Position numbers and translations under genes: made by a program. A stretch of DNA of 64,000 bases from Halobacterium litoreum. Lineage in GTDB: Archaea > Halobacteriota > Halobacteria > Halobacteriales > Halobacteriaceae. Numbering within the stretch: position 1 is the first letter of the stretch; each line of letters opens with the position of its first letter. The notes under the pieces were generated by a model. That model was given only the letters and a program-made list of their open reading frames with translations, did no database searches and was not told the origin of the DNA. The stretch spans positions 992,001 to 1,056,000 of the forward strand of contig NZ_CP089466.1 in the NCBI RefSeq assembly GCF_021233415.1. The letters run 5' to 3'. Shown here in pieces: positions 1 to 64,000 of this stretch.

Positions 1-58
1 CCAAACCATGCCGTCCCGCTCTGTCTCCTCGACCATACAGAGTGGTCCGTCGGCTGAA

Positions 59-733
59 CTAAAAACCGTTACCCCAGTTCGGTTGCACGTCCGCGAGCAG
101 CCCGTCGTAGGCCGACGCCGGGCCGTCAGAGAGTTCTTCGCGCGCCCACTCGCCGCGCACCGCGCCGTCCACGAGCACGGTCAGCGTCTCGTAGGCGTCG
201 GCGAACGCGTCGAGATTGTGCGTACACGCGAGCACGCAGTGGTCCTCGGCGTACGCGGTGGCGACGGCGACGAGACGGCGACTCGTCGCGGGGTCTAAGT
301 CCGCGAGCGGTTCGTCCAACACGAGCGCGTCCGGGCGCTTGAGGAGCGCGAGCGCGAGGTCGAGTTTCTTCCGGTAGCCCCCGGAGAGGTCGGTGGCGGT
401 CCGGTCGCGCTCCGGGCCGAGGCGCAGGCGCTCGACGAGGCGTTCGCGCCACGCGTCGTCGGCGCCGACGAGCGAGGCGAACACGTCCAGGTTCTCGTCG
501 ACCGTGAGGTCGGGGTAGACGTTCGGCACCTGGAACGCGTACCCGAACGATTCGGGCGTCGAAACGGTTCCCGTGTCGGGCCGCGTGAGCCCCGCGAACA
601 CGCGCATCAGCGTCGTCTTCCCGGAGCCGTTCGGGCCGGCCACGCAGTGCAATCCCTCGCCGAACGAGACGCTCACGTCGTCGAGGGCGGTCGTGCCGTC
701 GTACGTCTTCGTGACGCCGTTGGCTTCCAGCAT
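59..733 (-). CDS. ABC transporter ATP-binding protein
   Basis: A 224-residue ATPase subunit that powers an ABC-2 type exporter on the cytoplasmic side of the membrane. Visible motifs are Walker A (GPNGSGKTT, near residue 35), the signature LSGGYRKK, and Walker B LVLDEPLADLD followed by a switch histidine in CTHN. Length fits a single nucleotide-binding domain. The ATG at 733 was chosen because the longer open frame upstream is antisense shadow of the permease. The start overlaps the permease stop by one base (TGATG), so the two are translationally coupled. The substrate cannot be told from sequence; lipid, drug or copper-type ABC-2 exporters are all possible. Confidence 0.9.
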   Translation of the reverse strand: MLEANGVTKTYDGTTALDDVSVSFGEGLHCVAGPNGSGKTTLMRVFAGLTRPDTGTVSTPESFGYAFQVPNVYPDLTVDENLDVFASLVGADDAWRERLVERLRLGPERDRTATDLSGGYRKKLDLALALLKRPDALVLDEPLADLDPATSRRLVAVATAYAEDHCVLACTHNLDAFADAYETLTVLVDGAVRGEWAREELSDGPASAYDGLLADVQPNWGNGF

Positions 734-1803
734 CAGGTTCGCCTCTCGTACAGTTTCACGGACCCGACGAACGCCAGCGCGGCGACGGCGATGGCGCCGA
801 CGAGACCGAGGAGCCAGTCGGCGTACAGCGCTATCGGGTCGTCGCGCAGGACGAACCCGCGGGTCGCGATGGCCGCGTAGTGCGTCGGGACGTGGCGGAC
901 GAGCCACCGGCGCGCCGGCGAGAAAAAGCCCACCGGGTACGCCACCCCCGAGAACCCGAGCACGAACAGCATCACGACGAGGTTGGCGATGCGCGCCCAC
1001 GCGCCGAACCCGAGCAGGAACATCACGGTCGCGCCGACGAGACCGAGCAACACGAACAGCAACACCGTCACGAGTAGGGTTCCGGGGCCGAGCACGCGGA
1101 CGTTCGCGCCCGAAATCACGCTCATCGCGTCGAAGGTCAGCAGCGGGACGACCATCAGCGCGGAGAAGAACGTCAGTTTGCTCGCGACCACGGCGTACAG
1201 CGACGACTCGACGCGGAGTCGGTCGAGGACCGCGGCCTCGTTGTCGAACGTGTACGGCAGGTACGCGAGCGCCACCAGCGACACGAGCGTCACGACGAAC
1301 GTCGGCACGAGGTACGTCGACAGCCGGTACTGTTCCCCGACGACCGCCCGGTTCGCGACCGCGCCCCGCGGGAGCGTGCTGTCGAGGCTGTACGAGACGA
1401 TGCTCGTCAATGCCTGCGAGGGCTTGTGGTAGGGGACGACGCTCCCCTCGACGTACACCGTGAACTCCGCCGCGCCGAGTGACTCGTCCGTGAGGTTCGG
1501 CGGCACCGACACGACGGCGTACACCTGTTCGCGGTTGAGCGCGCGCATCGCCGCCGCCTGCGAGTCGAACGTCTGCGGGTCGCTGAAGATGGTGATGGCG
1601 GCGCGCGCGATCGAGAGGTCGCCGGTCGCCACCGCGGCCGTCTGCGGCGCGATGGCGACCGGGGCGTCCGTCGGCAGCACGCTCTGGAAGCCGAACGTCG
1701 CGTACGCGAACGCCGCGGGCAACACCACGAGAATGGTTCCGAGCGCGAGCAGTTTGTGTCGTCCCCACGTCAGCTCCTTGCCGAGCAGGGACGAGAGGTC
1801 CAT
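733..1803 (-). CDS. ABC-2 type transporter permease
   Basis: A 356-residue membrane subunit. There is one hydrophobic helix near residues 18-38, then a roughly 110-residue extracytoplasmic region, then a block of about five membrane segments from residue 165 to the end, the usual ABC-2 permease plan. It starts directly after the stop of the lipoprotein gene and overlaps the ATPase start by one base, so lipoprotein, permease and ATPase form one transcription unit. The large external loop between helix 1 and helix 2 is typical of type V/ABC-2 exporters. Substrate unknown. Confidence 0.85.
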   Translation of the reverse strand: MDLSSLLGKELTWGRHKLLALGTILVVLPAAFAYATFGFQSVLPTDAPVAIAPQTAAVATGDLSIARAAITIFSDPQTFDSQAAAMRALNREQVYAVVSVPPNLTDESLGAAEFTVYVEGSVVPYHKPSQALTSIVSYSLDSTLPRGAVANRAVVGEQYRLSTYLVPTFVVTLVSLVALAYLPYTFDNEAAVLDRLRVESSLYAVVASKLTFFSALMVVPLLTFDAMSVISGANVRVLGPGTLLVTVLLFVLLGLVGATVMFLLGFGAWARIANLVVMLFVLGFSGVAYPVGFFSPARRWLVRHVPTHYAAIATRGFVLRDDPIALYADWLLGLVGAIAVAALAFVGSVKLYERRT

Positions 1804-2886
1804 CTATGCCGTCGCCGTCATCGAACCGGCCGAGCCCGTGCTACTGGACGCGCTCCCGGACGCCGACGTGCTGTACATCTCCTCGATGTACTCCTCGAGG
1901 TTCGAGACGCTGTCGGTGAACGTCACCGACACCGTCGCGCCGCTCTGCTCGACGGAGAGTTTGTCGAGCGCTTCCTGCACTTCCTCGCCGCCCACGCCGG
2001 AGTACAACTGGAGGGCGCCGTCGACGAGGTCGTACATGCGGTCACCGTTCGCCTGCGAGTCCGTCACCATGTTCATGTCCATCGACACGTCACTCCCGGA
2101 CGTGGAGAACGACCCGGAGACGAACTCGACGGAGTTGAACGCGGAGACGTTCATCGGCGACTGGGAGTCCAGTTGGTCGGCGGGAACCTGGTCCTGCGGG
2201 ACGGCCATCGCGAACTTGACGTAGCCGTCGTCGGTGTTCGAGTAGGCAGTCCGGAGGTCGCCGCCGAGCGCTTCCTCGTTGCCGGCTTCGACGTCGAGGA
2301 CGCTCTTGACGGCGGCCTCGTCGCCGAGGGCGAACGTGCCGTCACCGAGGGGCGCCATCGCGTTCTGTCCCTGGAAGCCGTACGTGTAGAGGGTGGTATC
2401 GGCGTACGTGCTCTCGGAGAGGTCTTCGCCGTTCTCTTCCAGCGTGGCGACGAGTTCGTCCTCGGTGAAGTCGGTCGTCACTATCATGCCGGCCTGCTCG
2501 GCGTTCGTGGCGGTCTGCTCGCCGGGCGCGCCGAAGAACGTCACGTCCTCGAACTTGCTCGGGGAGAGGTCGGAGGTGGACTCGGCCTCGTTCAGCATCT
2601 CCTCGACGCTGGTCGGGCCGTCGTAGTACTCGGACTGTTCGGCCTGCGTCTCCAGTGCGGTGTTCATCAGCGCGCGGAGGTTGTCGTCGGACACCATGCC
2701 GTCGACGTCCGCGTACCCGACGAACTCCGCGCTCGCGGGGACGCTGTCGAGTTGGGCGCTCCCGCTGCCCGACCCGCCACCGCCGGCGTTCAGGACGCCG
2801 CCGGTGCAGCCGGCAGTCGCCACCATCGCGACGACCGCGACCGCGAGCAGGGCTCGTCTACTTCGCAAGCGAGGACTGTGTGCCAT
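1804..2886 (-). CDS. secreted lipoprotein, first gene of ABC operon
   Basis: A 360-residue protein with an N-terminal signal (arginine-rich RLRSRR, hydrophobic stretch, lipobox ATAGCTG), so it should be lipid-anchored at the cysteine near residue 27. A Gly/Ser linker follows. The body is a globular, acidic domain rich in small residues, and the C-terminus is Ser/Gly/Thr-rich. No family could be named with certainty. The gene ends immediately before the permease ATG with no gap, so it is probably the surface component of the same transport system. An AT-rich stretch just upstream (2895-2925) may hold the operon promoter. Confidence 0.8.
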   Translation of the reverse strand: MAHSPRLRSRRALLAVAVVAMVATAGCTGGVLNAGGGGSGSGSAQLDSVPASAEFVGYADVDGMVSDDNLRALMNTALETQAEQSEYYDGPTSVEEMLNEAESTSDLSPSKFEDVTFFGAPGEQTATNAEQAGMIVTTDFTEDELVATLEENGEDLSESTYADTTLYTYGFQGQNAMAPLGDGTFALGDEAAVKSVLDVEAGNEEALGGDLRTAYSNTDDGYVKFAMAVPQDQVPADQLDSQSPMNVSAFNSVEFVSGSFSTSGSDVSMDMNMVTDSQANGDRMYDLVDGALQLYSGVGGEEVQEALDKLSVEQSGATVSVTFTDSVSNLEEYIEEMYSTSASGSASSSTGSAGSMTATA

Positions 2887-2946
2887 GAACCCCTATTTGT
2901 AACTTGGGTTTGAATAGTTTTGGACCTGTTTCTTCGCGTGTGAGTC

Positions 2947-3507
2947 TCACGCACCCGAATCCCCGTCGTGTCTCACACACTGCGAGGGGTCGAACGGCAG
3001 TCCGATGGCGTCGAACGCCGCCCGCCACCGGCCGACGTCGCCGTCCGCGACGACGCAGGGCGCGTAGCCTGCCGTGACCGCGACGTGGAGCGCTGGCGTC
3101 GCCGACGCCGGTGCGCGTACCCGAACGCTGTCGTAGCCGGCGTCGAGCAGGCGTCGCGTCGCGGCCGCCGCGAGCGCGCGTCCGACGCCCCGCTCTCGGT
3201 GCGCCGAATCGACGGCGAGCGCGGCGACCCGACCGCCGAACGGAAAGCGGGGGTCCTCGCCGTCCGGGTCGTGGAGCGCGGCGCAGGTGCCGACGATGCG
3301 GTTCGTCGCGCGTTCGACGGCGACGAACCACCCGTTCGGGAGCGCGCGGTTCCGGTAGTCGGCGACCGTCCCCTCGCCGACGAGCGACGCGACGGCGTCC
3401 TCGTCGTCCCCCGCGATATCGGTCGTGCGCAGCGCGTAGCCCTCGGGCATCGCCACCGTCGGCGGGCGCAGGCCGCGGGGCCACATCGCGACGAGCGAAT
3501 CGTCCAT
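2947..3507 (-). CDS. GNAT family N-acetyltransferase
   Basis: A 186-residue protein of the GCN5-related acetyltransferase fold. The acetyl-CoA binding motif A is visible as AALAVDSAHRERGVGRAL (R/Q-x-x-G-x-G/A type loop RERGVGRA), preceded by the beta4 strand with VGTCAALHD. Length is normal for a single-domain GNAT. The ATG at 3507 was chosen because it begins the frame that carries the motif; the longer open frame upstream runs antisense to the helicase gene. The substrate cannot be predicted. It stands alone, 41 bases downstream of the helicase stop. Confidence 0.8.
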   Translation of the reverse strand: MDDSLVAMWPRGLRPPTVAMPEGYALRTTDIAGDDEDAVASLVGEGTVADYRNRALPNGWFVAVERATNRIVGTCAALHDPDGEDPRFPFGGRVAALAVDSAHRERGVGRALAAAATRRLLDAGYDSVRVRAPASATPALHVAVTAGYAPCVVADGDVGRWRAAFDAIGLPFDPSQCVRHDGDSGA

Positions 3508-3548
3508 ACGCCGGATTGGCGGCGCGGGGTCGAAGCGGTTGCGGTCGA

Positions 3549-6377
3549 CTACCAGAACGCCTTGGTGCGGGCGTACTCGCGTTCGCGTTCGAGGATGTCC
3601 CGGTAGAAGTCCGCCTCGTCCTCGCGGTGGCGGTTGATGACGCGAGCGGCGTTCTGGGGTCCGACGCCGCGCGCCGACAGCGCGACGACGGCGCGCTTCC
3701 CGTGGCTCTGGACGATGCTCGCGTTCCGGAACGCGCGCTCGGTCTGCTTCTCCTGTTCCTCGTCCTTGTCGTCGGCGCGCACCGCTTTCACCACGTCGTC
3801 GGCCCACGGCGACAGGGCGGCGATTCGGGTCGACCCGCAGCGCGGGCACTCCGGCTGGTCTGAGACGCGCCGGACTTTCGTCTCGTGTTCCCAGTCCCGG
3901 CAGTGGACGCAGAACAGGTTCACGCGGTCCTCGCGAATGCGGTCGCCGACGGCCTGCACGACGCTCGCGTCGGCGTTCTCGGGCGTCAGGAGTTCCTGCC
4001 CCGACGACCGGCCGCCCGAGCCAACGGCGGTGCGCTCGCCGACGATTTCGACTTCGAGGTCGCCCGATTGGATGGCTTCGAGGACGGCGCTCGCGCGCGC
4101 TACGTCCAGGTCGGTGTGGAACACCTCGCGAATCGCTTCGTCGTAGACAGGCGTGTCTTCGAGCGCGCCGAGCAGGCGGGAGAGGCCGACGCCGTCTCGG
4201 CCCTTCCAGCGCTTGAGCGCGCCGAACTTCGCGGCGACCTGCGCGAGCGTGAACTTCAGCGTCTCGGACTGCTTGAGGCTGAGTTCGAGCAGGGGTTCGA
4301 CGTGGTCTGGGTCCGTCTCCCGGAGCAGGTCGACCACGTCGTTCGCGCTGACGCGCGCCGGCACCTCCAACTCGATGCGGTACGGGCCCACGTCCAGCCC
4401 CACCGAGGAGCCGGTACGCTGGCCGAGGAGCGCGGACAGCAGGCGCCCGAGCGTCTCGTTGGCCTCGTGGCCGAGACACGCGTTCACGACGATGGTCTGG
4501 GCGGCCTGCTCGACGACGATGCGGTCGTCGCTCGGCACGGGCGCGCCGGCGTCGACGTGCCGGTCGACCTGTTCGAGGGCCTCGCCCGCGGTGTAGTCGT
4601 CGGTCGGATACCGCGTCGTGAACTCCCGAGCGACCCCCTCCCTCGTCCCGCCGTCGGCGAACTGGTCGCTCGCGACGTCGCGCATCTCGCCGACCTCTTG
4701 GGCCACGTCGTAGGGGACGGGAATCTCCTGGCCGGTCCACGACGGCACCTCGCCCGCCGGGTCCTCGATTGGCGAGACGTTGACCTCCTGTTCCTCCTCG
4801 TCGATGTTCGTGATGCGCCACATCTCGCCGCGCTGGACGAACGTCGCGCCCGGTTCCACGAAGTTCACGACGAAGCGCTCGTCGAGCGTGCCGACCTGCC
4901 GGCCCGCCGCCATGTCGTACACGTCGTAGGTCTCCTCGTCGGGAATCATCGAGAGGTTCGCGTAGTAGTACTGCCACGTCCCGCCCGATTTGGAGATGGT
5001 GTCGGCGTCCTCGTCGACGTAGACGACGCGGTTCCCGTGGAGTTCCATCGCCACCTCCCGGAACGCCGTCTCGTCGAGGTCCGCGAACGGATAGGCTCGG
5101 GTGACGATGTCGTACGCGCGCCGCGCCGACACGTCGCCGAAGTCCATCGCCAGCCCCACGATTTGGTTCGCCACCGTGTCGAGGCTCCCGTGGTGAATCT
5201 GGGTGGTCTCCACCTCGCCGGCCTTCGCCCGGCGCGCGATGGCGAGCGCCTCGAACGCGTCGTCGGGATTTCCCGTGATGACCGTGCCCTCGCTCACCTC
5301 GTCTCTGCGGTGGCCGGCGCGCCCGACGCGCTGGAGGAGGCGCGCGACTTCGCGGGGCGACGAGTACTGCACGACGTGGTCGATGCGCCCCACGTCGATG
5401 CCGAGTTCCATCGAGGACGTACAGAGCAGCCCGTCCAGTTCGCCGGCCTTGAACTGGTCTTCGACCTCGATTCGCGCGTCTTTCGAGAGACTGCCGTGGT
5501 GGACGCCGATGTTCGCGCCCAGTTCCTTGAACCGCGACCCGAGCGCTTCGGCCGTCTGCCGGGTGTTCACGAAAATCAGCACCGAGTCGTGGTCGTCCAC
5601 GATTTCCCGGATGGCGCGCACGTGACTCGCCATCTCCGGGCTCGTCATCAGTTCGTTGCCGACGCGCTCGTCCTGTCGTGTCACCTCGGGCTGGCGCACC
5701 GAGAACTCGACTTTCGACGCCACGTCCACTTCCACGATTTCACACCCGCGGTCGCCGGTGAGGAACTTCCCGACTTCCTCGGGGTCGCCGACCGTCGCCG
5801 ACAGCCCGATGCGCTGGAAGTTTCCCGCCAACTCCACGAGTCGCTCCAGTCCTATCGACAACTGCGCGCCGCGTTTCGCGCCCGCGAGTTCGTGTACCTC
5901 GTCCACGACGACGTGGCGCACGTCTTCGAGCCCCTCCCGGAGTTTCTCCCCGGAGAGCATCGCCTGCAGGGTCTCCGGCGTCGTCACCAGCACGTCGGGC
6001 GGGTCGTTGGCCTGCTTCTGGCGCTGATAGTCCGTCGTGTCGCCGTGGCGCACGTCCACGTCCACGCCCAGCGTCTCCCCCCACCAGTCGAGTCGCTCGC
6101 GCATGTCGCGGTTCAGCGCCCGGAGCGGCGTCACGTACAGCGCCGCGAACCCCTCCGGCGCTCCCTCCTCGACGATACTGTTCAACACGGGGAGCATCGC
6201 CGTCTCGGTCTTCCCGGTGCCCGTCGGCGCGACGACGAGGCCGTTTTGCCCGTCAGCGAGCGCCGGAATCGCGCGCCGCTGTGGCTCCGTCGGCGTCGAG
6301 AAGCCGCGCTCCGAGAGCGCCGCGCGCACGTCGCTTCCGAGATGCGAGAACGCGTCCATCCCCCGCGACTCGCTCAT
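3549..6377 (-). CDS. Lhr-type ATP-dependent helicase (DEAD/DEAH box)
   Basis: A 942-residue superfamily 2 helicase of the Lhr (large helicase related) family, implicated in DNA repair in archaea. Motif I APTGTGKTET, motif II DEVH, motif III SAT and the second RecA domain with QRVGRAGHR are all present. The Lhr-specific winged-helix and barrel domains account for residues about 400-800. Near the C-terminus two CxxC pairs (FCVHC and CPRCGS) form a likely zinc ribbon. Length fits haloarchaeal Lhr2-like proteins. It lies 60 bases downstream of the phosphoesterase gene and on the same strand as the RPA operon, a plausible functional link in single-strand DNA repair. Confidence 0.93.
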   Translation of the reverse strand: MSESRGMDAFSHLGSDVRAALSERGFSTPTEPQRRAIPALADGQNGLVVAPTGTGKTETAMLPVLNSIVEEGAPEGFAALYVTPLRALNRDMRERLDWWGETLGVDVDVRHGDTTDYQRQKQANDPPDVLVTTPETLQAMLSGEKLREGLEDVRHVVVDEVHELAGAKRGAQLSIGLERLVELAGNFQRIGLSATVGDPEEVGKFLTGDRGCEIVEVDVASKVEFSVRQPEVTRQDERVGNELMTSPEMASHVRAIREIVDDHDSVLIFVNTRQTAEALGSRFKELGANIGVHHGSLSKDARIEVEDQFKAGELDGLLCTSSMELGIDVGRIDHVVQYSSPREVARLLQRVGRAGHRRDEVSEGTVITGNPDDAFEALAIARRAKAGEVETTQIHHGSLDTVANQIVGLAMDFGDVSARRAYDIVTRAYPFADLDETAFREVAMELHGNRVVYVDEDADTISKSGGTWQYYYANLSMIPDEETYDVYDMAAGRQVGTLDERFVVNFVEPGATFVQRGEMWRITNIDEEEQEVNVSPIEDPAGEVPSWTGQEIPVPYDVAQEVGEMRDVASDQFADGGTREGVAREFTTRYPTDDYTAGEALEQVDRHVDAGAPVPSDDRIVVEQAAQTIVVNACLGHEANETLGRLLSALLGQRTGSSVGLDVGPYRIELEVPARVSANDVVDLLRETDPDHVEPLLELSLKQSETLKFTLAQVAAKFGALKRWKGRDGVGLSRLLGALEDTPVYDEAIREVFHTDLDVARASAVLEAIQSGDLEVEIVGERTAVGSGGRSSGQELLTPENADASVVQAVGDRIREDRVNLFCVHCRDWEHETKVRRVSDQPECPRCGSTRIAALSPWADDVVKAVRADDKDEEQEKQTERAFRNASIVQSHGKRAVVALSARGVGPQNAARVINRHREDEADFYRDILEREREYARTKAFW

Positions 6378-6437
6378 ACTCGCTCGATTTGGGGCGCGAC
6401 CAGAATAAGGACGTTGCCCGTCGCGGAACCGACCGCT

Positions 6438-7184
6438 TCAGACGCGGTCGTACCGCCCGAGTCGCGTGCCGTCCAGCAGGAACAGGTCGGCGCGCGACCA
6501 CCCGTCGGGGAGGAACGGCGCGAGGAATTCCTGCCCGTCGACGTTCACCCACGTCCCGCCGGAGAGGTCGTTGAACGCCGGGAAGACAGCGAGGTCGCCG
6601 CGCGCGTCCACGGGTTCGCCGTAGTGTTCCTCGAAGGGAGTCGGGTTCAGGGGGCCGCGGAGCCACGCGCGCTCGACGCGCGTGCCGCCCACGTCGTCCT
6701 CCAGTCGCACTGCGGGATGCTCGTGCCCGACGCAGACCGTCTCGGCTTCGAGGACGTCCCTGCTCGGCCACGTGTGGCCGTGCGCGAACCCCACGTCGCC
6801 GATTCGCGTTCCCTCGGGCGGCGTCACGTCCACGTCGAACTCGCCGGCGATGCCGCCGTCGTGGTTCCCGACGACGAGCGTCACCGGCACGTCGAGTGCG
6901 TCCAAGAGGTCCGCAATCTCCTCGCGCTCTCGGCCTTCGGGCGTCCCGATGGCGTGCCCGAGGTCGCCGAGGAACACCACGCGGTCGACGCGGTTCTCCT
7001 CGGCGAGGCGACAGAGGCGCTCGCGGCGCTGGGTCGCGCGACTCCGCACCTCGACGCCCTCGCGGCGGAGCGAGCGCTCGATGCCCGCGTGGTAGTCCGC
7101 GACCACCAGCGCCCGGTCGTCCGTACTGCTCCCGACGTGCGCGACTGCCGCGGGCGCGCCGGGGACCGGTTCGACGAGCGCCAT
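6438..7184 (-). CDS. rpe: RPA-associated calcineurin-like phosphoesterase
   Basis: A 248-residue metallophosphoesterase. Metal-binding motifs are visible in order: VADYHAG (D-x-H), FLGDLGH (G-D), VVGNHDGG (G-N-H-D) and the distal GH in VCVGHEHPA. It is the third gene of the RPA operon and its ATG overlaps the upstream stop (ATGA). In Haloferax and Halobacterium the same arrangement (RPA, RPA-associated protein, phosphoesterase) is established, and the gene is called rpe or ral. A role in processing DNA ends or nucleotides with RPA is inference from context; the reaction is not known from sequence. Confidence 0.88.
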   Translation of the reverse strand: MALVEPVPGAPAAVAHVGSSTDDRALVVADYHAGIERSLRREGVEVRSRATQRRERLCRLAEENRVDRVVFLGDLGHAIGTPEGREREEIADLLDALDVPVTLVVGNHDGGIAGEFDVDVTPPEGTRIGDVGFAHGHTWPSRDVLEAETVCVGHEHPAVRLEDDVGGTRVERAWLRGPLNPTPFEEHYGEPVDARGDLAVFPAFNDLSGGTWVNVDGQEFLAPFLPDGWSRADLFLLDGTRLGRYDRV

Positions 7185-8785
7185 CAGATGGCTTTCAGGT
7201 GGTCGTCGCCGGACTCGTAACAGCGTCCGCCCATCAGCGCCGCCTGAATCGCGTCCTCGATTTCGCCCTCGTCGGCGTCAAGGTCGTCGGCTGCCGTCGT
7301 CACGACCTCGTCGCGGGGCGCGCCGTCGCCGTCGTCCAGTTGCTCCATCAGGTCGACGACGTAGTCCTCGAGGTCGAGGTCCGGTGGCGGTGACTCGTCG
7401 TCCTCGGCCTCGGAGTCGGGTTCGTCGTATTCGGACTCGGTGAAGTCGTCGAGGTCGTCCTCGTCGTCGCCGTCGTCGAAGTCACCGAGGTCGTCGCCGT
7501 CCGCGGCCACCTCCTCCTCCGCGGGTTCGGCGTCGCCGTCCGACGCCTCTGCCTCGGCCTCGGCGCCGTCCTCGGGGTCGGGCGCGTCGATGTCGGCCTC
7601 GCCGGCGTCCGGAATCTCGTCGCCCGACGAGAACCCGACGTCGAAGTTCTCCTCGACCTCCTGGCGTTCCTCCTCGGAGAGTTCGTACATCTCGCCGTCG
7701 TCCGCGGCGTCGGCCTGCTCCGCGGGCGCCGCGTCGTCCTCGGTCTCGTCCGGTTCGCTGTCCGCTTCGCCGTCGTCGTCGGACTCGCCGTCCGCGTCGG
7801 GCGCCGCTTCCGCCGCCACTTCGTCCGGCGACGGCGTCTCCGCCGACGGCTCTGGCGAGACGTCTGCCGGTTCGCTCTCCTCGGATTCCGGTTCGGCTTC
7901 GGATTCAGTCTCGTCCGATTCGCCCGCCTCGTCGGCGACCTCGGCCTCGGACGCCGACCCGGACTCGTCCGAATCTGCGTCCGCCGTCGTCTCGGTGGCT
8001 TCGCCCGCTTCGGCGTCCGCTTCCGCGTCCGACTCGGTCCCGACAGCGTCCGCGTCGGCGTCGAGGTCGGCTGCGAACGACAGGGGTTCGTCGCCGCCCT
8101 CGCCGGGTGCGAGGTCGAGTTCGCCTGCAGCGTCCACGTCGCCCGCGACGACGCGCGCGGCGTCGAGCGCGAGGTCACGGACCGCGGCGAGGTACGCCGG
8201 CGTCGTGCCGTAGTGGTCGAGCGCGAGCGGGATGCCCGCCGCGAGGCCGTGTTCGACGCCCGCCGAATCGAGCACGTCGCGGAGGCTGTCGCCGCGCTCC
8301 ACGCGCTCGTGGGCGACCGCCATCGTCGCGACGCGGTCGACCGTCTGCTCGGCCGTCGAGACCACCCAGCGGTCGCGGGTCTCGGCGTCGACTTCGCTGA
8401 CGGACTCCGGGCGAATCGACGTGTAGACCACGTCGGCGTCGTCCGGTTCGAAGGTTCGGGCCTTCCCGGTCACCGCGACGAACGACGGCGTGTCCGCGGA
8501 TTCGAGCGCCGCGAGCGCTTCCGGCTGGTACTGGCCCGCGTAGACGACGAACGCGCCCGTCGGGTCGACGATGCGGGCGCGCACCACGTCCTCGTTGACC
8601 TGCTCGACTTCGGTCAGGACGCCCACCACGAACACGCGGTTGACGCGCGCGCCGGTCGGCGTCACCACGTAGTTCGGCGCGCGCTCCTCGTCAGACTCGG
8701 CGTACGAGAAGTCGGCGTCGTCGAACTCCGCCGCGAACAGTCGGTAAGCGACCTCGCGTCGGTTGACCTCCTCGGATTCACTCAT
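7184..8785 (-). CDS. rpap1: RPA-associated protein (RPAP) with long acidic linker
   Basis: A 533-residue partner of the single-strand DNA-binding protein encoded just upstream. Residues about 1-190 form an OB-fold-containing domain (RVNRVFVVGVLTEV, VVYAGQYQPEAL). Residues about 230-470 are an extremely Asp/Glu/Ala/Ser-rich, low-complexity stretch with almost no hydrophobic residues. The last 60 residues form a small helical domain (LDLEDYVVDLMEQL). Start and stop overlap both neighbours by a few bases, so the operon is translationally coupled. Known haloarchaeal RPAP proteins co-purify with their cognate RPA; the acidic linker is unusually long here. Confidence 0.85.
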   Translation of the reverse strand: MSESEEVNRREVAYRLFAAEFDDADFSYAESDEERAPNYVVTPTGARVNRVFVVGVLTEVEQVNEDVVRARIVDPTGAFVVYAGQYQPEALAALESADTPSFVAVTGKARTFEPDDADVVYTSIRPESVSEVDAETRDRWVVSTAEQTVDRVATMAVAHERVERGDSLRDVLDSAGVEHGLAAGIPLALDHYGTTPAYLAAVRDLALDAARVVAGDVDAAGELDLAPGEGGDEPLSFAADLDADADAVGTESDAEADAEAGEATETTADADSDESGSASEAEVADEAGESDETESEAEPESEESEPADVSPEPSAETPSPDEVAAEAAPDADGESDDDGEADSEPDETEDDAAPAEQADAADDGEMYELSEEERQEVEENFDVGFSSGDEIPDAGEADIDAPDPEDGAEAEAEASDGDAEPAEEEVAADGDDLGDFDDGDDEDDLDDFTESEYDEPDSEAEDDESPPPDLDLEDYVVDLMEQLDDGDGAPRDEVVTTAADDLDADEGEIEDAIQAALMGGRCYESGDDHLKAI

Positions 8786-10050
8786 GCTTCCACCTCCTGG
8801 AGGAAGGCCCGCGCACGCTCGGCGGGGTCGTCGTCGCTCGCCGCGAACTCGATGGTCTCGAGGTTCGCGCCGTACTCGTCGACGGACAGGTGGCCGCGCA
8901 CGCGGTACTCGCTACCCACCAGTTTCTCGCTGATGGTGTCGGCGACGACCTCTTGGTCCATCGCGTCGCGGGCCTGCTGGCGCGCGTCCTCGATGCCGCC
9001 GCCGTACACTTCTTCCGTGAGGTCGCGGTCGAGGACGGCGGTGACGGTGTCGGTGCCGTCGTCCAGAATCGCCTTCACGCGCAGGTCGTCCTCGCCGTCC
9101 ACGTCGCCGTGCTGGCGGCACTGACCCTTCTGGACGACGCGCCCGCACTCGGGGCAGCGCTGGATGAGCCCGGAGCCGTCCCGCACCTCGATGACGTTCC
9201 CGACGAGTTCGACGTCGTACGCGCCGCCGCGCTCGACGGCCTCCCGAATCGAGAGCCGGGTGGGACCGCCGACCTCGACCTCGCGGTCGAGTTCGGTGAC
9301 GGTCGAGAACTCCGAGACGTTCACCGACGGCACGCCCCGGAACTCCCGGACGTAGACGTCCTCGGCGCGAATCGACGCGCCCTCGGTGATTTCCGCGTGC
9401 GGGTCCCAGTCCGTGAACGGCAGGCGCGCGGACTCGTCGCCGAGCACGCCCGAGAGAATCTCGGTCTCGCCGTCCCGGCCGTCGATGGTGCGCTCCTCGA
9501 CTTCCGTGACTTTCGCCTCGACGTTCCGCCCGCGGTCGCCCGGCGACAGGTCGGCGAGCGCGCGGTCGCCGCCCACCTCGTAGGGCACGTCGAAGTCCTC
9601 GGCCTTGCTCACGGTCGAGGACTCCCCGAAGTTCAGTTCGGGGTTCCCCTCCCACTCGCGGACGCTCGCGTTCCCGATGGTGGCGGTGTCGCCGGCTTCG
9701 AGGCCGAAGTCCTCCCACGCCGTGTAGGAGATAGTCCCGGTCTCGTCGGCGAGTTCGCCCTCTCGGATGACGTGGTCGTCGCCCTGATAGCGAATCGAGC
9801 GCTGGCCCGCCGTCAGGACCTTCGCGGTGACGGTGACGTTCCCCGAGTCGGGGCCGATGTCCGCGATGTCGACGGCGGTCGGGCCGCCCGAGGAACTCCC
9901 GCCCTCGTCGCCGTACTTCCGCCGGAGGCTCCGCTTTGCCTCCTCCACGGGCACGCTGTACTCCACGAGGTTCTGCAAGTTCTCTTTGACCTCCGCTTTG
10001 TCTACACCGAGGTCGGAGGCGAGCTCCTCGGCGTGATCGTCGATGTTCAT
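8782..10050 (-). CDS. rpa1: replication protein A, single-stranded DNA-binding
   Basis: A 422-residue single-stranded DNA-binding protein for replication, recombination and repair. Three OB folds can be traced (about residues 55-160, 165-270 and 285-390), starting at IADIGPDSGNVTVTAKV, LADLSPGDRGRNVEAKV and IREAVERGGAYDVELVG. A zinc finger (CPECGRVVQKGQCRQHG, C-x2-C-x8-C-x2-H) sits in the third unit. The number of OB folds matches Haloferax RPA1 rather than the shorter RPA3. The ATG at 10050 begins MNIDDHAEEL; the upstream in-frame extension lacks family resemblance. It is the first gene of the RPA-RPAP-phosphoesterase operon. Confidence 0.9.
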   Translation of the reverse strand: MNIDDHAEELASDLGVDKAEVKENLQNLVEYSVPVEEAKRSLRRKYGDEGGSSSGGPTAVDIADIGPDSGNVTVTAKVLTAGQRSIRYQGDDHVIREGELADETGTISYTAWEDFGLEAGDTATIGNASVREWEGNPELNFGESSTVSKAEDFDVPYEVGGDRALADLSPGDRGRNVEAKVTEVEERTIDGRDGETEILSGVLGDESARLPFTDWDPHAEITEGASIRAEDVYVREFRGVPSVNVSEFSTVTELDREVEVGGPTRLSIREAVERGGAYDVELVGNVIEVRDGSGLIQRCPECGRVVQKGQCRQHGDVDGEDDLRVKAILDDGTDTVTAVLDRDLTEEVYGGGIEDARQQARDAMDQEVVADTISEKLVGSEYRVRGHLSVDEYGANLETIEFAASDDDPAERARAFLQEVEA

Positions 10051-10154
10051 GCACGTGAAAGTGCGTGACCGGGGCGTAAAAGCGTTCCCGCGAGCGGGCG
10101 CGCGACGGCGCACGCAACGAAACCGGTTTCCGCGGCGGGCCGCCTACCCCCGGT

Positions 10155-10817
10155 ATGCACGTCGTCGTGAACGCCGCGATGAGCGCGGACGGCAAACTCT
10201 CCACGCGCCGCCGCGAGCAGGTCGCCATCAGCGGTCCCGAGGACTTCGACCGCGTCGACGCTCTGCGCGCGGACGTGGACGCCGTGATGGTCGGCGTCGG
10301 CACCGTCCTCGCGGACAACCCCTCGCTCACGCTGGACGACCCGGCGCTGGTCCGCGAACGCGAGGACGCCGGCGAGTCACCGCACCCCGCCCGCGTCGTC
10401 GCTGACTCCCACGCCCGCACGCCGCCGGACGCGAAACTCCTCGACGGCACCGCCGAGACGTTCGTCCTCGTCGCGGAGGAGGAACCCATCGAACACCGCG
10501 AGACCCTCGAAGAGGCGGGCGCCACCGTCGTCGTCGCGGGCGAGAACCGCGTCGCGCTCCCCGAGGCCCTCGACGAACTCGCGTCCCACGGCGTCGAGCG
10601 CCTGATGGTCGAGGGCGGCGGCGAACTCATCTTCTCGCTGTTCGACGCCGGCCTCGTGGACGAACTGTCGGTGTTCGTCGCGCCCAAAATCATCGGCGGC
10701 CGGGACGCCCCGACGCTCGCCGACGGCGACGGCTTCGTCGGTGACTTCCCGGACCTCGAACTCGCCGGCGTCGAGCGAATCGACGACGGCGTCCTCCTCG
10801 AATACGACTGCGAGTAA
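10155..10817 (+). CDS. arfC: 2,5-diamino-6-(ribosylamino)pyrimidinone phosphate reductase
   Basis: A 220-residue reductase of the RibD C-terminal/dihydrofolate reductase-like fold that acts early in archaeal riboflavin and F420 precursor synthesis, reducing the ribosyl side chain to ribityl. Hallmarks are the N-terminal VNAAMSADGKLST, the substrate motif AVMVGVGTVLADNPSL and the nucleotide-binding LMVEGGGELIFSLF. Length matches the stand-alone archaeal enzyme (MJ0671 type) with no deaminase domain. It is transcribed divergently from the RPA operon, with about 100 bases between the starts. Confidence 0.9.
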   Translation: MHVVVNAAMSADGKLSTRRREQVAISGPEDFDRVDALRADVDAVMVGVGTVLADNPSLTLDDPALVREREDAGESPHPARVVADSHARTPPDAKLLDGTAETFVLVAEEEPIEHRETLEEAGATVVVAGENRVALPEALDELASHGVERLMVEGGGELIFSLFDAGLVDELSVFVAPKIIGGRDAPTLADGDGFVGDFPDLELAGVERIDDGVLLEYDCE

Positions 10818-10832
10818 GAGCCGGCTACCGGC

Positions 10833-11117
10833 TCAGTGCTGGTGGCCGGTGGCTTCGCCGAACGTCTGCCCGAAGCGCTCCTCGAACTGGTCGAGGGTCG
10901 CCTCCTCGATCTCCTTGAGTTCCTCGCTCGGCTCGCCCTCGCCGTGCGCGACGAGCATGTGCGCGCGTTGCGAGAACGCCATCAGCGCGATGTCGGCGAC
11001 GACCTGCGCCTCCGACTCGTCGTCCTCCTCGGAGAACAGGTCCACGAGCCCGCTGGGGAGCGTGAGTTCGTCGGTGTTACCGTCCGCGTCCTCGATGGTG
11101 AACGTCGTTTCGTCCAT
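10833..11117 (-). CDS. small acidic conserved haloarchaeal protein
   Basis: A 94-residue, strongly acidic soluble protein without membrane segments or cysteines. A short beta-like N-terminus (TTFTIEDADGNTDELTLP) is followed by two predicted helices. Codon use and third-position GC match the neighbours, which supports a real gene. It is convergent with the reductase gene, 15 bases away. It resembles small haloarchaeal DUF families but I cannot assign a function. Confidence 0.65.
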   Translation of the reverse strand: MDETTFTIEDADGNTDELTLPSGLVDLFSEEDDESEAQVVADIALMAFSQRAHMLVAHGEGEPSEELKEIEEATLDQFEERFGQTFGEATGHQH

Positions 11118-11160
11118 ACCACCACCGAGACGGTGGCGCCTAAAAGGGGTGTGGGTACGA

Positions 11161-11212
11161 GCCTACGCCTCGTCGACCCAGTCCGGCGTCTCGACGGTCG
11201 TCTCGTTCAGGC
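11161..11212. repeat. direct repeat copy A in paralogous lipoprotein genes
   Basis: This 52-base stretch covers the 3-prime end and stop of the first lipoprotein gene and matches 11934-11985 at 51 of 52 positions. The close match extends across the stop codon, while much of each gene body has diverged. Confidence 0.9.
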
Positions 11213-11885
11213 TGTCGTACTCGGCGCTCGTCGTCAGCGTCTCCCGTTCGCCGTCCCGCTCGACGGTTGCCGAGACCTGCATCGACCGGACGAGACCGCT
11301 CTCCTCGACGACGAGCGTCGCGTTCGTCGACACGACGTTCGTCACGTCGATGCCGGGGGCGTCCTCGTCCGCGGTGGCGCTGTCGGCCTCGAAGACGAAC
11401 GCGCCGTCCTCGAAGCCCTCGTACTCGAAGTCCCACTGCGCGAGGATTTCGGGCGCCGCCGGCAGTGCCGCGCCGCGGTCGACGAACCGCGTGAAGTTCG
11501 TGTCCTCGGTGTAGGCCCGCGATTCGCCGTCACCGGCGTTCACGTACACGGTGTCGTTCGCGAAGAACGACCGGCGCACGTCGGCGTTCTCGCCGGCGGG
11601 TTCAGTCGTCTTCAGCGCTCGCTCGCTCTCGTTGTTCAACGCGAGGGTGACGGCTCGCTCGCCGCCGCTCGCGACGGTCGTCGCGGACTCGTACTCGAAC
11701 GACGAGAGGTCCGCGGCGGCGTCGGCGTGCGCCTCGAACACCGCCGTCACGTTCACTTCCTCGCCGTCCGTCCACGACTGCTCGCTCACGTCGGGCGCGC
11801 TCGACCCGCCGCCGAGCGGACCGGCCGAACAGCCGGCGAGCGCGACGAGGACGGCGACCGCTATCGCGAGGACTCGTCTGTTCAT
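11163..11885 (-). CDS. lipoprotein, paralogue 1 of a tandem set of three
   Basis: A 240-residue exported lipoprotein with start MNRRVLAIAVAVLVALAGC; the lipobox ALAGC places the lipid anchor at cysteine 19. The mature part has a beta-rich pattern and ends with VETPDWVDEA, shared with the next gene. Function unknown. It is the most downstream of three same-strand paralogues (11163-13486) separated by 50-84 bases. The last 50 coding bases plus stop are nearly identical to those of paralogue 2. The overall design recalls outer-surface carrier lipoproteins (LolA/LppX-like), but that is only a guess. Confidence 0.75.
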   Translation of the reverse strand: MNRRVLAIAVAVLVALAGCSAGPLGGGSSAPDVSEQSWTDGEEVNVTAVFEAHADAAADLSSFEYESATTVASGGERAVTLALNNESERALKTTEPAGENADVRRSFFANDTVYVNAGDGESRAYTEDTNFTRFVDRGAALPAAPEILAQWDFEYEGFEDGAFVFEADSATADEDAPGIDVTNVVSTNATLVVEESGLVRSMQVSATVERDGERETLTTSAEYDSLNETTVETPDWVDEA

Positions 11886-11933
11886 GCGAGTCGACTCCGA
11901 CCGTCACCGGAAAGTGCTTGGTGGTTCGACCGC

Positions 11934-11985
11934 GCCTACGCCTCGTCGACCCAGTCCGGCGTCTCCACGGTCGTCTCGTTCAGGC
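11934..11985. repeat. direct repeat copy B in paralogous lipoprotein genes
   Basis: Partner of 11161-11212, differing at a single base. Spacing between the copies is 773 bases, one gene unit. A second shared block encodes the DGAFVFEADS region in both genes. Confidence 0.9.
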
Positions 11986-12688
11986 CGCCGTACTCGGCGA
12001 CCGACAGAATCTCCGTCGTCTCGCCGTTCCGCTCGAGCGTCGCGCTCACGGACAGTTCGCGGACGACGCCGCGTTCGGTCACGCGGAGCGTCGCGCTCGT
12101 CTCGGTGACGTTCGCCACGTCGAGACCTCCCTCGGGGGCGTCGGGGTCGGGCGTCACGCTGTCGGCCTCGAAGACGAACGCGCCGTCCTCGTAGCCCTGG
12201 TACGCGAAGTCCCACTGTTCGATGATGGTGCCGTTGACCGTCAGCACGGTCTGCTGGTCGACGAACCGCGAGAAGTTCTGGTCGAAGGACTGGTTCGCGT
12301 ACTGGGGGTTCTCGGCGGTGCCCGACTTCGCGTACAACTGGCCGTCGGCGACGAACGTCTCCTGGATCTGGGTTCGGTTCCGGACCGACGAGGAGATGCT
12401 CAGGAACGCGCGCTCGGTGTCGCGGTTCGCCGCGAACGACACCGTCGTCTCGCCCTGCCCGCCCGAGGAGACGACCGCGTGTCGCTCCACCGACGTCGCG
12501 TTCGACACGACGGCGCGGTGTTCCGTTATCAGCGCGTCGAAGTCGACGGACTCGCCGTCGCTCCAGGACTGCTCGGCCAACTCGGGACTGTCGGCGCCGC
12601 CGTCGCCGGGACTGCCGGACAACGCACCGCTACAGCCGGCGAGGACGGTGAGGAAGGCGACCGCCACAGCGAGAAATCGTCTGTTCAC
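11936..12688 (-). CDS. lipoprotein, paralogue 2 of a tandem set of three
   Basis: A 250-residue lipoprotein. The GTG at 12688 was chosen because it yields VNRRFLAVAVAFLTVLAGC, matching the start of both paralogues; an upstream ATG at 12751 would add a non-signal leader. The lipobox VLAGC gives a lipidated cysteine at 19. The mature domain shares blocks with paralogue 1, including DGAFVFEADS and the end VETPDWVDEA. Substrate or partner is unknown. It lies 50 bases upstream of paralogue 1 on the same strand. Confidence 0.75.
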   Translation of the reverse strand: MNRRFLAVAVAFLTVLAGCSGALSGSPGDGGADSPELAEQSWSDGESVDFDALITEHRAVVSNATSVERHAVVSSGGQGETTVSFAANRDTERAFLSISSSVRNRTQIQETFVADGQLYAKSGTAENPQYANQSFDQNFSRFVDQQTVLTVNGTIIEQWDFAYQGYEDGAFVFEADSVTPDPDAPEGGLDVANVTETSATLRVTERGVVRELSVSATLERNGETTEILSVAEYGGLNETTVETPDWVDEA

Positions 12689-12772
12689 GCGATACTGTTC
12701 GACGGCACGTGCAAAGGCGTAGTGATTCGGCGCGCGAGACTCGCGTCGCACGCCGAAGTCGAAGCCGCCGCT

Positions 12773-13486
12773 TCACGGGGTGCGGTTCGCCCACGCGGGC
12801 ACCGCCACCGTCGCGTGGTTCACGCCGGTGACGCGGTAGGTGTACGTCGCCGCCGTCACTCGCCCGTCGTCACGGGTCGCGTGCTCCAAGCGGAGCGACC
12901 GAATGTATCCGCTGTCGTCGACGACCAACCGCCCGCCGACCGACGCGAAGTTGTAGGGCGCCGACTCGCTGAGTTCGCTCGCTCGGAACGCGTACCCGTC
13001 GTCGGTGCGCCCCGCGAACTCGAAGTCGTAGGCCGAGAGGAATCGGCGGGTCGGGAGTTCGACGTGTTGTATCCACGAGCGCTCCCGCTGGAACGCCTCG
13101 CCACGCCCGACTCGGAGGGACGCGTCGCCGCCACCGATATCGGTCTGCCTGACGTAGGTGGCGTTCGGGCCGACGAACCGCGTCAGTTCGTCGTCGTTGC
13201 CGGCGCGCGTGTTCCACTCGTGGGAGCGCGCCCGGCGCTGTGTGCGGTTCGCGACGAACTCAGTGGTTCGAACGACCGACCCGTTCACGCGACTCTCGTG
13301 GTACACGCGAACCGATTGGCCGTCCGAGAGCGCGCGCCGGTGTGCATCGTAGACCGCGTCCCAGTCGCCGCGCTCGACGTTCGTGACGACGGTCGGGTCG
13401 TCGACGGGGTTCGGGGCGGCGACGCCGAGACACCCCGACCCGACCGCGAGGAGGGCGACCGCCGCGGCGAGGACCTGTCTGTTCAC
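12773..13486 (-). CDS. lipoprotein, divergent paralogue 3 of a tandem set
   Basis: A 237-residue lipoprotein started at the GTG at 13486, giving VNRQVLAAAVALLAVGSGC with a lipobox-like VGSGC. It keeps the same order of blocks as the two genes downstream (RFV in the middle, YDFEFAG, the end VAVPAWANRTP) but has diverged further. It is likely the oldest copy of the tandem set. Function unknown. It lies 41 bases downstream of the stop of the thioredoxin reductase fusion gene and may be transcribed with it. Confidence 0.7.
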   Translation of the reverse strand: MNRQVLAAAVALLAVGSGCLGVAAPNPVDDPTVVTNVERGDWDAVYDAHRRALSDGQSVRVYHESRVNGSVVRTTEFVANRTQRRARSHEWNTRAGNDDELTRFVGPNATYVRQTDIGGGDASLRVGRGEAFQRERSWIQHVELPTRRFLSAYDFEFAGRTDDGYAFRASELSESAPYNFASVGGRLVVDDSGYIRSLRLEHATRDDGRVTAATYTYRVTGVNHATVAVPAWANRTP

Positions 13487-13527
13487 GAACCGGTGTATCA
13501 GAGTTGCGCGAAAGAACCTTGGGGCGG

Positions 13528-14856
13528 TCAGTCGTCCGCGGCGGCCGTCTCGCCGCCCTCGTCGGCGGCCGTCGCGGCCTCGCTGCCGAGGTACTCGTCG
13601 GCGTCGATGGCGGCCTTCGAGCCCATGCCGGCGGCGGTGACGGCCTGCTGGTAGTGATAGTCCACCACGTCGCCCGCGCCGAAGATGCCCTCCACGTCGG
13701 TCGCGGTCTGGTCGCCGCCACGCCCGCCGTGAGTGATGATGTAGCCGTCGTCGTCGAGTTCGACGCCCGTGTCTTCGAGGTAGCCCGTGTTCGGGGTGTG
13801 GCCGATGGCGACGAAGAACGCGCCGACGTCGAGCGTGAACTCCTCGGTGTCCTCGTCGTCCAGTTTCGCGGTCGGGTGGCCTTCGGGGTGGCGGACCAGC
13901 GAGACGTGGTCGACGCCGTCCTCGGCGGTGCCGTGGACCTCGGTGGCTTCCGTGTTCCACAGCACCTCGATGTCGCCGTCCTCGACCTTCTGCTGGATGC
14001 GGTCGGCCCAGTAGTCCTCCGCGCGGAGTTCGTCGCGGCGGTGGACGAGGTAGACGGTGTCCGCGAACTTCGTGAGGAAGTCGGCCTCCTCGGCGGCCGC
14101 GTCGCCGCCGCCGACGACGACCATGTCCTCGCCGCGGAAGAACGCGCCGTCGCAGGTCGCACACGTCGACACGCCGTACCCCATCAGTTCGTCCTCGCCG
14201 GGGATGCCGAGCGTGCGAGCGCTCGCGCCCGACGCCGCGATGACGGCGTCCGCGGTGTACACGTCGCCGTTCGCGAGTTCGACGCGGAACGGTCGCTGGG
14301 ACTCGTCGACGTGCTCGACGACGCCGTGTTCGACCTCGGCGCCGAAGCGCTTGGCCTGCTCTTTCATGTTGTTGATGAGTTCGGGGCCGGAGAGTCCCTC
14401 GGGGAAACCGGGGTAGTTCTCGACTTCCGTCGTGAGCGTGAGTTGGCCGCCGGGTTCGTCGCCCTCGAACAGCAGCGGGTCGTTGTTCGAGCGCGCCGCG
14501 TAGATGCCCGCCGTGAGCGCCGCGATACCAGTCCCGACGACGACGAGTTCGCGGTGTTCGACCACGTCGTCGGGTTCGCCGCCGTCCGTGACGAGGCCGA
14601 GTTTCTCGTCGAGTTCGCCGGTCTGGTCGAGTTCGTGGGTGTCGTCCCACCCGCCGATGAATTCGTCGTCGATGAACACCTCGGGCGCGGTCTCGCGGCC
14701 GTTCGCGCGCTCTTTCATCTCCGCGAACAGTTCCTCGTCACCGGTGACGTTGTACGTCTCGTAGTCGACGCCCTTCGCGTCGAAGAGGTCTTTGGCCTTC
14801 TCGCAGTACGTGCAGTTCGTCTTCGTGTAAATCTCTACGCGCGGCGTCTCGCTCAT
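13528..14856 (-). CDS. glutaredoxin-thioredoxin reductase fusion
   Basis: A 442-residue fusion. Residues 1-85 are a glutaredoxin domain with active site CTYC and the cis-proline motif TAPEVFIDD. From about residue 100 follows a thioredoxin-reductase-like flavoprotein: FAD motif VVGTGIAALTAG, redox centre CATC, NAD(P)-binding VVGGGDAAAEEA and C-terminal FAD motif GIFGAGDV. The ATG at 14856 starts directly at the glutaredoxin domain; the upstream in-frame leader has no such match. The flavin domain could reduce its own glutaredoxin domain, giving a self-contained thiol reductase, but this is inferred. The NAD(P) loop should be compared with ferredoxin-dependent types. Confidence 0.9.
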   Translation of the reverse strand: MSETPRVEIYTKTNCTYCEKAKDLFDAKGVDYETYNVTGDEELFAEMKERANGRETAPEVFIDDEFIGGWDDTHELDQTGELDEKLGLVTDGGEPDDVVEHRELVVVGTGIAALTAGIYAARSNNDPLLFEGDEPGGQLTLTTEVENYPGFPEGLSGPELINNMKEQAKRFGAEVEHGVVEHVDESQRPFRVELANGDVYTADAVIAASGASARTLGIPGEDELMGYGVSTCATCDGAFFRGEDMVVVGGGDAAAEEADFLTKFADTVYLVHRRDELRAEDYWADRIQQKVEDGDIEVLWNTEATEVHGTAEDGVDHVSLVRHPEGHPTAKLDDEDTEEFTLDVGAFFVAIGHTPNTGYLEDTGVELDDDGYIITHGGRGGDQTATDVEGIFGAGDVVDYHYQQAVTAAGMGSKAAIDADEYLGSEAATAADEGGETAAADD

Positions 14857-14984
14857 GTCTCTACTTCGACGGTCGGGCCGTTTGTAGATTCCGCTGACCG
14901 ACGACGCCGCCGGTAGTTGTGCGCGGAGCGCGCACGACCGCTCGAACCCAAGCACTTACCGCCGTCGTCGCCCGAACGCAGACT

Positions 14985-15269
14985 ATGCCCGCCGACCTCC
15001 ACGAGAAGATGGACCGCTACGAGGGACTGCTCGCCGAGGCGCTCGCCGAGGCCGAACCGGTCGCCCCCGAGGGGACGCCGCTGGACGACGCCGCAGCCGA
15101 GTACGAGGAGATGGCGCGCTCCTACCTCGACGACGGGCGGCACTTCAAGGAACACGACGACCCCGTGAACGCGCTCGCCGCGTTCTCCTACGGGCACGCG
15201 TGGCTGGACGCCGGCGCGCGCATCGGCCTGTTCGACGTGCCCGAGTCCGGCCACCTGTTCACCGTCTGA
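14985..15269 (+). CDS. DUF357 family protein
   Basis: A 94-residue all-helical archaeal protein of the DUF357 type (LHEKMDRYEGLLAEALAEAE at the start, ALAAFSYGHAWLDAGAR near the end). The ATG at 14985 was chosen because the upstream extension is unrelated to the family. Function is not known. It is divergent from the thioredoxin reductase fusion, with 128 bases between the two starts. Confidence 0.8.
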   Translation: MPADLHEKMDRYEGLLAEALAEAEPVAPEGTPLDDAAAEYEEMARSYLDDGRHFKEHDDPVNALAAFSYGHAWLDAGARIGLFDVPESGHLFTV

Positions 15270-15341
15270 GGCGCGCGTCGGCGCCGAGCGCAGGACGCGA
15301 GTAGGGTGGTTTTACGTTACTCCGCCGCGACGTGGCGGGCA

Positions 15342-15617
15342 ATGGAGGCCGCGCTCTGGTACGTGTTGACCGGGACGCGAGGCGGACCCAACCGGGTGCG
15401 TCTCCTGCGTGCCGTGAACGAGCGGCCGCGAAACGCGAACCAGCTCGCAGAGGACTTAGACCTCGACTACAAGACGGTTCGTCACCACCTAGAGGTGCTC
15501 GTGGACAACGACATCGTGGAGTCGAGTGGCGACGACTACGGGGCGGTCTACCTGCCGACCGACAGGGCGCGCACGCACTGGGAGACGGTCGAAGACATCA
15601 TCGAGGAGGTCGACTAA
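15342..15617 (+). CDS. winged helix-turn-helix transcriptional regulator
   Basis: A 91-residue DNA-binding protein of the ArsR-like winged-helix type. The helix-turn-helix is visible as RNANQLAEDLDLDYKTVRHH, followed by HLEVLVDNDIV and the wing (ESSGDDYGAVYLPT). The ATG at 15342 leaves a compact domain; an in-frame GTG at 15306 would add 12 residues. The small membrane protein gene 73 bases downstream has its own promoter-like box but could be a target or partner. The inducer or signal is unknown. Confidence 0.8.
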   Translation: MEAALWYVLTGTRGGPNRVRLLRAVNERPRNANQLAEDLDLDYKTVRHHLEVLVDNDIVESSGDDYGAVYLPTDRARTHWETVEDIIEEVD

Positions 15618-15655
15618 TGACGCACTCTGGGCGAAACACGGCCGAATTTGGGAAA

Positions 15656-15664
15656 GCGTATAAC
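15656..15664 (+). promoter_or_regulatory. TATA-like promoter box before small membrane protein
   Basis: The AT-rich box gcgtataac lies 27-35 bases before the ATG at 15691, the usual spacing for a leaderless haloarchaeal transcript. Confidence 0.45.
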
Positions 15665-15690
15665 TGTCGGAGTTGCCAACGGTGGTGTAG

Positions 15691-15993
15691 ATGACAGTCT
15701 GGGCTGACGTGTCGCGGGTCGCGATGGGGGTGAACGTCGTCTTGCTCGCGGTACTGTGTACCATCTGGTTCCGGAACTACCGGCAGTTCGGCTCCAAGCA
15801 CACGCTCGGACTGTTCCTGTTCGGCCTGCTGTTACTCGGGGAGAACGCCCTCGGCCTCTACTACTTCATGATGCACGACACGCTCGCGGGCTGGTTCGGC
15901 GGCCTCCCGCAGCTCGCGGCGACGGCACTGCTGGCGCTGCGCCTCCTCGAAACCGTCGCCATCGCGTTCCTCGTCTGGGTCACCTGGGACTGA
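15691..15993 (+). CDS. small three-helix membrane protein
   Basis: A 100-residue integral membrane protein with three hydrophobic segments at about residues 8-25, 39-60 and 75-97 and a short polar RNYRQFGSKH loop between the first two. It ends in the membrane. No enzymatic motif is visible. Its position right after a winged-helix regulator gene is a pairing seen often in haloarchaea, suggesting a small sensing or stress membrane protein, but the function is not known. Confidence 0.7.
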   Translation: MTVWADVSRVAMGVNVVLLAVLCTIWFRNYRQFGSKHTLGLFLFGLLLLGENALGLYYFMMHDTLAGWFGGLPQLAATALLALRLLETVAIAFLVWVTWD

Positions 15994-16158
15994 GCCCGCC
16001 GACTCTTCGCCGCCGCCTTCTCCCGCACCCGTCGACACTGCCTGTCGACGGCCGTGGCTCGCCGACGTATCTAGTAGCGGATATTGCCGATAGAAGTCGT
16101 GTGGGGCGCATTCCGAACAGTTTCCGGGGGAAATTGGGTGTCAGTTCGGAAAATCGTC

Positions 16159-16165
16159 TTTAAAT
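16159..16165 (+). promoter_or_regulatory. TATA box of surface-protein gene
   Basis: tttaaat lies 21-27 bases before the ATG at 16186, so the transcript probably starts at or next to the start codon. Confidence 0.6.
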
Positions 16166-16185
16166 GGGTCTCCGTCGTGGGGAGT

Positions 16186-18525
16186 ATGCGGCAACGCATC
16201 CAGGCACTGGCGTTAGCACTCGTGGTCGTGGCCTCCGCGTTCGCGGTGGGGCCGACGACCGCGGCGGCCGACGGGGCCGCGACATCGAATCACGCGTCGG
16301 TGACGTTCGACGCGCAGACGAGCGGCGGCTACACCGTCACCGTCGACTCGGTGACACTCGAAGACGGCGGTTTCGTCACGATACACGACGCCTCCGTCAC
16401 TGAGGGCGACGTACTCGCGAGCGTCGTCGGGTCCTCCGACTACCTCGAAGCGGGCACGCACGAGAACGTCACCGTGCGCCTCGACCAGCCCGTGAGCGAG
16501 GACGCGACGCTCGTCGCGATGCCTCACAAGGACACCGACGGCGACCGCGTCTACGAGTTCGTCTCCACCAGCGGCGGCGCGGACGGCCCGTACACCGCCG
16601 ACGGGAGCGCCGTCGTGGACACGGCGGACGTCACCGTCTCGGCGTCCGTCTCGATGAGCGACCAGCCGACTGACGGCAACACCATCGTCCTCGACCGCGT
16701 CGAACTCTCCGAATCCGGGTTCGTCGCCGTCCACGACTCGACGGTGCTCGACGGCGCCGTCTTCGACAGCGTCGTCGGCCACAGCGAGTACCTCGAAGCG
16801 GGCGTCCACGAGAACGTCCGCGTCACGCTCGACGAGGAAGTCGGCAACGAGACGCTGATTCCGATGTCGCACATGGACACGAACGACGACCAGTCGTACT
16901 CGTTCGTGGAGAGCGACGGCGCGAACGACGGACCGTTCACGAACATGGCCGGTGACGCCGTCGTCACCACCGCGTCCGTGACCGCCGCACAGGAGGCGTC
17001 CGCGACGTTCGACGCCCAGACCAGCGGCGGGAACGCGGTCGTCGTGGACTCCGTGTTCGTGCCGGAAGGCGGGTTCGTCACGATGCACGACGCCACCGTC
17101 ACCGAGGGCGCCGTCTTCGACAGCGTCCGCGGCACGAGCGACTACCTCGAACCCGGCCTCCACCGGAACGTCGTGGTGCGCCTCGACAGCCCTCTCAACG
17201 AGACCGGCGCGCTCGTCGCGATGCCCCACATGGACACTGACGGCGACCAGACCTACGACTTCGTGAGTAGCGAAGGCGGCGACGACGGCCCGTACACGGC
17301 TGACGGCGGCGCGGTCGTCGACAGCGGCGAGGTGACCGTCTCCGCGTCGGTCGCCTACGACACGCAGGAGTCCGACGGCAACACCGTCACCATCGACCGC
17401 GTCGACCTCTCCGAACCCGGCTTCGTCGCGATTCACGACCCGAGCGTCGGCGCCGGCGAGGTGTTCGACAGCGTGCTCGGGCACAGCGCGTACCTCGAAG
17501 CGGGCGTCCACACCGACGTGACCGTGACGCTCGACGAGGCAGCGAACGAGTCCCAGACGCTCGTCGCGATGCCGCACATGGACACTGACGGCGACGGCAA
17601 CTACACGTTCGTCGAGAGCGAGGGCGGCGCCGACGGGCCGTTCACCGCGAACGGCGGCGCCGTCGTCGACGCCGGCAACACCATCGTCACCGCGAACGTC
17701 GTCGCGTCGAATCAGGACAGCGACGGCACGACGGTCACCGTCGACTCGGTGACGCTCGCGGACGGCGGCTTCGTCACGATTCACGACGCGAGCGTGACGG
17801 AGGGCGAAGTCTTCGAGAGCGTGCGCGGCACGAGCGACTACCTCGCGCCCGGCACGCACGAGAACGTCACCATCGAACTCGACAGCGCGCTGAGCGGCGA
17901 CGCGACGGTCGTCCCGATGGCCCACATGGACACCGACGGCGACCAGACCTACGACTTCGTGAGCAGTGACGGCGCCGACGACGGCCCGTACACGGCCGCC
18001 GGCAGCCCGGTCGTCACCACCGCGATGCTCGACCTGCCCGCCACCGCGTCCGTGACCTTCGACGACCAGTCGTCGATGAGTGACCGCGTCACCGTGCAGG
18101 AAGCCACGCTCAGCGAGGGCGGCTTCGTCGTCATCCACGCCAGCGACGACGGCGCGCCCGGCGAAGTCCTCGGGCACACCGCCTACCTCGAAGCGGGCAC
18201 GCACGAGGACCTCGACATCCAACTGATGAGCGAGATTTCCGGCGAGACCGAACTCATCGCGATGGCGCACGTCGACTCCGACGGCGACCGGACCTACGAG
18301 TTCCCGGACGCCGACGGTCCGTACACGATGGACGGGAGCGCCGTCGTCGACGCCGGCACCGTCTCGGTCGGCTCGATGGACACCACCGAGATGACGGAGA
18401 CCACCGAGATGATGGACGAGACGACGGCTGACGACGACGAATCCGGCGGCGACACGCCCGGCTTCGGCGTCGCCGTCGCGCTCGTCGCAGTCCTCGGCGC
18501 GGCGCTGCTCGCGCTCCGCGAGTAA
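16186..18525 (+). CDS. PGF-CTERM surface protein with six DUF7282-like repeats
   Basis: A 779-residue secreted protein. Residues 1-27 form a signal peptide (RIQALALALVVVASAFAVG). Six repeats of about 115 residues follow, each with a GGFV(T/A)IHD core, a YLEAGxH turn and an AMPHMDTDGD acidic loop. A Thr/Glu/Met-rich stalk leads to the C-terminal TPGFGVAVALVAVLGAALLA, a PGF-CTERM tail processed and lipid-anchored by archaeosortase A in known cases. The acidic DTDGD loops look calcium-binding, by inference. The ATG at 16186 was chosen from the signal peptide and the promoter spacing. It probably belongs to the cell surface layer; the precise role is unknown. Confidence 0.88.
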   Translation: MRQRIQALALALVVVASAFAVGPTTAAADGAATSNHASVTFDAQTSGGYTVTVDSVTLEDGGFVTIHDASVTEGDVLASVVGSSDYLEAGTHENVTVRLDQPVSEDATLVAMPHKDTDGDRVYEFVSTSGGADGPYTADGSAVVDTADVTVSASVSMSDQPTDGNTIVLDRVELSESGFVAVHDSTVLDGAVFDSVVGHSEYLEAGVHENVRVTLDEEVGNETLIPMSHMDTNDDQSYSFVESDGANDGPFTNMAGDAVVTTASVTAAQEASATFDAQTSGGNAVVVDSVFVPEGGFVTMHDATVTEGAVFDSVRGTSDYLEPGLHRNVVVRLDSPLNETGALVAMPHMDTDGDQTYDFVSSEGGDDGPYTADGGAVVDSGEVTVSASVAYDTQESDGNTVTIDRVDLSEPGFVAIHDPSVGAGEVFDSVLGHSAYLEAGVHTDVTVTLDEAANESQTLVAMPHMDTDGDGNYTFVESEGGADGPFTANGGAVVDAGNTIVTANVVASNQDSDGTTVTVDSVTLADGGFVTIHDASVTEGEVFESVRGTSDYLAPGTHENVTIELDSALSGDATVVPMAHMDTDGDQTYDFVSSDGADDGPYTAAGSPVVTTAMLDLPATASVTFDDQSSMSDRVTVQEATLSEGGFVVIHASDDGAPGEVLGHTAYLEAGTHEDLDIQLMSEISGETELIAMAHVDSDGDRTYEFPDADGPYTMDGSAVVDAGTVSVGSMDTTEMTETTEMMDETTADDDESGGDTPGFGVAVALVAVLGAALLALRE

Positions 18526-18597
18526 GCACCGACTACCCGCGTTTCGACCCGCGAACTATCGCACCCCTTCTTTTCCGCCGGCCCCGTACACCGACGC

Positions 18598-19227
18598 GTG
18601 TTCGACGACCGCGAAGCCGCCGGCCGCGAACTCGCCGCCCTGCTCGCCGAGCGCGGCGTCGCCCCAGACGTCGTGCTCGCCGTGCCCCGGGGCGGCCTGC
18701 CGGTCGGGCGGATGGTCGCCGACCGCTTCGACGTCCCGCTCGACGTGGTCGCGGCGAAGAAACTCGGCGCGCCCGGCAACCCCGAACTCGCCATCGGCGC
18801 CGCCGCCAGCGACGGCACCGTCTGGGTGAACGACGACCTCGTCGCGCGCCTCGGCGTCGACAGCGACTACCTCGCGGCCGAACGCGAGCGAGCCGCCGAA
18901 ACCGCCCGCGAGAAGGTCGACGCGTACCGCGCCGACCGTCCGCCGCTCGACCTCGTCGGCCTGACGGTCGCCGTCGTGGACGACGGCGTGGCGACCGGCG
19001 CGACGACCCGGGCCTGCATCGAGTCGGTGCGCGCGATGGGCGCCGCCCGCGTCGTGCTCGGTGTACCCGTCGGTCCCCAGGACACGCTCGACGAACTCGC
19101 CGGCGTCGCCGACAGCGTGGTCTGCGTCGAGACGCCGGGGTGGTTCGGCGCCGTCGGGCAGGCCTACCGGGACTTCTCACAGGTCTCGGACGCCGACGCG
19201 ATGGCGTACCTCGACGACGGCGAGTGA
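18598..19227 (+). CDS. phosphoribosyltransferase family protein
   Basis: A 209-residue protein with the PRPP-binding motif VAVVDDGVATGATT and an N-terminal VLAVPRGGLPVG loop, typical of the type I phosphoribosyltransferase fold. The start is a GTG at 18598. Similar stand-alone proteins are often annotated only as phosphoribosyltransferase and are sometimes linked with dienelactone-hydrolase-like genes. The base substrate is not predictable. No clear operon partner; the next gene starts 57 bases on behind its own AT-rich box. Confidence 0.82.
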   Translation: MFDDREAAGRELAALLAERGVAPDVVLAVPRGGLPVGRMVADRFDVPLDVVAAKKLGAPGNPELAIGAAASDGTVWVNDDLVARLGVDSDYLAAERERAAETAREKVDAYRADRPPLDLVGLTVAVVDDGVATGATTRACIESVRAMGAARVVLGVPVGPQDTLDELAGVADSVVCVETPGWFGAVGQAYRDFSQVSDADAMAYLDDGE

Positions 19228-19284
19228 CCGCCGCGGGTTCGAGGGGCGACAAAGTTTTTCTGACCGCCCGACGACGCGCTACGT

Positions 19285-19467
19285 ATGGCTCACGAGGCGT
19301 ACGTGCAACTCACCTGTCCGGAATGCCAGAAACACTGGGAGAGTACGCCCAGCGACCTCCCGAAACACGACCAGAACTTCTCCTGTCCGAACTGTCACGC
19401 GACCCGCCGCACGGCGGAGTTCATGCGGACGGACCGCGACCTCGAGAACCTCAAGAACCTCCAGTAA
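19285..19467 (+). CDS. small CxxC zinc-ribbon protein
   Basis: A 60-residue protein with two CxxC pairs (TCPECQ and SCPNCH) that should bind one zinc ion, followed by a basic helical tail. Such short zinc-ribbon proteins are common in haloarchaea and are thought to act in RNA, DNA or protein contacts; the target here is unknown. It is convergent and directly abutting with the aIF2-beta gene, whose stop begins at the next base. Confidence 0.75.
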   Translation: MAHEAYVQLTCPECQKHWESTPSDLPKHDQNFSCPNCHATRRTAEFMRTDRDLENLKNLQ

Positions 19468-19866
19468 TCAGACCGCCGACCGCGCGCCACACGCCTCGCA
19501 GTGGAGGCGTTCGGTGTCGTCCTCGGTGACGAGGTTCGTGTCCGGGAGCCCGCACTCGGGACACGTGACGTACGTTTCGACGTACTCGTCGAGCACCGCC
19601 TCGACGCGGTCCCCGTCGAACTCGCCGGTGAGGCGGGCGCGCCCGCTCTCGTCGATCTGCGCGCTCGTCCCGAGTTCGTTCTGGATGAACTTCAGGACGT
19701 GGTCCTGTTCGCGCCCGAGGCGGTCGAGCGTCGACTGGAAGTTCTCGTACACCGTGACGTTCCCCTCCTTGCGGACGTTCGGCTCCGGTACCTCGAATCG
19801 GCTCTCGCTGCCCGCGATGTCCGGCTTCTGGTCCATCGCGCGGTCGAGTTGCTCTTCGTAGTCCAT
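19468..19866 (-). CDS. eif2b: translation initiation factor IF-2 subunit beta
   Basis: A 132-residue archaeal aIF2-beta, part of the heterotrimer that brings initiator tRNA to the small ribosomal subunit. It has the core domain (about 30-95, FEVPEPNVRKEGNVTVYENF) and the C-terminal zinc ribbon formed by CPECG and CEACG. Length is normal for the archaeal protein. The ATG at 19866 was chosen because the GTG/ATG extension upstream adds unrelated residues. An AT-rich box (cacaaaagcc on the plus strand) lies about 25 bases upstream. It is encoded apart from the alpha and gamma subunits. Confidence 0.93.
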   Translation of the reverse strand: MDYEEQLDRAMDQKPDIAGSESRFEVPEPNVRKEGNVTVYENFQSTLDRLGREQDHVLKFIQNELGTSAQIDESGRARLTGEFDGDRVEAVLDEYVETYVTCPECGLPDTNLVTEDDTERLHCEACGARSAV

Positions 19867-19975
19867 ACCCGAGCGGAGTAGCGGCCCGCACAAAAGCCTT
19901 TCATCGCCAGCGTCGGATACGCGTTACAACCTCCCTAGGGTTTACGAACGGCCGTGTCAACGGTTCTCAGGATAA

Positions 19976-19984
19976 TACTATAAC
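19976..19984 (+). promoter_or_regulatory. TATA box of UPF0058 gene
   Basis: tactataac is centred about 30 bases before the ATG at 20010, the standard archaeal spacing. Confidence 0.6.
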
Positions 19985-20009
19985 CCCGTGCCCGTTAGAA
20001 TCGGGTGTC

Positions 20010-20249
20010 ATGAAGAAGCAGGAGCTCATCCATCTTCACGGCCTTCTCGCGGAGGTCGGGAACTACTACGAACAGCGAGAGAACGAGGACATCCCGCTCG
20101 ACGAGTACGAGGAACTCGGCGTACGCCCGACATCCATCCACAAATCCAAGACCGACCACAAAGCAGCAGTGTTCGCACTGGCAGGCGGCATCACCTCTAC
20201 GATGCACGGCGAAGAGACGGAAGACGCCGTCCCCGCCTCCGCCGACTAA
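20010..20249 (+). CDS. UPF0058 family protein
   Basis: A 79-residue helical protein recognised as UPF0058 from MKKQELIHLHGLLAEVGNYY and the conserved GVRPTSIHKSKTDHKAAVF. Haloarchaea often carry several copies. It has no membrane segment. The biochemical function is unknown. It is convergent with the UPF0212 gene, 53 bases away. Confidence 0.88.
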   Translation: MKKQELIHLHGLLAEVGNYYEQRENEDIPLDEYEELGVRPTSIHKSKTDHKAAVFALAGGITSTMHGEETEDAVPASAD

Positions 20250-20302
20250 GCAGTCCGACGCGACGACCCCTCACGACACAACACCGCCCAGCGGCGGCGC
20301 CG

Positions 20303-20710
20303 TCACGCGGACGCGCCGTCGTCGAAACCGCCGTCCCCGACCGCCTCGCCGTCCTCGTCTCCTCCCGACTCCTCCTCGACGACCTCGACCGACAGCACCT
20401 CCAGTGGGATGTTCTCCAGTCGCTTCCCGATCTCCTTTCGCGCGATGCGCGAGGCGTGTTCCTCGCGCTCGACGTTGAACACCGTCATCTCCAGTTCGAG
20501 CGCGACCAGACTCTCGTCGGCCGCGACGAACGCCGGCTGGAGGTCGTCGCCGCAGTGCGGGCAGGACCGCTCGCCCATGTCTATCTCGACGTAGTTCAGG
20601 TCCGGGTTCAACATCTCCCCGGTCTTCGAGATGGCGATGCGAACGGCCTCGTCTGCGGACTGCACGTCGTACACGGGGACTGCAGCCTCGACGACCACCC
20701 GACAATCCAT
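20303..20710 (-). CDS. UPF0212 (DUF555) family protein
   Basis: A 135-residue archaeal protein of the UPF0212 family. The conserved N-terminus (VVVEAAVPVYDVQSADEAV) and the single pair CPHCGDD are visible. The C-terminus ends in an acidic Gly-rich tail typical of halophiles. The ATG at 20710 starts the conserved domain; the open frame further upstream is antisense to the glycosylase gene. Function unknown. It is divergent from the OGG1-like glycosylase gene, with 87 bases between starts. Confidence 0.88.
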   Translation of the reverse strand: MDCRVVVEAAVPVYDVQSADEAVRIAISKTGEMLNPDLNYVEIDMGERSCPHCGDDLQPAFVAADESLVALELEMTVFNVEREEHASRIARKEIGKRLENIPLEVLSVEVVEEESGGDEDGEAVGDGGFDDGASA

Positions 20711-20797
20711 GACTACGTGACGTGTTCGCAGGCAACGTAGAAGAAATTTGGCCCGGAACCGACGCCGACTTCCCCGCCGGCGACGAACCTCGTCTCG

Positions 20798-21685
20798 ATG
20801 GAACGCGGCGCGATTCCCGTCGACGACGTGCCGGGCGCGGTCGACCTCCAGTCCACGCTGGAGAGCGGCCAGACGTACCTCTGGTGGCGGCCCGACGGCG
20901 CCACCTACGAGACCGACGGCGCGTACGGCGGCGACGCCTGGTACCGCACCGTCGTCGGCGACGACGTGGTCGAAGCCCGACAGACCGAGGACGCAATCGA
21001 GTGGCGTGCCACGACGGACGCCGCCGACCTCGTTCGCGACCTGCTCGGCCTCCGCGACGACCTCCGCGAGATTCGGCGCGCCGCCACCGAGGACGACCTC
21101 GCGCAGGCCGCGTGGGACGCCTACGACGGCCTCCGAATCGTCCGCGACCCCTTCTTCGGTTGCCTGATTTCGTTCATCTGCTCGGCCCAGATGCGCGTCG
21201 AACGCATCTTCGCGATGCAGGAGTCCCTGCGCGCCGAGTACGGCGACCCCATCGACTTCGACGGCGAGACGGTCTACGGCTTCCCGCGACCGGAGACGCT
21301 CGCCGAGGCCACCGAGGACGACCTCCGCGACCTGAAACTCGGCTACCGCGCGCCCTACGTCCAGCGCACCGCCGAGATGGTCGCGTCGGGCGAACTCACC
21401 GAGGAGGACGTCCGGGGTCGAGCGTACGAACTCGCGCGCGAGAAACTCACGGGGTTCGTCGGCGTCGGCGACAAAGTCGCGGACTGCGTGCTCCTGTTCT
21501 CGCTGGGCTACCTCGAAGCCGTCCCCCTCGACACGTGGATGCAGACCGCCATCGAGGACCACTACCCGGACTGCGACCGCGGGAACTACGCCGACACCTC
21601 GCGGGCGTTCCGCGAGCGACTGGGGCCGTACGCCGGCTATACACAAACCTACCTCTTCCACTACCTCCGGTCGGGCGGCGAGTAG
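20798..21685 (+). CDS. ogg: 8-oxoguanine DNA glycosylase, OGG1 type
   Basis: A 295-residue base-excision-repair enzyme with glycosylase and lyase activity in its family. An N-terminal TATA-like fold carries the ESGQTYLWW motif of OGG1 proteins. The HhH-GPD core follows, with the hairpin GFVGVGDKVADC holding the catalytic lysine and VPLDTW holding the conserved aspartate. Length matches archaeal Ogg of the eukaryote-like class. It is a separate gene from the AlkA-type glycosylases at 53-58 kb. Confidence 0.88.
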   Translation: MERGAIPVDDVPGAVDLQSTLESGQTYLWWRPDGATYETDGAYGGDAWYRTVVGDDVVEARQTEDAIEWRATTDAADLVRDLLGLRDDLREIRRAATEDDLAQAAWDAYDGLRIVRDPFFGCLISFICSAQMRVERIFAMQESLRAEYGDPIDFDGETVYGFPRPETLAEATEDDLRDLKLGYRAPYVQRTAEMVASGELTEEDVRGRAYELAREKLTGFVGVGDKVADCVLLFSLGYLEAVPLDTWMQTAIEDHYPDCDRGNYADTSRAFRERLGPYAGYTQTYLFHYLRSGGE

Positions 21686-21730
21686 CGAGCGCGCCGTAGT
21701 TTTTTCGCGGTGTCCGCCGTAGCGCCTCGC

Positions 21731-22009
21731 ATGGCCGACGACACGCGCGCTCACGTCTTCGTTTCCGGGAAGGTCCAGGGCGTCTATTACCGCGCGAACA
21801 CCCGCGACGCCGCCGAAGAGCACGGCGTCGAGGGGTGGGTTCGGAATCTCCGGGACGGCCGCGTCGAGGCCGTCTTCGAGGGGGCCGAGGACGCCGTCGA
21901 GTCGATGGTGGAGTGGTGCCACGAGGGCAGTCCTGCGGCGCGCGTCGAGGGCGTCGACGTGGAGTACGGCGACCCGGAGGGCGTCGAGGGCTTCGAGGTT
22001 CGGCGGTGA
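21731..22009 (+). CDS. acyP: acylphosphatase
   Basis: A 92-residue acylphosphatase that hydrolyses acyl phosphates. The signature VSGKVQGVYYR carries the phosphate-binding arginine, and GWVRNLRDGRVE carries the catalytic asparagine. Length is standard. The ATG at 21731 is preferred because the in-frame extension upstream falls before the conserved domain. It lies 45 bases after the glycosylase and 42 before nnr on the same strand, so these may be cotranscribed. Confidence 0.92.
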   Translation: MADDTRAHVFVSGKVQGVYYRANTRDAAEEHGVEGWVRNLRDGRVEAVFEGAEDAVESMVEWCHEGSPAARVEGVDVEYGDPEGVEGFEVRR

Positions 22010-22051
22010 GTCGCCCACGGATTTAGGGTGGGCGGCGTCGAACGTCCGGGC

Positions 22052-23488
22052 ATGATTACGAGCGACCGGATGGCCGCCGTCGACCGGAACGCCGAGGCGG
22101 TCGGCGTCCCCCGGAAGCAGTTGATGGAGTCCAGCGGGAACGCCGTCGCCCGCGAGGTGCGCGAGGTGGCGGACGCTGGCGCGAGCGTCGCAATCGTCGC
22201 CGGGCGCGGGAACAACGGCGGGGACGCGTTCGTCGCCGCGCGCTTCCTCGACGACTACGACGCGACCGTCCACCTGCTCGGGCGCCCCGAGTCCATCGCG
22301 ACCGACATCAGCCGCGAGAACTGGGACGCGCTCGAAGCCGGCGAGTACGACGCGCGCGCTGTAACGGATTCACAGAGCCTCGACCTCGGCGACCCGGACG
22401 TCATCGTGGACGCCGTGCTCGGCACGGGCGTCTCGGGCGCGCCCCGGGAACCCGAGGCGACGGCAATCGAGGCCGTCAACGACGCGGACGCGGCGGTCGT
22501 CGCCGTCGACGTGCCCTCCGGGATGGACGCCGACACCGGCGAGACGCCGGGCGTCGCGGTGGACGCCGACCGCGTCGTGACGTTCCACGACACCAAGCCC
22601 GCGCTCGCCGACCGCGACGACGTGACCGTCGCGGACATCGGCATCCCCGAGGCCGCCGAACTGTTCGTCGGCCCCGGCGACCTGCTCCAGTTGGAGCGCG
22701 ACCCGCACGCCCACAAGGGCGACTTCGGGCGCGTGCTCGTGGTCGGCGGCGGCCCCTACACCGGCGCCCCAGCGCTCTCTGCGCAGGCCGCGCTCCGGGC
22801 GGGCGCCGACCTCGCGTACCTCGCGGTGCCCGACGAGGTCGCCGACCCGATTCGCGGGTACAGCGAGAACCTCATCGTGGACTCGCTGGTCGGCACTAGA
22901 CTCGTCCCCGAGCACGTCCCGGAACTGCTCGCGCGCGCCGAGGACGTTGACGTTGTCGTGCTCGGCCCGGGTCTCGGCGACGCCGACGGCACGCTCACCG
23001 CGGTCCGCGAGTTCCTCGCCGACTACGACGGGAAGGCGGTCGTGGACGCCGACGCCCTGCAGGTCGTCCCCGGCGTGGAGACGGACGCCGACCTCGTCTG
23101 CACGCCCCACCAGGGCGAACTCGCGGACATGGGCGGCCCGAAGGCCGACGATTGGGAGGAGCGCGCCGACGCCGTCGAATCGTTCGCCGCCGAACTCGGC
23201 CACACCTTGCTCGTGAAGGGCGCGTACGACGTGGTTTCGGACGGCGAGACGACGCGCGCGAACCGAACGGGGAACCCCGGAATGACGGTCGGCGGCACCG
23301 GCGACGTGCTCGCCGGCGCGACGGGCGCGCTGTTCTCGACGCTCGACGCGGTGGACGCGGCGGGCGTCGGCGCCTACGCGAACGGCGCGGCGGGCGACCG
23401 CGTGGTCGACGAACAGAGGTACGGCCTGCTCGCGACGGACCTGCTGGACGCGCTCCCGCGGGCGCTGTGGGGTGAGGAAAGTGACTGA
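22052..23488 (+). CDS. nnr: bifunctional NAD(P)H-hydrate repair enzyme
   Basis: A 478-residue two-domain metabolite-repair enzyme. The N-terminal domain (1-205) is the NAD(P)HX epimerase (AGRGNNGGDAFVAAR, VVAVDVPSGMDADTG). The C-terminal domain (215-478) is the ADP-dependent dehydratase (HKGDFGRVLVVGGG, NRTGNPGMTVGGTGDVLAG). Together they restore damaged nicotinamide cofactors. The ATG at 22052 gives the usual MITSDRMAAVDRNAE start. The gene ends 8 bases inside moaC, implying translational coupling. Confidence 0.93.
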   Translation: MITSDRMAAVDRNAEAVGVPRKQLMESSGNAVAREVREVADAGASVAIVAGRGNNGGDAFVAARFLDDYDATVHLLGRPESIATDISRENWDALEAGEYDARAVTDSQSLDLGDPDVIVDAVLGTGVSGAPREPEATAIEAVNDADAAVVAVDVPSGMDADTGETPGVAVDADRVVTFHDTKPALADRDDVTVADIGIPEAAELFVGPGDLLQLERDPHAHKGDFGRVLVVGGGPYTGAPALSAQAALRAGADLAYLAVPDEVADPIRGYSENLIVDSLVGTRLVPEHVPELLARAEDVDVVVLGPGLGDADGTLTAVREFLADYDGKAVVDADALQVVPGVETDADLVCTPHQGELADMGGPKADDWEERADAVESFAAELGHTLLVKGAYDVVSDGETTRANRTGNPGMTVGGTGDVLAGATGALFSTLDAVDAAGVGAYANGAAGDRVVDEQRYGLLATDLLDALPRALWGEESD

Positions 23489-23981
23489 CGGCGAGTCGGG
23501 TGCGGCCGACGACCTCACGCACACGACCGACGACGGCGACGTGCAGATGGTGGACGTGGGCGACAAGCCCGACACGGCCCGCCGGGCGGTCGCACGGGGC
23601 GAGATTCACCTCGCCGAGCCGACCGTGGACGCGATTCGCGGCGACGAAATCGGGAAGGGCGACGTGCTCGCGACGGCGCGCGTCGGCGCGGTGCAGGCCG
23701 TCAAGCACACGTGGGAGACGATTCCGATGTGCCACCAGATTCCAATCACGAACGTCGCGACTGACTTCGACGTGCGCGAGGACCGCGTGGTGCTGGAGGT
23801 CGCCGTCGAGACGACCGGGAAGACCGGCTGCGAGATGGAGGCCTTAGAGGGCGTCACTACTGGGCTGAACGTCGTCTGGGACATGGTGAAGGCGGCGGAG
23901 AAAGACGACGAGGGGCAGTACCCGGGGACGCGAATCGAGGGCGTCGAGGTCGTGGCGAAGGAGAAGCGCCGACTGGACTGA
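23481..23981 (+). CDS. moaC: cyclic pyranopterin monophosphate synthase
   Basis: A 166-residue MoaC that makes cyclic pyranopterin monophosphate for the molybdenum cofactor. Conserved features are the substrate motif MCHQIPI, TGCEMEAL, and the lysine/aspartate motif VKAAEKDD. The GTG at 23481 overlaps the nnr stop and is preceded by a good ribosome-binding sequence (ggtgagg); a GTG at 23472 is the alternative. The nnr-moaC overlap appears to be a compact cofactor-maintenance pair. Confidence 0.9.
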   Translation: MTDGESGAADDLTHTTDDGDVQMVDVGDKPDTARRAVARGEIHLAEPTVDAIRGDEIGKGDVLATARVGAVQAVKHTWETIPMCHQIPITNVATDFDVREDRVVLEVAVETTGKTGCEMEALEGVTTGLNVVWDMVKAAEKDDEGQYPGTRIEGVEVVAKEKRRLD

Positions 23982-24199
23982 GCCGCGCTCGGTCGGGCCC
24001 GCGTCGCGAATCGCCAGACTGCTGCTCGAAGGGTCGTCTTTCCCGGCCGTGGCGCGACGCGCCCCACGACGGGAGTCCGGTACGCTCACCGTTCCGGGAA
24101 GCGTGCCCGCCCTTACTGATTCGCGCCCCGTGGTAAGCCAACCGACCAGTCTATTCTACAACAAATAACGAAGAGCACAGGCGTCGTCTGTCGATTCGT
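23982..24199. other. intergenic region before DUF4397 gene
   Basis: No convincing gene in 218 bases. The last 60 bases are AT-rich (tattctacaacaaataac) and probably hold the promoter of the DUF4397 gene. Confidence 0.5.
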
Positions 24200-24964
24200 A
24201 TGCAACTCGAACTGTCACGGACACTAACGGCGGTGCTACTCGCCGCACTCGTCGCGGGAGCAGTCGCCACGACGGGAGCGCTCGCCGCGAGCGCCGCCGA
24301 AACCGCCGAAAACCCACAGAACGTAGCCTACCTCAACGTCGCGCACGCGTCGCCCGACGCACCGGCCGTCGACGTGTACGTCGACAACGAGACCGCACTC
24401 GAGGACTTCGCGTTCGGCGACGTCAGCGACTACCTCGAACTGGACGCCGGTGCGCACACCGTCGCCATCACCGTCGCCGACGACCGCAGCGCAGTCGTCT
24501 TCGAGGGGAACCTGACGCTCGAACGCGGCACCGCCACCACCGTCGCGGCCGCCGGCGAGGTGAGCGAGAACGGCACGACCGCGTTCGCGCCGCGTGTCTT
24601 CCCGAACGACGCGCTGACGCCAGACAACGACTACGCGGCCGTCCGCGTCGCCCACCTCTCGCCCGACGCCCCCACGGTCGACGTGACCGCCGAGGACGGC
24701 GACGTGGTGCTCGCCGAGAACGTCAGCTTCGGGAACGCCTCGGCGTACGTGACGGTGCCCGCCGGCGACTACGAGGTCGAGATCCGCGCGGACACCCCGA
24801 ACGCCGACGGGCCCGTGGTCGCGACCGTGGACGTCTCGCTAGACGACGAAGAAGCCTACACCGCGTGGGCGGTCGGATACGCGTCGCCCGACGATGCGCC
24901 CGCAGACACGCCGTTCGAGGTCATCCTGACCGAGGACGCGTCCGTGACCGTCGAACTGCCGTAA
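24200..24964 (+). CDS. secreted protein with two DUF4397 repeats
   Basis: A 254-residue exported protein. A signal peptide covers about residues 1-34 (TLTAVLLAALVAGAVATTG). Two DUF4397 repeats follow, each opening with a characteristic V(A)HxSPDAPxVDV motif (AHASPDAPAVDVYVD near 50; AHLSPDAPTVDV near 155). There is no PGF-CTERM tail or lipobox, so it may be released or loosely wall-bound. DUF4397 proteins are thought to be extracellular beta-rich domains; binding partners are unknown. Confidence 0.85.
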   Translation: MQLELSRTLTAVLLAALVAGAVATTGALAASAAETAENPQNVAYLNVAHASPDAPAVDVYVDNETALEDFAFGDVSDYLELDAGAHTVAITVADDRSAVVFEGNLTLERGTATTVAAAGEVSENGTTAFAPRVFPNDALTPDNDYAAVRVAHLSPDAPTVDVTAEDGDVVLAENVSFGNASAYVTVPAGDYEVEIRADTPNADGPVVATVDVSLDDEEAYTAWAVGYASPDDAPADTPFEVILTEDASVTVELP

Positions 24965-25006
24965 CTTCGAGAGGACTCGGACACGCGACCGGGGCTGCGT
25001 TCGCGG

Positions 25007-26314
25007 CTACGCTTCCGCGACCAGTTCACTCGCTTTCGCGTGGGAGCGCTCGACAATCGTCGGGCGCGCCTCGAAGTCGATGACGACCTCCTCGTCGCCG
25101 TAGTTCACGTCCCGCACGTAGGCGTGGTCGTGGACCCACGACACGACGCTCATCGTGTCGTCGGTCATCGGGAGGACGAGGCGCTCGCGCTCGCGCTCCG
25201 GGAGGCGGGCGTCGATGCGCTCGACGAGTTCGTCGAGGTTGATGGCCTCCAGTCCGCTCACCGCGACGGGGTTCGGCGCGAGGGCGGACAGCGCCGCCAT
25301 CTTCTCGTCGAGTTCGTCGTCGTCGACCGCATCGCGCTTGTTGAACACGGTGACGATGGGCGCCTCGTTGCGCTCGTAGAGGGTGTCGTGACACGTCGTC
25401 AGTTTCTCCCGGATCTCGTCGATGGACTCGCTGGCGTCCACCACGAGGAGCACGAGGTCGGCCTGATAGACGGACTCCAGCGTGGACTTGAACGACTCCA
25501 CGAGCCAGTGCGGGAGGTCGCTGATGAATCCCACCGTGTCCGTCAGCAGGACGTTCCGGCGCTCCATCTCCAGTCGGCGCGTCGTCGTCCCGAGTGTCGT
25601 GAACAGTTTGTCCTGGGACTCCGCCGTCGTGTCGAGGTCCGGGTGGAGGTCTTCGTTCTCGTCGACGTCCACGTCCTCGGCGAGGCGGCGCAGGAGCGTC
25701 GACTTCCCGGCGTTCGTGTAGCCCGCCAGCGCCACCAGGTCGAAGCCGGACTCGCGGCGCGTCTCGCGGCGCTGCTGTTCGGTCTTCTCGATGTTCTCCA
25801 GTTCGTCCCGAATCCGGGAGATGCGGGCCTTGATGTCCTGCTCCCGGCTCTCGTCGTACTCCCCGAGTCCCATGAACCCGGGGCGCTCGTCGCGCTGCGC
25901 GAGGCTCGTCTTCGCCTCCGCGCGCGGCAGTTCGTACCGGAGTTCGGCGAGTTCGACCTGCAGTTGTGCCTTCCGCGTGTGCGCTCGCTGCCCGAAGATG
26001 TCCAGAATCAGCCGGAACCGGTCGACGACCTCCGTGTCCTCGGGGAGGTTCTGGCCGAGGTTGTACGTCTGGTACGGCCCGAGTCGGTTGTCGAACACCA
26101 CGCGGTCCGCGTCCGTCTCGTCGACGACGACCGCGAGTTCCTCGACCTTTCCCTCGCCGAGTTGGAGCGCGGGGTCCGCCGTCCGCGATTGGGTCACCTC
26201 CGCGGCGACCTCGTAGCCCGCCGCTCGCACGAGGTCGCGAATCTCCTCGGTCTCCGGTGTGCCGTCGTCCACGCGCTTCGCGACGACCGCCGTCTCCGTG
26301 GCTGTTCCCGTCAC
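25007..26314 (-). CDS. hflX: GTPase HflX
   Basis: A 435-residue HflX GTPase, a ribosome-associated factor that splits stalled ribosomes in other organisms. The N-terminal HflX domain (1-190) includes VFDNRLGPYQTYNLGQNL and a coiled-coil helix around 150-190. The GTPase domain follows with G1 GYTNAGKST, G3 DTVGF and G4 NKRD. The start is a GTG at 26314. Length matches archaeal HflX. It is convergent with the DUF4397 gene and divergent from the FUN14 gene. Confidence 0.93.
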   Translation of the reverse strand: MTGTATETAVVAKRVDDGTPETEEIRDLVRAAGYEVAAEVTQSRTADPALQLGEGKVEELAVVVDETDADRVVFDNRLGPYQTYNLGQNLPEDTEVVDRFRLILDIFGQRAHTRKAQLQVELAELRYELPRAEAKTSLAQRDERPGFMGLGEYDESREQDIKARISRIRDELENIEKTEQQRRETRRESGFDLVALAGYTNAGKSTLLRRLAEDVDVDENEDLHPDLDTTAESQDKLFTTLGTTTRRLEMERRNVLLTDTVGFISDLPHWLVESFKSTLESVYQADLVLLVVDASESIDEIREKLTTCHDTLYERNEAPIVTVFNKRDAVDDDELDEKMAALSALAPNPVAVSGLEAINLDELVERIDARLPERERERLVLPMTDDTMSVVSWVHDHAYVRDVNYGDEEVVIDFEARPTIVERSHAKASELVAEA

Positions 26315-26426
26315 TTGTCCGGTGATACGGTCCGGCGCTACTTAATCCCACGGCGGCCCGCGACCGCCGCGCAGTCACCCGTCGACGGGCAAAAGAGACT
26401 TACCAGTTGGTTGCGGAGTGGTAGCT

Positions 26427-26744
26427 ATGGTAGACGTCAATCTGACCTCTCTCGGCCTCGAGTTCGGTGGTGGCGCCGGCATCGGAGCCATCATCGGGTT
26501 CGCGGCGAAGAAGGTCGCGAAACTCATCGCGGTGCTGGTCGGCCTCGAGCTCGCGCTGTTCAAGTTCCTCGAATCCCGGGGCATCATCACCGTCGACTGG
26601 GAGCGACTCACCGCCGGGATGGTCGACGCCACTCAGATGGGCGCGAACGGCGCACCGCCGTCGTGGGTGAACACGCTCCTCTCGACGCTCTCCGTGAGCG
26701 CCGGCTTCACGGGCGGGTTCCTGCTCGGCTTCCGGCGCGGATAG
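26427..26744 (+). CDS. FUN14 family membrane protein
   Basis: A 105-residue small membrane protein of the FUN14 type. The glycine-rich N-terminus LEFGGGAGIGAIIGFAAKK is followed by two helices (FAAKKVAKLIAVLVGLELAL; SVSAGFTGGFLLGF). The ATG at 26427 is preferred over an in-frame start at 26418. Function in archaea is unknown. The stop is immediately followed by the convergent SBDS stop codon. Confidence 0.85.
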   Translation: MVDVNLTSLGLEFGGGAGIGAIIGFAAKKVAKLIAVLVGLELALFKFLESRGIITVDWERLTAGMVDATQMGANGAPPSWVNTLLSTLSVSAGFTGGFLLGFRRG

Positions 26745-27470
26745 TTAGCGCGTCTTCAGGTCGTCCTTGTCCTTGATTATCTGCGTCTCGCCCTCGCCGG
26801 AGGACACCTCGTTCACGCGCTCGTAGAAGTCGTTTTGCATCCCCGCGGGGAACGTCAACACGCCCACCCACGAGCCGTCGGCCTGCCACTCCTCGCGCTC
26901 TAACTCGCCGAACTCGCGGAGTTTCGCCTGTCCGCTGCCCGCGTAGTCCGCCGGCAGCGAGACGGCGACGGTGACCTCCTCGAAGCGAATCGGAATCACG
27001 GGCCGGAGCGCGTCGAGCGCGTCGTCGACCTGCTGTTCGGCGGGCTCCATCGGGTCGACCGTGAAGCCGGCCTCCTCGAGCGCGCTCTCGATGCGCTCGG
27101 GCGGGTGGGGCGCGTCGTCCATCTGGGGGTTGATGGCGTTCCGCGAGATGGTGTTGATGAGTTTGCGCTTCTTGCGCTCTTGCATCTCCTCGCGTTGCTC
27201 GGCCGTAATCTGAATCTCCCCGCGCTCGATGACCTCCGGAATGATCTCCATCGGGTCGGTCGTCCCGAACACCTCCTCTAGGTCCTCCTCGGCGGGTCGG
27301 TCGCCCCGCGACGCGTTCTCGAACACGTCGCGGGCGGCGATGACGTCCTCCAGTTCGCCCTCGAACTCGCCGCGTTTGATTTCGAGTGCCGCGTCCGGGT
27401 CCACGAGCACCTCGAAGCGCTCGCCGTGTGTCTCGAGGCGCGCCGTCACGGCCTCGTCGAGTGAAATCAT
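26745..27470 (-). CDS. ribosome assembly factor SBDS
   Basis: A 241-residue archaeal SBDS/Sdo1, which acts in large-subunit maturation. Three domains can be placed: the FYSH-like N-terminus (1-85), the helical middle (90-160, AEQREEMQERKKRKLINTI) and the C-terminal ferredoxin-like domain (165-241, RFEEVTVAVSLPADY). Length is normal. It is the last gene of the conserved string rnp3-methyltransferase-rnp2-psmA-sbds, 65 bases downstream of psmA. Confidence 0.93.
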   Translation of the reverse strand: MISLDEAVTARLETHGERFEVLVDPDAALEIKRGEFEGELEDVIAARDVFENASRGDRPAEEDLEEVFGTTDPMEIIPEVIERGEIQITAEQREEMQERKKRKLINTISRNAINPQMDDAPHPPERIESALEEAGFTVDPMEPAEQQVDDALDALRPVIPIRFEEVTVAVSLPADYAGSGQAKLREFGELEREEWQADGSWVGVLTFPAGMQNDFYERVNEVSSGEGETQIIKDKDDLKTR

Positions 27471-27535
27471 ACCCCACCATTGGGTGGTCCGCTAAAAAGC
27501 CCTTTTCCCGCGCGCCGCCGCTGTCGGGCCGTCGG

Positions 27536-28324
27536 CTACTCCTCGGTCTCCTCGTCCTCCGCACTCGTCTCGTCGCTTTCCTCGCCTTCGTCCGCCTCGG
27601 GGAGGAGTTCGTGCTCGCCGAGGTACTCGCGAATCTCGTCGTCGGACAGTTCGAGGAACGTCCCCGTCTCCGCGTCGATGGTGCCGACGCCGACGCCCGC
27701 CGGCGTGAGTTCGTCCCGAATCTCGCCGAGCGCGCGCAGCGCCAGCTCCACGCCCTCGTCGAGCGTGAGGTCCTCGCGGTAGTGCTCTTCGAGGTAGTCC
27801 TGGACGTCCGCGCGCTTCTCGCCGATGGCGATGGCCTTCCACTCGTAGGGCGTCCCCGAGGGGTCGGTCTCGAAGAGGCGGGGTTCGCCGTCGTCGACGC
27901 CGCCGATGAGGAGCGCAACGCCGAACGGGCGCGCGCCGCCGACCTGCGTGTACTGCTGGATGTGGTCGGTGATGTCCTTCGTCAGCGTCTCCACCGCGAT
28001 GGGTTCGTCGTAGCGCACGCGGTTGATTTGGGCGTCCCGTCGCGCGTAGTCGATGAGTTGGCGGGCGTCCGCGACGTGGCCCGCGCTCGCGATGCCGACG
28101 TGGTCGTCTGCCTTGTGAATCTTCTCGACGGAGGACTCCTCCATCAGCGGCGAGTTGATGCGCTTGTCGACGAGGAGGACGACGCCGCCCTCGGTGCGAA
28201 CGCCGATGCTCGGCGTGCCTCGCTTGACCGCTTCTCGCGCGTACTCGACCTGATAGAGGCGACCGTCCGGGGAGAAGATGGTGATACCCCGGTCGTACGC
28301 CTGCTGTTGGTTCTGGCCCTGCAT
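27536..28324 (-). CDS. psmA: proteasome subunit alpha
   Basis: A 262-residue alpha subunit of the 20S proteasome. It has the gating N-terminus (AYDRGITIFSPDGRLYQVEY), a conserved core with IASAGHVADARQLIDYARR, and no N-terminal catalytic threonine, as expected for alpha subunits. The final 30 residues are a Glu/Asp-rich halophilic tail. The gene begins 2 bases after rnp2 ends, so proteolysis and RNA-processing genes are cotranscribed. Confidence 0.95.
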   Translation of the reverse strand: MQGQNQQQAYDRGITIFSPDGRLYQVEYAREAVKRGTPSIGVRTEGGVVLLVDKRINSPLMEESSVEKIHKADDHVGIASAGHVADARQLIDYARRDAQINRVRYDEPIAVETLTKDITDHIQQYTQVGGARPFGVALLIGGVDDGEPRLFETDPSGTPYEWKAIAIGEKRADVQDYLEEHYREDLTLDEGVELALRALGEIRDELTPAGVGVGTIDAETGTFLELSDDEIREYLGEHELLPEADEGEESDETSAEDEETEE

Positions 28325-28326
28325 GG

Positions 28327-28806
28327 TTACTCGCAGTCGAGTCGGGTTGCTCCGACGAACGACCCCTCGACGTCCACGTCGACGCGGTCGCCGCGCGCGA
28401 ACGCCGGTCGGGAGTCGCCGCCGAACGCGACTCGTTCGTCCGCTGAAACTTCAGCCGTCCGTCCTAAATACTTTTCTTCGGCCGCCCGCATCGTCCCCGA
28501 GACGCCGCGGACCGACACGCGAACCGGGTCGTCGCGCACCGCGCTCACGCACGCGAGCGCCGCCCGACCGCGCTCGACTTCGCCGCGGCGGACGCGCACG
28601 ATGACCTCGCCGGCGCCGTCCGCGAACGAGAAGTCGACGACGCGCAGGTCGGCGTCCGCGCTCCCCACGTCCCCGAGGAGGTTCTGCGCGGCGAACCAGA
28701 GACTCCGCTGGAAGTCGTCCCTGCTCACGTCCGCGTCGGGCCACGCCTCCAGTTCCACGGCGAGGTAGCGCCACCGCGGCCGGAGGTGCTTCGGGAGGTG
28801 TTTCAC
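28327..28806 (-). CDS. rnp2: ribonuclease P protein component 2 (Pop5)
   Basis: A 159-residue Pop5/Rpp14 family protein, a protein subunit of archaeal RNase P that works with Rpp30 on pre-tRNA leaders. The family start KHLPKHLRPRWRYLAVELE and the VVDFSFADGAGEVIVRVRRG stretch are visible. The start is a GTG at 28806, overlapping the methyltransferase stop (GTGA). Its normal partner rnp3 is encoded two genes upstream. Confidence 0.9.
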   Translation of the reverse strand: MKHLPKHLRPRWRYLAVELEAWPDADVSRDDFQRSLWFAAQNLLGDVGSADADLRVVDFSFADGAGEVIVRVRRGEVERGRAALACVSAVRDDPVRVSVRGVSGTMRAAEEKYLGRTAEVSADERVAFGGDSRPAFARGDRVDVDVEGSFVGATRLDCE

Positions 28807-29405
28807 GCTCGCTCGGCCACCAGCACGCCGACCTGTTCGTGGACCATCTCGACGGCGGTCAGCGCGTACCCGGCGTCAGTGAACGCGTCCGCGAGCACGC
28901 CGACTGTCGCGGGGTCGTCGACCTCGGGGCTGTAGAACGGCTCCTCGGGGTTCGGCTCGCCGAAGAACATCACGTCCCCGAGCACGATTCTGTCGGGCGC
29001 GAGGTCCGCGATGGTCGCAATCGCGTCGCGCTTCTCGGCGTCGCTGAGGTGGTGCATCGCGAAGTTCGAGGTCACGACATCCACGTCGCCGTCGAAGTTG
29101 GGCTCGCGGAACCGCCCCTCGCCGAATTCGACGTTGTCGAGGCCGCGCTCGTCGGCCTTCTCGCGGGCCTGTTCCATCATCCCGTCACTGATGTCGCGGC
29201 CGACGACGCGGCCGGCGTCCTCGGCGAGCGCGAGCGCGATGGCGCCCGTGCCACACCCCAAGTCGAGGACGGTGTCCCCGCCGTCAGGGCTGGCGTGTTC
29301 GAGCACGAGCGCGACGCACTCGTTGTACTCCGGCGTCTGGTCGTCGTCGTACTCCGCGGCCACGTCGTCGAAGCGAGCGGCGTGCTCGTCAAGCGTCTTC
29401 TTCAT
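28803..29405 (-). CDS. class I SAM-dependent methyltransferase
   Basis: A 200-residue Rossmann-fold methyltransferase. Motif I VLDLGCGTGAIAL binds S-adenosylmethionine; NFAMHHLSDAEK lies in the motif II to III area. The ATG at 29405 was chosen over an upstream start because the domain begins there. It overlaps rnp3 by 17 bases and rnp2 by 4, so it is embedded in the RNase P operon. A role in RNA or protein modification linked to tRNA processing is inferred only from this context. Confidence 0.87.
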   Translation of the reverse strand: MKKTLDEHAARFDDVAAEYDDDQTPEYNECVALVLEHASPDGGDTVLDLGCGTGAIALALAEDAGRVVGRDISDGMMEQAREKADERGLDNVEFGEGRFREPNFDGDVDVVTSNFAMHHLSDAEKRDAIATIADLAPDRIVLGDVMFFGEPNPEEPFYSPEVDDPATVGVLADAFTDAGYALTAVEMVHEQVGVLVAERA

Positions 29406-30093
29406 GCTCGCCGGTTTCGACGCCCGGCGCAATGAACTCCCCGGACAACAACTCGCGGTTGCGGGCTGCCAACGCGCCCCACTCTTCGAGGCCCGAGCGA
29501 ATCTGGCCGCGGTCGAACCCGATTGTCTCGCCGACCGCTAGCAGTTCGCGGGGCGCGCGAAGTTCGAGGTGGGACGCGGCGCGCGCGCTCACGACGAACG
29601 GCGCGTCGTAGTACGCCACGAGCTCGCGGAGTTTCCGGAGGCCGCGCAGGGCTTGGACTCGCGCGCCGCCGTCCTTCCGCAGGACGCCCGAGAGGTCGAA
29701 CTCCAGTCGCACGCCGTTGCGCTTTGCGGCCTTCACGATTACGTGGTTCACGTCACCCCGGCCCTGCATCGGGGCGGCGAGCACGTCCACTTTCGGCGAC
29801 TCGGCGACGAACCGGTTCATGTCCGGGGTGCCGCCGCGCACCGCGAGCAGGGGCACCGATTCGCGAATGCTCCCGACGGTACCGCTGGCCTGCGACCGGT
29901 CCTCGGCGACCACCTCGACGCCCTCCACGACGTCGATGTCGTACTCCTCGGCGACCGCGGCGTAGTCGACGTCCGGCCGCGAGCCGTGCCGGCTCCGCAC
30001 CACGACGCCGTCGTAGCCGTCGCTCGCGGCCGTCGCGGCGAACCGCGCGACGGTGCTGTCGCCGTCCGGGTGGGCGAAAACGGCCTCGTACAC
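29389..30093 (-). CDS. rnp3: ribonuclease P protein component 3 (Rpp30)
   Basis: A 234-residue Rpp30 family TIM-barrel protein, partner of Pop5 in archaeal RNase P. It shows the family pattern GVEVVAEDR, LLAVRGGTPDMNRFV, DVLAAPM and VRLEFDLSGVLR. The start is a GTG at 30093. It is the first gene of the string rnp3-methyltransferase-rnp2-psmA-sbds, all overlapping or closely spaced. Confidence 0.92.
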   Translation of the reverse strand: MYEAVFAHPDGDSTVARFAATAASDGYDGVVVRSRHGSRPDVDYAAVAEEYDIDVVEGVEVVAEDRSQASGTVGSIRESVPLLAVRGGTPDMNRFVAESPKVDVLAAPMQGRGDVNHVIVKAAKRNGVRLEFDLSGVLRKDGGARVQALRGLRKLRELVAYYDAPFVVSARAASHLELRAPRELLAVGETIGFDRGQIRSGLEEWGALAARNRELLSGEFIAPGVETGEHEEDA

Positions 30094-30175
30094 GACCCCA
30101 CGTAACTCGGCCGTCGGTAAAAACGCGTGCGTTCCCGACGACCGATTTAGGTCGATGGCCGGCGATACTCTACGT

Positions 30176-30370
30176 ATGGGCGACTACGAGCGCGACCCGG
30201 AGGACGTGGACTGGGACGACCCGGACGCCTGCCCCTTTTGTGGCGCGTCGCTCCGCGACGGCGGCGCCGGGTTCATCGAACACGTCGAGGAGAACCCCGC
30301 GTGTCGCCGCCGCTTCGAGGAGTGGCGGGAGAACGTCGCGGGCGACGTCGGGCCGGAGTGGTTAGGATAG
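30176..30370 (+). CDS. small single zinc-finger protein
   Basis: A 64-residue acidic protein with one CPFCGAS pair and a downstream His-x-Glu-x-x-Pro-x-Cys (HVEENPACRRRF), together resembling a C2HC zinc finger. An ATG at 30156 is an alternative start. The last 9 bases overlap the end of the convergent RNA-binding protein gene. The function is unknown; similar proteins are widespread in haloarchaea. Confidence 0.72.
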   Translation: MGDYERDPEDVDWDDPDACPFCGASLRDGGAGFIEHVEENPACRRRFEEWRENVAGDVGPEWLG

Positions 30371-30781
30371 CGCGTCGCGTGCGTTCTCCACCGCGGCGTC
30401 CTTCTTCGCGGGGTACGCTTCGACCTTCGCGCGCAAGGAGATGCCGCCGCCGAGTTCGGCGTCGCCCTGGAACGCGGCCTGCTTGTCGAGGTGGACGAAA
30501 AACGAGCAGTTGTCGTCGACGCGCTCGCCGAGTTCGGTGCGAATCTTCTCGATGTCCGCGCCGTCCCGGAGCACGGAGAGGACGTGACGCATCTCGTCGG
30601 CGCGCTCGACGCGCGCGGACAACACGACGATGCGGTCGCCGAGATGCCCCGTGGACTCTGCGCGCTCCAGTTCGACGTCCTCGGGGAGGAAGTGCCGGAG
30701 CGCGTCCGCGACGCGGTTCTCGTCCTCCGTGTCGTAACAGAACGTCCGGAGGTCGACGTAGTGGAACGGAACCTCGCTCAT
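30362..30781 (-). CDS. RNA-binding protein, COG1325-like
   Basis: A 139-residue protein resembling archaeal RNA-binding proteins of the COG1325 type (VPFHYVDLRTFCYDTEDE at the start; FFVHLDKQAAFQGD near residue 100). These are predicted exosome-linked proteins. The ATG at 30781 is clear. It lies near the RNase P genes but on its own, and shares 9 bases with the convergent zinc-finger gene at its 3-prime end. Confidence 0.8.
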   Translation of the reverse strand: MSEVPFHYVDLRTFCYDTEDENRVADALRHFLPEDVELERAESTGHLGDRIVVLSARVERADEMRHVLSVLRDGADIEKIRTELGERVDDNCSFFVHLDKQAAFQGDAELGGGISLRAKVEAYPAKKDAAVENARDALS

Positions 30782-30830
30782 TGGGACTGCGTAGTCGCTC
30801 GGCGCGTAAAAGGACCGCTACTGTCGGTCG

Positions 30831-31040
30831 TTACTCCTCGTCGGCTTCGTCGTCCGCGTCGCCCTCGGCGGCTTCGAGGTTGTCGGCGGGGACGCCGGCC
30901 TCCTGTCCGTCCTCGAAACTCACGGTGTAGTTCGGTTCGCCGAACATCGTCTCGACGACCTGCGTGACCGTCCCGGTCTCGCCGTCGAACTCGCTGTGCT
31001 TGTCGTGCAGGACGACTTCGTCGTCTTCCTCGAAGCTCAT
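30831..31040 (-). CDS. small SH3-like acidic protein
   Basis: A 69-residue protein with a compact beta-barrel pattern (DDEVVLHDKHSEFDGETGTV, then NYTVSFEDGQEAGVPADNL), resembling KOW/SH3-like or DUF1918-like domains, and a Glu/Asp tail. The ATG at 31040 excludes an unconserved leader. Whether it binds nucleic acid or protein cannot be said. It lies 49 bases upstream of the COG1325-like gene on the same strand. Confidence 0.68.
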   Translation of the reverse strand: MSFEEDDEVVLHDKHSEFDGETGTVTQVVETMFGEPNYTVSFEDGQEAGVPADNLEAAEGDADDEADEE

Positions 31041-31156
31041 ACCACGGCGTACCGCCGGCCCGCCCAAAAACACCCCGATTCCGCGTCCGCAGCGCGCGGG
31101 ACACGCACCGGAACGCGGAGCACGCCCGCCCGGCGCCGTTCCGTGGCGCGCGACGA

Positions 31157-31984
31157 CTACTCAGGGCCGAAGGACTTTCCGTCGCGCTCCTCGGCGTCCA
31201 TCCGGCGGAGCGCGGCGCGCGCGTTGCTCGCCTGGTAGCCGAAGAACACGTCCTCGGCGTACTCGTCGGCGACCTCCGCGGCGTGGACGAGGTTCTCCAC
31301 GTCCACGTCGACGGCGTACAGTTCGACGCTGAACGGCGCGTCGAGCGCGTCCTCGAAGCCCGACGCGATGGTCTCCAGCCAGTACGTCGTCCCGTACGCG
31401 GTGTCGTAGAGGGGGACGACGAACTCGTCGACCAACTCCGAGAGCGCGTCCAAGTCGAGGCCGGCGCGCTCGTAGAGGTGGCCCGGGTAGGGGTCGGGGT
31501 AGAGCGTGAGGTACGTCTTCCCCGGGATGCGGTCGACGGCGTCGGCGACGAACTCCGTGACGACGCTCGCGCGCCAGTCCTGCCAGTCGTCGTACTCCGA
31601 TTCGGCGAACGCCGTCTCGCAGCGCTCGCAGTGGCAGTACTCGGCGCGCGGGAACCCCACGTCGTCGAGGCGCACGTCCTCGTTCAGTTCGGCGCAGGTC
31701 TCCACGACCGTCAGCACGCCGTTCCGGTAGTCCTCGGCGTTCGGACAGACGTACGCCCAGTCGAAGTACGGGCGGTCCCGCGTCGCCTTGTTGCCCTCGT
31801 CGTCGACGGGGACGAGTTCGGGGTCGGTGCCGGCGGTGGCGTTGTCCCCGAAACACGACACCATGTTGACGGCGTTCTCCACGGGGTCGGTGTGGCGGCC
31901 GGTGACGTCCTTGACCTCGTAGAACGCGCGGTCGAACTCCGGCCAGTCGAGTTCCTCGGCGTTACGCGTGACGACGCCGTACAT
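31157..31984 (-). CDS. uncharacterised protein with cysteine cluster
   Basis: A 275-residue soluble protein that I do not recognise. It has a C-H-C-x2-C cluster (EYCHCERCETAF, near residue 115), SCFGDNATAG near 45 and an alternating helix/strand pattern with aromatic-acidic motifs (YPDPYPGHLY, VVPLYDTAYGTTYW) that resemble a TIM-barrel glycosidase-like or tRNA-ribosyltransferase-like fold. The ATG at 31984 begins MYGVVTRNAEEL. The cysteine cluster could bind zinc. No operon partner is evident. Confidence 0.65.
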   Translation of the reverse strand: MYGVVTRNAEELDWPEFDRAFYEVKDVTGRHTDPVENAVNMVSCFGDNATAGTDPELVPVDDEGNKATRDRPYFDWAYVCPNAEDYRNGVLTVVETCAELNEDVRLDDVGFPRAEYCHCERCETAFAESEYDDWQDWRASVVTEFVADAVDRIPGKTYLTLYPDPYPGHLYERAGLDLDALSELVDEFVVPLYDTAYGTTYWLETIASGFEDALDAPFSVELYAVDVDVENLVHAAEVADEYAEDVFFGYQASNARAALRRMDAEERDGKSFGPE

Positions 31985-32045
31985 GAGAAGGGGTTGACCG
32001 CGGGGCGGCCTAAGTCGTTCGCTCTCGGTACCGCACTGGGGGACG

Positions 32046-32159
32046 TCAGTCGATGCGGTCGATTTCCTCGTGGTCGGCCTCGTCGCCGCCGAGGACGACC
32101 TTCCAGACGAGCGCAATCAGGAGCAACGCGACGGCGACCTTCACCAGTTTCCGTGCCAT
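32046..32159 (-). CDS. 37-residue single-span membrane protein
   Basis: A very short gene encoding one hydrophobic helix (KVAVALLLIALVWKVVLGG) with a basic N-terminus and an acidic C-terminal tail. It has a clear ATG and host-like codon use. Function unknown; it resembles the many short membrane peptides of haloarchaea. It lies between pyrI and the cysteine-cluster protein gene. Confidence 0.55.
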   Translation of the reverse strand: MARKLVKVAVALLLIALVWKVVLGGDEADHEEIDRID

Positions 32160-32199
32160 GCCTGACACTACTCGCGCCGGGGGTAAACGCTTTGCGGGG

Positions 32200-32658
32200 T
32201 CAGTCCGCGAGGTGGGCCGTGATGTCGTCTCGCACGATGTCGCCGCAGTACTCACAGCGCAGGCCGTCGTCCAGCACCGCGAACCGCGTCGCCACGGGTT
32301 CGCCCGCGTTCGTGATGCAGTCGCGGTTCGGACACGTCAACACGCCAGAGACTTCCTCGGGCGGTTCGACGCGGCGCTTGTCCACCACGTCGTACTCCCG
32401 CACGATGTTGATGGTGGCCTCCGGCGCGATGAGTGACAGCACCTCCAACTCGGACTCGCTCAGCTCGCGGCCCTCGACTTTCACCACGTCTTTCTTTCCG
32501 AGGCGCTCGGAGGGGACGTTCATGCCGAGGCTCACCGTCTCGCCGCCGGAGCCGTCGATGCCCAGCAGCGTGAGGACGTGCAGCGCTTCGCCCGCGGTGA
32601 CGTGGTCGATGACGGTGCCGCTCTGAATCTTCGAGACGCGGAGTTCGGTGTCTGTCAT
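32200..32658 (-). CDS. pyrI: aspartate carbamoyltransferase regulatory subunit
   Basis: A 152-residue regulatory chain of aspartate carbamoyltransferase, which binds nucleotides and controls pyrimidine synthesis. The allosteric domain is followed by a zinc domain with CPNRDC and CEYCG (four cysteines). The ATG at 32658 overlaps pyrB by 4 bases (ATGA). The pyrBI order matches the enzyme complex, giving tight co-expression. Confidence 0.95.
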
Positions 32659-33557
32659 AGCAGGAGGTCCAGCAGAGCCATCCGTACCGGGACGCCGTTG
32701 TGTGCCTGTTCGAAGTACGTCGCGTAGTCGGTGTCGTCCACCTCGGGCGCGATCTCGTCCACGCGCGGCAGCGGATGCATCACCGACAGGTCGTCTTTCG
32801 CGCGCTCCAGGACGTCGGGCGTAATCGAGTACTCGCCCGCCACGGCCTCGTACTCGTCCTCGTCCGGGAAGCGCTCGCGCTGAATGCGCGTGACGTACAG
32901 CACGTCGAGGTTCGGCAGCACGTCTTCGAGGTCCTCGTGCTCGCGGACCTGCGCGCCCGACTCGTGGAGGTCGTAGCGAACCGACCGAGGCAGACGCAGG
33001 CTCTCGGGGCTGACGAAGTGCTGGCGCACGTCGAAGTTCGTGAGCGCGTGGGCCAGCGAGTGGACCGTCCGCCCGTACTTCAGGTCCCCCATGATGCCGA
33101 CCGAGATGTCGTCCAGGCCCGCGTGCTCCCGAATCGTGTAGAGGTCGAGGAGGGTCTGACTCGGGTGGTGGCCGGCGCCGTCGCCCGCGTTCACCACGGG
33201 CACGTCGACGTACTCGCTGGCCATCTTCGCGGCGCCCTGCTTCGGGTGTCGGAGCACGAGCGCGTCCGCGTACCCCTCGACGACCCGCACCGTGTCCGCG
33301 AGGGACTCGCCCTTTTTCACGGACGAGGACTCCACGGACCCCATGTCCACGACGTCCGCGCCGAGGCGCTTGGCGGCAGTCTCGAAACTCATCTTCGTGC
33401 GCGTGCTCGGCTCGAAGAAACACAACCCGAGCAGTTCGCCCGCGTGTCGCTCGCGCGCCGCCGAGGGGTCCCGATCGAACTCCGCGGCCCGATCGAGGAC
33501 GGTCTCTACGTCCTCTCGCGAGAGTTGTTTGGCGGTCAGGAGGTGGTCGTGACGCAT
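32655..33557 (-). CDS. pyrB: aspartate carbamoyltransferase catalytic subunit
   Basis: A 300-residue catalytic chain that makes carbamoyl-aspartate from carbamoyl phosphate and aspartate. The carbamoyl-phosphate loop [13 protein letters not shown], the 80s-loop SSVKKGES, the HPSQTLLDL motif and the C-terminal [10 protein letters not shown] are all present. Length is normal. It is divergent from the MinD-like gene, with 93 bases between starts. Confidence 0.95.
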
Positions 33558-33650
33558 CGTTCGACTCGGCGCGCTCGGTCGGTGTAAATCTCCCGGAGCG
33601 CCGACGACCCACCCCGAGGTTCAAGTACCAGACCGCCACCACCTCGCGGC

Positions 33651-34289
33651 GTGCTCGCAGTCGCCGGCGGCAAGGGCGGGAGCGGGAAGACGACCACGGC
33701 ACTCGGCGTCGCCAGCGCCCTCGCCGAGCGGCGGCGCCGGCCACTCGTCGTGGATTGTGACTTGGACGCGCCGAACCTCCACCTGCGCGCCGACGTGCCC
33801 CGCGACCCCGGCGTGGGTACCGTCAGCGACGCTGGTATCGACGCCGCTGGCGACCCCGCGGCGCTCGCTCACGAGTCGCCCGCCGTTCCCGGCGTGGACG
33901 TTCTCCCCGCGGGCGACGCGGACGGCGACGCGCTCGCGGCTGCCATCGCTTCGCTCTCTGACGACCGGCCTGTCGTCTTGGACTGTCCCGCCGGCGCGAG
34001 CGAGGCCGCCGCCCGCCCCCTGCGTGCCGCCGACGGCTGTCTCGTCGTCGCCACGCGCGGTCGCGAGAGCGTCGAGGACGCCGTGAAGACCGCCGCGATG
34101 GCGCGCGCCGTCGGTACGCCCGTCCGCGCTGTCGCCGTCTCCCGCGAACCAGCCGTCCCCCGCGGCCTCGGCGACGCCCTCGACGCCCCTCGCGTCGTCC
34201 CCGTCCCGGCCGCCGACGCGCCGCTCAGAGCGGCGACCGCCCGGTCGGCCTACCGCGCGCTCGCCGACGCCGCGCGGCCAAACAGTTAA
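33651..34289 (+). CDS. MinD/ParA-like P-loop ATPase
   Basis: A 212-residue member of the deviant-Walker family: KGGSGKTT contains both the signature and the catalytic lysine, VVDCDLDAPNLHL is the A-prime/switch I region, and VVLDCPAG is switch II. It is shorter than classical MinD and lacks the long C-terminal amphipathic membrane helix. The start is a GTG at 33651 with a TATA-like ttcaagta about 30 bases upstream. It precedes a KaiC-like gene by 27 bases, a probable two-gene operon whose role is unknown. Confidence 0.82.
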   Translation: MLAVAGGKGGSGKTTTALGVASALAERRRRPLVVDCDLDAPNLHLRADVPRDPGVGTVSDAGIDAAGDPAALAHESPAVPGVDVLPAGDADGDALAAAIASLSDDRPVVLDCPAGASEAAARPLRAADGCLVVATRGRESVEDAVKTAAMARAVGTPVRAVAVSREPAVPRGLGDALDAPRVVPVPAADAPLRAATARSAYRALADAARPNS

Positions 34290-34316
34290 CGTGCCGCGGG
34301 CCACTACCGGTAAGTC

Positions 34317-34943
34317 ATGGCAGGGCGGCTCTCCACGGGCATCGACGTGCTCGACCGAGAGCTCGGCGGCGGGGTACCCGCCGGGACGGTGGTGGCCTAC
34401 GAGGCGCCACCGGCGAGCCAAGGAGAGCTACTGCTCTACGAACTCACGCGCCCCCGCCCCACGCTCTATCTCACCACGGACCGCACCGAGCAGGCGGTCC
34501 GCGACGCCTTCGAGGAGACCACCGCCCCTACCGGCGACCCGCAGGTCGGTTACATCCCCGGCGCGGACTCCCTGGAGAACGCCCGGCGCGCGTTCCGGAG
34601 CGTCCCCGAGGAGTCCACCGTCGTCATCGACCCCGTGGACTCCCTGGAGCGCGCCGACCGCAGCCGCTACGAGAACTTCCTCAACGAACTCGGCAACCAC
34701 ATGCGCAACGTCGGCGGCGTCGCCGTCCTCCACTGTCTCGACACCGACCACACCACCGACCTCCGGGGCACCACCCAGCACATGGTCGACGTGGTGTTCC
34801 GCCTCGAAGTCGAGGAGGCCGGCGGCGAAATCGAGTCCAAACTCTCGGTGCCGAAGTTCCGCGGCGGCGCCTCTCTCGACTCCCCCATCAAACTCAATCT
34901 CCGCGAGCGCGTGCAGGTCGACACCAGCCGCGACATCGCCTGA
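34317..34943 (+). CDS. RecA/KaiC-like protein without Walker A lysine
   Basis: A 208-residue protein with a RAD55/KaiC/RecA-like core (STGIDVLDRELGGGVPAGTV at residues 5-24; DPVDSLE and VLHCLD strands in the Walker B region). The place of the P-loop reads APPASQGE, so the GKT/S residues needed for ATP binding are absent; it may not hydrolyse ATP. Related haloarchaeal HTR-like proteins are annotated as signalling components. Its gene follows a MinD-like ATPase gene closely, suggesting a joint function. Confidence 0.8.
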   Translation: MAGRLSTGIDVLDRELGGGVPAGTVVAYEAPPASQGELLLYELTRPRPTLYLTTDRTEQAVRDAFEETTAPTGDPQVGYIPGADSLENARRAFRSVPEESTVVIDPVDSLERADRSRYENFLNELGNHMRNVGGVAVLHCLDTDHTTDLRGTTQHMVDVVFRLEVEEAGGEIESKLSVPKFRGGASLDSPIKLNLRERVQVDTSRDIA

Positions 34944-35033
34944 CCGTTCCAGTCGAGGCATCACCTACCCCTCTCGCCACCGCGGTAGCGTCGCCACTTC
35001 TCGACGGGAAAAACGGAGAAGACTGGTGGGTCG

Positions 35034-35948
35034 TTACTCTTCGTCGAGCTCTTCGTCGAGTTCGTCGACGATTTCGTCGGCGTCCACGTCGGCGTCTTCG
35101 AGGGCTTCCTCGACGTCGCCGAGGTCCTCGCCGCCGCCCATGCCGCCCATCATGCCGCCCATGCCGCCCATGCCGGCCGGCTGGCCGTCGATGACCTCCT
35201 GGACGATGACGCGGTCGAGGTCGAGCATGTCGATGACCTGATTGAGAATCTGCTGTTTGCCCATCATCCACTGCTGGTTGAACTGGAGCTGGGGCGACTG
35301 CTCGATGTACAGCGTCTCCTTCTCGACGGTCTCCGTCTCGGTCTCGCCCTCGTCGTTCTCGACTTCCTCCTCGACCTCGTCGGTCTCGATGTCCATGTCG
35401 AGTTCGACGTCGAAGTACATCTGGAGGAGGCCCTTCGCCTGCTCGACGCGGTCCTCGACCTCACCGACGATCTCGTACTCGTACTCGACGTCCTCGCCGG
35501 CGAGCGGGTGGTTGAAGTCGACGCGTGCGCGGCCGCCGATGACGGCTTCGACGTGGCCGTGCTCGCCGTCGATGTCGACATGGGCGCCGGGGTACCGGTC
35601 GTCCTCGGGGAGCTTCTGCGCGCTCACCGTGCGGACCTCGTCGTCGTCGTACTCGCCGAACGCCTGCTCGACGACGACGGTGCCGGAGTCGCCGACCTCC
35701 TTGCCGACGATGTCGTCCTCGACGGCCTCGAAGAGGTGGCCCTCACCGAGCACGATGGTGCGCGGGGAGAAGTCACGGTCCTCGGTCTCGACGCCTTCCT
35801 CCTCGGCGACTTCCTTGTCGGTGGTGTCGACGAGTTCGCCGCTGTCGACGGTGTACGCGGTGTAGGCGATTTCGACGAAGTCGCCCTCCTGAAGTCCCTG
35901 TTGTGCGTCGGATTCATCGGCCGTGTCGGCCTCGGATTCGTCGCTCAT
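35034..35948 (-). CDS. FKBP-type peptidyl-prolyl isomerase, long form
   Basis: A 304-residue peptidyl-prolyl isomerase with an archaeal SlyD-like FKBP domain (GDFVEIAYTAYTVDSGELVD; LGEGHLFEAVEDDIVGKEVG) holding an inserted chaperone flap, then a C-terminal domain. The C-terminal region contains a Gly/Met-rich run around residues 260-275 and a Glu/Asp-rich tail. Length matches the archaeal 29-kDa long FKBP type. The ATG at 35948 was chosen over an in-frame upstream start. Confidence 0.9.
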   Translation of the reverse strand: MSDESEADTADESDAQQGLQEGDFVEIAYTAYTVDSGELVDTTDKEVAEEEGVETEDRDFSPRTIVLGEGHLFEAVEDDIVGKEVGDSGTVVVEQAFGEYDDDEVRTVSAQKLPEDDRYPGAHVDIDGEHGHVEAVIGGRARVDFNHPLAGEDVEYEYEIVGEVEDRVEQAKGLLQMYFDVELDMDIETDEVEEEVENDEGETETETVEKETLYIEQSPQLQFNQQWMMGKQQILNQVIDMLDLDRVIVQEVIDGQPAGMGGMGGMMGGMGGGEDLGDVEEALEDADVDADEIVDELDEELDEE

Positions 35949-36008
35949 ACCCCTATGGACTCTCGTTTCACCCTTAAGAATCACGTTTCTCGCCCGTCGG
36001 CGCCGCCG

Positions 36009-36209
36009 TCAGCGCGCGTCGGAAAGCGGGACGACCGCGTCCGCGTCGACGGACAGCCACTCTGTCAGCCGCCGCCTGTCGTCTGCGTCCGCCGGACTGA
36101 CCGTACAGCGGTCTGGGGCGTCGGTGTACGGGACGACGGTCGCGGACAGCGCGGGCTGGTCAGCGGGGTCGTCGGCGTCTCCGGAACTGCGGCGGGAGTC
36201 GGCTGACAT
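36009..36209 (-). CDS. small DUF7511-like haloarchaeal protein
   Basis: A 66-residue protein with the pattern TVVPYTDAPDRCTVSPAD, RRLTEWLSVDADAVVPL that resembles a widespread haloarchaeal family. One cysteine; no membrane helix. The ATG at 36209 is followed by a disordered, Ser/Asp-rich leader. Function unknown. It is upstream of the FKBP gene on the same strand and divergent from the CYTH gene. Confidence 0.6.
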   Translation of the reverse strand: MSADSRRSSGDADDPADQPALSATVVPYTDAPDRCTVSPADADDRRRLTEWLSVDADAVVPLSDAR

Positions 36210-36321
36210 CCTACCTGGGTAGAGGGTACTCGGGTGTTTAACGGCTGCTAAGAGGCGAACGTAGGACTATAGAGCGCGGGGAAGCGCCGGCCTTTTCTCG
36301 GGGCGTCTCGTCGCCTCGCCC

Positions 36322-36936
36322 ATGTACGAAGTGGAGGTCAAGGTGCCGGCGAGCCACGACGCGGTGCGCGAAGCGCTCGCGGACGCGGGTGCGACGCCGG
36401 ACGGGACGGTGGCCCAATCGGACACGTACTTCGACGCGCCACATCGGACGTTCGCGGAGACCGACGAGGCGTTGCGCGTGCGTCGCGTGGCGACGGCGAC
36501 TGACGCCCTCGACCGGGACGCGGGTGACGTCTCCGCCCTCGTGGACGCGATTCTGGACGGTGACGTCGGACACGACGCCGAGTCCCGAGTGACGTACAAG
36601 GGGCCGCTCGTGGAGGCCGCGTCGAAGACCCGCGAGGAGTTCGAGACGGGCGTCGAGGGCGGCGACGAGATGCGCGAGATTCTGGAACGCCTCGGGTTCG
36701 AACCGGCCGCCGTCGTCCGGAAGGTCCGCGAACGCTACCGGCTCGACGGCTTCACGGTTCTGCTGGACGCCGTCGAGGGCGTCGGCGAGTACGTCGAAAT
36801 CGAGACCGAGGTCGAGACGGAAGGCGACGTCGAGGCGGCGCGCGAGGCGGCGTACGCGGTTCTCCGCGACCTCGGTCTCGACCCCGCGGACCAGATTCGG
36901 ACCTCGTACCTCGGCCTCCGCCTCGAAGATGCGTAG
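36322..36936 (+). CDS. CYTH domain protein (class IV adenylate cyclase-like)
   Basis: A 204-residue CYTH-fold protein. The EVEVKVP signature (ExExK) at the N-terminus, paired arginines in LRVRRV and the acidic motif VEIETEV near residue 155 define a triphosphate tunnel. The family includes thiamine triphosphatases and class IV adenylate cyclases; archaeal members are mostly of uncertain role. The ATG at 36322 gives the exact motif start MYEVEVK. It is followed by mat after 66 bases. Confidence 0.87.
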   Translation: MYEVEVKVPASHDAVREALADAGATPDGTVAQSDTYFDAPHRTFAETDEALRVRRVATATDALDRDAGDVSALVDAILDGDVGHDAESRVTYKGPLVEAASKTREEFETGVEGGDEMREILERLGFEPAAVVRKVRERYRLDGFTVLLDAVEGVGEYVEIETEVETEGDVEAAREAAYAVLRDLGLDPADQIRTSYLGLRLEDA

Positions 36937-36970
36937 CGCGCATACTTCGGTCGGTATCCTTTTTCGCAAG

Positions 36971-36979
36971 TTATAGAAA
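36971..36979 (+). promoter_or_regulatory. TATA box of mat
   Basis: ttatagaaa lies 24-32 bases before the ATG at 37003, consistent with a short or leaderless mRNA. Confidence 0.6.
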
Positions 36980-37002
36980 GCGAGACGCGGTAGATTCGGC
37001 CA

Positions 37003-38223
37003 ATGACCGAGCGGAACATTCAGGTGCAGTCTCTCGACCGGGGCGCGGTCGAGGACGAAACCGTCGAAATCGTCGAACGAAAAGGCCTCGGCCACCCCGA
37101 CTCCATCTGCGACGGCATCGCCGAGCACGTCTGTGAAGCCCTCGCCCGCGAGTACCTCGACCGCGTCGGCAAAGTCCTCCACTTCAACACCGACGAGACC
37201 CAACTCGTCGCCGGCACCGCCGCGCCCGCGTTCGGCGGCGGCGAAGTCATCGAACCCATCTACATTCTCGTCGTCGGCCGCGCCACCAGCCACTACGTCG
37301 ACGACGACGGCACCGAGTACGACATCCCCGTCGACGCCATCGCGCTCGAAGCCGCCCGCGACTACCTCCGCGAGACGCTCCCGAACCTCGACCTCGAAAC
37401 CGACGTCATCGTCGACGTGAAACTCGGCGAAGGCTCCGGCGACCTCCAGGAGGTCTTCAGCGACGACGGCCCCGCCGTCCCGATGGCCAACGACACCTCC
37501 TTCGGCGTCGGCCACGCCCCCCTCACGGAGACCGAACGCCTCGTTCGGGAGACCGAACGCTCCCTCAACGGCCCCTACGGCGAGGACAACCCCGCCGTCG
37601 GCGAGGACGTCAAAGTCATGGGCAAACGCGAGGGCGACCACATCGACGTCACCGTCGCCGCCGCGCTCGTCGACACCTACGTCCCGAACATGGACGCCTA
37701 CGAGGCCGAAATCGAGTCCATCCGCGAGCACGTCCACGACCTCGCCGACGAGTACACCGACCGCGACGTCACCGTCCACGTCAACACCGCCGACGACTAC
37801 GAGGACGGCTCCATCTACCTCACCACCACCGGCACCAGCGCCGAACAGGGCGACGACGGCTCCGTCGGCCGCGGCAACCGCGCGAACGGCCTCATCACGC
37901 CGAACCGCTCGATGAGCATGGAAGCCACCTCCGGGAAGAACCCGGTCAACCACATCGGGAAAATCTACAACCTCCTCTCCACCCAAATCGCCGAGAGCGT
38001 CGTCGCCGAAGTCGAGGGCATCCGCGACCTCCGCGTCCGCCTGCTCTCCCAAATCGGTCGCCCCATCGACGAACCGCACGTCGCAGACGTCCACGTCGTC
38101 ACCGACGACGGTGTCACCATCCCCGACGTCGAACCCGAGATTCAGGCCATCGTCGACGAGGAACTCGCCGACGTCACCGCCATCACCCAGCGCGTCATCG
38201 ACGGCGAACTCACGACGTTCTAG
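37003..38223 (+). CDS. mat: methionine adenosyltransferase, archaeal type
   Basis: A 406-residue archaeal S-adenosylmethionine synthetase (COG1812 type), distinct from bacterial MetK. Recognisable stretches are [37 protein letters not shown] and the C-terminal [15 protein letters not shown]. It shows a very strong C-ending codon bias, stronger than its neighbours, pointing to high expression. The 3-prime flank carries a series of hairpins (38243-38386). It provides the methyl donor for the many methyltransferases of the cell. Confidence 0.95.
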
Positions 38224-38242
38224 AACCCACTTTTTGCTCTGC

Positions 38243-38269
38243 GTCGGGGTGCGCAGAGCGCACCCCGAC
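38243..38269 (+). terminator. perfect 12-bp hairpin after mat
   Basis: gtcggggtgcgc and gcgcaccccgac are exact reverse complements separated by aga, 20 bases after the mat stop. A T-run (ttttt) sits just before and an A-run just after. It likely ends or stabilises the mat transcript; archaeal terminators usually need only U-tracts, so the role is inferred. Confidence 0.55.
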
Positions 38270-38291
38270 TCGGCAAAAACTTGGGGAAAAA

Positions 38292-38325
38292 GCGGCGTCA
38301 CCCCACCTCCGGTGGGGTTCGCCGC
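38292..38325. repeat. two-part inverted repeat
   Basis: An inner perfect 7-bp stem (ccccacc / ggtgggg, loop tcc) is extended by an outer 6-bp stem (gcggcg / cgccgc) across a small internal loop. Part of the cluster of hairpins between mat and thiI. Confidence 0.6.
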
Positions 38326-38367
38326 CTGCGCTCGCTACGCTCGCGCAGTGAACCGCTCGCGCATTCC

Positions 38368-38386
38368 GAGGCGGCTTCGCCGCCTC
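38368..38386. repeat. perfect 8-bp inverted repeat
   Basis: gaggcggc, loop ttc, gccgcctc: exact complements. Such gcggcttcgccgc elements are common dispersed hairpins in GC-rich genomes. Confidence 0.6.
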
Positions 38387-38587
38387 GCGGCGCTCGCGGA
38401 TGCTCGATCTCAAGTACCAGACCGGGACCAACCCTGCGCGTGACCTGACGGTTCGCGCGAGTTCGGGCGAGGCGCCAGCGTGGCACCCGACTCGCGACGG
38501 CGACTGCCACCAGTCCGCACACCCCGCTCTTCGAGTGTTCCGAGCGCGAGCGATAGGTGTTTACTGTCGCGTCCTCTCGCATCGGGT

Positions 38588-39763
38588 ATGCTACCGCCCG
38601 GTGCGGACTCCGTGGTCGTCCGGCACGGCGACGTGGGCGTGAAGTCGAGTTCGGTGCAGGCGAACATGGAGCGAACGCTCCGCGAGAACCTCGACGCGAT
38701 GCTCGCCGACCGCGACGTTCCGGGGACGGTCGACCGCGAGTGGGGTCGACTGCTCGTTCGCACCACCGACCCCGACCGGGCGGCCGACGCCGCCGCCGAC
38801 ACCTTCGGCGTCGTGTCCGCCAGCCCCGCCGTCTCCGTCCCGCCGGACCTAGACGCCATCTGCGACGCGCTCGCCGACGCGGCGCGCGAACAGTACGACG
38901 GCGGCGCGTTCGCGGTGGACGCCCGGCGCGCCGGCGACCACGACTTCGACAGCCACGACGTGAACCGCGCGGGCGGCGACGCCGTCTGGGACGCCGTCGA
39001 AGACGACTTCGACCCCGAAGTGGACCTCGACTACCCCGACCTGACGTTCTCCGTCGAGGTCCGACAGGAGGAGGCGTTCGTCTTCCTCGAACACCGCGAC
39101 GGCCCCGGCGGGATGCCACTCGGAACCCAAGACCCCTTGATTGCGCTCGTCTCCGGCGGCATCGACTCGCCCGTGGCGGCGTGGGAGGCGATGAAACGCG
39201 GGTCACCGATAGTGCCGCTGTACCTCGACCTCGGCGAGTACGGCGGCCCCGACCACGTCGCGCGAGCGGAGGAGACGGTCCGGGCACTCGCCAGATACGC
39301 GCCCGGTGAAGACCTCTCGCTTTTGGTCGCGCCGGCGGGCGACGCAGTCGAACGACTCGCCGCGAACACCGGCCGGACGCGCATGCTGTCCTACCGGCGG
39401 TTCATGTACCGCGTCGCCGAGCACGTCGCCGAGTCGGTCGGCGCCGCGGGCATCGTCTCCGGAGAGGCGCTCGGCCAGAAGTCGAGTCAGACCGCCGCGA
39501 ACTTCGCCGTCGTCGACCGCGCGACCGACCTCCCGATTCACCGGCCGCTGTTCGCGCTCGACAAACAGGAGATAATCCGGCGCGCCCGCGACATCGACAC
39601 CTACCGCGATTCGACCATCGAGGTCGGCTGCAACCGCCTCGCGCCGAGCCAGCCGCTGACCGCGGCGCCCATCGAGAGCGTGCGGAAGGACGAACCCGAC
39701 GCGCTCTACGAGTGGGCCCGCGAGGTCGCCGAGGACGTCGAGAGCCCGGAGGTGGTCGCGTGA
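38588..39763 (+). CDS. thiI: tRNA 4-thiouridine synthetase ThiI
   Basis: A 391-residue enzyme that adenylates and thiolates tRNA position 8. It has an N-terminal ferredoxin-like/THUMP region (1-165) followed by the PP-loop pyrophosphatase domain with VSGGIDSPVAAWEAMKRG. It ends without the rhodanese domain of the E. coli type, so sulfur must come from another donor. The ATG at 38588 fits the family start. Its TGA overlaps the GTG of the next gene. Confidence 0.92.
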   Translation: MLPPGADSVVVRHGDVGVKSSSVQANMERTLRENLDAMLADRDVPGTVDREWGRLLVRTTDPDRAADAAADTFGVVSASPAVSVPPDLDAICDALADAAREQYDGGAFAVDARRAGDHDFDSHDVNRAGGDAVWDAVEDDFDPEVDLDYPDLTFSVEVRQEEAFVFLEHRDGPGGMPLGTQDPLIALVSGGIDSPVAAWEAMKRGSPIVPLYLDLGEYGGPDHVARAEETVRALARYAPGEDLSLLVAPAGDAVERLAANTGRTRMLSYRRFMYRVAEHVAESVGAAGIVSGEALGQKSSQTAANFAVVDRATDLPIHRPLFALDKQEIIRRARDIDTYRDSTIEVGCNRLAPSQPLTAAPIESVRKDEPDALYEWAREVAEDVESPEVVA

Positions 39764-40212
39764 CGCGCGTCTGCATCCTCGGGAGCGACGACGTTGACCT
39801 CCGCATCGACCTATTCGGGTACGAGACGGCCCGCCGTGCGCTCGCGACCTACGACGTGGAGTCGCCCTACGAGAACACGGTCGCCGTCGACACGGTGAGC
39901 CTCGGCGCCGCCGTCTCCCTGTTGAACGACCTGAACTGGTATCTCGTCCGCCTCGCGGACGCCGCGTTCGTGCGCGAACCGTCGGTCTCCGAGACCGAGT
40001 GGCTGTCTCGCGACCTCGCCGCCGAGGTCAGGGACGGCGACGAGCGCGCGAACGAGACGGACGCCCGCCTGAAGGTGTACGGCGTCGAGGGCGGCGAACT
40101 GGTCGAGCCGATGTACGTCACGCGCGTGCAGGGCGAGCGCCCCGAGTACGACCTCCGGGACGTCGACGACACGTTCGTCGTGCGCGTCACCGAGTCGGAG
40201 TTCCAGAACTAG
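39760..40212 (+). CDS. DUF5804-like haloarchaeal protein
   Basis: A 150-residue protein starting at a GTG that overlaps the thiI stop (GTGA). Its conserved-looking core is RVCILGSDDVDLRIDLFGYE and LLNDLNWYLVRLADAAFV. No catalytic motif is visible. Translational coupling with thiI suggests a link to tRNA thiolation, by inference. It overlaps the convergent cysteine synthase gene by 4 bases. Confidence 0.7.
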   Translation: MTRVCILGSDDVDLRIDLFGYETARRALATYDVESPYENTVAVDTVSLGAAVSLLNDLNWYLVRLADAAFVREPSVSETEWLSRDLAAEVRDGDERANETDARLKVYGVEGGELVEPMYVTRVQGERPEYDLRDVDDTFVVRVTESEFQN

Positions 40213-41204
40213 TCGAAGACGCCCGCGGAGAGATACCGCTCCCCGGAGTCGGGGAAGACGGTGACGACGAGCGGGCAGTCGTCGTAGGTGTCGCCGCCGT
40301 CCGCGAGCGCGTCCTCGTCGAGCCCTGCGTCCGCGAGGTCGTCGGCGTCGAAGGAGACCTCCGGGCAGTTCAACTCCGGTTCGGCGATGCGTTCGGCGAC
40401 GCGCCGAGCGGCGAGGTACGCGGCGCCGCTGGACTGCCCGACGAGGATGCCCTCTTCGCGCGCGAGTTCTCTGACCGTACGCTCCGCGTCGCCGACTGCG
40501 ACCGTCTCGACGCTGTCGACGAGGTCTCGGTCGAGCAGGTCGCTGACGAAGCCCGGGCCCATCCCCTGGAAGTCGTCGTCGCCGGGTTCGCCGGTCGAGA
40601 GGACGGCGTTGTCCTCGGGTTCGACCGCGACGACATCCATCTCCGGGAACTCCTCCTTGAGTCGCGTGGCGGTTCCGGTGATGGTGCCGCCGGTGCCGAC
40701 GCCCGCGACGAACGCGTCGATTTCGCGGCCCTCGACTTGTTCGAGAATCTCCTCGGCGGTCGTCCGGTAGTGCGCCCGCGGGTTCGCGGGGTTCTCGAAC
40801 TGGGAGACCCGGAAGCCGCCGTCCTCGTCGGCGATGCGGTCGGCGCGCTCGTTGGCGGTCTCCATGCCGCCGTCCACGAGTTCGAGGTCGGCGCCGTACG
40901 CCCGGAGCAGTTGCTTGCGTTCCTCGGACATGGCCGCGGGCATCACGATGGTGAGGTCGTAGTCGCGGGCCGCCGCGACGACCGCGAGCCCGATACCGGT
41001 GTTGCCGCTGGTCGCCTCGACGAGGCGGTCGCCCGGCGCGATTTCGCCGTCGCGCTCGGCGGCCAGCACCATCTCGCGGGCGGGCCGGTCCTTCGCGGAC
41101 CCGCCGGGGTTGAACCCCTCGAGTTTGGCCGCGACGGTGGCGCCCTCGGGCGCCGGTACTCGCACGAGCGGCGTCCCGATGGCGTCCAGGATGCTGTCCT
41201 TCAT
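40209..41204 (-). CDS. cysK: PLP-dependent cysteine synthase family protein
   Basis: A 331-residue fold-type II PLP enzyme related to O-acetylserine sulfhydrylase. The lysine site lies in FNPGGSAKDRPA, the substrate loop is ATSGNTGIG, and the phosphate loop is GVGTGGTITG. Length and motifs fit cysteine synthase or cystathionine beta-synthase-like proteins; substrate choice needs assay. The ATG at 41204 is at the conserved start. Being next to thiI may reflect sulfur metabolism. Confidence 0.88.
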   Translation of the reverse strand: MKDSILDAIGTPLVRVPAPEGATVAAKLEGFNPGGSAKDRPAREMVLAAERDGEIAPGDRLVEATSGNTGIGLAVVAAARDYDLTIVMPAAMSEERKQLLRAYGADLELVDGGMETANERADRIADEDGGFRVSQFENPANPRAHYRTTAEEILEQVEGREIDAFVAGVGTGGTITGTATRLKEEFPEMDVVAVEPEDNAVLSTGEPGDDDFQGMGPGFVSDLLDRDLVDSVETVAVGDAERTVRELAREEGILVGQSSGAAYLAARRVAERIAEPELNCPEVSFDADDLADAGLDEDALADGGDTYDDCPLVVTVFPDSGERYLSAGVFD

Positions 41205-41329
41205 TGCGCGGGTGTACGCACTGGGGGAGTAAACATATGCCGGGCGGTGGCAGGCACTGCCGGGTCTCTCCCGTGGCAACCGCCGCGGCGAGCGCGAGCC
41301 TTTTGCCGGGGACGCGCCAAACACCGGCA

Positions 41330-41695
41330 ATGAGTCTGAAGACGATGGAACCGAACCCGGCGTGGGACGCGGACTCCTACCCGGAGGTCGTGGAGACGTT
41401 CGGAAATCTCGGCGACGACGCCGTCGTGCGCGTGTGGGGCGGCGATTGGTGTGGCGACTGCCGCTCCCAACTGCCGGACTTCGCGGCGGCGATGGACGCG
41501 GCGGGCGTGGAGAACGTCGAACAGTATCCCGTGGACCGAGAGGACGGCGAGAAGGTCGGCGAGAAGGTAGCGGAGTACGACGTGACGCTGATTCCGACGG
41601 TCGTCGTGGAGCGCGACGGCGAGGAACTCGCGCGCTTCGAGGAGCGCGAGACCCGTGAGGCGGCGGTCTACCTCGCGGACGAACTCAGCGACTGA
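41330..41695 (+). CDS. thioredoxin-like protein
   Basis: A 121-residue thioredoxin-fold protein with active-site WCGDC and the cis-proline motif TLIPTVVV. The spacing between them is shorter than in classic thioredoxin but typical of haloarchaeal thioredoxin-like proteins. The ATG at 41330 follows a cluster of upstream in-frame starts that would add no domain. Its last 11 bases overlap the convergent DUF255 gene. Confidence 0.82.
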   Translation: MSLKTMEPNPAWDADSYPEVVETFGNLGDDAVVRVWGGDWCGDCRSQLPDFAAAMDAAGVENVEQYPVDREDGEKVGEKVAEYDVTLIPTVVVERDGEELARFEERETREAAVYLADELSD

Positions 41696-43826
41696 ACTCC
41701 GCGAGCCACGACTCGATTTCTCCGGCGGTCGTCAGGGGCGGCGAGCACGCGCGCCGGCAGACGTACGCGGTGGGTTCGCCGTCGCTCTCGCGGCCCGCCC
41801 AAATCGGCGGTGCCTCCGGGAGTTCGAGGTCTGCGAGCCACGCGTCCAGTCCCTCCGTGGTCGGCGGGCGAACCGACAGCAAGCGGTCGGGGAGGTAGGC
41901 CCCACCGACCGCGTCTCGCCAGCCGTCCGGCAGCGAGTCGGCCGCGACTGTGACCTCGCGGTGCCCGACCGCACGGGTGTCGGCAGCGAGCGCGAGTTCG
42001 GGGAGGGCGGCCGGACTGTTCTGGACGCGGCCGCCGTACCGCTCCAGCATCGCGTCCGCGGCGTCGGCGTAGCACGCGTCCGGGTCGAACGCGTCCAACC
42101 CGAGCAGTGTCTCGCTGGCGACGCCGACCGGCGACGGCGTCGGGCCCTCGCCGACCGCCTGCGAGCGCACGTCCACGTCCGCGACGCTCTCCGGGGCTTC
42201 GTACAGCGCGCCGGTCTCGGGGTCGTAGCAGGCGTCGAGCAGCGCGTCCGCGAGGTCGAGCGCGAACCCGAGGTGGGCGTGGTCGCCGGTCGCCTCGTAG
42301 GTCGCGAGCGCGCCCGCCGCGAGGTACGCGTAGTCCTCGGCGTAGCCGACGCCCGCCACGTCCTCGTCGATGATTCGCCGCGAGAGCCGGTCGCCGTCCC
42401 ACAGTTCCTCGCGGACGAACCGTATCGCGTCCGCCGCGCGCTCGCCGTACTCGGCATCGAGTGCGAGACCGGCTTCGGCGTAGGCGCGCGCCATCAGGCC
42501 GTTCCAGCCCGCGAGCACCTTGTCGTCGCGGGCGGGACGCGGGCGGTCGGCGCGCGCCGCGCGCAGCCGCGACTCGACGGCGTCGAGCATCTCCTCGATT
42601 TCGTCCTCGCTACGGTCGAAATCGTCGGCGAGGTCGGCTATCGACGCGGAGCGCGTGAGCACGGTCTGGCCGTGCTCGAAGTTCCCCGCTTCGGTGACGC
42701 CGTAGCGCTCGCAGAACAGGTCCGCGAGCACGTCGTCGTCGACGTCGCTCGGTGCGGCGTCGGCGTATTCGGTGACCGCTTTGTCGACCTGCTCGGGCGT
42801 CCAGACGTAGAACGCGCCCTCCTCGTGTTCTCCCTCCGGGTCGTCGACCGGCGGGCTCCGGGCGTCGAGCGTGGCGTGGAAGCCGCCCTCGGGGTGGCCG
42901 AGTTCGCGGTCCACGAAGTCCAGCGTCTCCCGGACGACGTCGGCGTAGCGGTCGTCGCCGAACGCGCGATAGCCGTCGACGTACGTGCGCGCGAGACTGG
43001 CCTGGTCGTACAGCATCTTCTCGAAGTGCGGCACCGTCCAGTCGGCGTCCGTGCAGTACCGGTGGAAGCCGCCGCCGAGGTGGTCGTAGAGGCCGCCGTC
43101 GGCCATCGCGTCGAGCGCCTCGCGCGCGACGTTGCCGTACCGGTCGTCGATGGCGTTCGCACGTAGGAGGAGGTCGACGCGGCCGGTCTGTGGGAACTTC
43201 GGGGAGCGCCCGAATCCGCCGTTGTCGCGGTCCGCGCCGCGCGCGACGTTCTGCGCGGCGTCGGCGAGCGGGCTGTCGTCGCCCAACTCCACGGCGTCCG
43301 GGAGCGATTCGAGTTCGCCGCGTGCCGCGCTCAGCCACTGGTCGGCCCGGTCTTCGAGGTCCCCGCGGTCGGTCTGCCACGACTCCCGGACGTCGGCGAG
43401 CAGTTGCAGGAACCCGGGTTGGTTGCGCTTGGCCTCTTTCGGGAAGTACGTCCCGACGAAGAACGGTTCGCGGTCGGGCGTGAGGAACGCCGACAGCGGC
43501 CACCCGCCGCCGCCCCGGACGACCTGACACACCTTCATGTACAGCGCGTCCACGTCCGGGCGCTCCTCCCGGTCGACCTTGACGGGGACGAAGTGCTCGT
43601 TCAGCACCTCGGCGACTTCGGGGTCCGAGAACGACTCCTCCTCCATGACGTGACACCAGTGACACGCCGAGTAGCCGATGGAGAGGAAGATTGGCACGTC
43701 GCGTTCGCGTGCGGCCTCGAAGGCCGTCTCGTCCCACGGCTGCCAGTGCACGGGGTTGTCGGCGTGCTGGCGGAGGTAGGGGCTGCCCGCCTCGTCGAGG
43801 CGGTTCCGGTCGGTGGGGTCGGTCAT
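41685..43826 (-). CDS. DUF255 thioredoxin-domain protein (YyaL/SSP411-like)
   Basis: A 713-residue protein. The N-terminal DUF255 thioredoxin-like domain (1-165) carries HWCHVM with conserved flanks (SPYLRQHADNPVHWQPW). The C-terminal two-thirds is an alpha/alpha-toroid like N-acylglucosamine epimerases (GLYDHLGGGFHRYCTDADW, RYGVTEAGNFEHG). The family is widespread but its reaction is unknown. The ATG at 43826 begins just before the conserved start. It is divergent from purD. Confidence 0.88.
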   Translation of the reverse strand: MTDPTDRNRLDEAGSPYLRQHADNPVHWQPWDETAFEAARERDVPIFLSIGYSACHWCHVMEEESFSDPEVAEVLNEHFVPVKVDREERPDVDALYMKVCQVVRGGGGWPLSAFLTPDREPFFVGTYFPKEAKRNQPGFLQLLADVRESWQTDRGDLEDRADQWLSAARGELESLPDAVELGDDSPLADAAQNVARGADRDNGGFGRSPKFPQTGRVDLLLRANAIDDRYGNVAREALDAMADGGLYDHLGGGFHRYCTDADWTVPHFEKMLYDQASLARTYVDGYRAFGDDRYADVVRETLDFVDRELGHPEGGFHATLDARSPPVDDPEGEHEEGAFYVWTPEQVDKAVTEYADAAPSDVDDDVLADLFCERYGVTEAGNFEHGQTVLTRSASIADLADDFDRSEDEIEEMLDAVESRLRAARADRPRPARDDKVLAGWNGLMARAYAEAGLALDAEYGERAADAIRFVREELWDGDRLSRRIIDEDVAGVGYAEDYAYLAAGALATYEATGDHAHLGFALDLADALLDACYDPETGALYEAPESVADVDVRSQAVGEGPTPSPVGVASETLLGLDAFDPDACYADAADAMLERYGGRVQNSPAALPELALAADTRAVGHREVTVAADSLPDGWRDAVGGAYLPDRLLSVRPPTTEGLDAWLADLELPEAPPIWAGRESDGEPTAYVCRRACSPPLTTAGEIESWLAEFSR

Positions 43827-43946
43827 GTCCGATTGTCGGTCGGCCACGCGGGTAAATCCACGCGTCCCGACACCGGTCTCGGCGACCGCCCACGGCGACG
43901 TACTTGGGCACGAACTCGTACACAATCGGTGCGTCGAAGGGGAAGG

Positions 43947-43955
43947 TTTACACTT
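43947..43955 (+). promoter_or_regulatory. TATA-like box of purD
   Basis: tttacactt is 22-30 bases before the ATG at 43977. Confidence 0.5.
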
Positions 43956-43976
43956 GCTTGCTCACTCGGTTCTCGT

Positions 43977-45263
43977 ATGACAGAGCGCGTCCTGCTCGTC
44001 GGCGGCGGCGGCCGCGAACACGCCATCGCCGACGCGCTGGCCCCCGACTGCGAGTTGTACGCCGCCGCCGGCAACCGAAACCCCGGTATCGACCGCCTCG
44101 CCGAGGCGTTCGAAACTCTGGATGAGAGCGACCCCGCCGCCGTCGTCGATTACGCCGAGCGCGTGGACGCCACGCTCGTCGTCGTCGGTCCCGAGACGCC
44201 ACTCGCCGAGGGCGTCGTGGACGCGCTCGAAGACGCCGGTATCTACGCGTTCGGTCCGAAGCAAGCCGACGCCCGCATCGAGACGGACAAGACGTTCCAG
44301 CGAGAGTTCATGGCCGAACACGACGTCCCCGGACAGGCCGACTTCGAGACGTTCGCGGACGCCGACGCCGCCGCCGACTACGTCGAGAGCGTCGACGGCG
44401 ACGTGGCAGTCAAGCCCGCGGGCCTCACCGGCGGGAAGGGCGTTCGCGTCACCGGCGACCAGGTGACGAAGGCGGAGGCCGCCGACTACGTGCGGAGCGC
44501 GGACCACGACGAGTGGGTGATAGAGGAGCGCCTCGTCGGCGAGGAAATCACCGTGCAGGCGTTCGTCGCGAACGGCGAGGTGCGCGCGACGCCGGTCGCC
44601 CACGACCACGGGCGCGCCTACGAAGGCGACGAAGGCCCGAACACGGGCGGCATGGGGAGCATCGCCGGCCCCGGCAAACTCCTGCCGTTCGCCACCGAGG
44701 CCGACTACGAGGCTGCCGTCGACACCATCGAAGCGGTCGTCGAGGGCCTCCCGGAGTACCGCGGCGTCCTCTACGGTCAGTTCATGCTCACCGCCGACGG
44801 TCCGAAGGTCGTGGAGTTCAACGCGCGCTTCGGCGACCCGGAAGCGATGAACACGCTCCCCGCGATGGAGACGCCGCTCGTCGACGTTCTCACCGCCGCT
44901 CGGGACGGCGAACCCCTTCCCGACCTCGACTTCGCCGAGGTCGCGACCGTCTGCAAGTACGCCGTCCCCGAGGGCTACCCGACGAACCCGGAGGGCGGGA
45001 CGCGCATCTCCGTGGACGAGGACTCGGTGGGCGACGCCAGCCTGTTCTACGCGAGCGTCGACGCCCGCGAGGACGGCGTCTACACCACCACGTCGCGGTC
45101 GTTCGCCGTCGTCGGGTCGGGCGACACGCTCGCCGACGCGAACGACGAGGCGGACGCCGCACTCGCCGACCTCCCCGAGGGCGTGCGCGTCCGCCGCGAC
45201 ATCGGGAGCGACGAACTCCTCCAGTCCCGCGTCGACCACGTCGCTGACGTTCGCAGCGAGTAG
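43977..45263 (+). CDS. purD: phosphoribosylamine-glycine ligase
   Basis: A 428-residue GAR synthetase of purine biosynthesis, joining glycine to phosphoribosylamine with ATP. The N-terminal pre-ATP-grasp domain starts LLVGGGGREHAI; the ATP-grasp core holds KPAGLTGGKGV and GPNTGGMGS, and the metal/ATP site is VVEFNARFGDPEA. The ATG at 43977 is preferred to the long in-frame extension antisense to the DUF255 gene. It is followed by a ferritin-like gene after 45 bases. Confidence 0.95.
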   Translation: MTERVLLVGGGGREHAIADALAPDCELYAAAGNRNPGIDRLAEAFETLDESDPAAVVDYAERVDATLVVVGPETPLAEGVVDALEDAGIYAFGPKQADARIETDKTFQREFMAEHDVPGQADFETFADADAAADYVESVDGDVAVKPAGLTGGKGVRVTGDQVTKAEAADYVRSADHDEWVIEERLVGEEITVQAFVANGEVRATPVAHDHGRAYEGDEGPNTGGMGSIAGPGKLLPFATEADYEAAVDTIEAVVEGLPEYRGVLYGQFMLTADGPKVVEFNARFGDPEAMNTLPAMETPLVDVLTAARDGEPLPDLDFAEVATVCKYAVPEGYPTNPEGGTRISVDEDSVGDASLFYASVDAREDGVYTTTSRSFAVVGSGDTLADANDEADAALADLPEGVRVRRDIGSDELLQSRVDHVADVRSE

Positions 45264-45308
45264 GAGTCGGCCACCCGTTCTATATGGCTGGTCGCCGTAG
45301 CCGTCGAC

Positions 45309-45764
45309 ATGACCAGCGACGAGGTCACGCGACTGCTCAGGAAGGCGTACAGCGACGAGATAGAGACGGTGATGAACTACATGACGAACTCCATCGTCCT
45401 CGACGGCGTGCGCGCCGAGGAGATCAAGGAGTCCCTCCAGCAGGACATCCAGGAGGAACTCGGGCACGCCGAGCAACTCGGCGGCCGCCTCAAGCAACTG
45501 GACGAGGCGCCGCCCGCGAGCGCCGAGTTCGAGGCCCGCCAGCACTCCCTCCAGCCGCCCGAGGACACGACGGACGTGCTGTCGGTCATCGAGGGCGTCC
45601 TCGACGCCGAGGAGGACGCCATCCAGACGTACCGCGACCTCATCGACGCCGCGGAGGAAGCCGACGACCCCGTCACGGAGGACCTCGCCGTAACCATCCT
45701 CGCCGACGAGGAAGCCCACCGCACCGAGTTCCGCGGCTTCCGGAAGGAGTACCGCGCGGACTGA
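45309..45764 (+). CDS. ferritin-like protein
   Basis: A 151-residue four-helix protein. Two metal-like motifs, EELGHAEQ and DEEAHRTEF (ExxH pattern), together with glutamates in helices 1 and 3 (SDEIETVMNY, LDAEEDAIQTY) suggest a di-iron centre as in rubrerythrin- or bacterioferritin-like proteins. No rubredoxin domain. It may store iron or detoxify peroxide, by inference. Confidence 0.8.
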   Translation: MTSDEVTRLLRKAYSDEIETVMNYMTNSIVLDGVRAEEIKESLQQDIQEELGHAEQLGGRLKQLDEAPPASAEFEARQHSLQPPEDTTDVLSVIEGVLDAEEDAIQTYRDLIDAAEEADDPVTEDLAVTILADEEAHRTEFRGFRKEYRAD

Positions 45765-45803
45765 TTCCGTCGGTTTTTCACCGCGGCCGCCCACGGGACA
45801 GCC

Positions 45804-45998
45804 ATGAATCCCGTGTTCGTCGTTCTGGCGACGCTCGCCGGCCTCACGGTCGGCGCGTTCTTCGCGTTCCTCAGAATCCCCGTGCCCGCGCCGCCGTCGC
45901 TCGCCGGCGTGATGGGCATCGTCGGCGTCTGGCTCGGTTACCGACTCGTCCACCACTTCGACGCCGGCTTCGACGTGGTCGAAGCGCTCGGGCTGTAG
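45804..45998 (+). CDS. XapX domain membrane protein
   Basis: A 64-residue protein with two hydrophobic helices and the XapX (DUF1427) signature LAGLTVGAFFAFLRIPVPAP, PPSLAGVMGIVGVWLGYRL. Small XapX proteins have unknown function. It is codirectional with the ferritin-like gene, 39 bases after it. Confidence 0.85.
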   Translation: MNPVFVVLATLAGLTVGAFFAFLRIPVPAPPSLAGVMGIVGVWLGYRLVHHFDAGFDVVEALGL

Positions 45999-46011
45999 CG
46001 TAGCGAACAGA

Positions 46012-46024
46012 CGGAATCGTTCCG
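46012..46024. terminator. short hairpin between XapX and sdhA
   Basis: cggaa, loop tcg, ttccg: a perfect 5-bp stem in the 125-base convergent gap. Weak candidate for a bidirectional terminator. Confidence 0.3.
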
Positions 46025-46123
46025 CCGCGAGCGAGTATTCCGCCGGTTTCGCGCTCCTCGCCCGCGCTCGCAGTCAGGTCACGCGACGAGATGGTCGCGT
46101 GCTCGCAGAAGAAGGTTCGGCCG

Positions 46124-47971
46124 TCAGTACGAGCGCTCTTTGGGCTCGTAGGTCTGCTCGTCGCCCTCGAGGATGGCCGGCCGGTACCAGAGTTCCGGCT
46201 CGCCGTCGTTCCACGAGACCATCGTGTGCTTGAGCCACTCGTCGTCCTTGCGCTCCTGGTGTTCCTTCCGCCAGTGCGCGCCGCGGAACTCGTCGCGGGC
46301 GAGCGCGCCCATCGTGATGGCTTCCGCCACGTCGAGGAGGTTCCGCGTCTCGATGGTGTGCTGGAGGTCGGTGTTGAACGTCCGGGACTTGTCCGCGACG
46401 TACACGTCCTGGTAGCGCTCGCGAGCGCGCTGGATGTCGCGGAGCGCCTGCTTCAGGCCCTCTTCTTCGCGGAACACGTTGACGTTCGCGGTCATCGACT
46501 CCTGGAGGTCAGAGCGCACGTCGGCGTGGTTCACGCCGTCCTCGCGCTCCAGTAGGGTGTCGATGCGTTCGCGCTCGGCCTCCGCGGTGGCTTCGACGAC
46601 GGCGTCCGGCGAGCGGTCGTCGGCGTCGACGGCTTCGCCGCCGTCAGCCGCCGGCTCGACCGCGTCCGCGTCGCCGTCGGGCGCGCCGACCGGCACGCCG
46701 AGTTCCTCGCGCTCGGCGTCGTCGTACGGCCCCGTCTCGATTTTCGGCTCCGGCATGTCCGCGCCCGCCGCGTGACGGCCGGCGCGAGCGCCGAACACGA
46801 TGAGCTCCGGCAGCGCGTTCCCGCCGAGGCGGTTCGCGCCGTGGAGGCTCACACACGCGCACTCGCCGGCCGCGTACAGGCCGTCGATGCACGTCTCGCC
46901 GTGCTCGTTGACCTCGATGCCGCCCATCGCGTAGTGCTGGCCGGGCTTGACCGGCATCGGCTCCTCGAGGCCGTTGACGCCCTCGAAGTCCTCCGCGAGG
47001 TGGAGGATGTTCTCGAGTCGGTCGGTGATGCGTTCCTCGCCCAGGTGACGCATGTCGAGGTAGACGTACTCGTCCTCGACGCCGCGGCCCTCGTTGACCT
47101 CCGTGAGTTCGGCGCGCGCCACCACGTCGCGGGACGCGAGTTCGCCGTCGTTCGTCGCGTACCCGTACTCGAACATGAAGCGCTCGCCCTCGGAGTTGTA
47201 GAGGATGCCGCCCTCGCCGCGCACGCCCTCGCTGATGAGGACGCCGGTCGAGGGGAGCGTCGTCGGGTGGAACTGAATCATCTCCATGTCCTCCATCGGC
47301 ACGCCCGCGCGGTACGCGATGGCGACGCCGTCCCCGGTGTTCGCGACGGCGTTGGTCGTGTGGTCGAACGCCTGGCCGAGCCCGCCGGTCGCGAGCACCA
47401 CGCCCTCGCGAGCGCGGAAGCCCGCGATTTCGCCGGTCTGGACGTCCCACGCGACGACTCCGTGGCAGTCGCGCTCGTTCGGGTCGTCCTCGTCGGTGAC
47501 GGCGACCTGGCTCACGTACCACTCGTCGTACACCTCGATGCCTCGTTTCACCACCTGCTCGTACAGCGTGTGGAGCATGTGGTGGCCGGTCTCGGCGCCC
47601 GCGTACGTCGTCCGCGGGAAACTCAGGCCGCCGAACGGCCGCTGGCTCACGCGCCCGTCGTCCTCGCGGGAGAACGGCATCCCCCAGTGTTCGAGTTGGA
47701 TGACTTCCTCGGGAGCCGTCTGTGCGAACGTGTCGACGGCGGGCGCGTCGCTCAGGTAGTCCGCGCCCTTCATCGTGTCGTACGCGTGGTCCTCCCACGA
47801 GTCTCCGTCGCGGAGCGCGGCGTTGATACCGCCCTCCGCCGCGCCCGTGTGCGAGCGCACCGGATGGAGTTTCGTGACGATTGCTACGTCTGCGCCTTCC
47901 TCGTGGGCGGCGATGGCCGCGCGGAGCCCCGCGCCGCCGCCGCCGACTACGATGACGTCGTGCTCGTACAT
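46124..47971 (-). CDS. sdhA: succinate dehydrogenase flavoprotein subunit
   Basis: A 615-residue flavoprotein that oxidises succinate to fumarate in the membrane complex II. It has the FAD motif VVGGGGAGLRAAIAA, the conserved HTGAAEGGINAAL region, active-site stretches (GVRGEGGILYNSEGERFM; HGANRLGGNALPEL) and a C-terminal helical domain with an acidic Ala-rich insert near 430-475. It is the last gene of sdhCDBA and lies 1 base after sdhB. Confidence 0.96.
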   Translation of the reverse strand: MYEHDVIVVGGGGAGLRAAIAAHEEGADVAIVTKLHPVRSHTGAAEGGINAALRDGDSWEDHAYDTMKGADYLSDAPAVDTFAQTAPEEVIQLEHWGMPFSREDDGRVSQRPFGGLSFPRTTYAGAETGHHMLHTLYEQVVKRGIEVYDEWYVSQVAVTDEDDPNERDCHGVVAWDVQTGEIAGFRAREGVVLATGGLGQAFDHTTNAVANTGDGVAIAYRAGVPMEDMEMIQFHPTTLPSTGVLISEGVRGEGGILYNSEGERFMFEYGYATNDGELASRDVVARAELTEVNEGRGVEDEYVYLDMRHLGEERITDRLENILHLAEDFEGVNGLEEPMPVKPGQHYAMGGIEVNEHGETCIDGLYAAGECACVSLHGANRLGGNALPELIVFGARAGRHAAGADMPEPKIETGPYDDAEREELGVPVGAPDGDADAVEPAADGGEAVDADDRSPDAVVEATAEAERERIDTLLEREDGVNHADVRSDLQESMTANVNVFREEEGLKQALRDIQRARERYQDVYVADKSRTFNTDLQHTIETRNLLDVAEAITMGALARDEFRGAHWRKEHQERKDDEWLKHTMVSWNDGEPELWYRPAILEGDEQTYEPKERSY

Positions 47972-47972
47972 G

Positions 47973-48854
47973 TTACCAGAATTTGAGGTTCTGCTTGACT
48001 GCCTCTCGCTTGAGTTCTTGGATGTGCTCGGTCAGCGGGATGTCCTTCGGACAGACGTTCGTACACGAGAACTGCGTCTGACAGCGCCAGACGCCGTGTT
48101 CCTGCTCGATGATTTCGAGGCGCTCCTGGCGCTTTTGCTCGCCCTCGCGTTCGTCCATGTAGAACCGGTAGGCCTTGTTGATGGCCGCCGGGCCGAGGTA
48201 CTTGTTGTCGCCCGCGGCGATGTTACACGAGGACATGCAGGCGCCACACCAGATACAGCGCGTCGAGAGCTTGATCTTCTCGCGGTTCTCGCGGCTCTGG
48301 CGCTGCTCTTCGAGTTCCCCCTCCGGCAGGTCGTCCGGGTCGAAGAAGGGCTGGGCCGTCTCCATCTGGTCGTAGAAGTGGTCCATCTCCACCACGAGGT
48401 CTTTGACGACGTCCTGGTGGGGGAGCGGTTCGACGCGCACCGGCGTGTCCAACTCCGAAATCTGGGTCTGACAGCCGAGGCGCTGCTGGCCGTTCACGAA
48501 GAACGCGTCGGAGCCACACACCGCCTGCCGGCAGGAGTGCCGGAACGTCAGACTGGAGTCGTACTCGTCGCGCGCGAAGATGAGCGCGTCGAGGACGGTC
48601 ATCCCCTGTTCCTTGGGGACGGTAAAGGAGTCGAAGCGCGGCTCCTCTTTCCCCTCGATTTCGGGGTCGTAGCGGAAGACCTTGAGTTCGAGCGTCTCGC
48701 CGTCGAACTTCGTCGCGTCGGCTGCCTCCTCGGCGGCCTCGCGCTCGGCGCGCTCTCGTTTCTCCGCCAGCCGCCGCTCCTGGTGGGGGCTGGACGCGGG
48801 CTGTTCGGTCTCGGACTCCGTCTCGGTCTCGGTTTCGGGTGTCTGCGTACTCAT
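47973..48854 (-). CDS. sdhB: succinate dehydrogenase iron-sulfur subunit
   Basis: A 293-residue iron-sulfur protein that carries electrons from the flavin to quinone. The [2Fe-2S] ligands are in HSCRQAVCGSD with a later LGC, and the [4Fe-4S]/[3Fe-4S] ligands are in CIWCGACMSSC and CTNVCPKDI. The first 40 residues are a charged halophilic extension. It lies between sdhD and sdhA with 1-base gaps. Confidence 0.96.
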   Translation of the reverse strand: MSTQTPETETETESETEQPASSPHQERRLAEKRERAEREAAEEAADATKFDGETLELKVFRYDPEIEGKEEPRFDSFTVPKEQGMTVLDALIFARDEYDSSLTFRHSCRQAVCGSDAFFVNGQQRLGCQTQISELDTPVRVEPLPHQDVVKDLVVEMDHFYDQMETAQPFFDPDDLPEGELEEQRQSRENREKIKLSTRCIWCGACMSSCNIAAGDNKYLGPAAINKAYRFYMDEREGEQKRQERLEIIEQEHGVWRCQTQFSCTNVCPKDIPLTEHIQELKREAVKQNLKFW

Positions 48855-48855
48855 G

Positions 48856-49218
48856 TTAGAACCCCGCGAGCGCGTTGGCGACGCGGACGCCCTGCACGAC
48901 GAGCAGGATGCTGGCGACGCCGAGCACTATCTGTGCGGCGCGCTTGGCTTTGCCGTCGATGCCCTGGTTCACGAGCGCGTTGTAGACGCCGTTGACGCCG
49001 TGGAACGTCGCCGTCACGAGGAACAGAATCATCGTGACGTAGTAGCCGAGGTCCTGCATGCGGGCCTGGCTACCGAGGAACTCGATCTCGTAGGCGTGGT
49101 GAACGAAGTGCAACAGGAAGAAGTGGAACGCCAGCACGACGACGAGGAACGCCGCCGTGACGCGCTGGAGCAGCCACGTGGTCGAACCCGAACTGAACGA
49201 GGAGTAGCGTTCTGCCAT
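48856..49218 (-). CDS. sdhD: succinate dehydrogenase membrane anchor
   Basis: A 120-residue anchor with three hydrophobic helices (about 15-37, 55-76, 90-115) and conserved histidines in AFHFFLLHFVHHAYE that may bind heme or quinone. Length suits a haloarchaeal SdhD. It lies 1 base after sdhC. Confidence 0.9.
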   Translation of the reverse strand: MAERYSSFSSGSTTWLLQRVTAAFLVVVLAFHFFLLHFVHHAYEIEFLGSQARMQDLGYYVTMILFLVTATFHGVNGVYNALVNQGIDGKAKRAAQIVLGVASILLVVQGVRVANALAGF

Positions 49219-49219
49219 C

Positions 49220-49612
49220 TTAGAATGCCCCCGTGAGGAACGTCGGCACGCTCGCGACGACGATGACGCCGGTCAACACGAGCGACGCGTAGAAACTCTT
49301 GTCCTGCGATTCCAGGCCGACGCCGAGGTCGACGAACAGCAAGCGGATGCCGTTGAGGATGTGGAAGACGGCGACCGCGAGCAGTCCGACCTCGAGCAGG
49401 CGGACGAGCGCGAGGCTCTCCAACCCGCTCAGCGTCTGGTTGTACGTCTCCGGCCCTTGGAGCGACGTGCTCAGGACGGAGATGTGGGTGAACAGGTAGC
49501 CGATGAGAACCCACCCCGTGAACTTGTGAAACACCCAGGCCCACATGCCGGCCGAGAACTCCCGCCACCGGCCGAAGTCCTCGACGAGGCCTCGGTCGTA
49601 CGACTCACTCAT
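49220..49612 (-). CDS. sdhC: succinate dehydrogenase cytochrome b subunit
   Basis: A 130-residue membrane subunit with three hydrophobic helices (about 22-45, 66-88, 105-126) and histidines in [10 protein letters not shown] and FHILNGIR typical of heme ligands. It is the first gene of the sdhCDBA operon; the AT-rich stretch upstream (about 49645-49655) may hold its promoter. Confidence 0.9.
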
Positions 49613-49758
49613 ACCATTCGGAAGGTGAGGCCCCTCTGCACATAGAAGTTACTACACGCGGGCCCCCTGCTGGTGGCGTCGTCGGGCGACACAATCGGCG
49701 TTCTCGACTGTCGATTCGGGAACGTGTTCGGGCAGCGCGCCGCGGGGTCGCGGCGGCG

Positions 49759-50781
49759 TCACGTCGGTCGCTCGGGCATCGTGTCCGTGCGGTCGCGTTC
49801 GTACGCTCGCTGGGTGCGTTCGTCCAACTCGACGAGGTGACAGAGCGGGTTCCCGGGGTAGACGACCGGATTCTCGAGCGCGCCGACGAGCAGGCCGGTA
49901 AAGGGCGCGGTGACACGAACCACGTCGGTCTTGAACGGGTTCGAGATGGTACAGATGGTGTCGCCCTCGCGGACGAGTTCGCCGCGCTCGTAGTGCATGT
50001 CCACGAGGCCGCCGGCGTCCGCGCGCAGCCACGTCTTCTGGTCGGACGTGACGATAGTGCGCCACCCCGGCCAGTTCACGGGCTCGCTCGGGTAGAGTTC
50101 GTACTCCGCGAGCACGCTCGCGACGCCGTCGAGCGCGCGGTCGATGAGCGGCCGCTGGAACCGGTGGGCTTCCCCCATCTCGACGGTGACGGTGGGGACG
50201 CCCGCTTCGGTGGCTTCCCGGCGGAGCGTCCCGCTGGAGCCGTCGCTGTCGATGATGACGTTCGTGCCGAACGACCGCGCGAGGCGCGCCGCCGCGTCGT
50301 CGCTCATGTCCGCTCGCGCGTGAAGCATGTTGGTGCGGCCGCGCGTCGACGTGTGGAAGTCGACGCCGTAGTCGCAGGGTTCGACGAAGTTCCGGAATAT
50401 CTGGTCGGCCATCCGCTTCGCGCTCGTCGACCCCTCCTTTCCGGGGAACGAGCGGTTGAGGTCGCGGTCGTAGACGGGGAGGTAGCGCTGTTGGGCCATG
50501 AACCCGGGGACGTTCACGACGGGCATGCAGACGAGCGTCCCGTGGAGGTTGGTGTGCGCCCACTCGTGGGCGACCTCGCGGACGACGGCGATGCCGTTCA
50601 GTTCGTCGCCGTGAATCGCCGCCGTGAGGAACACCGTGGGCCCGGGGTGTTCGCCGTTGACGATGGACACCGGGACGCGCACCGGGTCGCCGAGGTACGT
50701 CTCGCTGATGCTGTACCGGATGTCCGCTCGCTCTCCGGGGTCCACCCGGCCGCCGTTGTACGTGAACGCCCCGTCGGTCAT
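49759..50781 (-). CDS. M14 succinylglutamate desuccinylase/aspartoacylase family protein
   Basis: A 340-residue zinc-dependent deacylase-like enzyme of the AstE/AspA branch of the M14 carboxypeptidase family. Zinc ligands are in AAIHGDELNG (HxxE) and VDFHTS; a catalytic-type glutamate lies in VTVEMGEAH. A C-terminal beta domain (about 245-330) follows. The substrate is not fixed. It is divergent from the RimK-retropepsin gene, with 97 bases between starts, a neighbourhood that suggests amino-acid tail removal. Confidence 0.86.
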   Translation of the reverse strand: MTDGAFTYNGGRVDPGERADIRYSISETYLGDPVRVPVSIVNGEHPGPTVFLTAAIHGDELNGIAVVREVAHEWAHTNLHGTLVCMPVVNVPGFMAQQRYLPVYDRDLNRSFPGKEGSTSAKRMADQIFRNFVEPCDYGVDFHTSTRGRTNMLHARADMSDDAAARLARSFGTNVIIDSDGSSGTLRREATEAGVPTVTVEMGEAHRFQRPLIDRALDGVASVLAEYELYPSEPVNWPGWRTIVTSDQKTWLRADAGGLVDMHYERGELVREGDTICTISNPFKTDVVRVTAPFTGLLVGALENPVVYPGNPLCHLVELDERTQRAYERDRTDTMPERPT

Positions 50782-50878
50782 GCCACCGGCTTCGCGGCGA
50801 ACACGTAAAAAGGCGCGAGTCCCCTCGTACTGGGACGCACCGGCACCGTTTTGCTCGTTCCGCGTGTCAATCCCGACA

Positions 50879-52204
50879 ATGGACGACTCGGTCTCGGTGG
50901 GCGTACTCAGCCTACACAACAGCAAGGAGACGAAGGCGATCGTGAACGCGGTCGAGGCGCTCGGCCACCGCGGCGTGTGGCTCCGCGAGAACAACCTCTG
51001 TGTCGACATCGAGGACGGCGTCGCGCGCATGGAGCCCGACGTCGACGTGGTGGCGAATCGCCTCCTGCTCTCGAACACGGAACAGCCCTGCGAACTGCTC
51101 GGTCTCGCGCTCTCGCTGAGCCGGCTGCGCCCGACGCTGAACCGCCCGGAGAACGTGCTGACGGCGTTCCACAAGTTCGCGACCGCGACGTCGCTCGCCG
51201 AGAGCGAAGTGAGTCTACCGGACGCGACGCTCGCGCTGGACTCCGACCGCCTGAACGACGAGAAGGCGAAGTACGGCGACGAGGTCGTCTACAAGACCGC
51301 CATCGGCACGCACGGCGGCGGGACGTGGAAGATTGCCGCCGACGAGCAGGTCAACCCCCGGGTCGGCGACCGGTACGCGTTCCTGCAGGAACTCGTCGAG
51401 CGCGACGGCGACCGGCACCGCGACCTGCGCGTCTACATCGTGGACGGCGACATCGTCGGGACGATGCGGCGGTACGCGCCCGAGAACGACTGGCGGACGA
51501 ACGTCGCGCTCGGCGGCGACGTGGAGGGCGTCGACGACCTGCCCGAGGACGCCGCGGACATGGCGCTCGCGGCCGCCGACCGCATCGGCCTCGACTACGC
51601 GGGCGTCGACCTCGTGGAGGGCCACGACGGCTGGCACCTCCTCGAAGTCAACCCCACCGCGGGGTTCAAGGGCCTGTTCGAGGCGACGGGCGTGAGTCCC
51701 GCGCCGTACATCGCGAAACTCGCCGTGGAGACGGCTGGCGGCGAGGTCGACGACGACGAGGTCGAACGCCTCGCGCAGACGCTGGACGACTCGCGGCCCG
51801 CGGACGTCGAGGCGAACCCGACGCCGGACCGAGAGGAGGCGAACGTCATCGGGTACACCGAGGACGTGCTCGTCTCCGGGACGAGCGGCACCGAGCGCAT
51901 CGTCGCGAAGTCCGACACGGGAGCGTCCCGCACGAGCATCGACACCCGGCTCGCGGCGAAAATCGGCGCCGGCCCCATCAAGTCGATGACGAAGGTGAAA
52001 TCGGGGAGCGTGAAGTCTGGGAAGGCCCGCCCGGTCGTGGACATCGTCGTCGGCGTCGCGGGCGACCGCCACACCGTCGCCGCCTCGCTGGAGGACCGCG
52101 GTCACATGGACTACCCGCTGTTGCTCGGCCGCGACATCCTCCAGCACTACCAGGTCGACGTGCGCCGGCGCACGGGCGAGGAGTCCAGCAGCGACGAGGA
52201 GTAG
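50879..52204 (+). CDS. RimK-like ATP-grasp ligase fused to RimB-like retropepsin domain
   Basis: A 441-residue two-domain protein. Residues 1-290 are a RimK/LysX-type ATP-grasp ligase (VVYKTAIGTHGGGTWK, DYAGVDLVEGHDGWHLLEVNP) that forms peptide or amino-acid amide bonds. Residues about 315-430 match the RimB/ATP-dependent protease domain of the retropepsin fold, with the aspartate motif KSDTGASRTS and the later LLLGRDIL. The fusion joins ligase and predicted protease in one chain. The ATG at 50879 is preferred over the upstream in-frame start. Confidence 0.85.
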   Translation: MDDSVSVGVLSLHNSKETKAIVNAVEALGHRGVWLRENNLCVDIEDGVARMEPDVDVVANRLLLSNTEQPCELLGLALSLSRLRPTLNRPENVLTAFHKFATATSLAESEVSLPDATLALDSDRLNDEKAKYGDEVVYKTAIGTHGGGTWKIAADEQVNPRVGDRYAFLQELVERDGDRHRDLRVYIVDGDIVGTMRRYAPENDWRTNVALGGDVEGVDDLPEDAADMALAAADRIGLDYAGVDLVEGHDGWHLLEVNPTAGFKGLFEATGVSPAPYIAKLAVETAGGEVDDDEVERLAQTLDDSRPADVEANPTPDREEANVIGYTEDVLVSGTSGTERIVAKSDTGASRTSIDTRLAAKIGAGPIKSMTKVKSGSVKSGKARPVVDIVVGVAGDRHTVAASLEDRGHMDYPLLLGRDILQHYQVDVRRRTGEESSSDEE

Positions 52205-52371
52205 TCGGTAGGCTCGCCGAACGCCCGCCCGGAGTCGGGTCGCACACTCGCCTTACTCCGAGTAAGCAGAAAGCCTCCATCAGCCGTCCGCTCTGCGTTC
52301 TCGCGCCGCCAGTTCATAACAAAAACGCCGCAGTGCCAACTCCGCACACCGCCGCGAGGCGGGCTGAAACT

Positions 52372-53205
52372 ATGACTGCGGACGACCTCGGAGAGACGAC
52401 GGCGAACCGACAGACGACGGCGGGCGGCTCGGAGACGACAGCGGGCGGCCCCGTGATGACGCGACGGCGAGCGCTCGCACTCGGCGGCGCCGGCGTCGGC
52501 GCGCTCGCGCTCGGCGGCGCGCCGTTCGTCACCGCGCAGTCGGCAGACGGGAAGGCGGCGCGAACTTACCGCGTGACCGTGACGAACCTGACGCGTGGCC
52601 AGCCGTTCACGCCGCCGGCCGTCGCGCTCCACCGGCCGGACGTGGAGGTGTTCTCGGTCGGCGACCCCGCGAACGAACCCACGAGGGAACTCGCGGAGAA
52701 CGGCAACCTCGACCCGCTCGTTTCGCTCATCGAGGACACGAACAGCATTCGCGCGGCGGGCGTCGGGGACGCGGCGCTCGTCCCCGAAAGCGACCCGGGC
52801 GACACCGGGAACCCGTACTACGCGGAACTCGAACTGTCCGCGGACGCGAGCGCGACCCACCTCACGTTCGCGAGCATGCTCGTCGCGACGAACGACGGCA
52901 TCGTCGGCCTCGACACCGTGGCGCTCCCGGAGGCCGTCAACGAGTCCGAGACGCACTACGCGAACGGCTACGACGTGGGAACCGAGCAGAACACGGAACT
53001 GTTCGCTGACCTCGTGCCGCCCGCGAAGACGCTGATTCTCGGCGGCGAACCCGAGGGGACCGGCGAGAGCGACGAGGACATCGCGGAGGACGGCGTGATT
53101 CGTCCACACCCGGGGATTCAGGGCGTCGGGAACCTCCCGCCGGAGGTGTACGACTGGCGCGAACCCGCGGCCGTCGTGCAGGTCGAACGGCTCGACGGTG
53201 ACTGA
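52372..53205 (+). CDS. spondin domain-containing secreted protein
   Basis: A 277-residue exported protein. A Tat-like signal (TRRRALALGGAGVGALALGG, around residues 30-50) follows a polar leader; a start nearer that signal, such as the ATG of VMTRRRAL at 52456, is also possible. The mature part has a spondin-N-like pattern (YRVTVTNLTRGQPFTPP; ELELSADASATHLTFASML; VVQVERL). Spondin proteins in prokaryotes are thought to act at the cell surface. No neighbour clarifies its role; it lies next to the broken glycosylase gene. Confidence 0.8.
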   Translation: MTADDLGETTANRQTTAGGSETTAGGPVMTRRRALALGGAGVGALALGGAPFVTAQSADGKAARTYRVTVTNLTRGQPFTPPAVALHRPDVEVFSVGDPANEPTRELAENGNLDPLVSLIEDTNSIRAAGVGDAALVPESDPGDTGNPYYAELELSADASATHLTFASMLVATNDGIVGLDTVALPEAVNESETHYANGYDVGTEQNTELFADLVPPAKTLILGGEPEGTGESDEDIAEDGVIRPHPGIQGVGNLPPEVYDWREPAAVVQVERLDGD

Positions 53206-53235
53206 CCGCGCGGAACCCGCGCCCGGTCCGCGCCG

Positions 53236-53419
53236 TCACCCCTCGTACGCCCGCCACACGTACAGCGACGCGTACGACCGGTAGGGCGCCCACCGTCCCG
53301 CAATCTCGCGCATCTCGCCGCGTGTCGTGTCGTCGCCGAACAGTTGCTCCATCCCGCGCCGGATGCCGAGGTCGCCGACCGGGAACACGTCCTCGCGCCC
53401 GAGCGCGAACATGAGGAAC
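53236..53419 (-). pseudogene. C-terminal half of disrupted AlkA-type DNA glycosylase
   Basis: This 184-base fragment encodes the C-terminal 60 residues of an HhH-GPD glycosylase, including VFPVGDLGIRRG with the catalytic aspartate and RSYASLYVWRAYEG at the end. In frame upstream is a stop inside the integrated element, so it is separated from its N-terminal half (57422-57826). It shares the 11-bp core acatgaggaac at its left boundary. Joined, the two parts give an in-frame 191-residue protein. Confidence 0.9.
53409..53419. repeat. attL-type core of the integrative element
   Basis: acatgaggaac, next to the C-terminal half of the broken glycosylase gene. Identical to 57424-57434. It encodes part of F-L-M-F in the intact gene. 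Confidence 0.88.
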
Positions 53420-53433
53420 GTGTCCCGAATTTG

Positions 53434-53448
53434 TGAAAACTATTTTCA
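53434..53448 (+). promoter_or_regulatory. palindromic operator/TATA region before RHH gene
   Basis: tgaaaactattttca: perfect 6-bp half-sites around cta. It is centred 31 bases before the ATG at 53472, so it overlaps the likely TATA box of the first element gene. Probable target of the ribbon-helix-helix protein encoded directly downstream. Confidence 0.5.
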
Positions 53449-53471
53449 AAGTGGGTTGCGAAGACAGAGGT

Positions 53472-54017
53472 ATGCCACACGTTGGCGTCAGCGTGAACGA
53501 GGCGACGAAGGAGGACTGGGAGGAGTACGTCGAGGAAACTGATTATGGAAGCATCAGCGAGTTAGTTCGATCATCAGTACGGAAGGAGATTGCAAGGGAG
53601 AGTGACGGCGACGGGGTTCCCCGCGAAGTTGAAGCGGAGTTAACTGAGGTTGCAGAGACACAGGCCACACTCCGCGAACAGATGGCCGACCTACTGGAAG
53701 GCTTCGAGGACGTCGAGGCGGCGACGGCGACTCAGTACCCGTCGGAGATCGTGGAACTTGGCCACGACATTGCGGGCGAACTTGAGGAAGTTCACGCCGA
53801 CCGATTCGCGGAGTGGGAGAGTGAGACGCAGAGCGAGCTGTGGGACGTCGCGCAGGAACAGTCGGGGAACGTGAGTGTTGGGGAAGTGAAGGACGCGCTG
53901 GAGTATTTGGAGGAGAACCTGTCCTATGTTCGGACGAAGCCACGGGGGCCGAGTGAGTATTTCCGCGTGAGGGGACAGCCAGCAAACGTGCGGAATCGGG
54001 AACGAGGTGACGAGTGA
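53472..54017 (+). CDS. ribbon-helix-helix regulator of the element
   Basis: A 181-residue protein. The N-terminal 45 residues fit a CopG/Arc-type ribbon-helix-helix DNA-binding domain (MPHVGVSVNEATKEDWEEYV, then ISELVRSSVRKEI). The rest is helical and charged with a coiled-coil look, probably for dimerisation. The ATG at 53472 was chosen from the domain and the promoter spacing. Its stop is followed after one base by the integrase ATG, so the two form an operon. It likely controls integrase expression. Confidence 0.75.
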   Translation: MPHVGVSVNEATKEDWEEYVEETDYGSISELVRSSVRKEIARESDGDGVPREVEAELTEVAETQATLREQMADLLEGFEDVEAATATQYPSEIVELGHDIAGELEEVHADRFAEWESETQSELWDVAQEQSGNVSVGEVKDALEYLEENLSYVRTKPRGPSEYFRVRGQPANVRNRERGDE

Positions 54018-54018
54018 G

Positions 54019-54996
54019 ATGTTCGAGGAGTTCGAGGAGTTCGTTGTTGACCTGGAACTGAATCAGGAGGCCTCGGAGAATACCGTGAGTATCCGCGAGC
54101 GCCATCTTTCGGAGTTCTCGGAGTTCGTGGACGTTGACGACGTCGAGGACGTGAGTCGCCGCGACATTTCCCGTTACGTCGATTGGTTGGTTGACGAGGG
54201 ATATGCACCGAACACCATTGAATCGCGGTATGGCTCCGTCTCGGCGGCATACAATCATCTGTTTGTGGAGGACTTGGTTGACAACAATCCGATTAAGCGG
54301 ATGAAGCGGAAGGCGATTCGGAAGAAGGCACAGAAGGCGAAGACGGAGGCGGAGAAGAAAGCGGAGGACGATGCGAAGGACTACCTCACGAAGGCTGAGG
54401 TCTACGAGTTGGCCGAGAGTGTTCCTGAACCGACCGATAGGAACGAACTGCTCGTGAAACTGCTATTCTGGACGGGGGCGCGAGTGAGTGAAGTCGTCCG
54501 AATTGACATAGGGCGGGATGGTTCTGTTGACGGCGAGGGAAGCGACATTGACGTCCAGAAACCCTGTATCAAGGTGTACGCGCCGAAGACGGACGAATCA
54601 CGGTCTGTTTCCTATCCACGGGGGGAGATTAACCCACTTCTCCGTGACTGGGTTCGGAACGGACGGCTCCGCTACAAGTACGCCAACGAGTCGCGCAGGC
54701 TGTTCCTCGGACGGAAGAAGCCCCTGACGGAGAGTGGTGTTGCGAGAGTCGTGAAGAAGGCGGCGGAGAACGCGGGAATACAAGAGGTTGATCATGTGTC
54801 GAAAGACGGGCGTAAGTACCACCGCGTCACCCCCCACTTGCTTAGGCATAGCCACGCGATGTACCAGCACAACGAGCGCGGTGTTTCCTTCGATGAATTG
54901 AAGGCTCATCTCGGCCACTCGTCGGTTGATACCACGGAGAAGTTCTACGCGGAGGGTACGGAGGAAATGGTCGTCAATACGTTTGGTTCCGAGTAG
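54019..54996 (+). CDS. tyrosine-type site-specific integrase
   Basis: A 325-residue tyrosine recombinase. A SAM-like core-binding domain covers residues 1-90, a Lys/Glu-rich linker about 90-120, and the catalytic domain the rest. The catalytic set is complete: Arg155 (TGARVSE), His273 and Arg276 (HLLRH), His300 (LGHSS) and Tyr310 (TTEKFY). It is not split by the attachment site, unlike SSV-type integrases. A GTG at 54007 is an alternative start. It should catalyse insertion and removal at the 11-bp core. Confidence 0.9.
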   Translation: MFEEFEEFVVDLELNQEASENTVSIRERHLSEFSEFVDVDDVEDVSRRDISRYVDWLVDEGYAPNTIESRYGSVSAAYNHLFVEDLVDNNPIKRMKRKAIRKKAQKAKTEAEKKAEDDAKDYLTKAEVYELAESVPEPTDRNELLVKLLFWTGARVSEVVRIDIGRDGSVDGEGSDIDVQKPCIKVYAPKTDESRSVSYPRGEINPLLRDWVRNGRLRYKYANESRRLFLGRKKPLTESGVARVVKKAAENAGIQEVDHVSKDGRKYHRVTPHLLRHSHAMYQHNERGVSFDELKAHLGHSSVDTTEKFYAEGTEEMVVNTFGSE

Positions 54997-55717
54997 TATA
55001 ACTGGCGCGCATACTGCCCTTTCTCAGAATCGGTGTGAGTGGTCTTTGAGCGGCTTCAGATTCTTCCGAGAGGAAATCATCCTATCGACGCAAGAAATCG
55101 CTCTGACGGACACACAGGAGGATGCGGTTCCAGAGACACCCCTCAGACCTTCGACGTCGTGACGGCCACGGCCCGCCGTGACTGTTCCGCCGCCGAGGAC
55201 GTCCACGAGGAGGCGAGCAGACTGCGAACCTCGACGTAGCCAGCCAGCCAAGCGACGGCGGCGGACGTGCGCCAGCGCGGGCCGGGGTTCCATAAATTCG
55301 TTCACTACACCGTGGGTACGTTGCTGTGGTACACTACACCGTCGTTGTGCTATTGCTGTGTATACCATCCCTCGTCGTAATTTAGCGCGAGCGCCGAGGC
55401 ACGCGTGTACGCACGTCATCTGGACTAGTTATTAAGAACCATTAAGGATTCGGTGTGGTGTGTTGGTTCCCACCCCGTGGTCCAACTGCGGAGGGGGCGG
55501 AGACGATACGGCACCGATTCGGTGCGGGGATGCTTACTGCCCCCTGTTATGCCGTGGTAATTTGGTGGGAAATCTGTCTCCCCCGATGCCCTCCCATGCG
55601 GTTGTCGTTCGTCGTTCCGTTGCTATCTTTGACACCCCAGTTTACTGGAATACTTCAGGTCATTATGCCCGTTGTGGCACCACAAGGATTAGGCAGAACG
55701 CATTACAAATAGAACGT
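54997..55717. other. 721-bp gene-poor stretch in the element
   Basis: No gene can be supported with confidence. It contains imperfect direct repeats (55303-55360), small palindromes at 55511-55525 and 55672-55685, and a patch of host-like high GC around 55180-55290. A frame open from 55460 into the next gene could extend it at the N-terminus. The region may hold a replication origin or regulatory sites, by inference. Confidence 0.5.
55303..55360. repeat. iteron-like imperfect direct repeat pair
   Basis: Two units each have cactacaccgt (55303 and 55332) followed by ttgctgtg (55321 and 55353). The unit spacing is about 29-32 bases. AT-rich flanks lie on both sides. Confidence 0.5.
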
Positions 55718-56104
55718 ATGAATGAGGACTCATTTAATACAGACAGGCCCATCAAAGAGTTGGGAGTGCGTCATGTTGAGGGGTACTTTAACCTCAACTC
55801 AGGGCGATTAGAAGAGGTCTTGATTGAGGTTGCGGATACCAACCCCACGGAGAAAGTCTGGTGGTCCGTTAGTTATGCTGTGGATTTAGGGGAGGCTAAG
55901 GTGGGCCAGTTTCCCGAGATTAGAGATCCCTCAAAGTTGGCTGAGGTATTGACACGGTCTGATTTGGCGGTGAGAAAGATCGACACGATAGATACCGTTG
56001 TTCCGTGGCATGAAGAGTTCAGAGAGCAGTATCGAGGAATGGACCTTGATGATATAGAAGAGCAATTACCCAAATTTACAAAATTAGAGGAGGAGTCAGA
56101 CTAA
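55718..56104 (+). CDS. hypothetical element-encoded protein
   Basis: A 128-residue acidic soluble protein of low-GC codon use, quite unlike the host genes. It has a beta-rich start (IKELGVRHVEGYFNLNSGRL) and a helical, charged C-terminus. No family recognised. The ATG at 55718 was chosen because sequence before it (cys-rich frame from 55460) overlaps palindromes that look regulatory, though an 86-residue extension is open. Possibly cargo or a control protein of the element. Confidence 0.55.
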   Translation: MNEDSFNTDRPIKELGVRHVEGYFNLNSGRLEEVLIEVADTNPTEKVWWSVSYAVDLGEAKVGQFPEIRDPSKLAEVLTRSDLAVRKIDTIDTVVPWHEEFREQYRGMDLDDIEEQLPKFTKLEEESD

Positions 56105-56195
56105 CTGATTCATAGGTAGATTATCGATTTCGTTGCAAAGTCTGTATCTGAGAGTGCTGAAAACTCAATCAGCATAATGTGGTTCAGGCGGTGGG

Positions 56196-56774
56196 TTAGT
56201 CCTCGTAGGCCTTCCAAAGATAGAGAGATGCATAGGATCGAAACGGCTTCCAGCGGGTTGCCGCGTCTCGCATTTCTCCCCTCGTCATCTCTTCTTCAAA
56301 GAGAGTCTCCATTCCCTTTCGAATGCCGAGGTCCTCGACGGGGAAGACGTCAGGCCGACCCAACCCAAACATCAGTTGCATACGAGCCGTCCAAGGGCCG
56401 ACGCCTTTGATATTGGTGAGTTCCGTGACGACGTCGTCGTTGCTCATTTCTTCAAAGTAGGCATGGGAGTATTCGTTTTCCATGAATGCAGTAGCGATGT
56501 TTTGGATGTAGTCGGCTTTCGCTTGTGAGAGACCTACATTGAGCAGGGCTTCGGTATTGGTACGCTCGATGGATCTGGGGGTGACGTCAATAGTGTCGAA
56601 AAGGCGTTCGCGTATTGCGGCAGCTGATTGCATAGATACCTGCTGGCGAATAATTGAGATGACGAACCGTTGAAAGAGATTGTCAACAGGTTCGAGAGTA
56701 ACTGGCCCATGTTCGTTGACGACCGTGCTGAGGACTCTGTCGTCGCGGAGATATTCGACGGCTTGCTCGCTCAT
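56196..56774 (-). CDS. intact AlkA-type DNA-3-methyladenine glycosylase (element copy)
   Basis: A 192-residue HhH-GPD glycosylase expected to remove alkylated bases from DNA. The hairpin is TNIKGVGPWTARM (about 120-132) and the catalytic aspartate is Asp148 in VFPVEDLGIRKG. It is full length compared with the reconstructed host gene (191 residues) and matches it at roughly 57% of positions by hand alignment, without internal gaps. It has low-GC codon use. It lies inside the element that splits the host gene and could replace it. At the position of the integration core it reads acatcagttgc. Confidence 0.85.
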   Translation of the reverse strand: MSEQAVEYLRDDRVLSTVVNEHGPVTLEPVDNLFQRFVISIIRQQVSMQSAAAIRERLFDTIDVTPRSIERTNTEALLNVGLSQAKADYIQNIATAFMENEYSHAYFEEMSNDDVVTELTNIKGVGPWTARMQLMFGLGRPDVFPVEDLGIRKGMETLFEEEMTRGEMRDAATRWKPFRSYASLYLWKAYED

Positions 56775-56822
56775 TCACACCAAGGGAAGGAACAGACGTT
56801 GATGTAGTTATGCCTCTTCTCG

Positions 56823-57344
56823 TTAATCGCTGTGTTGGCCTTCGGCTCTGGGGTACTGAGAGATTATCAACAATTCCGACAAAGCAAATGCGATTAACAT
56901 CATGATTAGCGTTGCTACAGGCCGATTGAGTTCCCATCCTAACCAAGGAATGGCAATGAAAATAGCAGTAAATGCCACGACGTAATTTATCTCAGGGTCC
57001 GAGATTTGTTGGAAGGCAATAGTCATGAGGACGATCACACCTAACCCAGTGAAAGCCAATCCCCCTTGACCCACTCCTATGAGTGCCTGTCTCAAGGAGT
57101 CCTCCGACAGAATATTATTCTCCTTGGTGAGAAAAATCATAATTTCCATCCCTGCTCGGCCAAAGAGGTAGAGAGAAGCTCCTGCCATGGCGAAACCGAT
57201 CCCGAAGAAAGGCATTAGTGTCGGCTGTTTCTGTAGCTCGACACTCTTCACCAGTTTCGAGAAAACTTGCATTACAACAGCCCATGCTGGCAGGAAGAGC
57301 GCAATAAGCTGAATCAGTGGAACCACCACGTCGACGGACACCAT
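56823..57344 (-). CDS. element-encoded multi-pass membrane protein
   Basis: A 173-residue membrane protein with about four to five hydrophobic segments (near 5-28, 43-63, 88-110, 118-137, 143-160) and low-GC codons. It ends with a short polar tail. No family recognised. It lies 48 bases upstream of the glycosylase gene on the same strand, so the two may be cotranscribed. It could be an immunity or exclusion protein, but there is no direct evidence. Confidence 0.6.
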   Translation of the reverse strand: MVSVDVVVPLIQLIALFLPAWAVVMQVFSKLVKSVELQKQPTLMPFFGIGFAMAGASLYLFGRAGMEIMIFLTKENNILSEDSLRQALIGVGQGGLAFTGLGVIVLMTIAFQQISDPEINYVVAFTAIFIAIPWLGWELNRPVATLIMMLIAFALSELLIISQYPRAEGQHSD

Positions 57345-57421
57345 GACGTGATGGCTATCAAGTAGTGTGTTAGACTTTTCCCTGATTGAGGAAGAATTGA
57401 AATCTATTGAAACCCAATTAA

Positions 57422-57826
57422 TTACATGAGGAACATCTCGGCCGTCCAGTCGCCGACGCCCGTGATGGCGGTGAGTTCGTCGCGGACCTCGTCGTTCGCG
57501 AGGCCGGCGAAGTGCGAGTGGTCGTAGCCGTGGTCGTGGAACGCCTCGGCGACGTTCCGCACGTAGTCGGTCTTCTGAGTGGAGAGTCCCGCGTCCCGGA
57601 GCGTCTCGGGGTCGGCGCTCGCGACGCCCGCGGGCGTCACCTCGACGGCGTCGAACAGGCGCTCGCGGATGGCGGCCGCGGCGTCCATCGACACCTGCTG
57701 GCGGACGATGGAGACGACGAGGCGCTCGAACGGGTCGTCTGCGGGGTCGAGTTCGAGTTCGCCGTGCTCGGCGACGAGCGGCGCGAGGTCCGGGTCGTCG
57801 CGGAGCGCGTCGTGTGGGTCGGCCAT
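57422..57826 (-). pseudogene. N-terminal part of disrupted AlkA-type DNA glycosylase
   Basis: Encodes 134 residues, MADPHDALRDDPDLAPLVAE through the hairpin TAITGVGDWTAEM, then a stop created at the element junction. It lacks the catalytic aspartate and the C-terminal 57 residues, which are in 53236-53412. It has high-GC host codons, unlike the element copy. The truncated product is probably inactive. Confidence 0.9.
57424..57434. repeat. attR-type core of the integrative element
   Basis: acatgaggaac, next to the N-terminal half of the broken gene. Beyond it the element sequence gives an immediate TAA stop. Confidence 0.88.
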
Positions 57827-57850
57827 ACCGGGGGCAGGGACTCGGACGGC

Positions 57851-58288
57851 CTACGTGTTGCGCTCGCGGCGCGCCCCGAGCAGGAAGCCGGCGAGCGCGC
57901 CGACGCCGCCGTGGACCGCGGGCGAGATGGCGTTCACCGAGAGCGCGACGAACAGTTCCGGGTCCGCGACTTCGAGGAAGGGAACGCCCTGACTAATCGG
58001 CGACAGAACGGGATAACTGAGTGCGACGGCGGCGCCGGTCCCGGCGGCTACCGCGGTCGCGAGACGAATCGGGCGGTCGACCGGGGCGTCGAATCGCATC
58101 GCTCCGTAGACGGCGGCGCCGGGGACGATGGCGAGCAGGAGCGTCGTGAGTACGAGCGACTGGAGGGCGACTTCGACGACGTTGTCGAACGGGGTGGCGT
58201 TCGCGCCGTCCACCACGAACAGTTGTACGACCGTCTGCGTGAGTCCGACGCCGAGACCGAGGAGGGCCGCGAGCGGGGTGTCGTCCAT
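57851..58288 (-). CDS. haloarchaeal four-helix membrane protein
   Basis: A 145-residue membrane protein with about four hydrophobic segments (5-25, 38-60, 70-98, 115-138). It has no catalytic motif that I can see. The ATG at 58288 is preferred; an in-frame TTG lies further up. It precedes the broken glycosylase gene by 24 bases on the same strand, so both may have been one operon. Confidence 0.7.
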   Translation of the reverse strand: MDDTPLAALLGLGVGLTQTVVQLFVVDGANATPFDNVVEVALQSLVLTTLLLAIVPGAAVYGAMRFDAPVDRPIRLATAVAAGTGAAVALSYPVLSPISQGVPFLEVADPELFVALSVNAISPAVHGGVGALAGFLLGARRERNT

Positions 58289-58446
58289 ACGACCGGACTT
58301 GTCTGGCGTCCGAAAAGTACCTTGCGTGTCGAACGCCGCGAACGACACCGTCCGTCGGCGACTCGTTTCCACGCGTGTAAACGCGTGCAACGTTGTCAGC
58401 CGGCGAGAGGGAAAGGTTCAACGGGTGTGCAAGCGACCGTTCGGGC

Positions 58447-60420
58447 ATGGACGTAGACGACATCGAGACCATCGCCGTTCTCGGCGCAGGAAACATGGGC
58501 CACGGCATCGCGGAAGTCGCCGCGCTCGCCGGCTTCGACGTACACCTCCGAGACATCAAAGAGGAGTTCGTCCAGAAGGGCTACGACCAACTCGAGTGGT
58601 CGCTGAACAAACTCGCCGAGAAAGAGCAGATCGGCGAGGCCGAGGCGGAGGCGGCGCTGGACCGCGTGACGCCCATCGTCGACCTCGAAGAGGCCGTCGA
58701 GGACGCCGACTTCGTGGTGGAGGCGGTGCCGGAGAAGATGGACATCAAGAAGAACGTCTACCGGGAACTCGAACAGCACGCCCCGGACGAGGCCGTGTTC
58801 GCGACGAACACGTCCTCGCTGTCCGTCACGGAACTCTCCGAGGTCACGGACCGCCCGGAGCGGTTCTGCGGGATGCACTTCTTCAATCCGCCGGTGCGGA
58901 TGCAGCTCGTCGAGGTCATCTCCGGCGCGCACACCGACCCCGAGGTGCTCGACCTGACCGAGGACCTCGCGGAGGCGATGGGGAAGACGCCGGTGCGCGT
59001 CCGGAAGGACTCGCCGGGGTTCATCGTCAACCGCGTGCTCGTCCCGCTCCTGAACGAGGCCGCGTGGCTCGTCGAGGACGACGTGGCGACCATCGCCGAG
59101 GTCGACTCCACGACGAAGTACGACATCGGCCTGCCGATGGGCGCGTTCGAACTCGCCGACCAGGTCGGCGTCGACGTCTCCTACGACGTGCTCGACTACA
59201 TGCAGGGCGTGCTCGGCGACGCCTACGAGCCGTGCCCGCTGCTCGTCGAGAAGGTCGAAGCCGAGAAACTCGGGAAGAAGACGGGCGAGGGCTTCTACGA
59301 CTACGACGACGGCGGCGCGGACGTGCCGACCGACCAGATTCGCGAGGACGTCGCCGACCGCCTCGTCGCCGTGATGGCCAACGAGGTCGCGAAGCTCGTC
59401 GGGAACGACGTCGCCGACCCCGCGGAAATCGACGAGGCCGTGATGCTCGGCGCGGGCTACCCCGAGGGCCCCGCGAAGATGGCCGACGACGCCGGTATCG
59501 ACTACCTCTACGAGACGCTCGACAACCTCTACGAGGAGACCGGCGCGGCGCGCTACGAGCCCGCCGAGTACCTCGGGACGCTCGCCGAGAGCGGCGACCA
59601 GTTCCACGCGTCCGCCGAGGACAGCGAGGGCGACACGCCGTCGTTCAGTAGCGTCGCCGTCTCCGTCGACGGGAAGGTCGGCCACCTCGAAATCGACCGC
59701 CCGCACCGCATGAACACCATCAGCGGCGAACTCCTCGACGAGCTCTCGGAGGCCGTCGACGTGCTCGCCGCGGACGACGACGTGCGCGCCATCCTCCTGA
59801 CGGGCGCCGGCGAGAAGGCGTTCTCCGCGGGCGCCGACGTCCAGTCGATGGCGGGGAGCGCGGACCCCATCGACGCCGTCGAACTCTCCCGGAAGGGCCA
59901 GCAGACGTTCGGCAAACTCGAGGCCTGTGACGTGCCCGTCGTCGCCGGCATCGACGGCTACTGTCTCGGCGGCGGGATGGAACTCGCGACCTGCGCGGAC
60001 ATGCGCGTCGCGTCCACCCGCAGCGAACTCGGACAGCCCGAACACAACCTCGGTCTCCTGCCGGGGTGGGGCGGCACCCAGCGTCTGAAGCACATCGTCG
60101 GCGAGGGTCGCGCGAAGGAGATTATCTTCACCGGTGACCGCTTCGACCCCGAGACGATGGCCGACTACGGCTTCGTGAACGAGGTCGTCGCGAACGACGA
60201 GTTCGAGGACCGCGCGTGGGAACTCGCCCGCGACCTCGCCGCCGGCCCGCCCATCGCCCAGCGCTACACGAAGCGCGCGATGCTCGCCGGCCGCGACGAC
60301 ACTGACGCCGGCCTCGAAATCGAAGCGCAGGCGTTCGGCCAACTGATGAACACCCAGGACCTGATGGAAGGCATCAGCGCGTTCTCCGCGGACCGCGACC
60401 CCGAATTCGAGGGTCACTGA
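58447..60420 (+). CDS. fused 3-hydroxyacyl-CoA dehydrogenase/enoyl-CoA hydratase
   Basis: A 657-residue bifunctional beta-oxidation enzyme. Residues 1-390 form the NAD-dependent 3-hydroxyacyl-CoA dehydrogenase (VLGAGNMGHGIAEVAALAG; GMHFFNPPVRM; DSPGFIVNR). Residues about 400-657 form an enoyl-CoA hydratase of the crotonase type (LTGAGEKAFSAGADV; GYCLGGGMELATCADM; LPGWGGTQRL). The order dehydrogenase-hydratase is the reverse of bacterial FadB and is known from other archaea. The ATG at 58447 matches the domain start. Confidence 0.92.
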   Translation: MDVDDIETIAVLGAGNMGHGIAEVAALAGFDVHLRDIKEEFVQKGYDQLEWSLNKLAEKEQIGEAEAEAALDRVTPIVDLEEAVEDADFVVEAVPEKMDIKKNVYRELEQHAPDEAVFATNTSSLSVTELSEVTDRPERFCGMHFFNPPVRMQLVEVISGAHTDPEVLDLTEDLAEAMGKTPVRVRKDSPGFIVNRVLVPLLNEAAWLVEDDVATIAEVDSTTKYDIGLPMGAFELADQVGVDVSYDVLDYMQGVLGDAYEPCPLLVEKVEAEKLGKKTGEGFYDYDDGGADVPTDQIREDVADRLVAVMANEVAKLVGNDVADPAEIDEAVMLGAGYPEGPAKMADDAGIDYLYETLDNLYEETGAARYEPAEYLGTLAESGDQFHASAEDSEGDTPSFSSVAVSVDGKVGHLEIDRPHRMNTISGELLDELSEAVDVLAADDDVRAILLTGAGEKAFSAGADVQSMAGSADPIDAVELSRKGQQTFGKLEACDVPVVAGIDGYCLGGGMELATCADMRVASTRSELGQPEHNLGLLPGWGGTQRLKHIVGEGRAKEIIFTGDRFDPETMADYGFVNEVVANDEFEDRAWELARDLAAGPPIAQRYTKRAMLAGRDDTDAGLEIEAQAFGQLMNTQDLMEGISAFSADRDPEFEGH

Positions 60421-60443
60421 CACGGCACCCGGAGAACGACACG

Positions 60444-60450
60444 TTTAAAC
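60444..60450 (+). promoter_or_regulatory. TATA box of tRNA-Glu
   Basis: tttaaac lies 27-33 bases before the tRNA 5-prime end. Confidence 0.6.
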
Positions 60451-60476
60451 TACTCTCGCGGGAACGGTTTGTTGTC

Positions 60477-60551
60477 GCTCGGTTGGTGTAGTCCGGCCAA
60501 TCATGTTGGCCTTTCGAGCCGACGACCAGGGTTCAAATCCCTGACCGAGCA
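60477..60551 (+). tRNA. tRNA-Glu (UUC)
   Basis: A 75-nucleotide cloverleaf. The acceptor arm pairs gctcggt with accgagc. The anticodon arm is ttggc-ctttcga-gccga with anticodon ttc for glutamate. The T arm is caggg-ttcaaat-ccctg. The discriminator is A, and CCA is not encoded, as usual in archaea. Confidence 0.95.
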
Positions 60552-60736
60552 CTTTTCGAACGAAGCGAGAAAATCGCGCAGCGAAGCGTGTACGTTGGGG
60601 GGAGGGACGCGCGTCGCCTTCGGCTTCAGTACTGTCCAGACGCCGTCGTATCGTGCGCCGAACACGCTTTACGGCCGCTGTACCGCCGACGCAGGCCGCC
60701 AAAGATGTAAGTACTCCTCGGCCGGTTTGTCCCACC

Positions 60737-62461
60737 ATGGTAAGTGGTGTAGAGGCGGGCGCGTTGTCCATCGTCCCGGCGTTGCTCGCCATCGGGCTGG
60801 CGTGGCGGACGCGCGACGCGCAAATCGGGCTGTTCGTCGGCGTCGTCGCCGCCGGCGTGGTCTACGGCGCGCTGAATCCCGCGGCCGTCGGCGTGCCCGA
60901 CGACCTGATTCGGGCGGGGCCGCACGTCGCCGAGGTCTCGCCGCAGGCCGACGACGCGAGTTCGTGGAGCGTCGGCCTCGGCGGCGTCCTGCTCGGGTCG
61001 GTGTTCGGTCTCAAAGTCGTCCCCGAGATAATCGCGACGGCGCCGCTGTTCGGGCCGTGGTACGTCGAGAACGTCCTGCTCGCCATCTTCGCCATCGGCG
61101 GGATGATCGGGCTGATGATTCGGTCGGGCGCGATTCGTGGCGTCCTCGAGGCGCTCGCCGACCGCGTGGACGACTCGGCGGACGCCGAGAAGGCGGCGTT
61201 CCTCGCGGGCATCGCCGTCCACATCGACGACTACTTCAACTGCTTGGTGGTCGGGTCGATGATGCGCCCGCTGACCGACCGGTTCAACGTCTCGCGGGCG
61301 AAACTCGCGTACTACGTCGACTCCGCCGGGTCGCCGGCCGCCCGCCTCGCCTTCTACTCGACGTGGGGCGCGGCGATGGTCGGGTTCATCGGCGGCGGCA
61401 TCGAGCAGGCCGCGAGTCAGGGGAATCTCCCGTCGGGGATGAGCGGGTTCGTCGGCGCCGAGGGGAACGCGGTCACGGGCGCCATCTGGCCGCTGTTCTT
61501 CAACACCCTGTTCACGGGCTTCTACTCGTGGATTGCACTCGCAATCGCGGCGCTCGTCGCGTGGCAGGTGTTCCCGAACATCTTCGAGATGGGGCGAGAG
61601 GAGTCCCGCGCCCGCGCCGGGAACGGCGTCGTCGGCGAGGACGACGACCCGATGATTTCCGAGGAACTCGACCGCTACGAGGTGTACGAGGGCGCGACCC
61701 CCCACTGGCGCAACTTCGCCGTGCCCATCCTGACGATGATCGTGGTCGGTCTCGGCGCGATGTTCTGGCGCGCGAGCCCCGTCATCTACGTCGACGGCGC
61801 GACCGGGTCGACGCTCCTCCGGGTCGCGGAGTGGCAGTTGGTCGCGCCGCCCGCCGGCCCGTGGTCGTTCAACATCGGCGGCGTCAGCCTCGGCATCGCG
61901 TCCGTCGCCGCGTTCGCCGTGGCGTTCCTGATGTACCGCCTGCAGGGGAACATCCCCTCGAACAAGGACGCCACGGACGCCGCGATGGTCGGCTTCAAGG
62001 GCATCCTGCTCGCCGCCGTCATCCTGATGTTCGCGTCCTCGATTCAGAACGCCGTCACCGTCCTCGGCGTCGCGTCGTTCATCACCGCGACGTTCGGGAA
62101 CATCCCGGCGTTCGTCGTGCCCGTCGTCGTCTTCCTCACCACGGCGTTCGTGAGTTTCTCCGACGGGTCGTCGTGGTCGACGTACGGCATCATGTTCCCC
62201 ATCGCGATTCCGCTCGCGTTCGCGACGGGCGCGAACCTCCCGCTCGTGCTCGGGGCGGTGTTCAGCGGCGGCATCTTCGGCGACCACTCGTCGCCGATCA
62301 GCGACACCACGGTGCTGGCGTCCTCGACGTCCGGCAGCGACCACATGGTCCACGTGCGCTCCCAGATTCCGTACGCCGTCATCACCGCCGCCATCACCGC
62401 GGCGCTGTTCCTCCTGTTCGGGTTCGTGTTGCCCGAGGGATTCCGCGTCATCCCGTACTGA
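60737..62461 (+). CDS. nhaC: NhaC family Na+/H+ antiporter
   Basis: A 574-residue membrane transporter of the NhaC family with some 11-13 hydrophobic segments. The family motif FGDHSSPISDTTVLASS is near the C-terminal third, and HIDDYFNCLVVGSMMRP lies in the first half. Such proteins move sodium out in exchange for protons or act as organic acid antiporters; the ion choice is not fixed here. A charged loop (about 285-320) splits the two halves. The ATG at 60737 is preferred to an in-frame start at 60653. Confidence 0.9.
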   Translation: MVSGVEAGALSIVPALLAIGLAWRTRDAQIGLFVGVVAAGVVYGALNPAAVGVPDDLIRAGPHVAEVSPQADDASSWSVGLGGVLLGSVFGLKVVPEIIATAPLFGPWYVENVLLAIFAIGGMIGLMIRSGAIRGVLEALADRVDDSADAEKAAFLAGIAVHIDDYFNCLVVGSMMRPLTDRFNVSRAKLAYYVDSAGSPAARLAFYSTWGAAMVGFIGGGIEQAASQGNLPSGMSGFVGAEGNAVTGAIWPLFFNTLFTGFYSWIALAIAALVAWQVFPNIFEMGREESRARAGNGVVGEDDDPMISEELDRYEVYEGATPHWRNFAVPILTMIVVGLGAMFWRASPVIYVDGATGSTLLRVAEWQLVAPPAGPWSFNIGGVSLGIASVAAFAVAFLMYRLQGNIPSNKDATDAAMVGFKGILLAAVILMFASSIQNAVTVLGVASFITATFGNIPAFVVPVVVFLTTAFVSFSDGSSWSTYGIMFPIAIPLAFATGANLPLVLGAVFSGGIFGDHSSPISDTTVLASSTSGSDHMVHVRSQIPYAVITAAITAALFLLFGFVLPEGFRVIPY

Positions 62462-62568
62462 CGGGACGACGCGGGTAGCCGGCCGCGACTGCGCCTGCGT
62501 CCGGCCACCACGTCGCTGCGAGCCTGAAACCCGATTCAAGACGGTTCGCGCCGTTGTCACGTTCTGCC

Positions 62569-63621
62569 ATGCGAGCATTCGTGATGAACGGCATCGGCGA
62601 GACCGGGTTCGCAGAGAAAGACCGCCCCGAACCGGGGCCGACGGACGCGATTCTCCGCCCGACGAAGGCGTTGGTCTGCACGTCGGACGTCCACACCGTC
62701 CACGGCGCAATCGGGGAGCGCGAGAACCTCACGCTCGGCCACGAGGTGGTGGGGACCGTCGACGAGGTGGGCGACTCTGTCACCGACTTCGCGCCCGGCG
62801 ACAGGGTCGTCGTCGGCGCCATCACGCCCGACTGGGGGTCGGCGGCCGCCCAAGACGGCCACCCCTCGCAGTCCGGCGCGGCCCTCGGCGGGTGGAAGTT
62901 CGCGAACGAGAAAGACGGCGTGTTCGCCGAGTACGTCCACGTCAACGAGGCGGACGCGAACCTCGCGCCCATCCCGGAGTCGGTTACCGACGAGGAGGCC
63001 GCCTACGTCACCGACATGATGAGTACCGGCTTCATGGGCGCCGAGCACGCCGACATTCCCGTGGGTGGCACGGTCGCCGTGTTCGCGCAGGGGCCGGTCG
63101 GCCTGATGGCGACGAAGGGCGCGGACCTGCAGGGCGCGGGCCGCATCTTCGCCGTGGAGACGGTGCAGTCCCGGCAGGACCTCGCGAAGCAGTACGGCGC
63201 CGACGAAATCGTCGACTTCGCCGAGGGCGACCCGGTCGAACAGATACGCGAACGCACCGACGGCGAGGGCGTCGACGCCGCCATCGAGGCCCTCGGGTCG
63301 AGCGAGACGCTCGAACAGTGCGTCGCCGCCGTGAAGCCCGGCGGCACCGTCTCGAACGTCGGCTACCACGGCGAGGGCGAGTACGTGAACCTCCCGCGCG
63401 AGGACTGGGGCGTCGGCATGGCCGAGAAGGACATCGTGACGGGGCTCTGTCCGGGCGGCCGCCTGCGCCTCGAACGCCTGCTCGCGCTCATCGACTCCGG
63501 ACGCGTCGACCCGACGCCGATGACCACACACGAGTTCGCGTTCGAGAACACGGACGAGGCCTTCGAGTTGATGGAGTCCAAGGAGGACGGCGTCATCAAG
63601 CCCCTGATAACGTTCGAGTGA
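62569..63621 (+). CDS. zinc-dependent alcohol dehydrogenase (secondary type)
   Basis: A 350-residue medium-chain alcohol dehydrogenase. Catalytic zinc ligands are in VCTSDVHTVHG and LGHEVVG plus the aspartate of DMMSTGFMGAEHA, as in the thermophilic secondary alcohol dehydrogenases. The cofactor region is VFAQGPVGLMATKGADLQGA. The structural-zinc cysteine cluster is absent. Substrate and cofactor choice (NAD or NADP) are not certain. The ATG at 62569 gives the family start MRAFVM. Confidence 0.9.
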   Translation: MRAFVMNGIGETGFAEKDRPEPGPTDAILRPTKALVCTSDVHTVHGAIGERENLTLGHEVVGTVDEVGDSVTDFAPGDRVVVGAITPDWGSAAAQDGHPSQSGAALGGWKFANEKDGVFAEYVHVNEADANLAPIPESVTDEEAAYVTDMMSTGFMGAEHADIPVGGTVAVFAQGPVGLMATKGADLQGAGRIFAVETVQSRQDLAKQYGADEIVDFAEGDPVEQIRERTDGEGVDAAIEALGSSETLEQCVAAVKPGGTVSNVGYHGEGEYVNLPREDWGVGMAEKDIVTGLCPGGRLRLERLLALIDSGRVDPTPMTTHEFAFENTDEAFELMESKEDGVIKPLITFE

Positions 63622-63692
63622 CGGCGGTAACGCGGAGTTACGTCGGCCGCCACACTCCATAACAAACGCCGCTCGCGCCGTGGGTTGGCGTG

Positions 63693-63914
63693 ATGAGCGA
63701 ATCAGACCCAACGACCGAGCGAATCGAGGAGACGACGACGTGGCCCGACCTCGCAATCGGACTCTACGACCGACTCACCGGACGCGGCGCCGAAATCGTC
63801 TACGAGTTCGACGACCTCGACGTGGACGTCCCGAGTGGCACCGGCGACGACGCCGAACACGCGCACTGGCACGTGGACGGCACGGTCCGCGTCACGACCC
63901 GTGAACGCGAGTGA
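63693..63914 (+). CDS. small acidic hypothetical protein
   Basis: A 73-residue protein with many acidic residues and a beta-like end (IVYEFDDLDVDVPSG; HWHVDGTVRVTTRE). A GTG at 63690 and the ATG at 63693 are alternative starts. It overlaps the start of the following partial gene. No recognised family. Confidence 0.6.
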   Translation: MSESDPTTERIEETTTWPDLAIGLYDRLTGRGAEIVYEFDDLDVDVPSGTGDDAEHAHWHVDGTVRVTTRERE

Positions 63915-64000
63915 GTCGCCCACGCCGACCTGGCGCGGCGAACCGCTCTCCGTGACCACCGACCTCTCGGTGTCCGTCGACGGCACCGACGTGGGCGTCG
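63901..64000 (+). CDS. partial gene cut by window end
   Basis: An open frame starting at a GTG that overlaps the previous gene by 14 bases and runs off the window (starting VNASESPTPTWRGEPLSVTT). Coupled overlap and host-like codons support a real gene, but too little is visible to name it. Confidence 0.45.
   Translation, partial: MNASESPTPTWRGEPLSVTTDLSVSVDGTDVGV

Follow-up and report, generated by a model that had tools for sequence, protein, structure and literature searches.

The window, a stretch of 64,000 nucleotides from Halobacterium litoreum, contains a 4,015-bp element of low GC content that encodes a tyrosine integrase and sits within the gene of an AlkA2-type HhH-GPD glycosylase. 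The locus is made up of the following features.

53236–53412, minus strand: host glycosylase, C-terminal part, including the conserved Asp in VGDLGIRRG
53409–53419, minus strand: attR-like core acatgaggaac
53472–54017, plus strand: small protein ahead of the integrase, overlapping the integrase start
54007–54996, plus strand: tyrosine integrase of 329 aa (Phage_integrase, PF00589, E 4.9e-20; SAM-like N domain)
55718–56104, plus strand: open reading frame of 128 aa, without a family match
56196–56774, minus strand: complete AlkA2-type glycosylase of the element, 192 aa, 52% GC (full-length HhH-GPD, PF00730, E 3e-15)
56823–57344, minus strand: hydrophobic protein of 173 aa with ∼4 membrane helices by eye, without a family match
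57424–57434, minus strand: attL-like core acatgaggaac (gttcctcatgt in the gene sense; glycosylase codons M-F-L-M)
57435–57826, minus strand: host alkA2-type glycosylase, N-terminal part, starting at 57826

The original prediction described two halves of one HhH-GPD gene flanking a low-GC element with identical 11-bp ends, and this description is borne out: Pfam divides the HhH-GPD domain between both flanks with the tyrosine integrase in between, GC content is 53% in the element compared to 71% in the joined gene and 68% in the window, and acatgaggaac occurs twice on the same strand (53409–53419 and 57424–57434), with no third site in the window. A match of at least 11 bases arose between random 40- by 40-base pairs of the window in 41 of 20,000 trials (∼0.2%); taken alone the repeat is suggestive, and combined with the remaining evidence it is strong. 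Joining 57435–57826 to 53236–53419 yields, as predicted, 576 nucleotides with no inner stop, although the claimed 192 codons are in fact 191 codons plus the stop. The open frame of the N-terminal part ends at a stop at 57422, just within the element. Since the core separates the helix-hairpin-helix motif (GVGDWTA) from the motif carrying the Asp (VGDLGIRRG), which is the catalytic residue of known AlkA enzymes, neither fragment should work alone by known AlkA chemistry.

The element is present once in its own genome. Its integrase retains, as judged by eye, all residues of the R...HxxR...H...Y signature and belongs to PHROG 1; against the NCBIfam XerA model (NF040815) it scores 130 bits, under the cut-off of 220. 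The small protein ahead of it, for which all matches are weak, is possibly a ribbon-helix-helix (RHH) DNA-binding protein and shows 25 to 28% identity to equally placed proteins of elements found in two other genomes (G136 and G271; see below). Within the element, positions 55000–55450 hold no clear gene and have a GC content nearer 59%; this may be a leftover of older DNA, from the host or from an element. When attB was folded as a single strand, no special feature emerged.

The original prediction looked to uninterrupted homologues in relatives and took a complete lack of them as evidence against insertion. Of the 12 genus mates, 11 carry one such homologue each, all at the same place adjoining a 3-hydroxyacyl-CoA dehydrogenase gene and, in most of the 11, near an ATP-grasp (RimK-like) gene. 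Ten of the 12 genus mates carry native-type genes at this locus, 67 to 82% identical to the joined host protein; the eleventh uninterrupted gene (genome G008), at the same locus, is a hybrid, and the twelfth genome, which is 87% complete, has no close match. These empty sites contradict a reading without recent insertion, in which the two genes are diverged paralogues and a rearrangement broke one of them. We regard that reading as scarcely credible: nothing was found in its favor beyond the presence of two related genes, and the integrase, the matched cores, the GC shift, and the restored frame weigh against it along with the syntenic empty sites.

The original prediction saw a plain gene disruption. 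Insertion stands, and bare disruption does not, since the element also supplies a complete glycosylase gene (56196–56774). The encoded protein is identical to the joined host protein at 108 of 192 aligned positions (56%), and a search of the whole genome (2.71 Mb, two contigs) returned, besides this copy, only both fragments and one weak match (32%); the element copy is thus the sole intact gene of its kind in this genome. The predicted enzyme carries both KGVGPWTA (helix-hairpin-helix) and VEDLGIRKG (catalytic Asp) in alignment with solved structures, the closest being 2yg8 (E 5e-29 over residues 5 to 188). The entries 2yg8 and 2yg9 are AlkA2 of Deinococcus radiodurans, the closest solved relative of the element-borne enzyme by sequence comparison and a bacterial enzyme that, unlike ours, is chromosomal. 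In an IQ-TREE phylogeny of 62 proteins, the joined host gene groups in the marked (starred) clade of 11 genus genes, whereas the element copy falls outside this clade and pairs with the gene of G008 (100/96). A recent duplication of the host gene as the origin of the copy was rejected, as placement of the copy inside the genus clade gave a p-AU of 0.018. Searched against plasmids and phages as well as viral and genome contigs, the copy had distant homologues only, or none. Its core region departs from the att core at 4 of 11 bases, and the element's integrase would therefore probably act on it poorly. Counted by hand, ∼4 of 11 to 13 bases differ between copy and att core in the window, G418, and G345. 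We infer that the mismatched core would lower recombination with the copy, although the mismatch could also be explained by general divergence.

We surveyed ∼555 haloarchaeal genomes and traced candidate insertions through those with two partial matches and through every genome of three families (148, 125, and 171 genomes). The glycosylase family is present in 329 of 344 genomes sampled from the order, mostly as a single copy. Five further integrase-bearing elements, in other genera and several families, occupy the same three codons.

G136: core of 16 bp, element of ∼4.7 kb
G271: core of 7 bp, element divided over two contigs
G358: core of 9 bp, element of 11.5 kb
G418: core of 11 bp, element of 16.9 kb
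G508: core of 12 bp, element of 8.6 kb

Together with the empty sites in genus mates, these elements uphold the view of the original prediction that a repair-protein gene serves as the insertion target. The flanks of each of the five join into an open glycosylase frame. All these elements have a tyrosine integrase near one end, and a small RHH-like protein gene lies ahead of it in every one for which that region was viewed (all save G358). The elements occur in both orientations, and their integrases are only ∼30% identical to each other, except for the G271/G508 pair (58%). A search for close relatives of the window integrase in the genus, the 344 genomes of the order, plasmids, and viral contigs found none. 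At the DNA level, the window element resembles the other elements only in alkA, in short stretches (one of them within an integrase), and in a junction arm in G345. What the six joined sites have in common is an ATG, a 5-bp center with CT as its last bases, and a right arm resembling CAT, a core that by eye is nearly symmetric.

An alkA copy recurs as well. The G418 element carries a complete, different alkA at the end away from the integrase and facing it, the same layout as in the window element. Two further insertions have lost their integrase. In G345, a complete foreign alkA lies beside a decayed native N-terminal fragment that stops precisely at the core, with TAATTAAcTGG coming next as at the window junction; G325 holds a native C-terminal remnant together with a complete sister of G345's foreign alkA. 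In G008, the N-terminal part of the hybrid gene is identical to the window element's copy at 90 of 135 positions (compared to 58 to 68 of 134 for native genes), the C-terminal part is identical to a native gene at 53 of 56, and the breakpoint, at residues 133 to 140, coincides with the core; the adjoining low-GC DNA has a GmrSD-like gene and no integrase, and the element ends are missing. The sequences show integrase-type insertion at a recurrent site, a complete substitute carried by both the window and G418 elements and by one decayed insertion, and a hybrid gene in a fourth genome.

That an element may carry a repair gene for other reasons, its match with the target being coincidental, is a rather unlikely explanation. 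Intact cases of an element with a complete copy number only two (the window and G418), which weighs against our preferred reading (below). No copy is visible in the other four of six integrase-bearing elements (G136, G358, G508, and G271, the last seen in part); this would fit ordinary cargo, as would the distant AlkA homologues on some plasmids and phages. Yet the family is nearly always single copy, and two of six elements, one decayed insertion, and one hybrid nonetheless bring alkA, which lies at the same place within both intact elements. More than one match occurs in ∼26 of 344 genomes, which puts the rate of extra copies at no more than ∼2e-8 per base; over the six elements (∼51 kb in total), ∼0.001 extra alkA copies would be expected by this rough hand estimate, compared to two observed. 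The sample may have been filtered by selection, with insertions that bring a copy surviving better, which is the proposed effect itself. Since some elements lack a copy, hosts tolerate the insertion even then, and loss of the glycosylase is perhaps bearable owing to other HhH-GPD glycosylases, seen as weak matches.

The second copy could instead be an unselected by-product of recombination, through either a nested insertion or a faulty excision that captured another host's alkA. Elements residing in alkA are well placed to acquire it, and G008 has indeed recombined an element-type with a host alkA at the core, but faulty excision should yield a fragment rather than an entire gene that has both start and stop, and the copies of the window, G418, and G345 are complete and embedded in foreign low-GC DNA; we consider this origin quite improbable. 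It is still more improbable that the locus is a switch, with the native enzyme regained by excision when some condition calls for it and the element copy serving as an isoform under different regulation: both fragments are undamaged here and their joined frame is open, whereas the native fragments in G345 and G325 have decayed.

Our preferred reading, which we hold to be probable, is that an integrase element inserted into the host alkA2 gene and brought a complete divergent glycosylase that would replace the broken enzyme. The first part, insertion of an integrase-bearing element into the glycosylase gene, is strongly supported, since the anatomy, the empty sites, and the recurrence all support it; the sequence would also permit precise excision. 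In the proposed course of events, the element's attP recombined through its tyrosine integrase with an attB inside the host AlkA2-type gene, in the codons just past the helix-hairpin-helix motif, and so cut the gene into an N-terminal part with this motif and a C-terminal part with the catalytic Asp. The complete divergent gene, placed at the end opposite the integrase, is the only intact one after integration and therefore most likely replaces the destroyed enzyme. We infer that this substitute is expressed and active and would stand in for the lost enzyme, offsetting the cost of using the site, while its altered core may shield it from the element's integrase. To judge from G345 and G325, the element could then decay while the foreign copy persists and permanently takes the native gene's place. 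That this and other elements at the site supply a substitute gene changes the meaning of the insertion. The same arrangement, independent in other salt-loving archaea, points to elements that provide a stand-in for whatever gene they disrupt, and our best reading of the site is a recurrent integration hotspot whose elements sometimes do so. More tentatively, and with less than even confidence, we speculate about a haloarchaeal class of "insert-and-rescue" elements: diverse integrases may have converged on one conserved stretch of the glycosylase gene, and some elements may carry whole substitutes that are not themselves targets, so that insertion would be harmless and the foreign gene would finally replace the native one in place.

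Known cases of gene-restoring integration concern tRNA genes and a few protein genes, and only a gene end is resupplied. In one parallel to our site, a single protein gene, dusA, is the target that the tyrosine integrases of numerous elements share, and the island makes good the loss caused by integration with a new 5′ end fused in frame; there only this end is resupplied, whereas the window element has a whole separate substitute gene (PMC4482086). A dusA-type in-frame fusion at the att site is not found in the window, where the host gene stays split, and occurs only in G008. Archaeal integrases, according to PMC8371274, use mostly tRNA genes and sometimes protein genes. Those of the SSV, pNOB8, SNJ2, and pTN3 types resemble ours in inserting site specifically without net loss of target function, but there the tRNA gene is rebuilt at one element end, whereas here the protein gene stays broken (PMC8371274). 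Integrative elements within archaeal protein genes include BJ1 in the HMG-CoA reductase gene, Msmi-Pro1, and NitGar-E6 (PMC8371274, section 19), as well as a ∼10-kb element with 8-bp repeats in Halobacterium pilB2 (PMC10264941); unlike for our element, the passages on them in these two sources mention no substitute copy of the target. No element bearing a full and separate version of the gene it targets was described in the literature searched, which was mainly open access and hence is weak evidence of novelty. A whole-gene substitute is best read as an extension of the gene-restoring integration known from tRNA genes and dusA. A whole diverged substitute, carried to one site in several independent lineages, would be a direct route for the in-place foreign swap of a housekeeping repair gene, and research on archaeal integrases gains a hotspot outside tRNA genes that has a near-symmetric core and is open to laboratory testing.

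Some genomes were left uncounted: G288 and G472 (two complete copies without signs of an element), G261 (only the C-terminal part of the gene, with neither a GC drop nor an insert seen), and G116 (a small break plus an intact copy). The two diverged alkA genes of G288 and G472 lie close together (L068 and L095), and two matches per genome are usual in the genus of G288. In eight genomes with a divergent alkA (G287, G191, G337, G082, G089, G311, G397, and G400), a search for native remnants found none, and they were left uncounted for this reason; in G287 and G191 (L076 and L077), the divergent gene sits at the usual locus in the orientation opposite to that of a genus mate's gene and may be an old replacement that arose in this way. 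In one genus (group g60), none of the five genomes sampled (G169 and G490 to G493) has this near-universal glycosylase.

Elements at the alkA site also seem rich in defense genes. In G008, a restriction-like gene of the GmrSD type (DUF262/DUF1524) lies in L030:3769–7196, along with a 366-aa gene that belongs to no known family. The G418 element has a serine-recombinase-like gene and a long gene resembling, by eye, a type IIG restriction-modification enzyme (L092:9105–9887 and 11902–15045), and both decayed insertions carry a gene that by eye resembles Mrr-type restriction endonucleases (L069:7802–8482 and L075:5353–5988).
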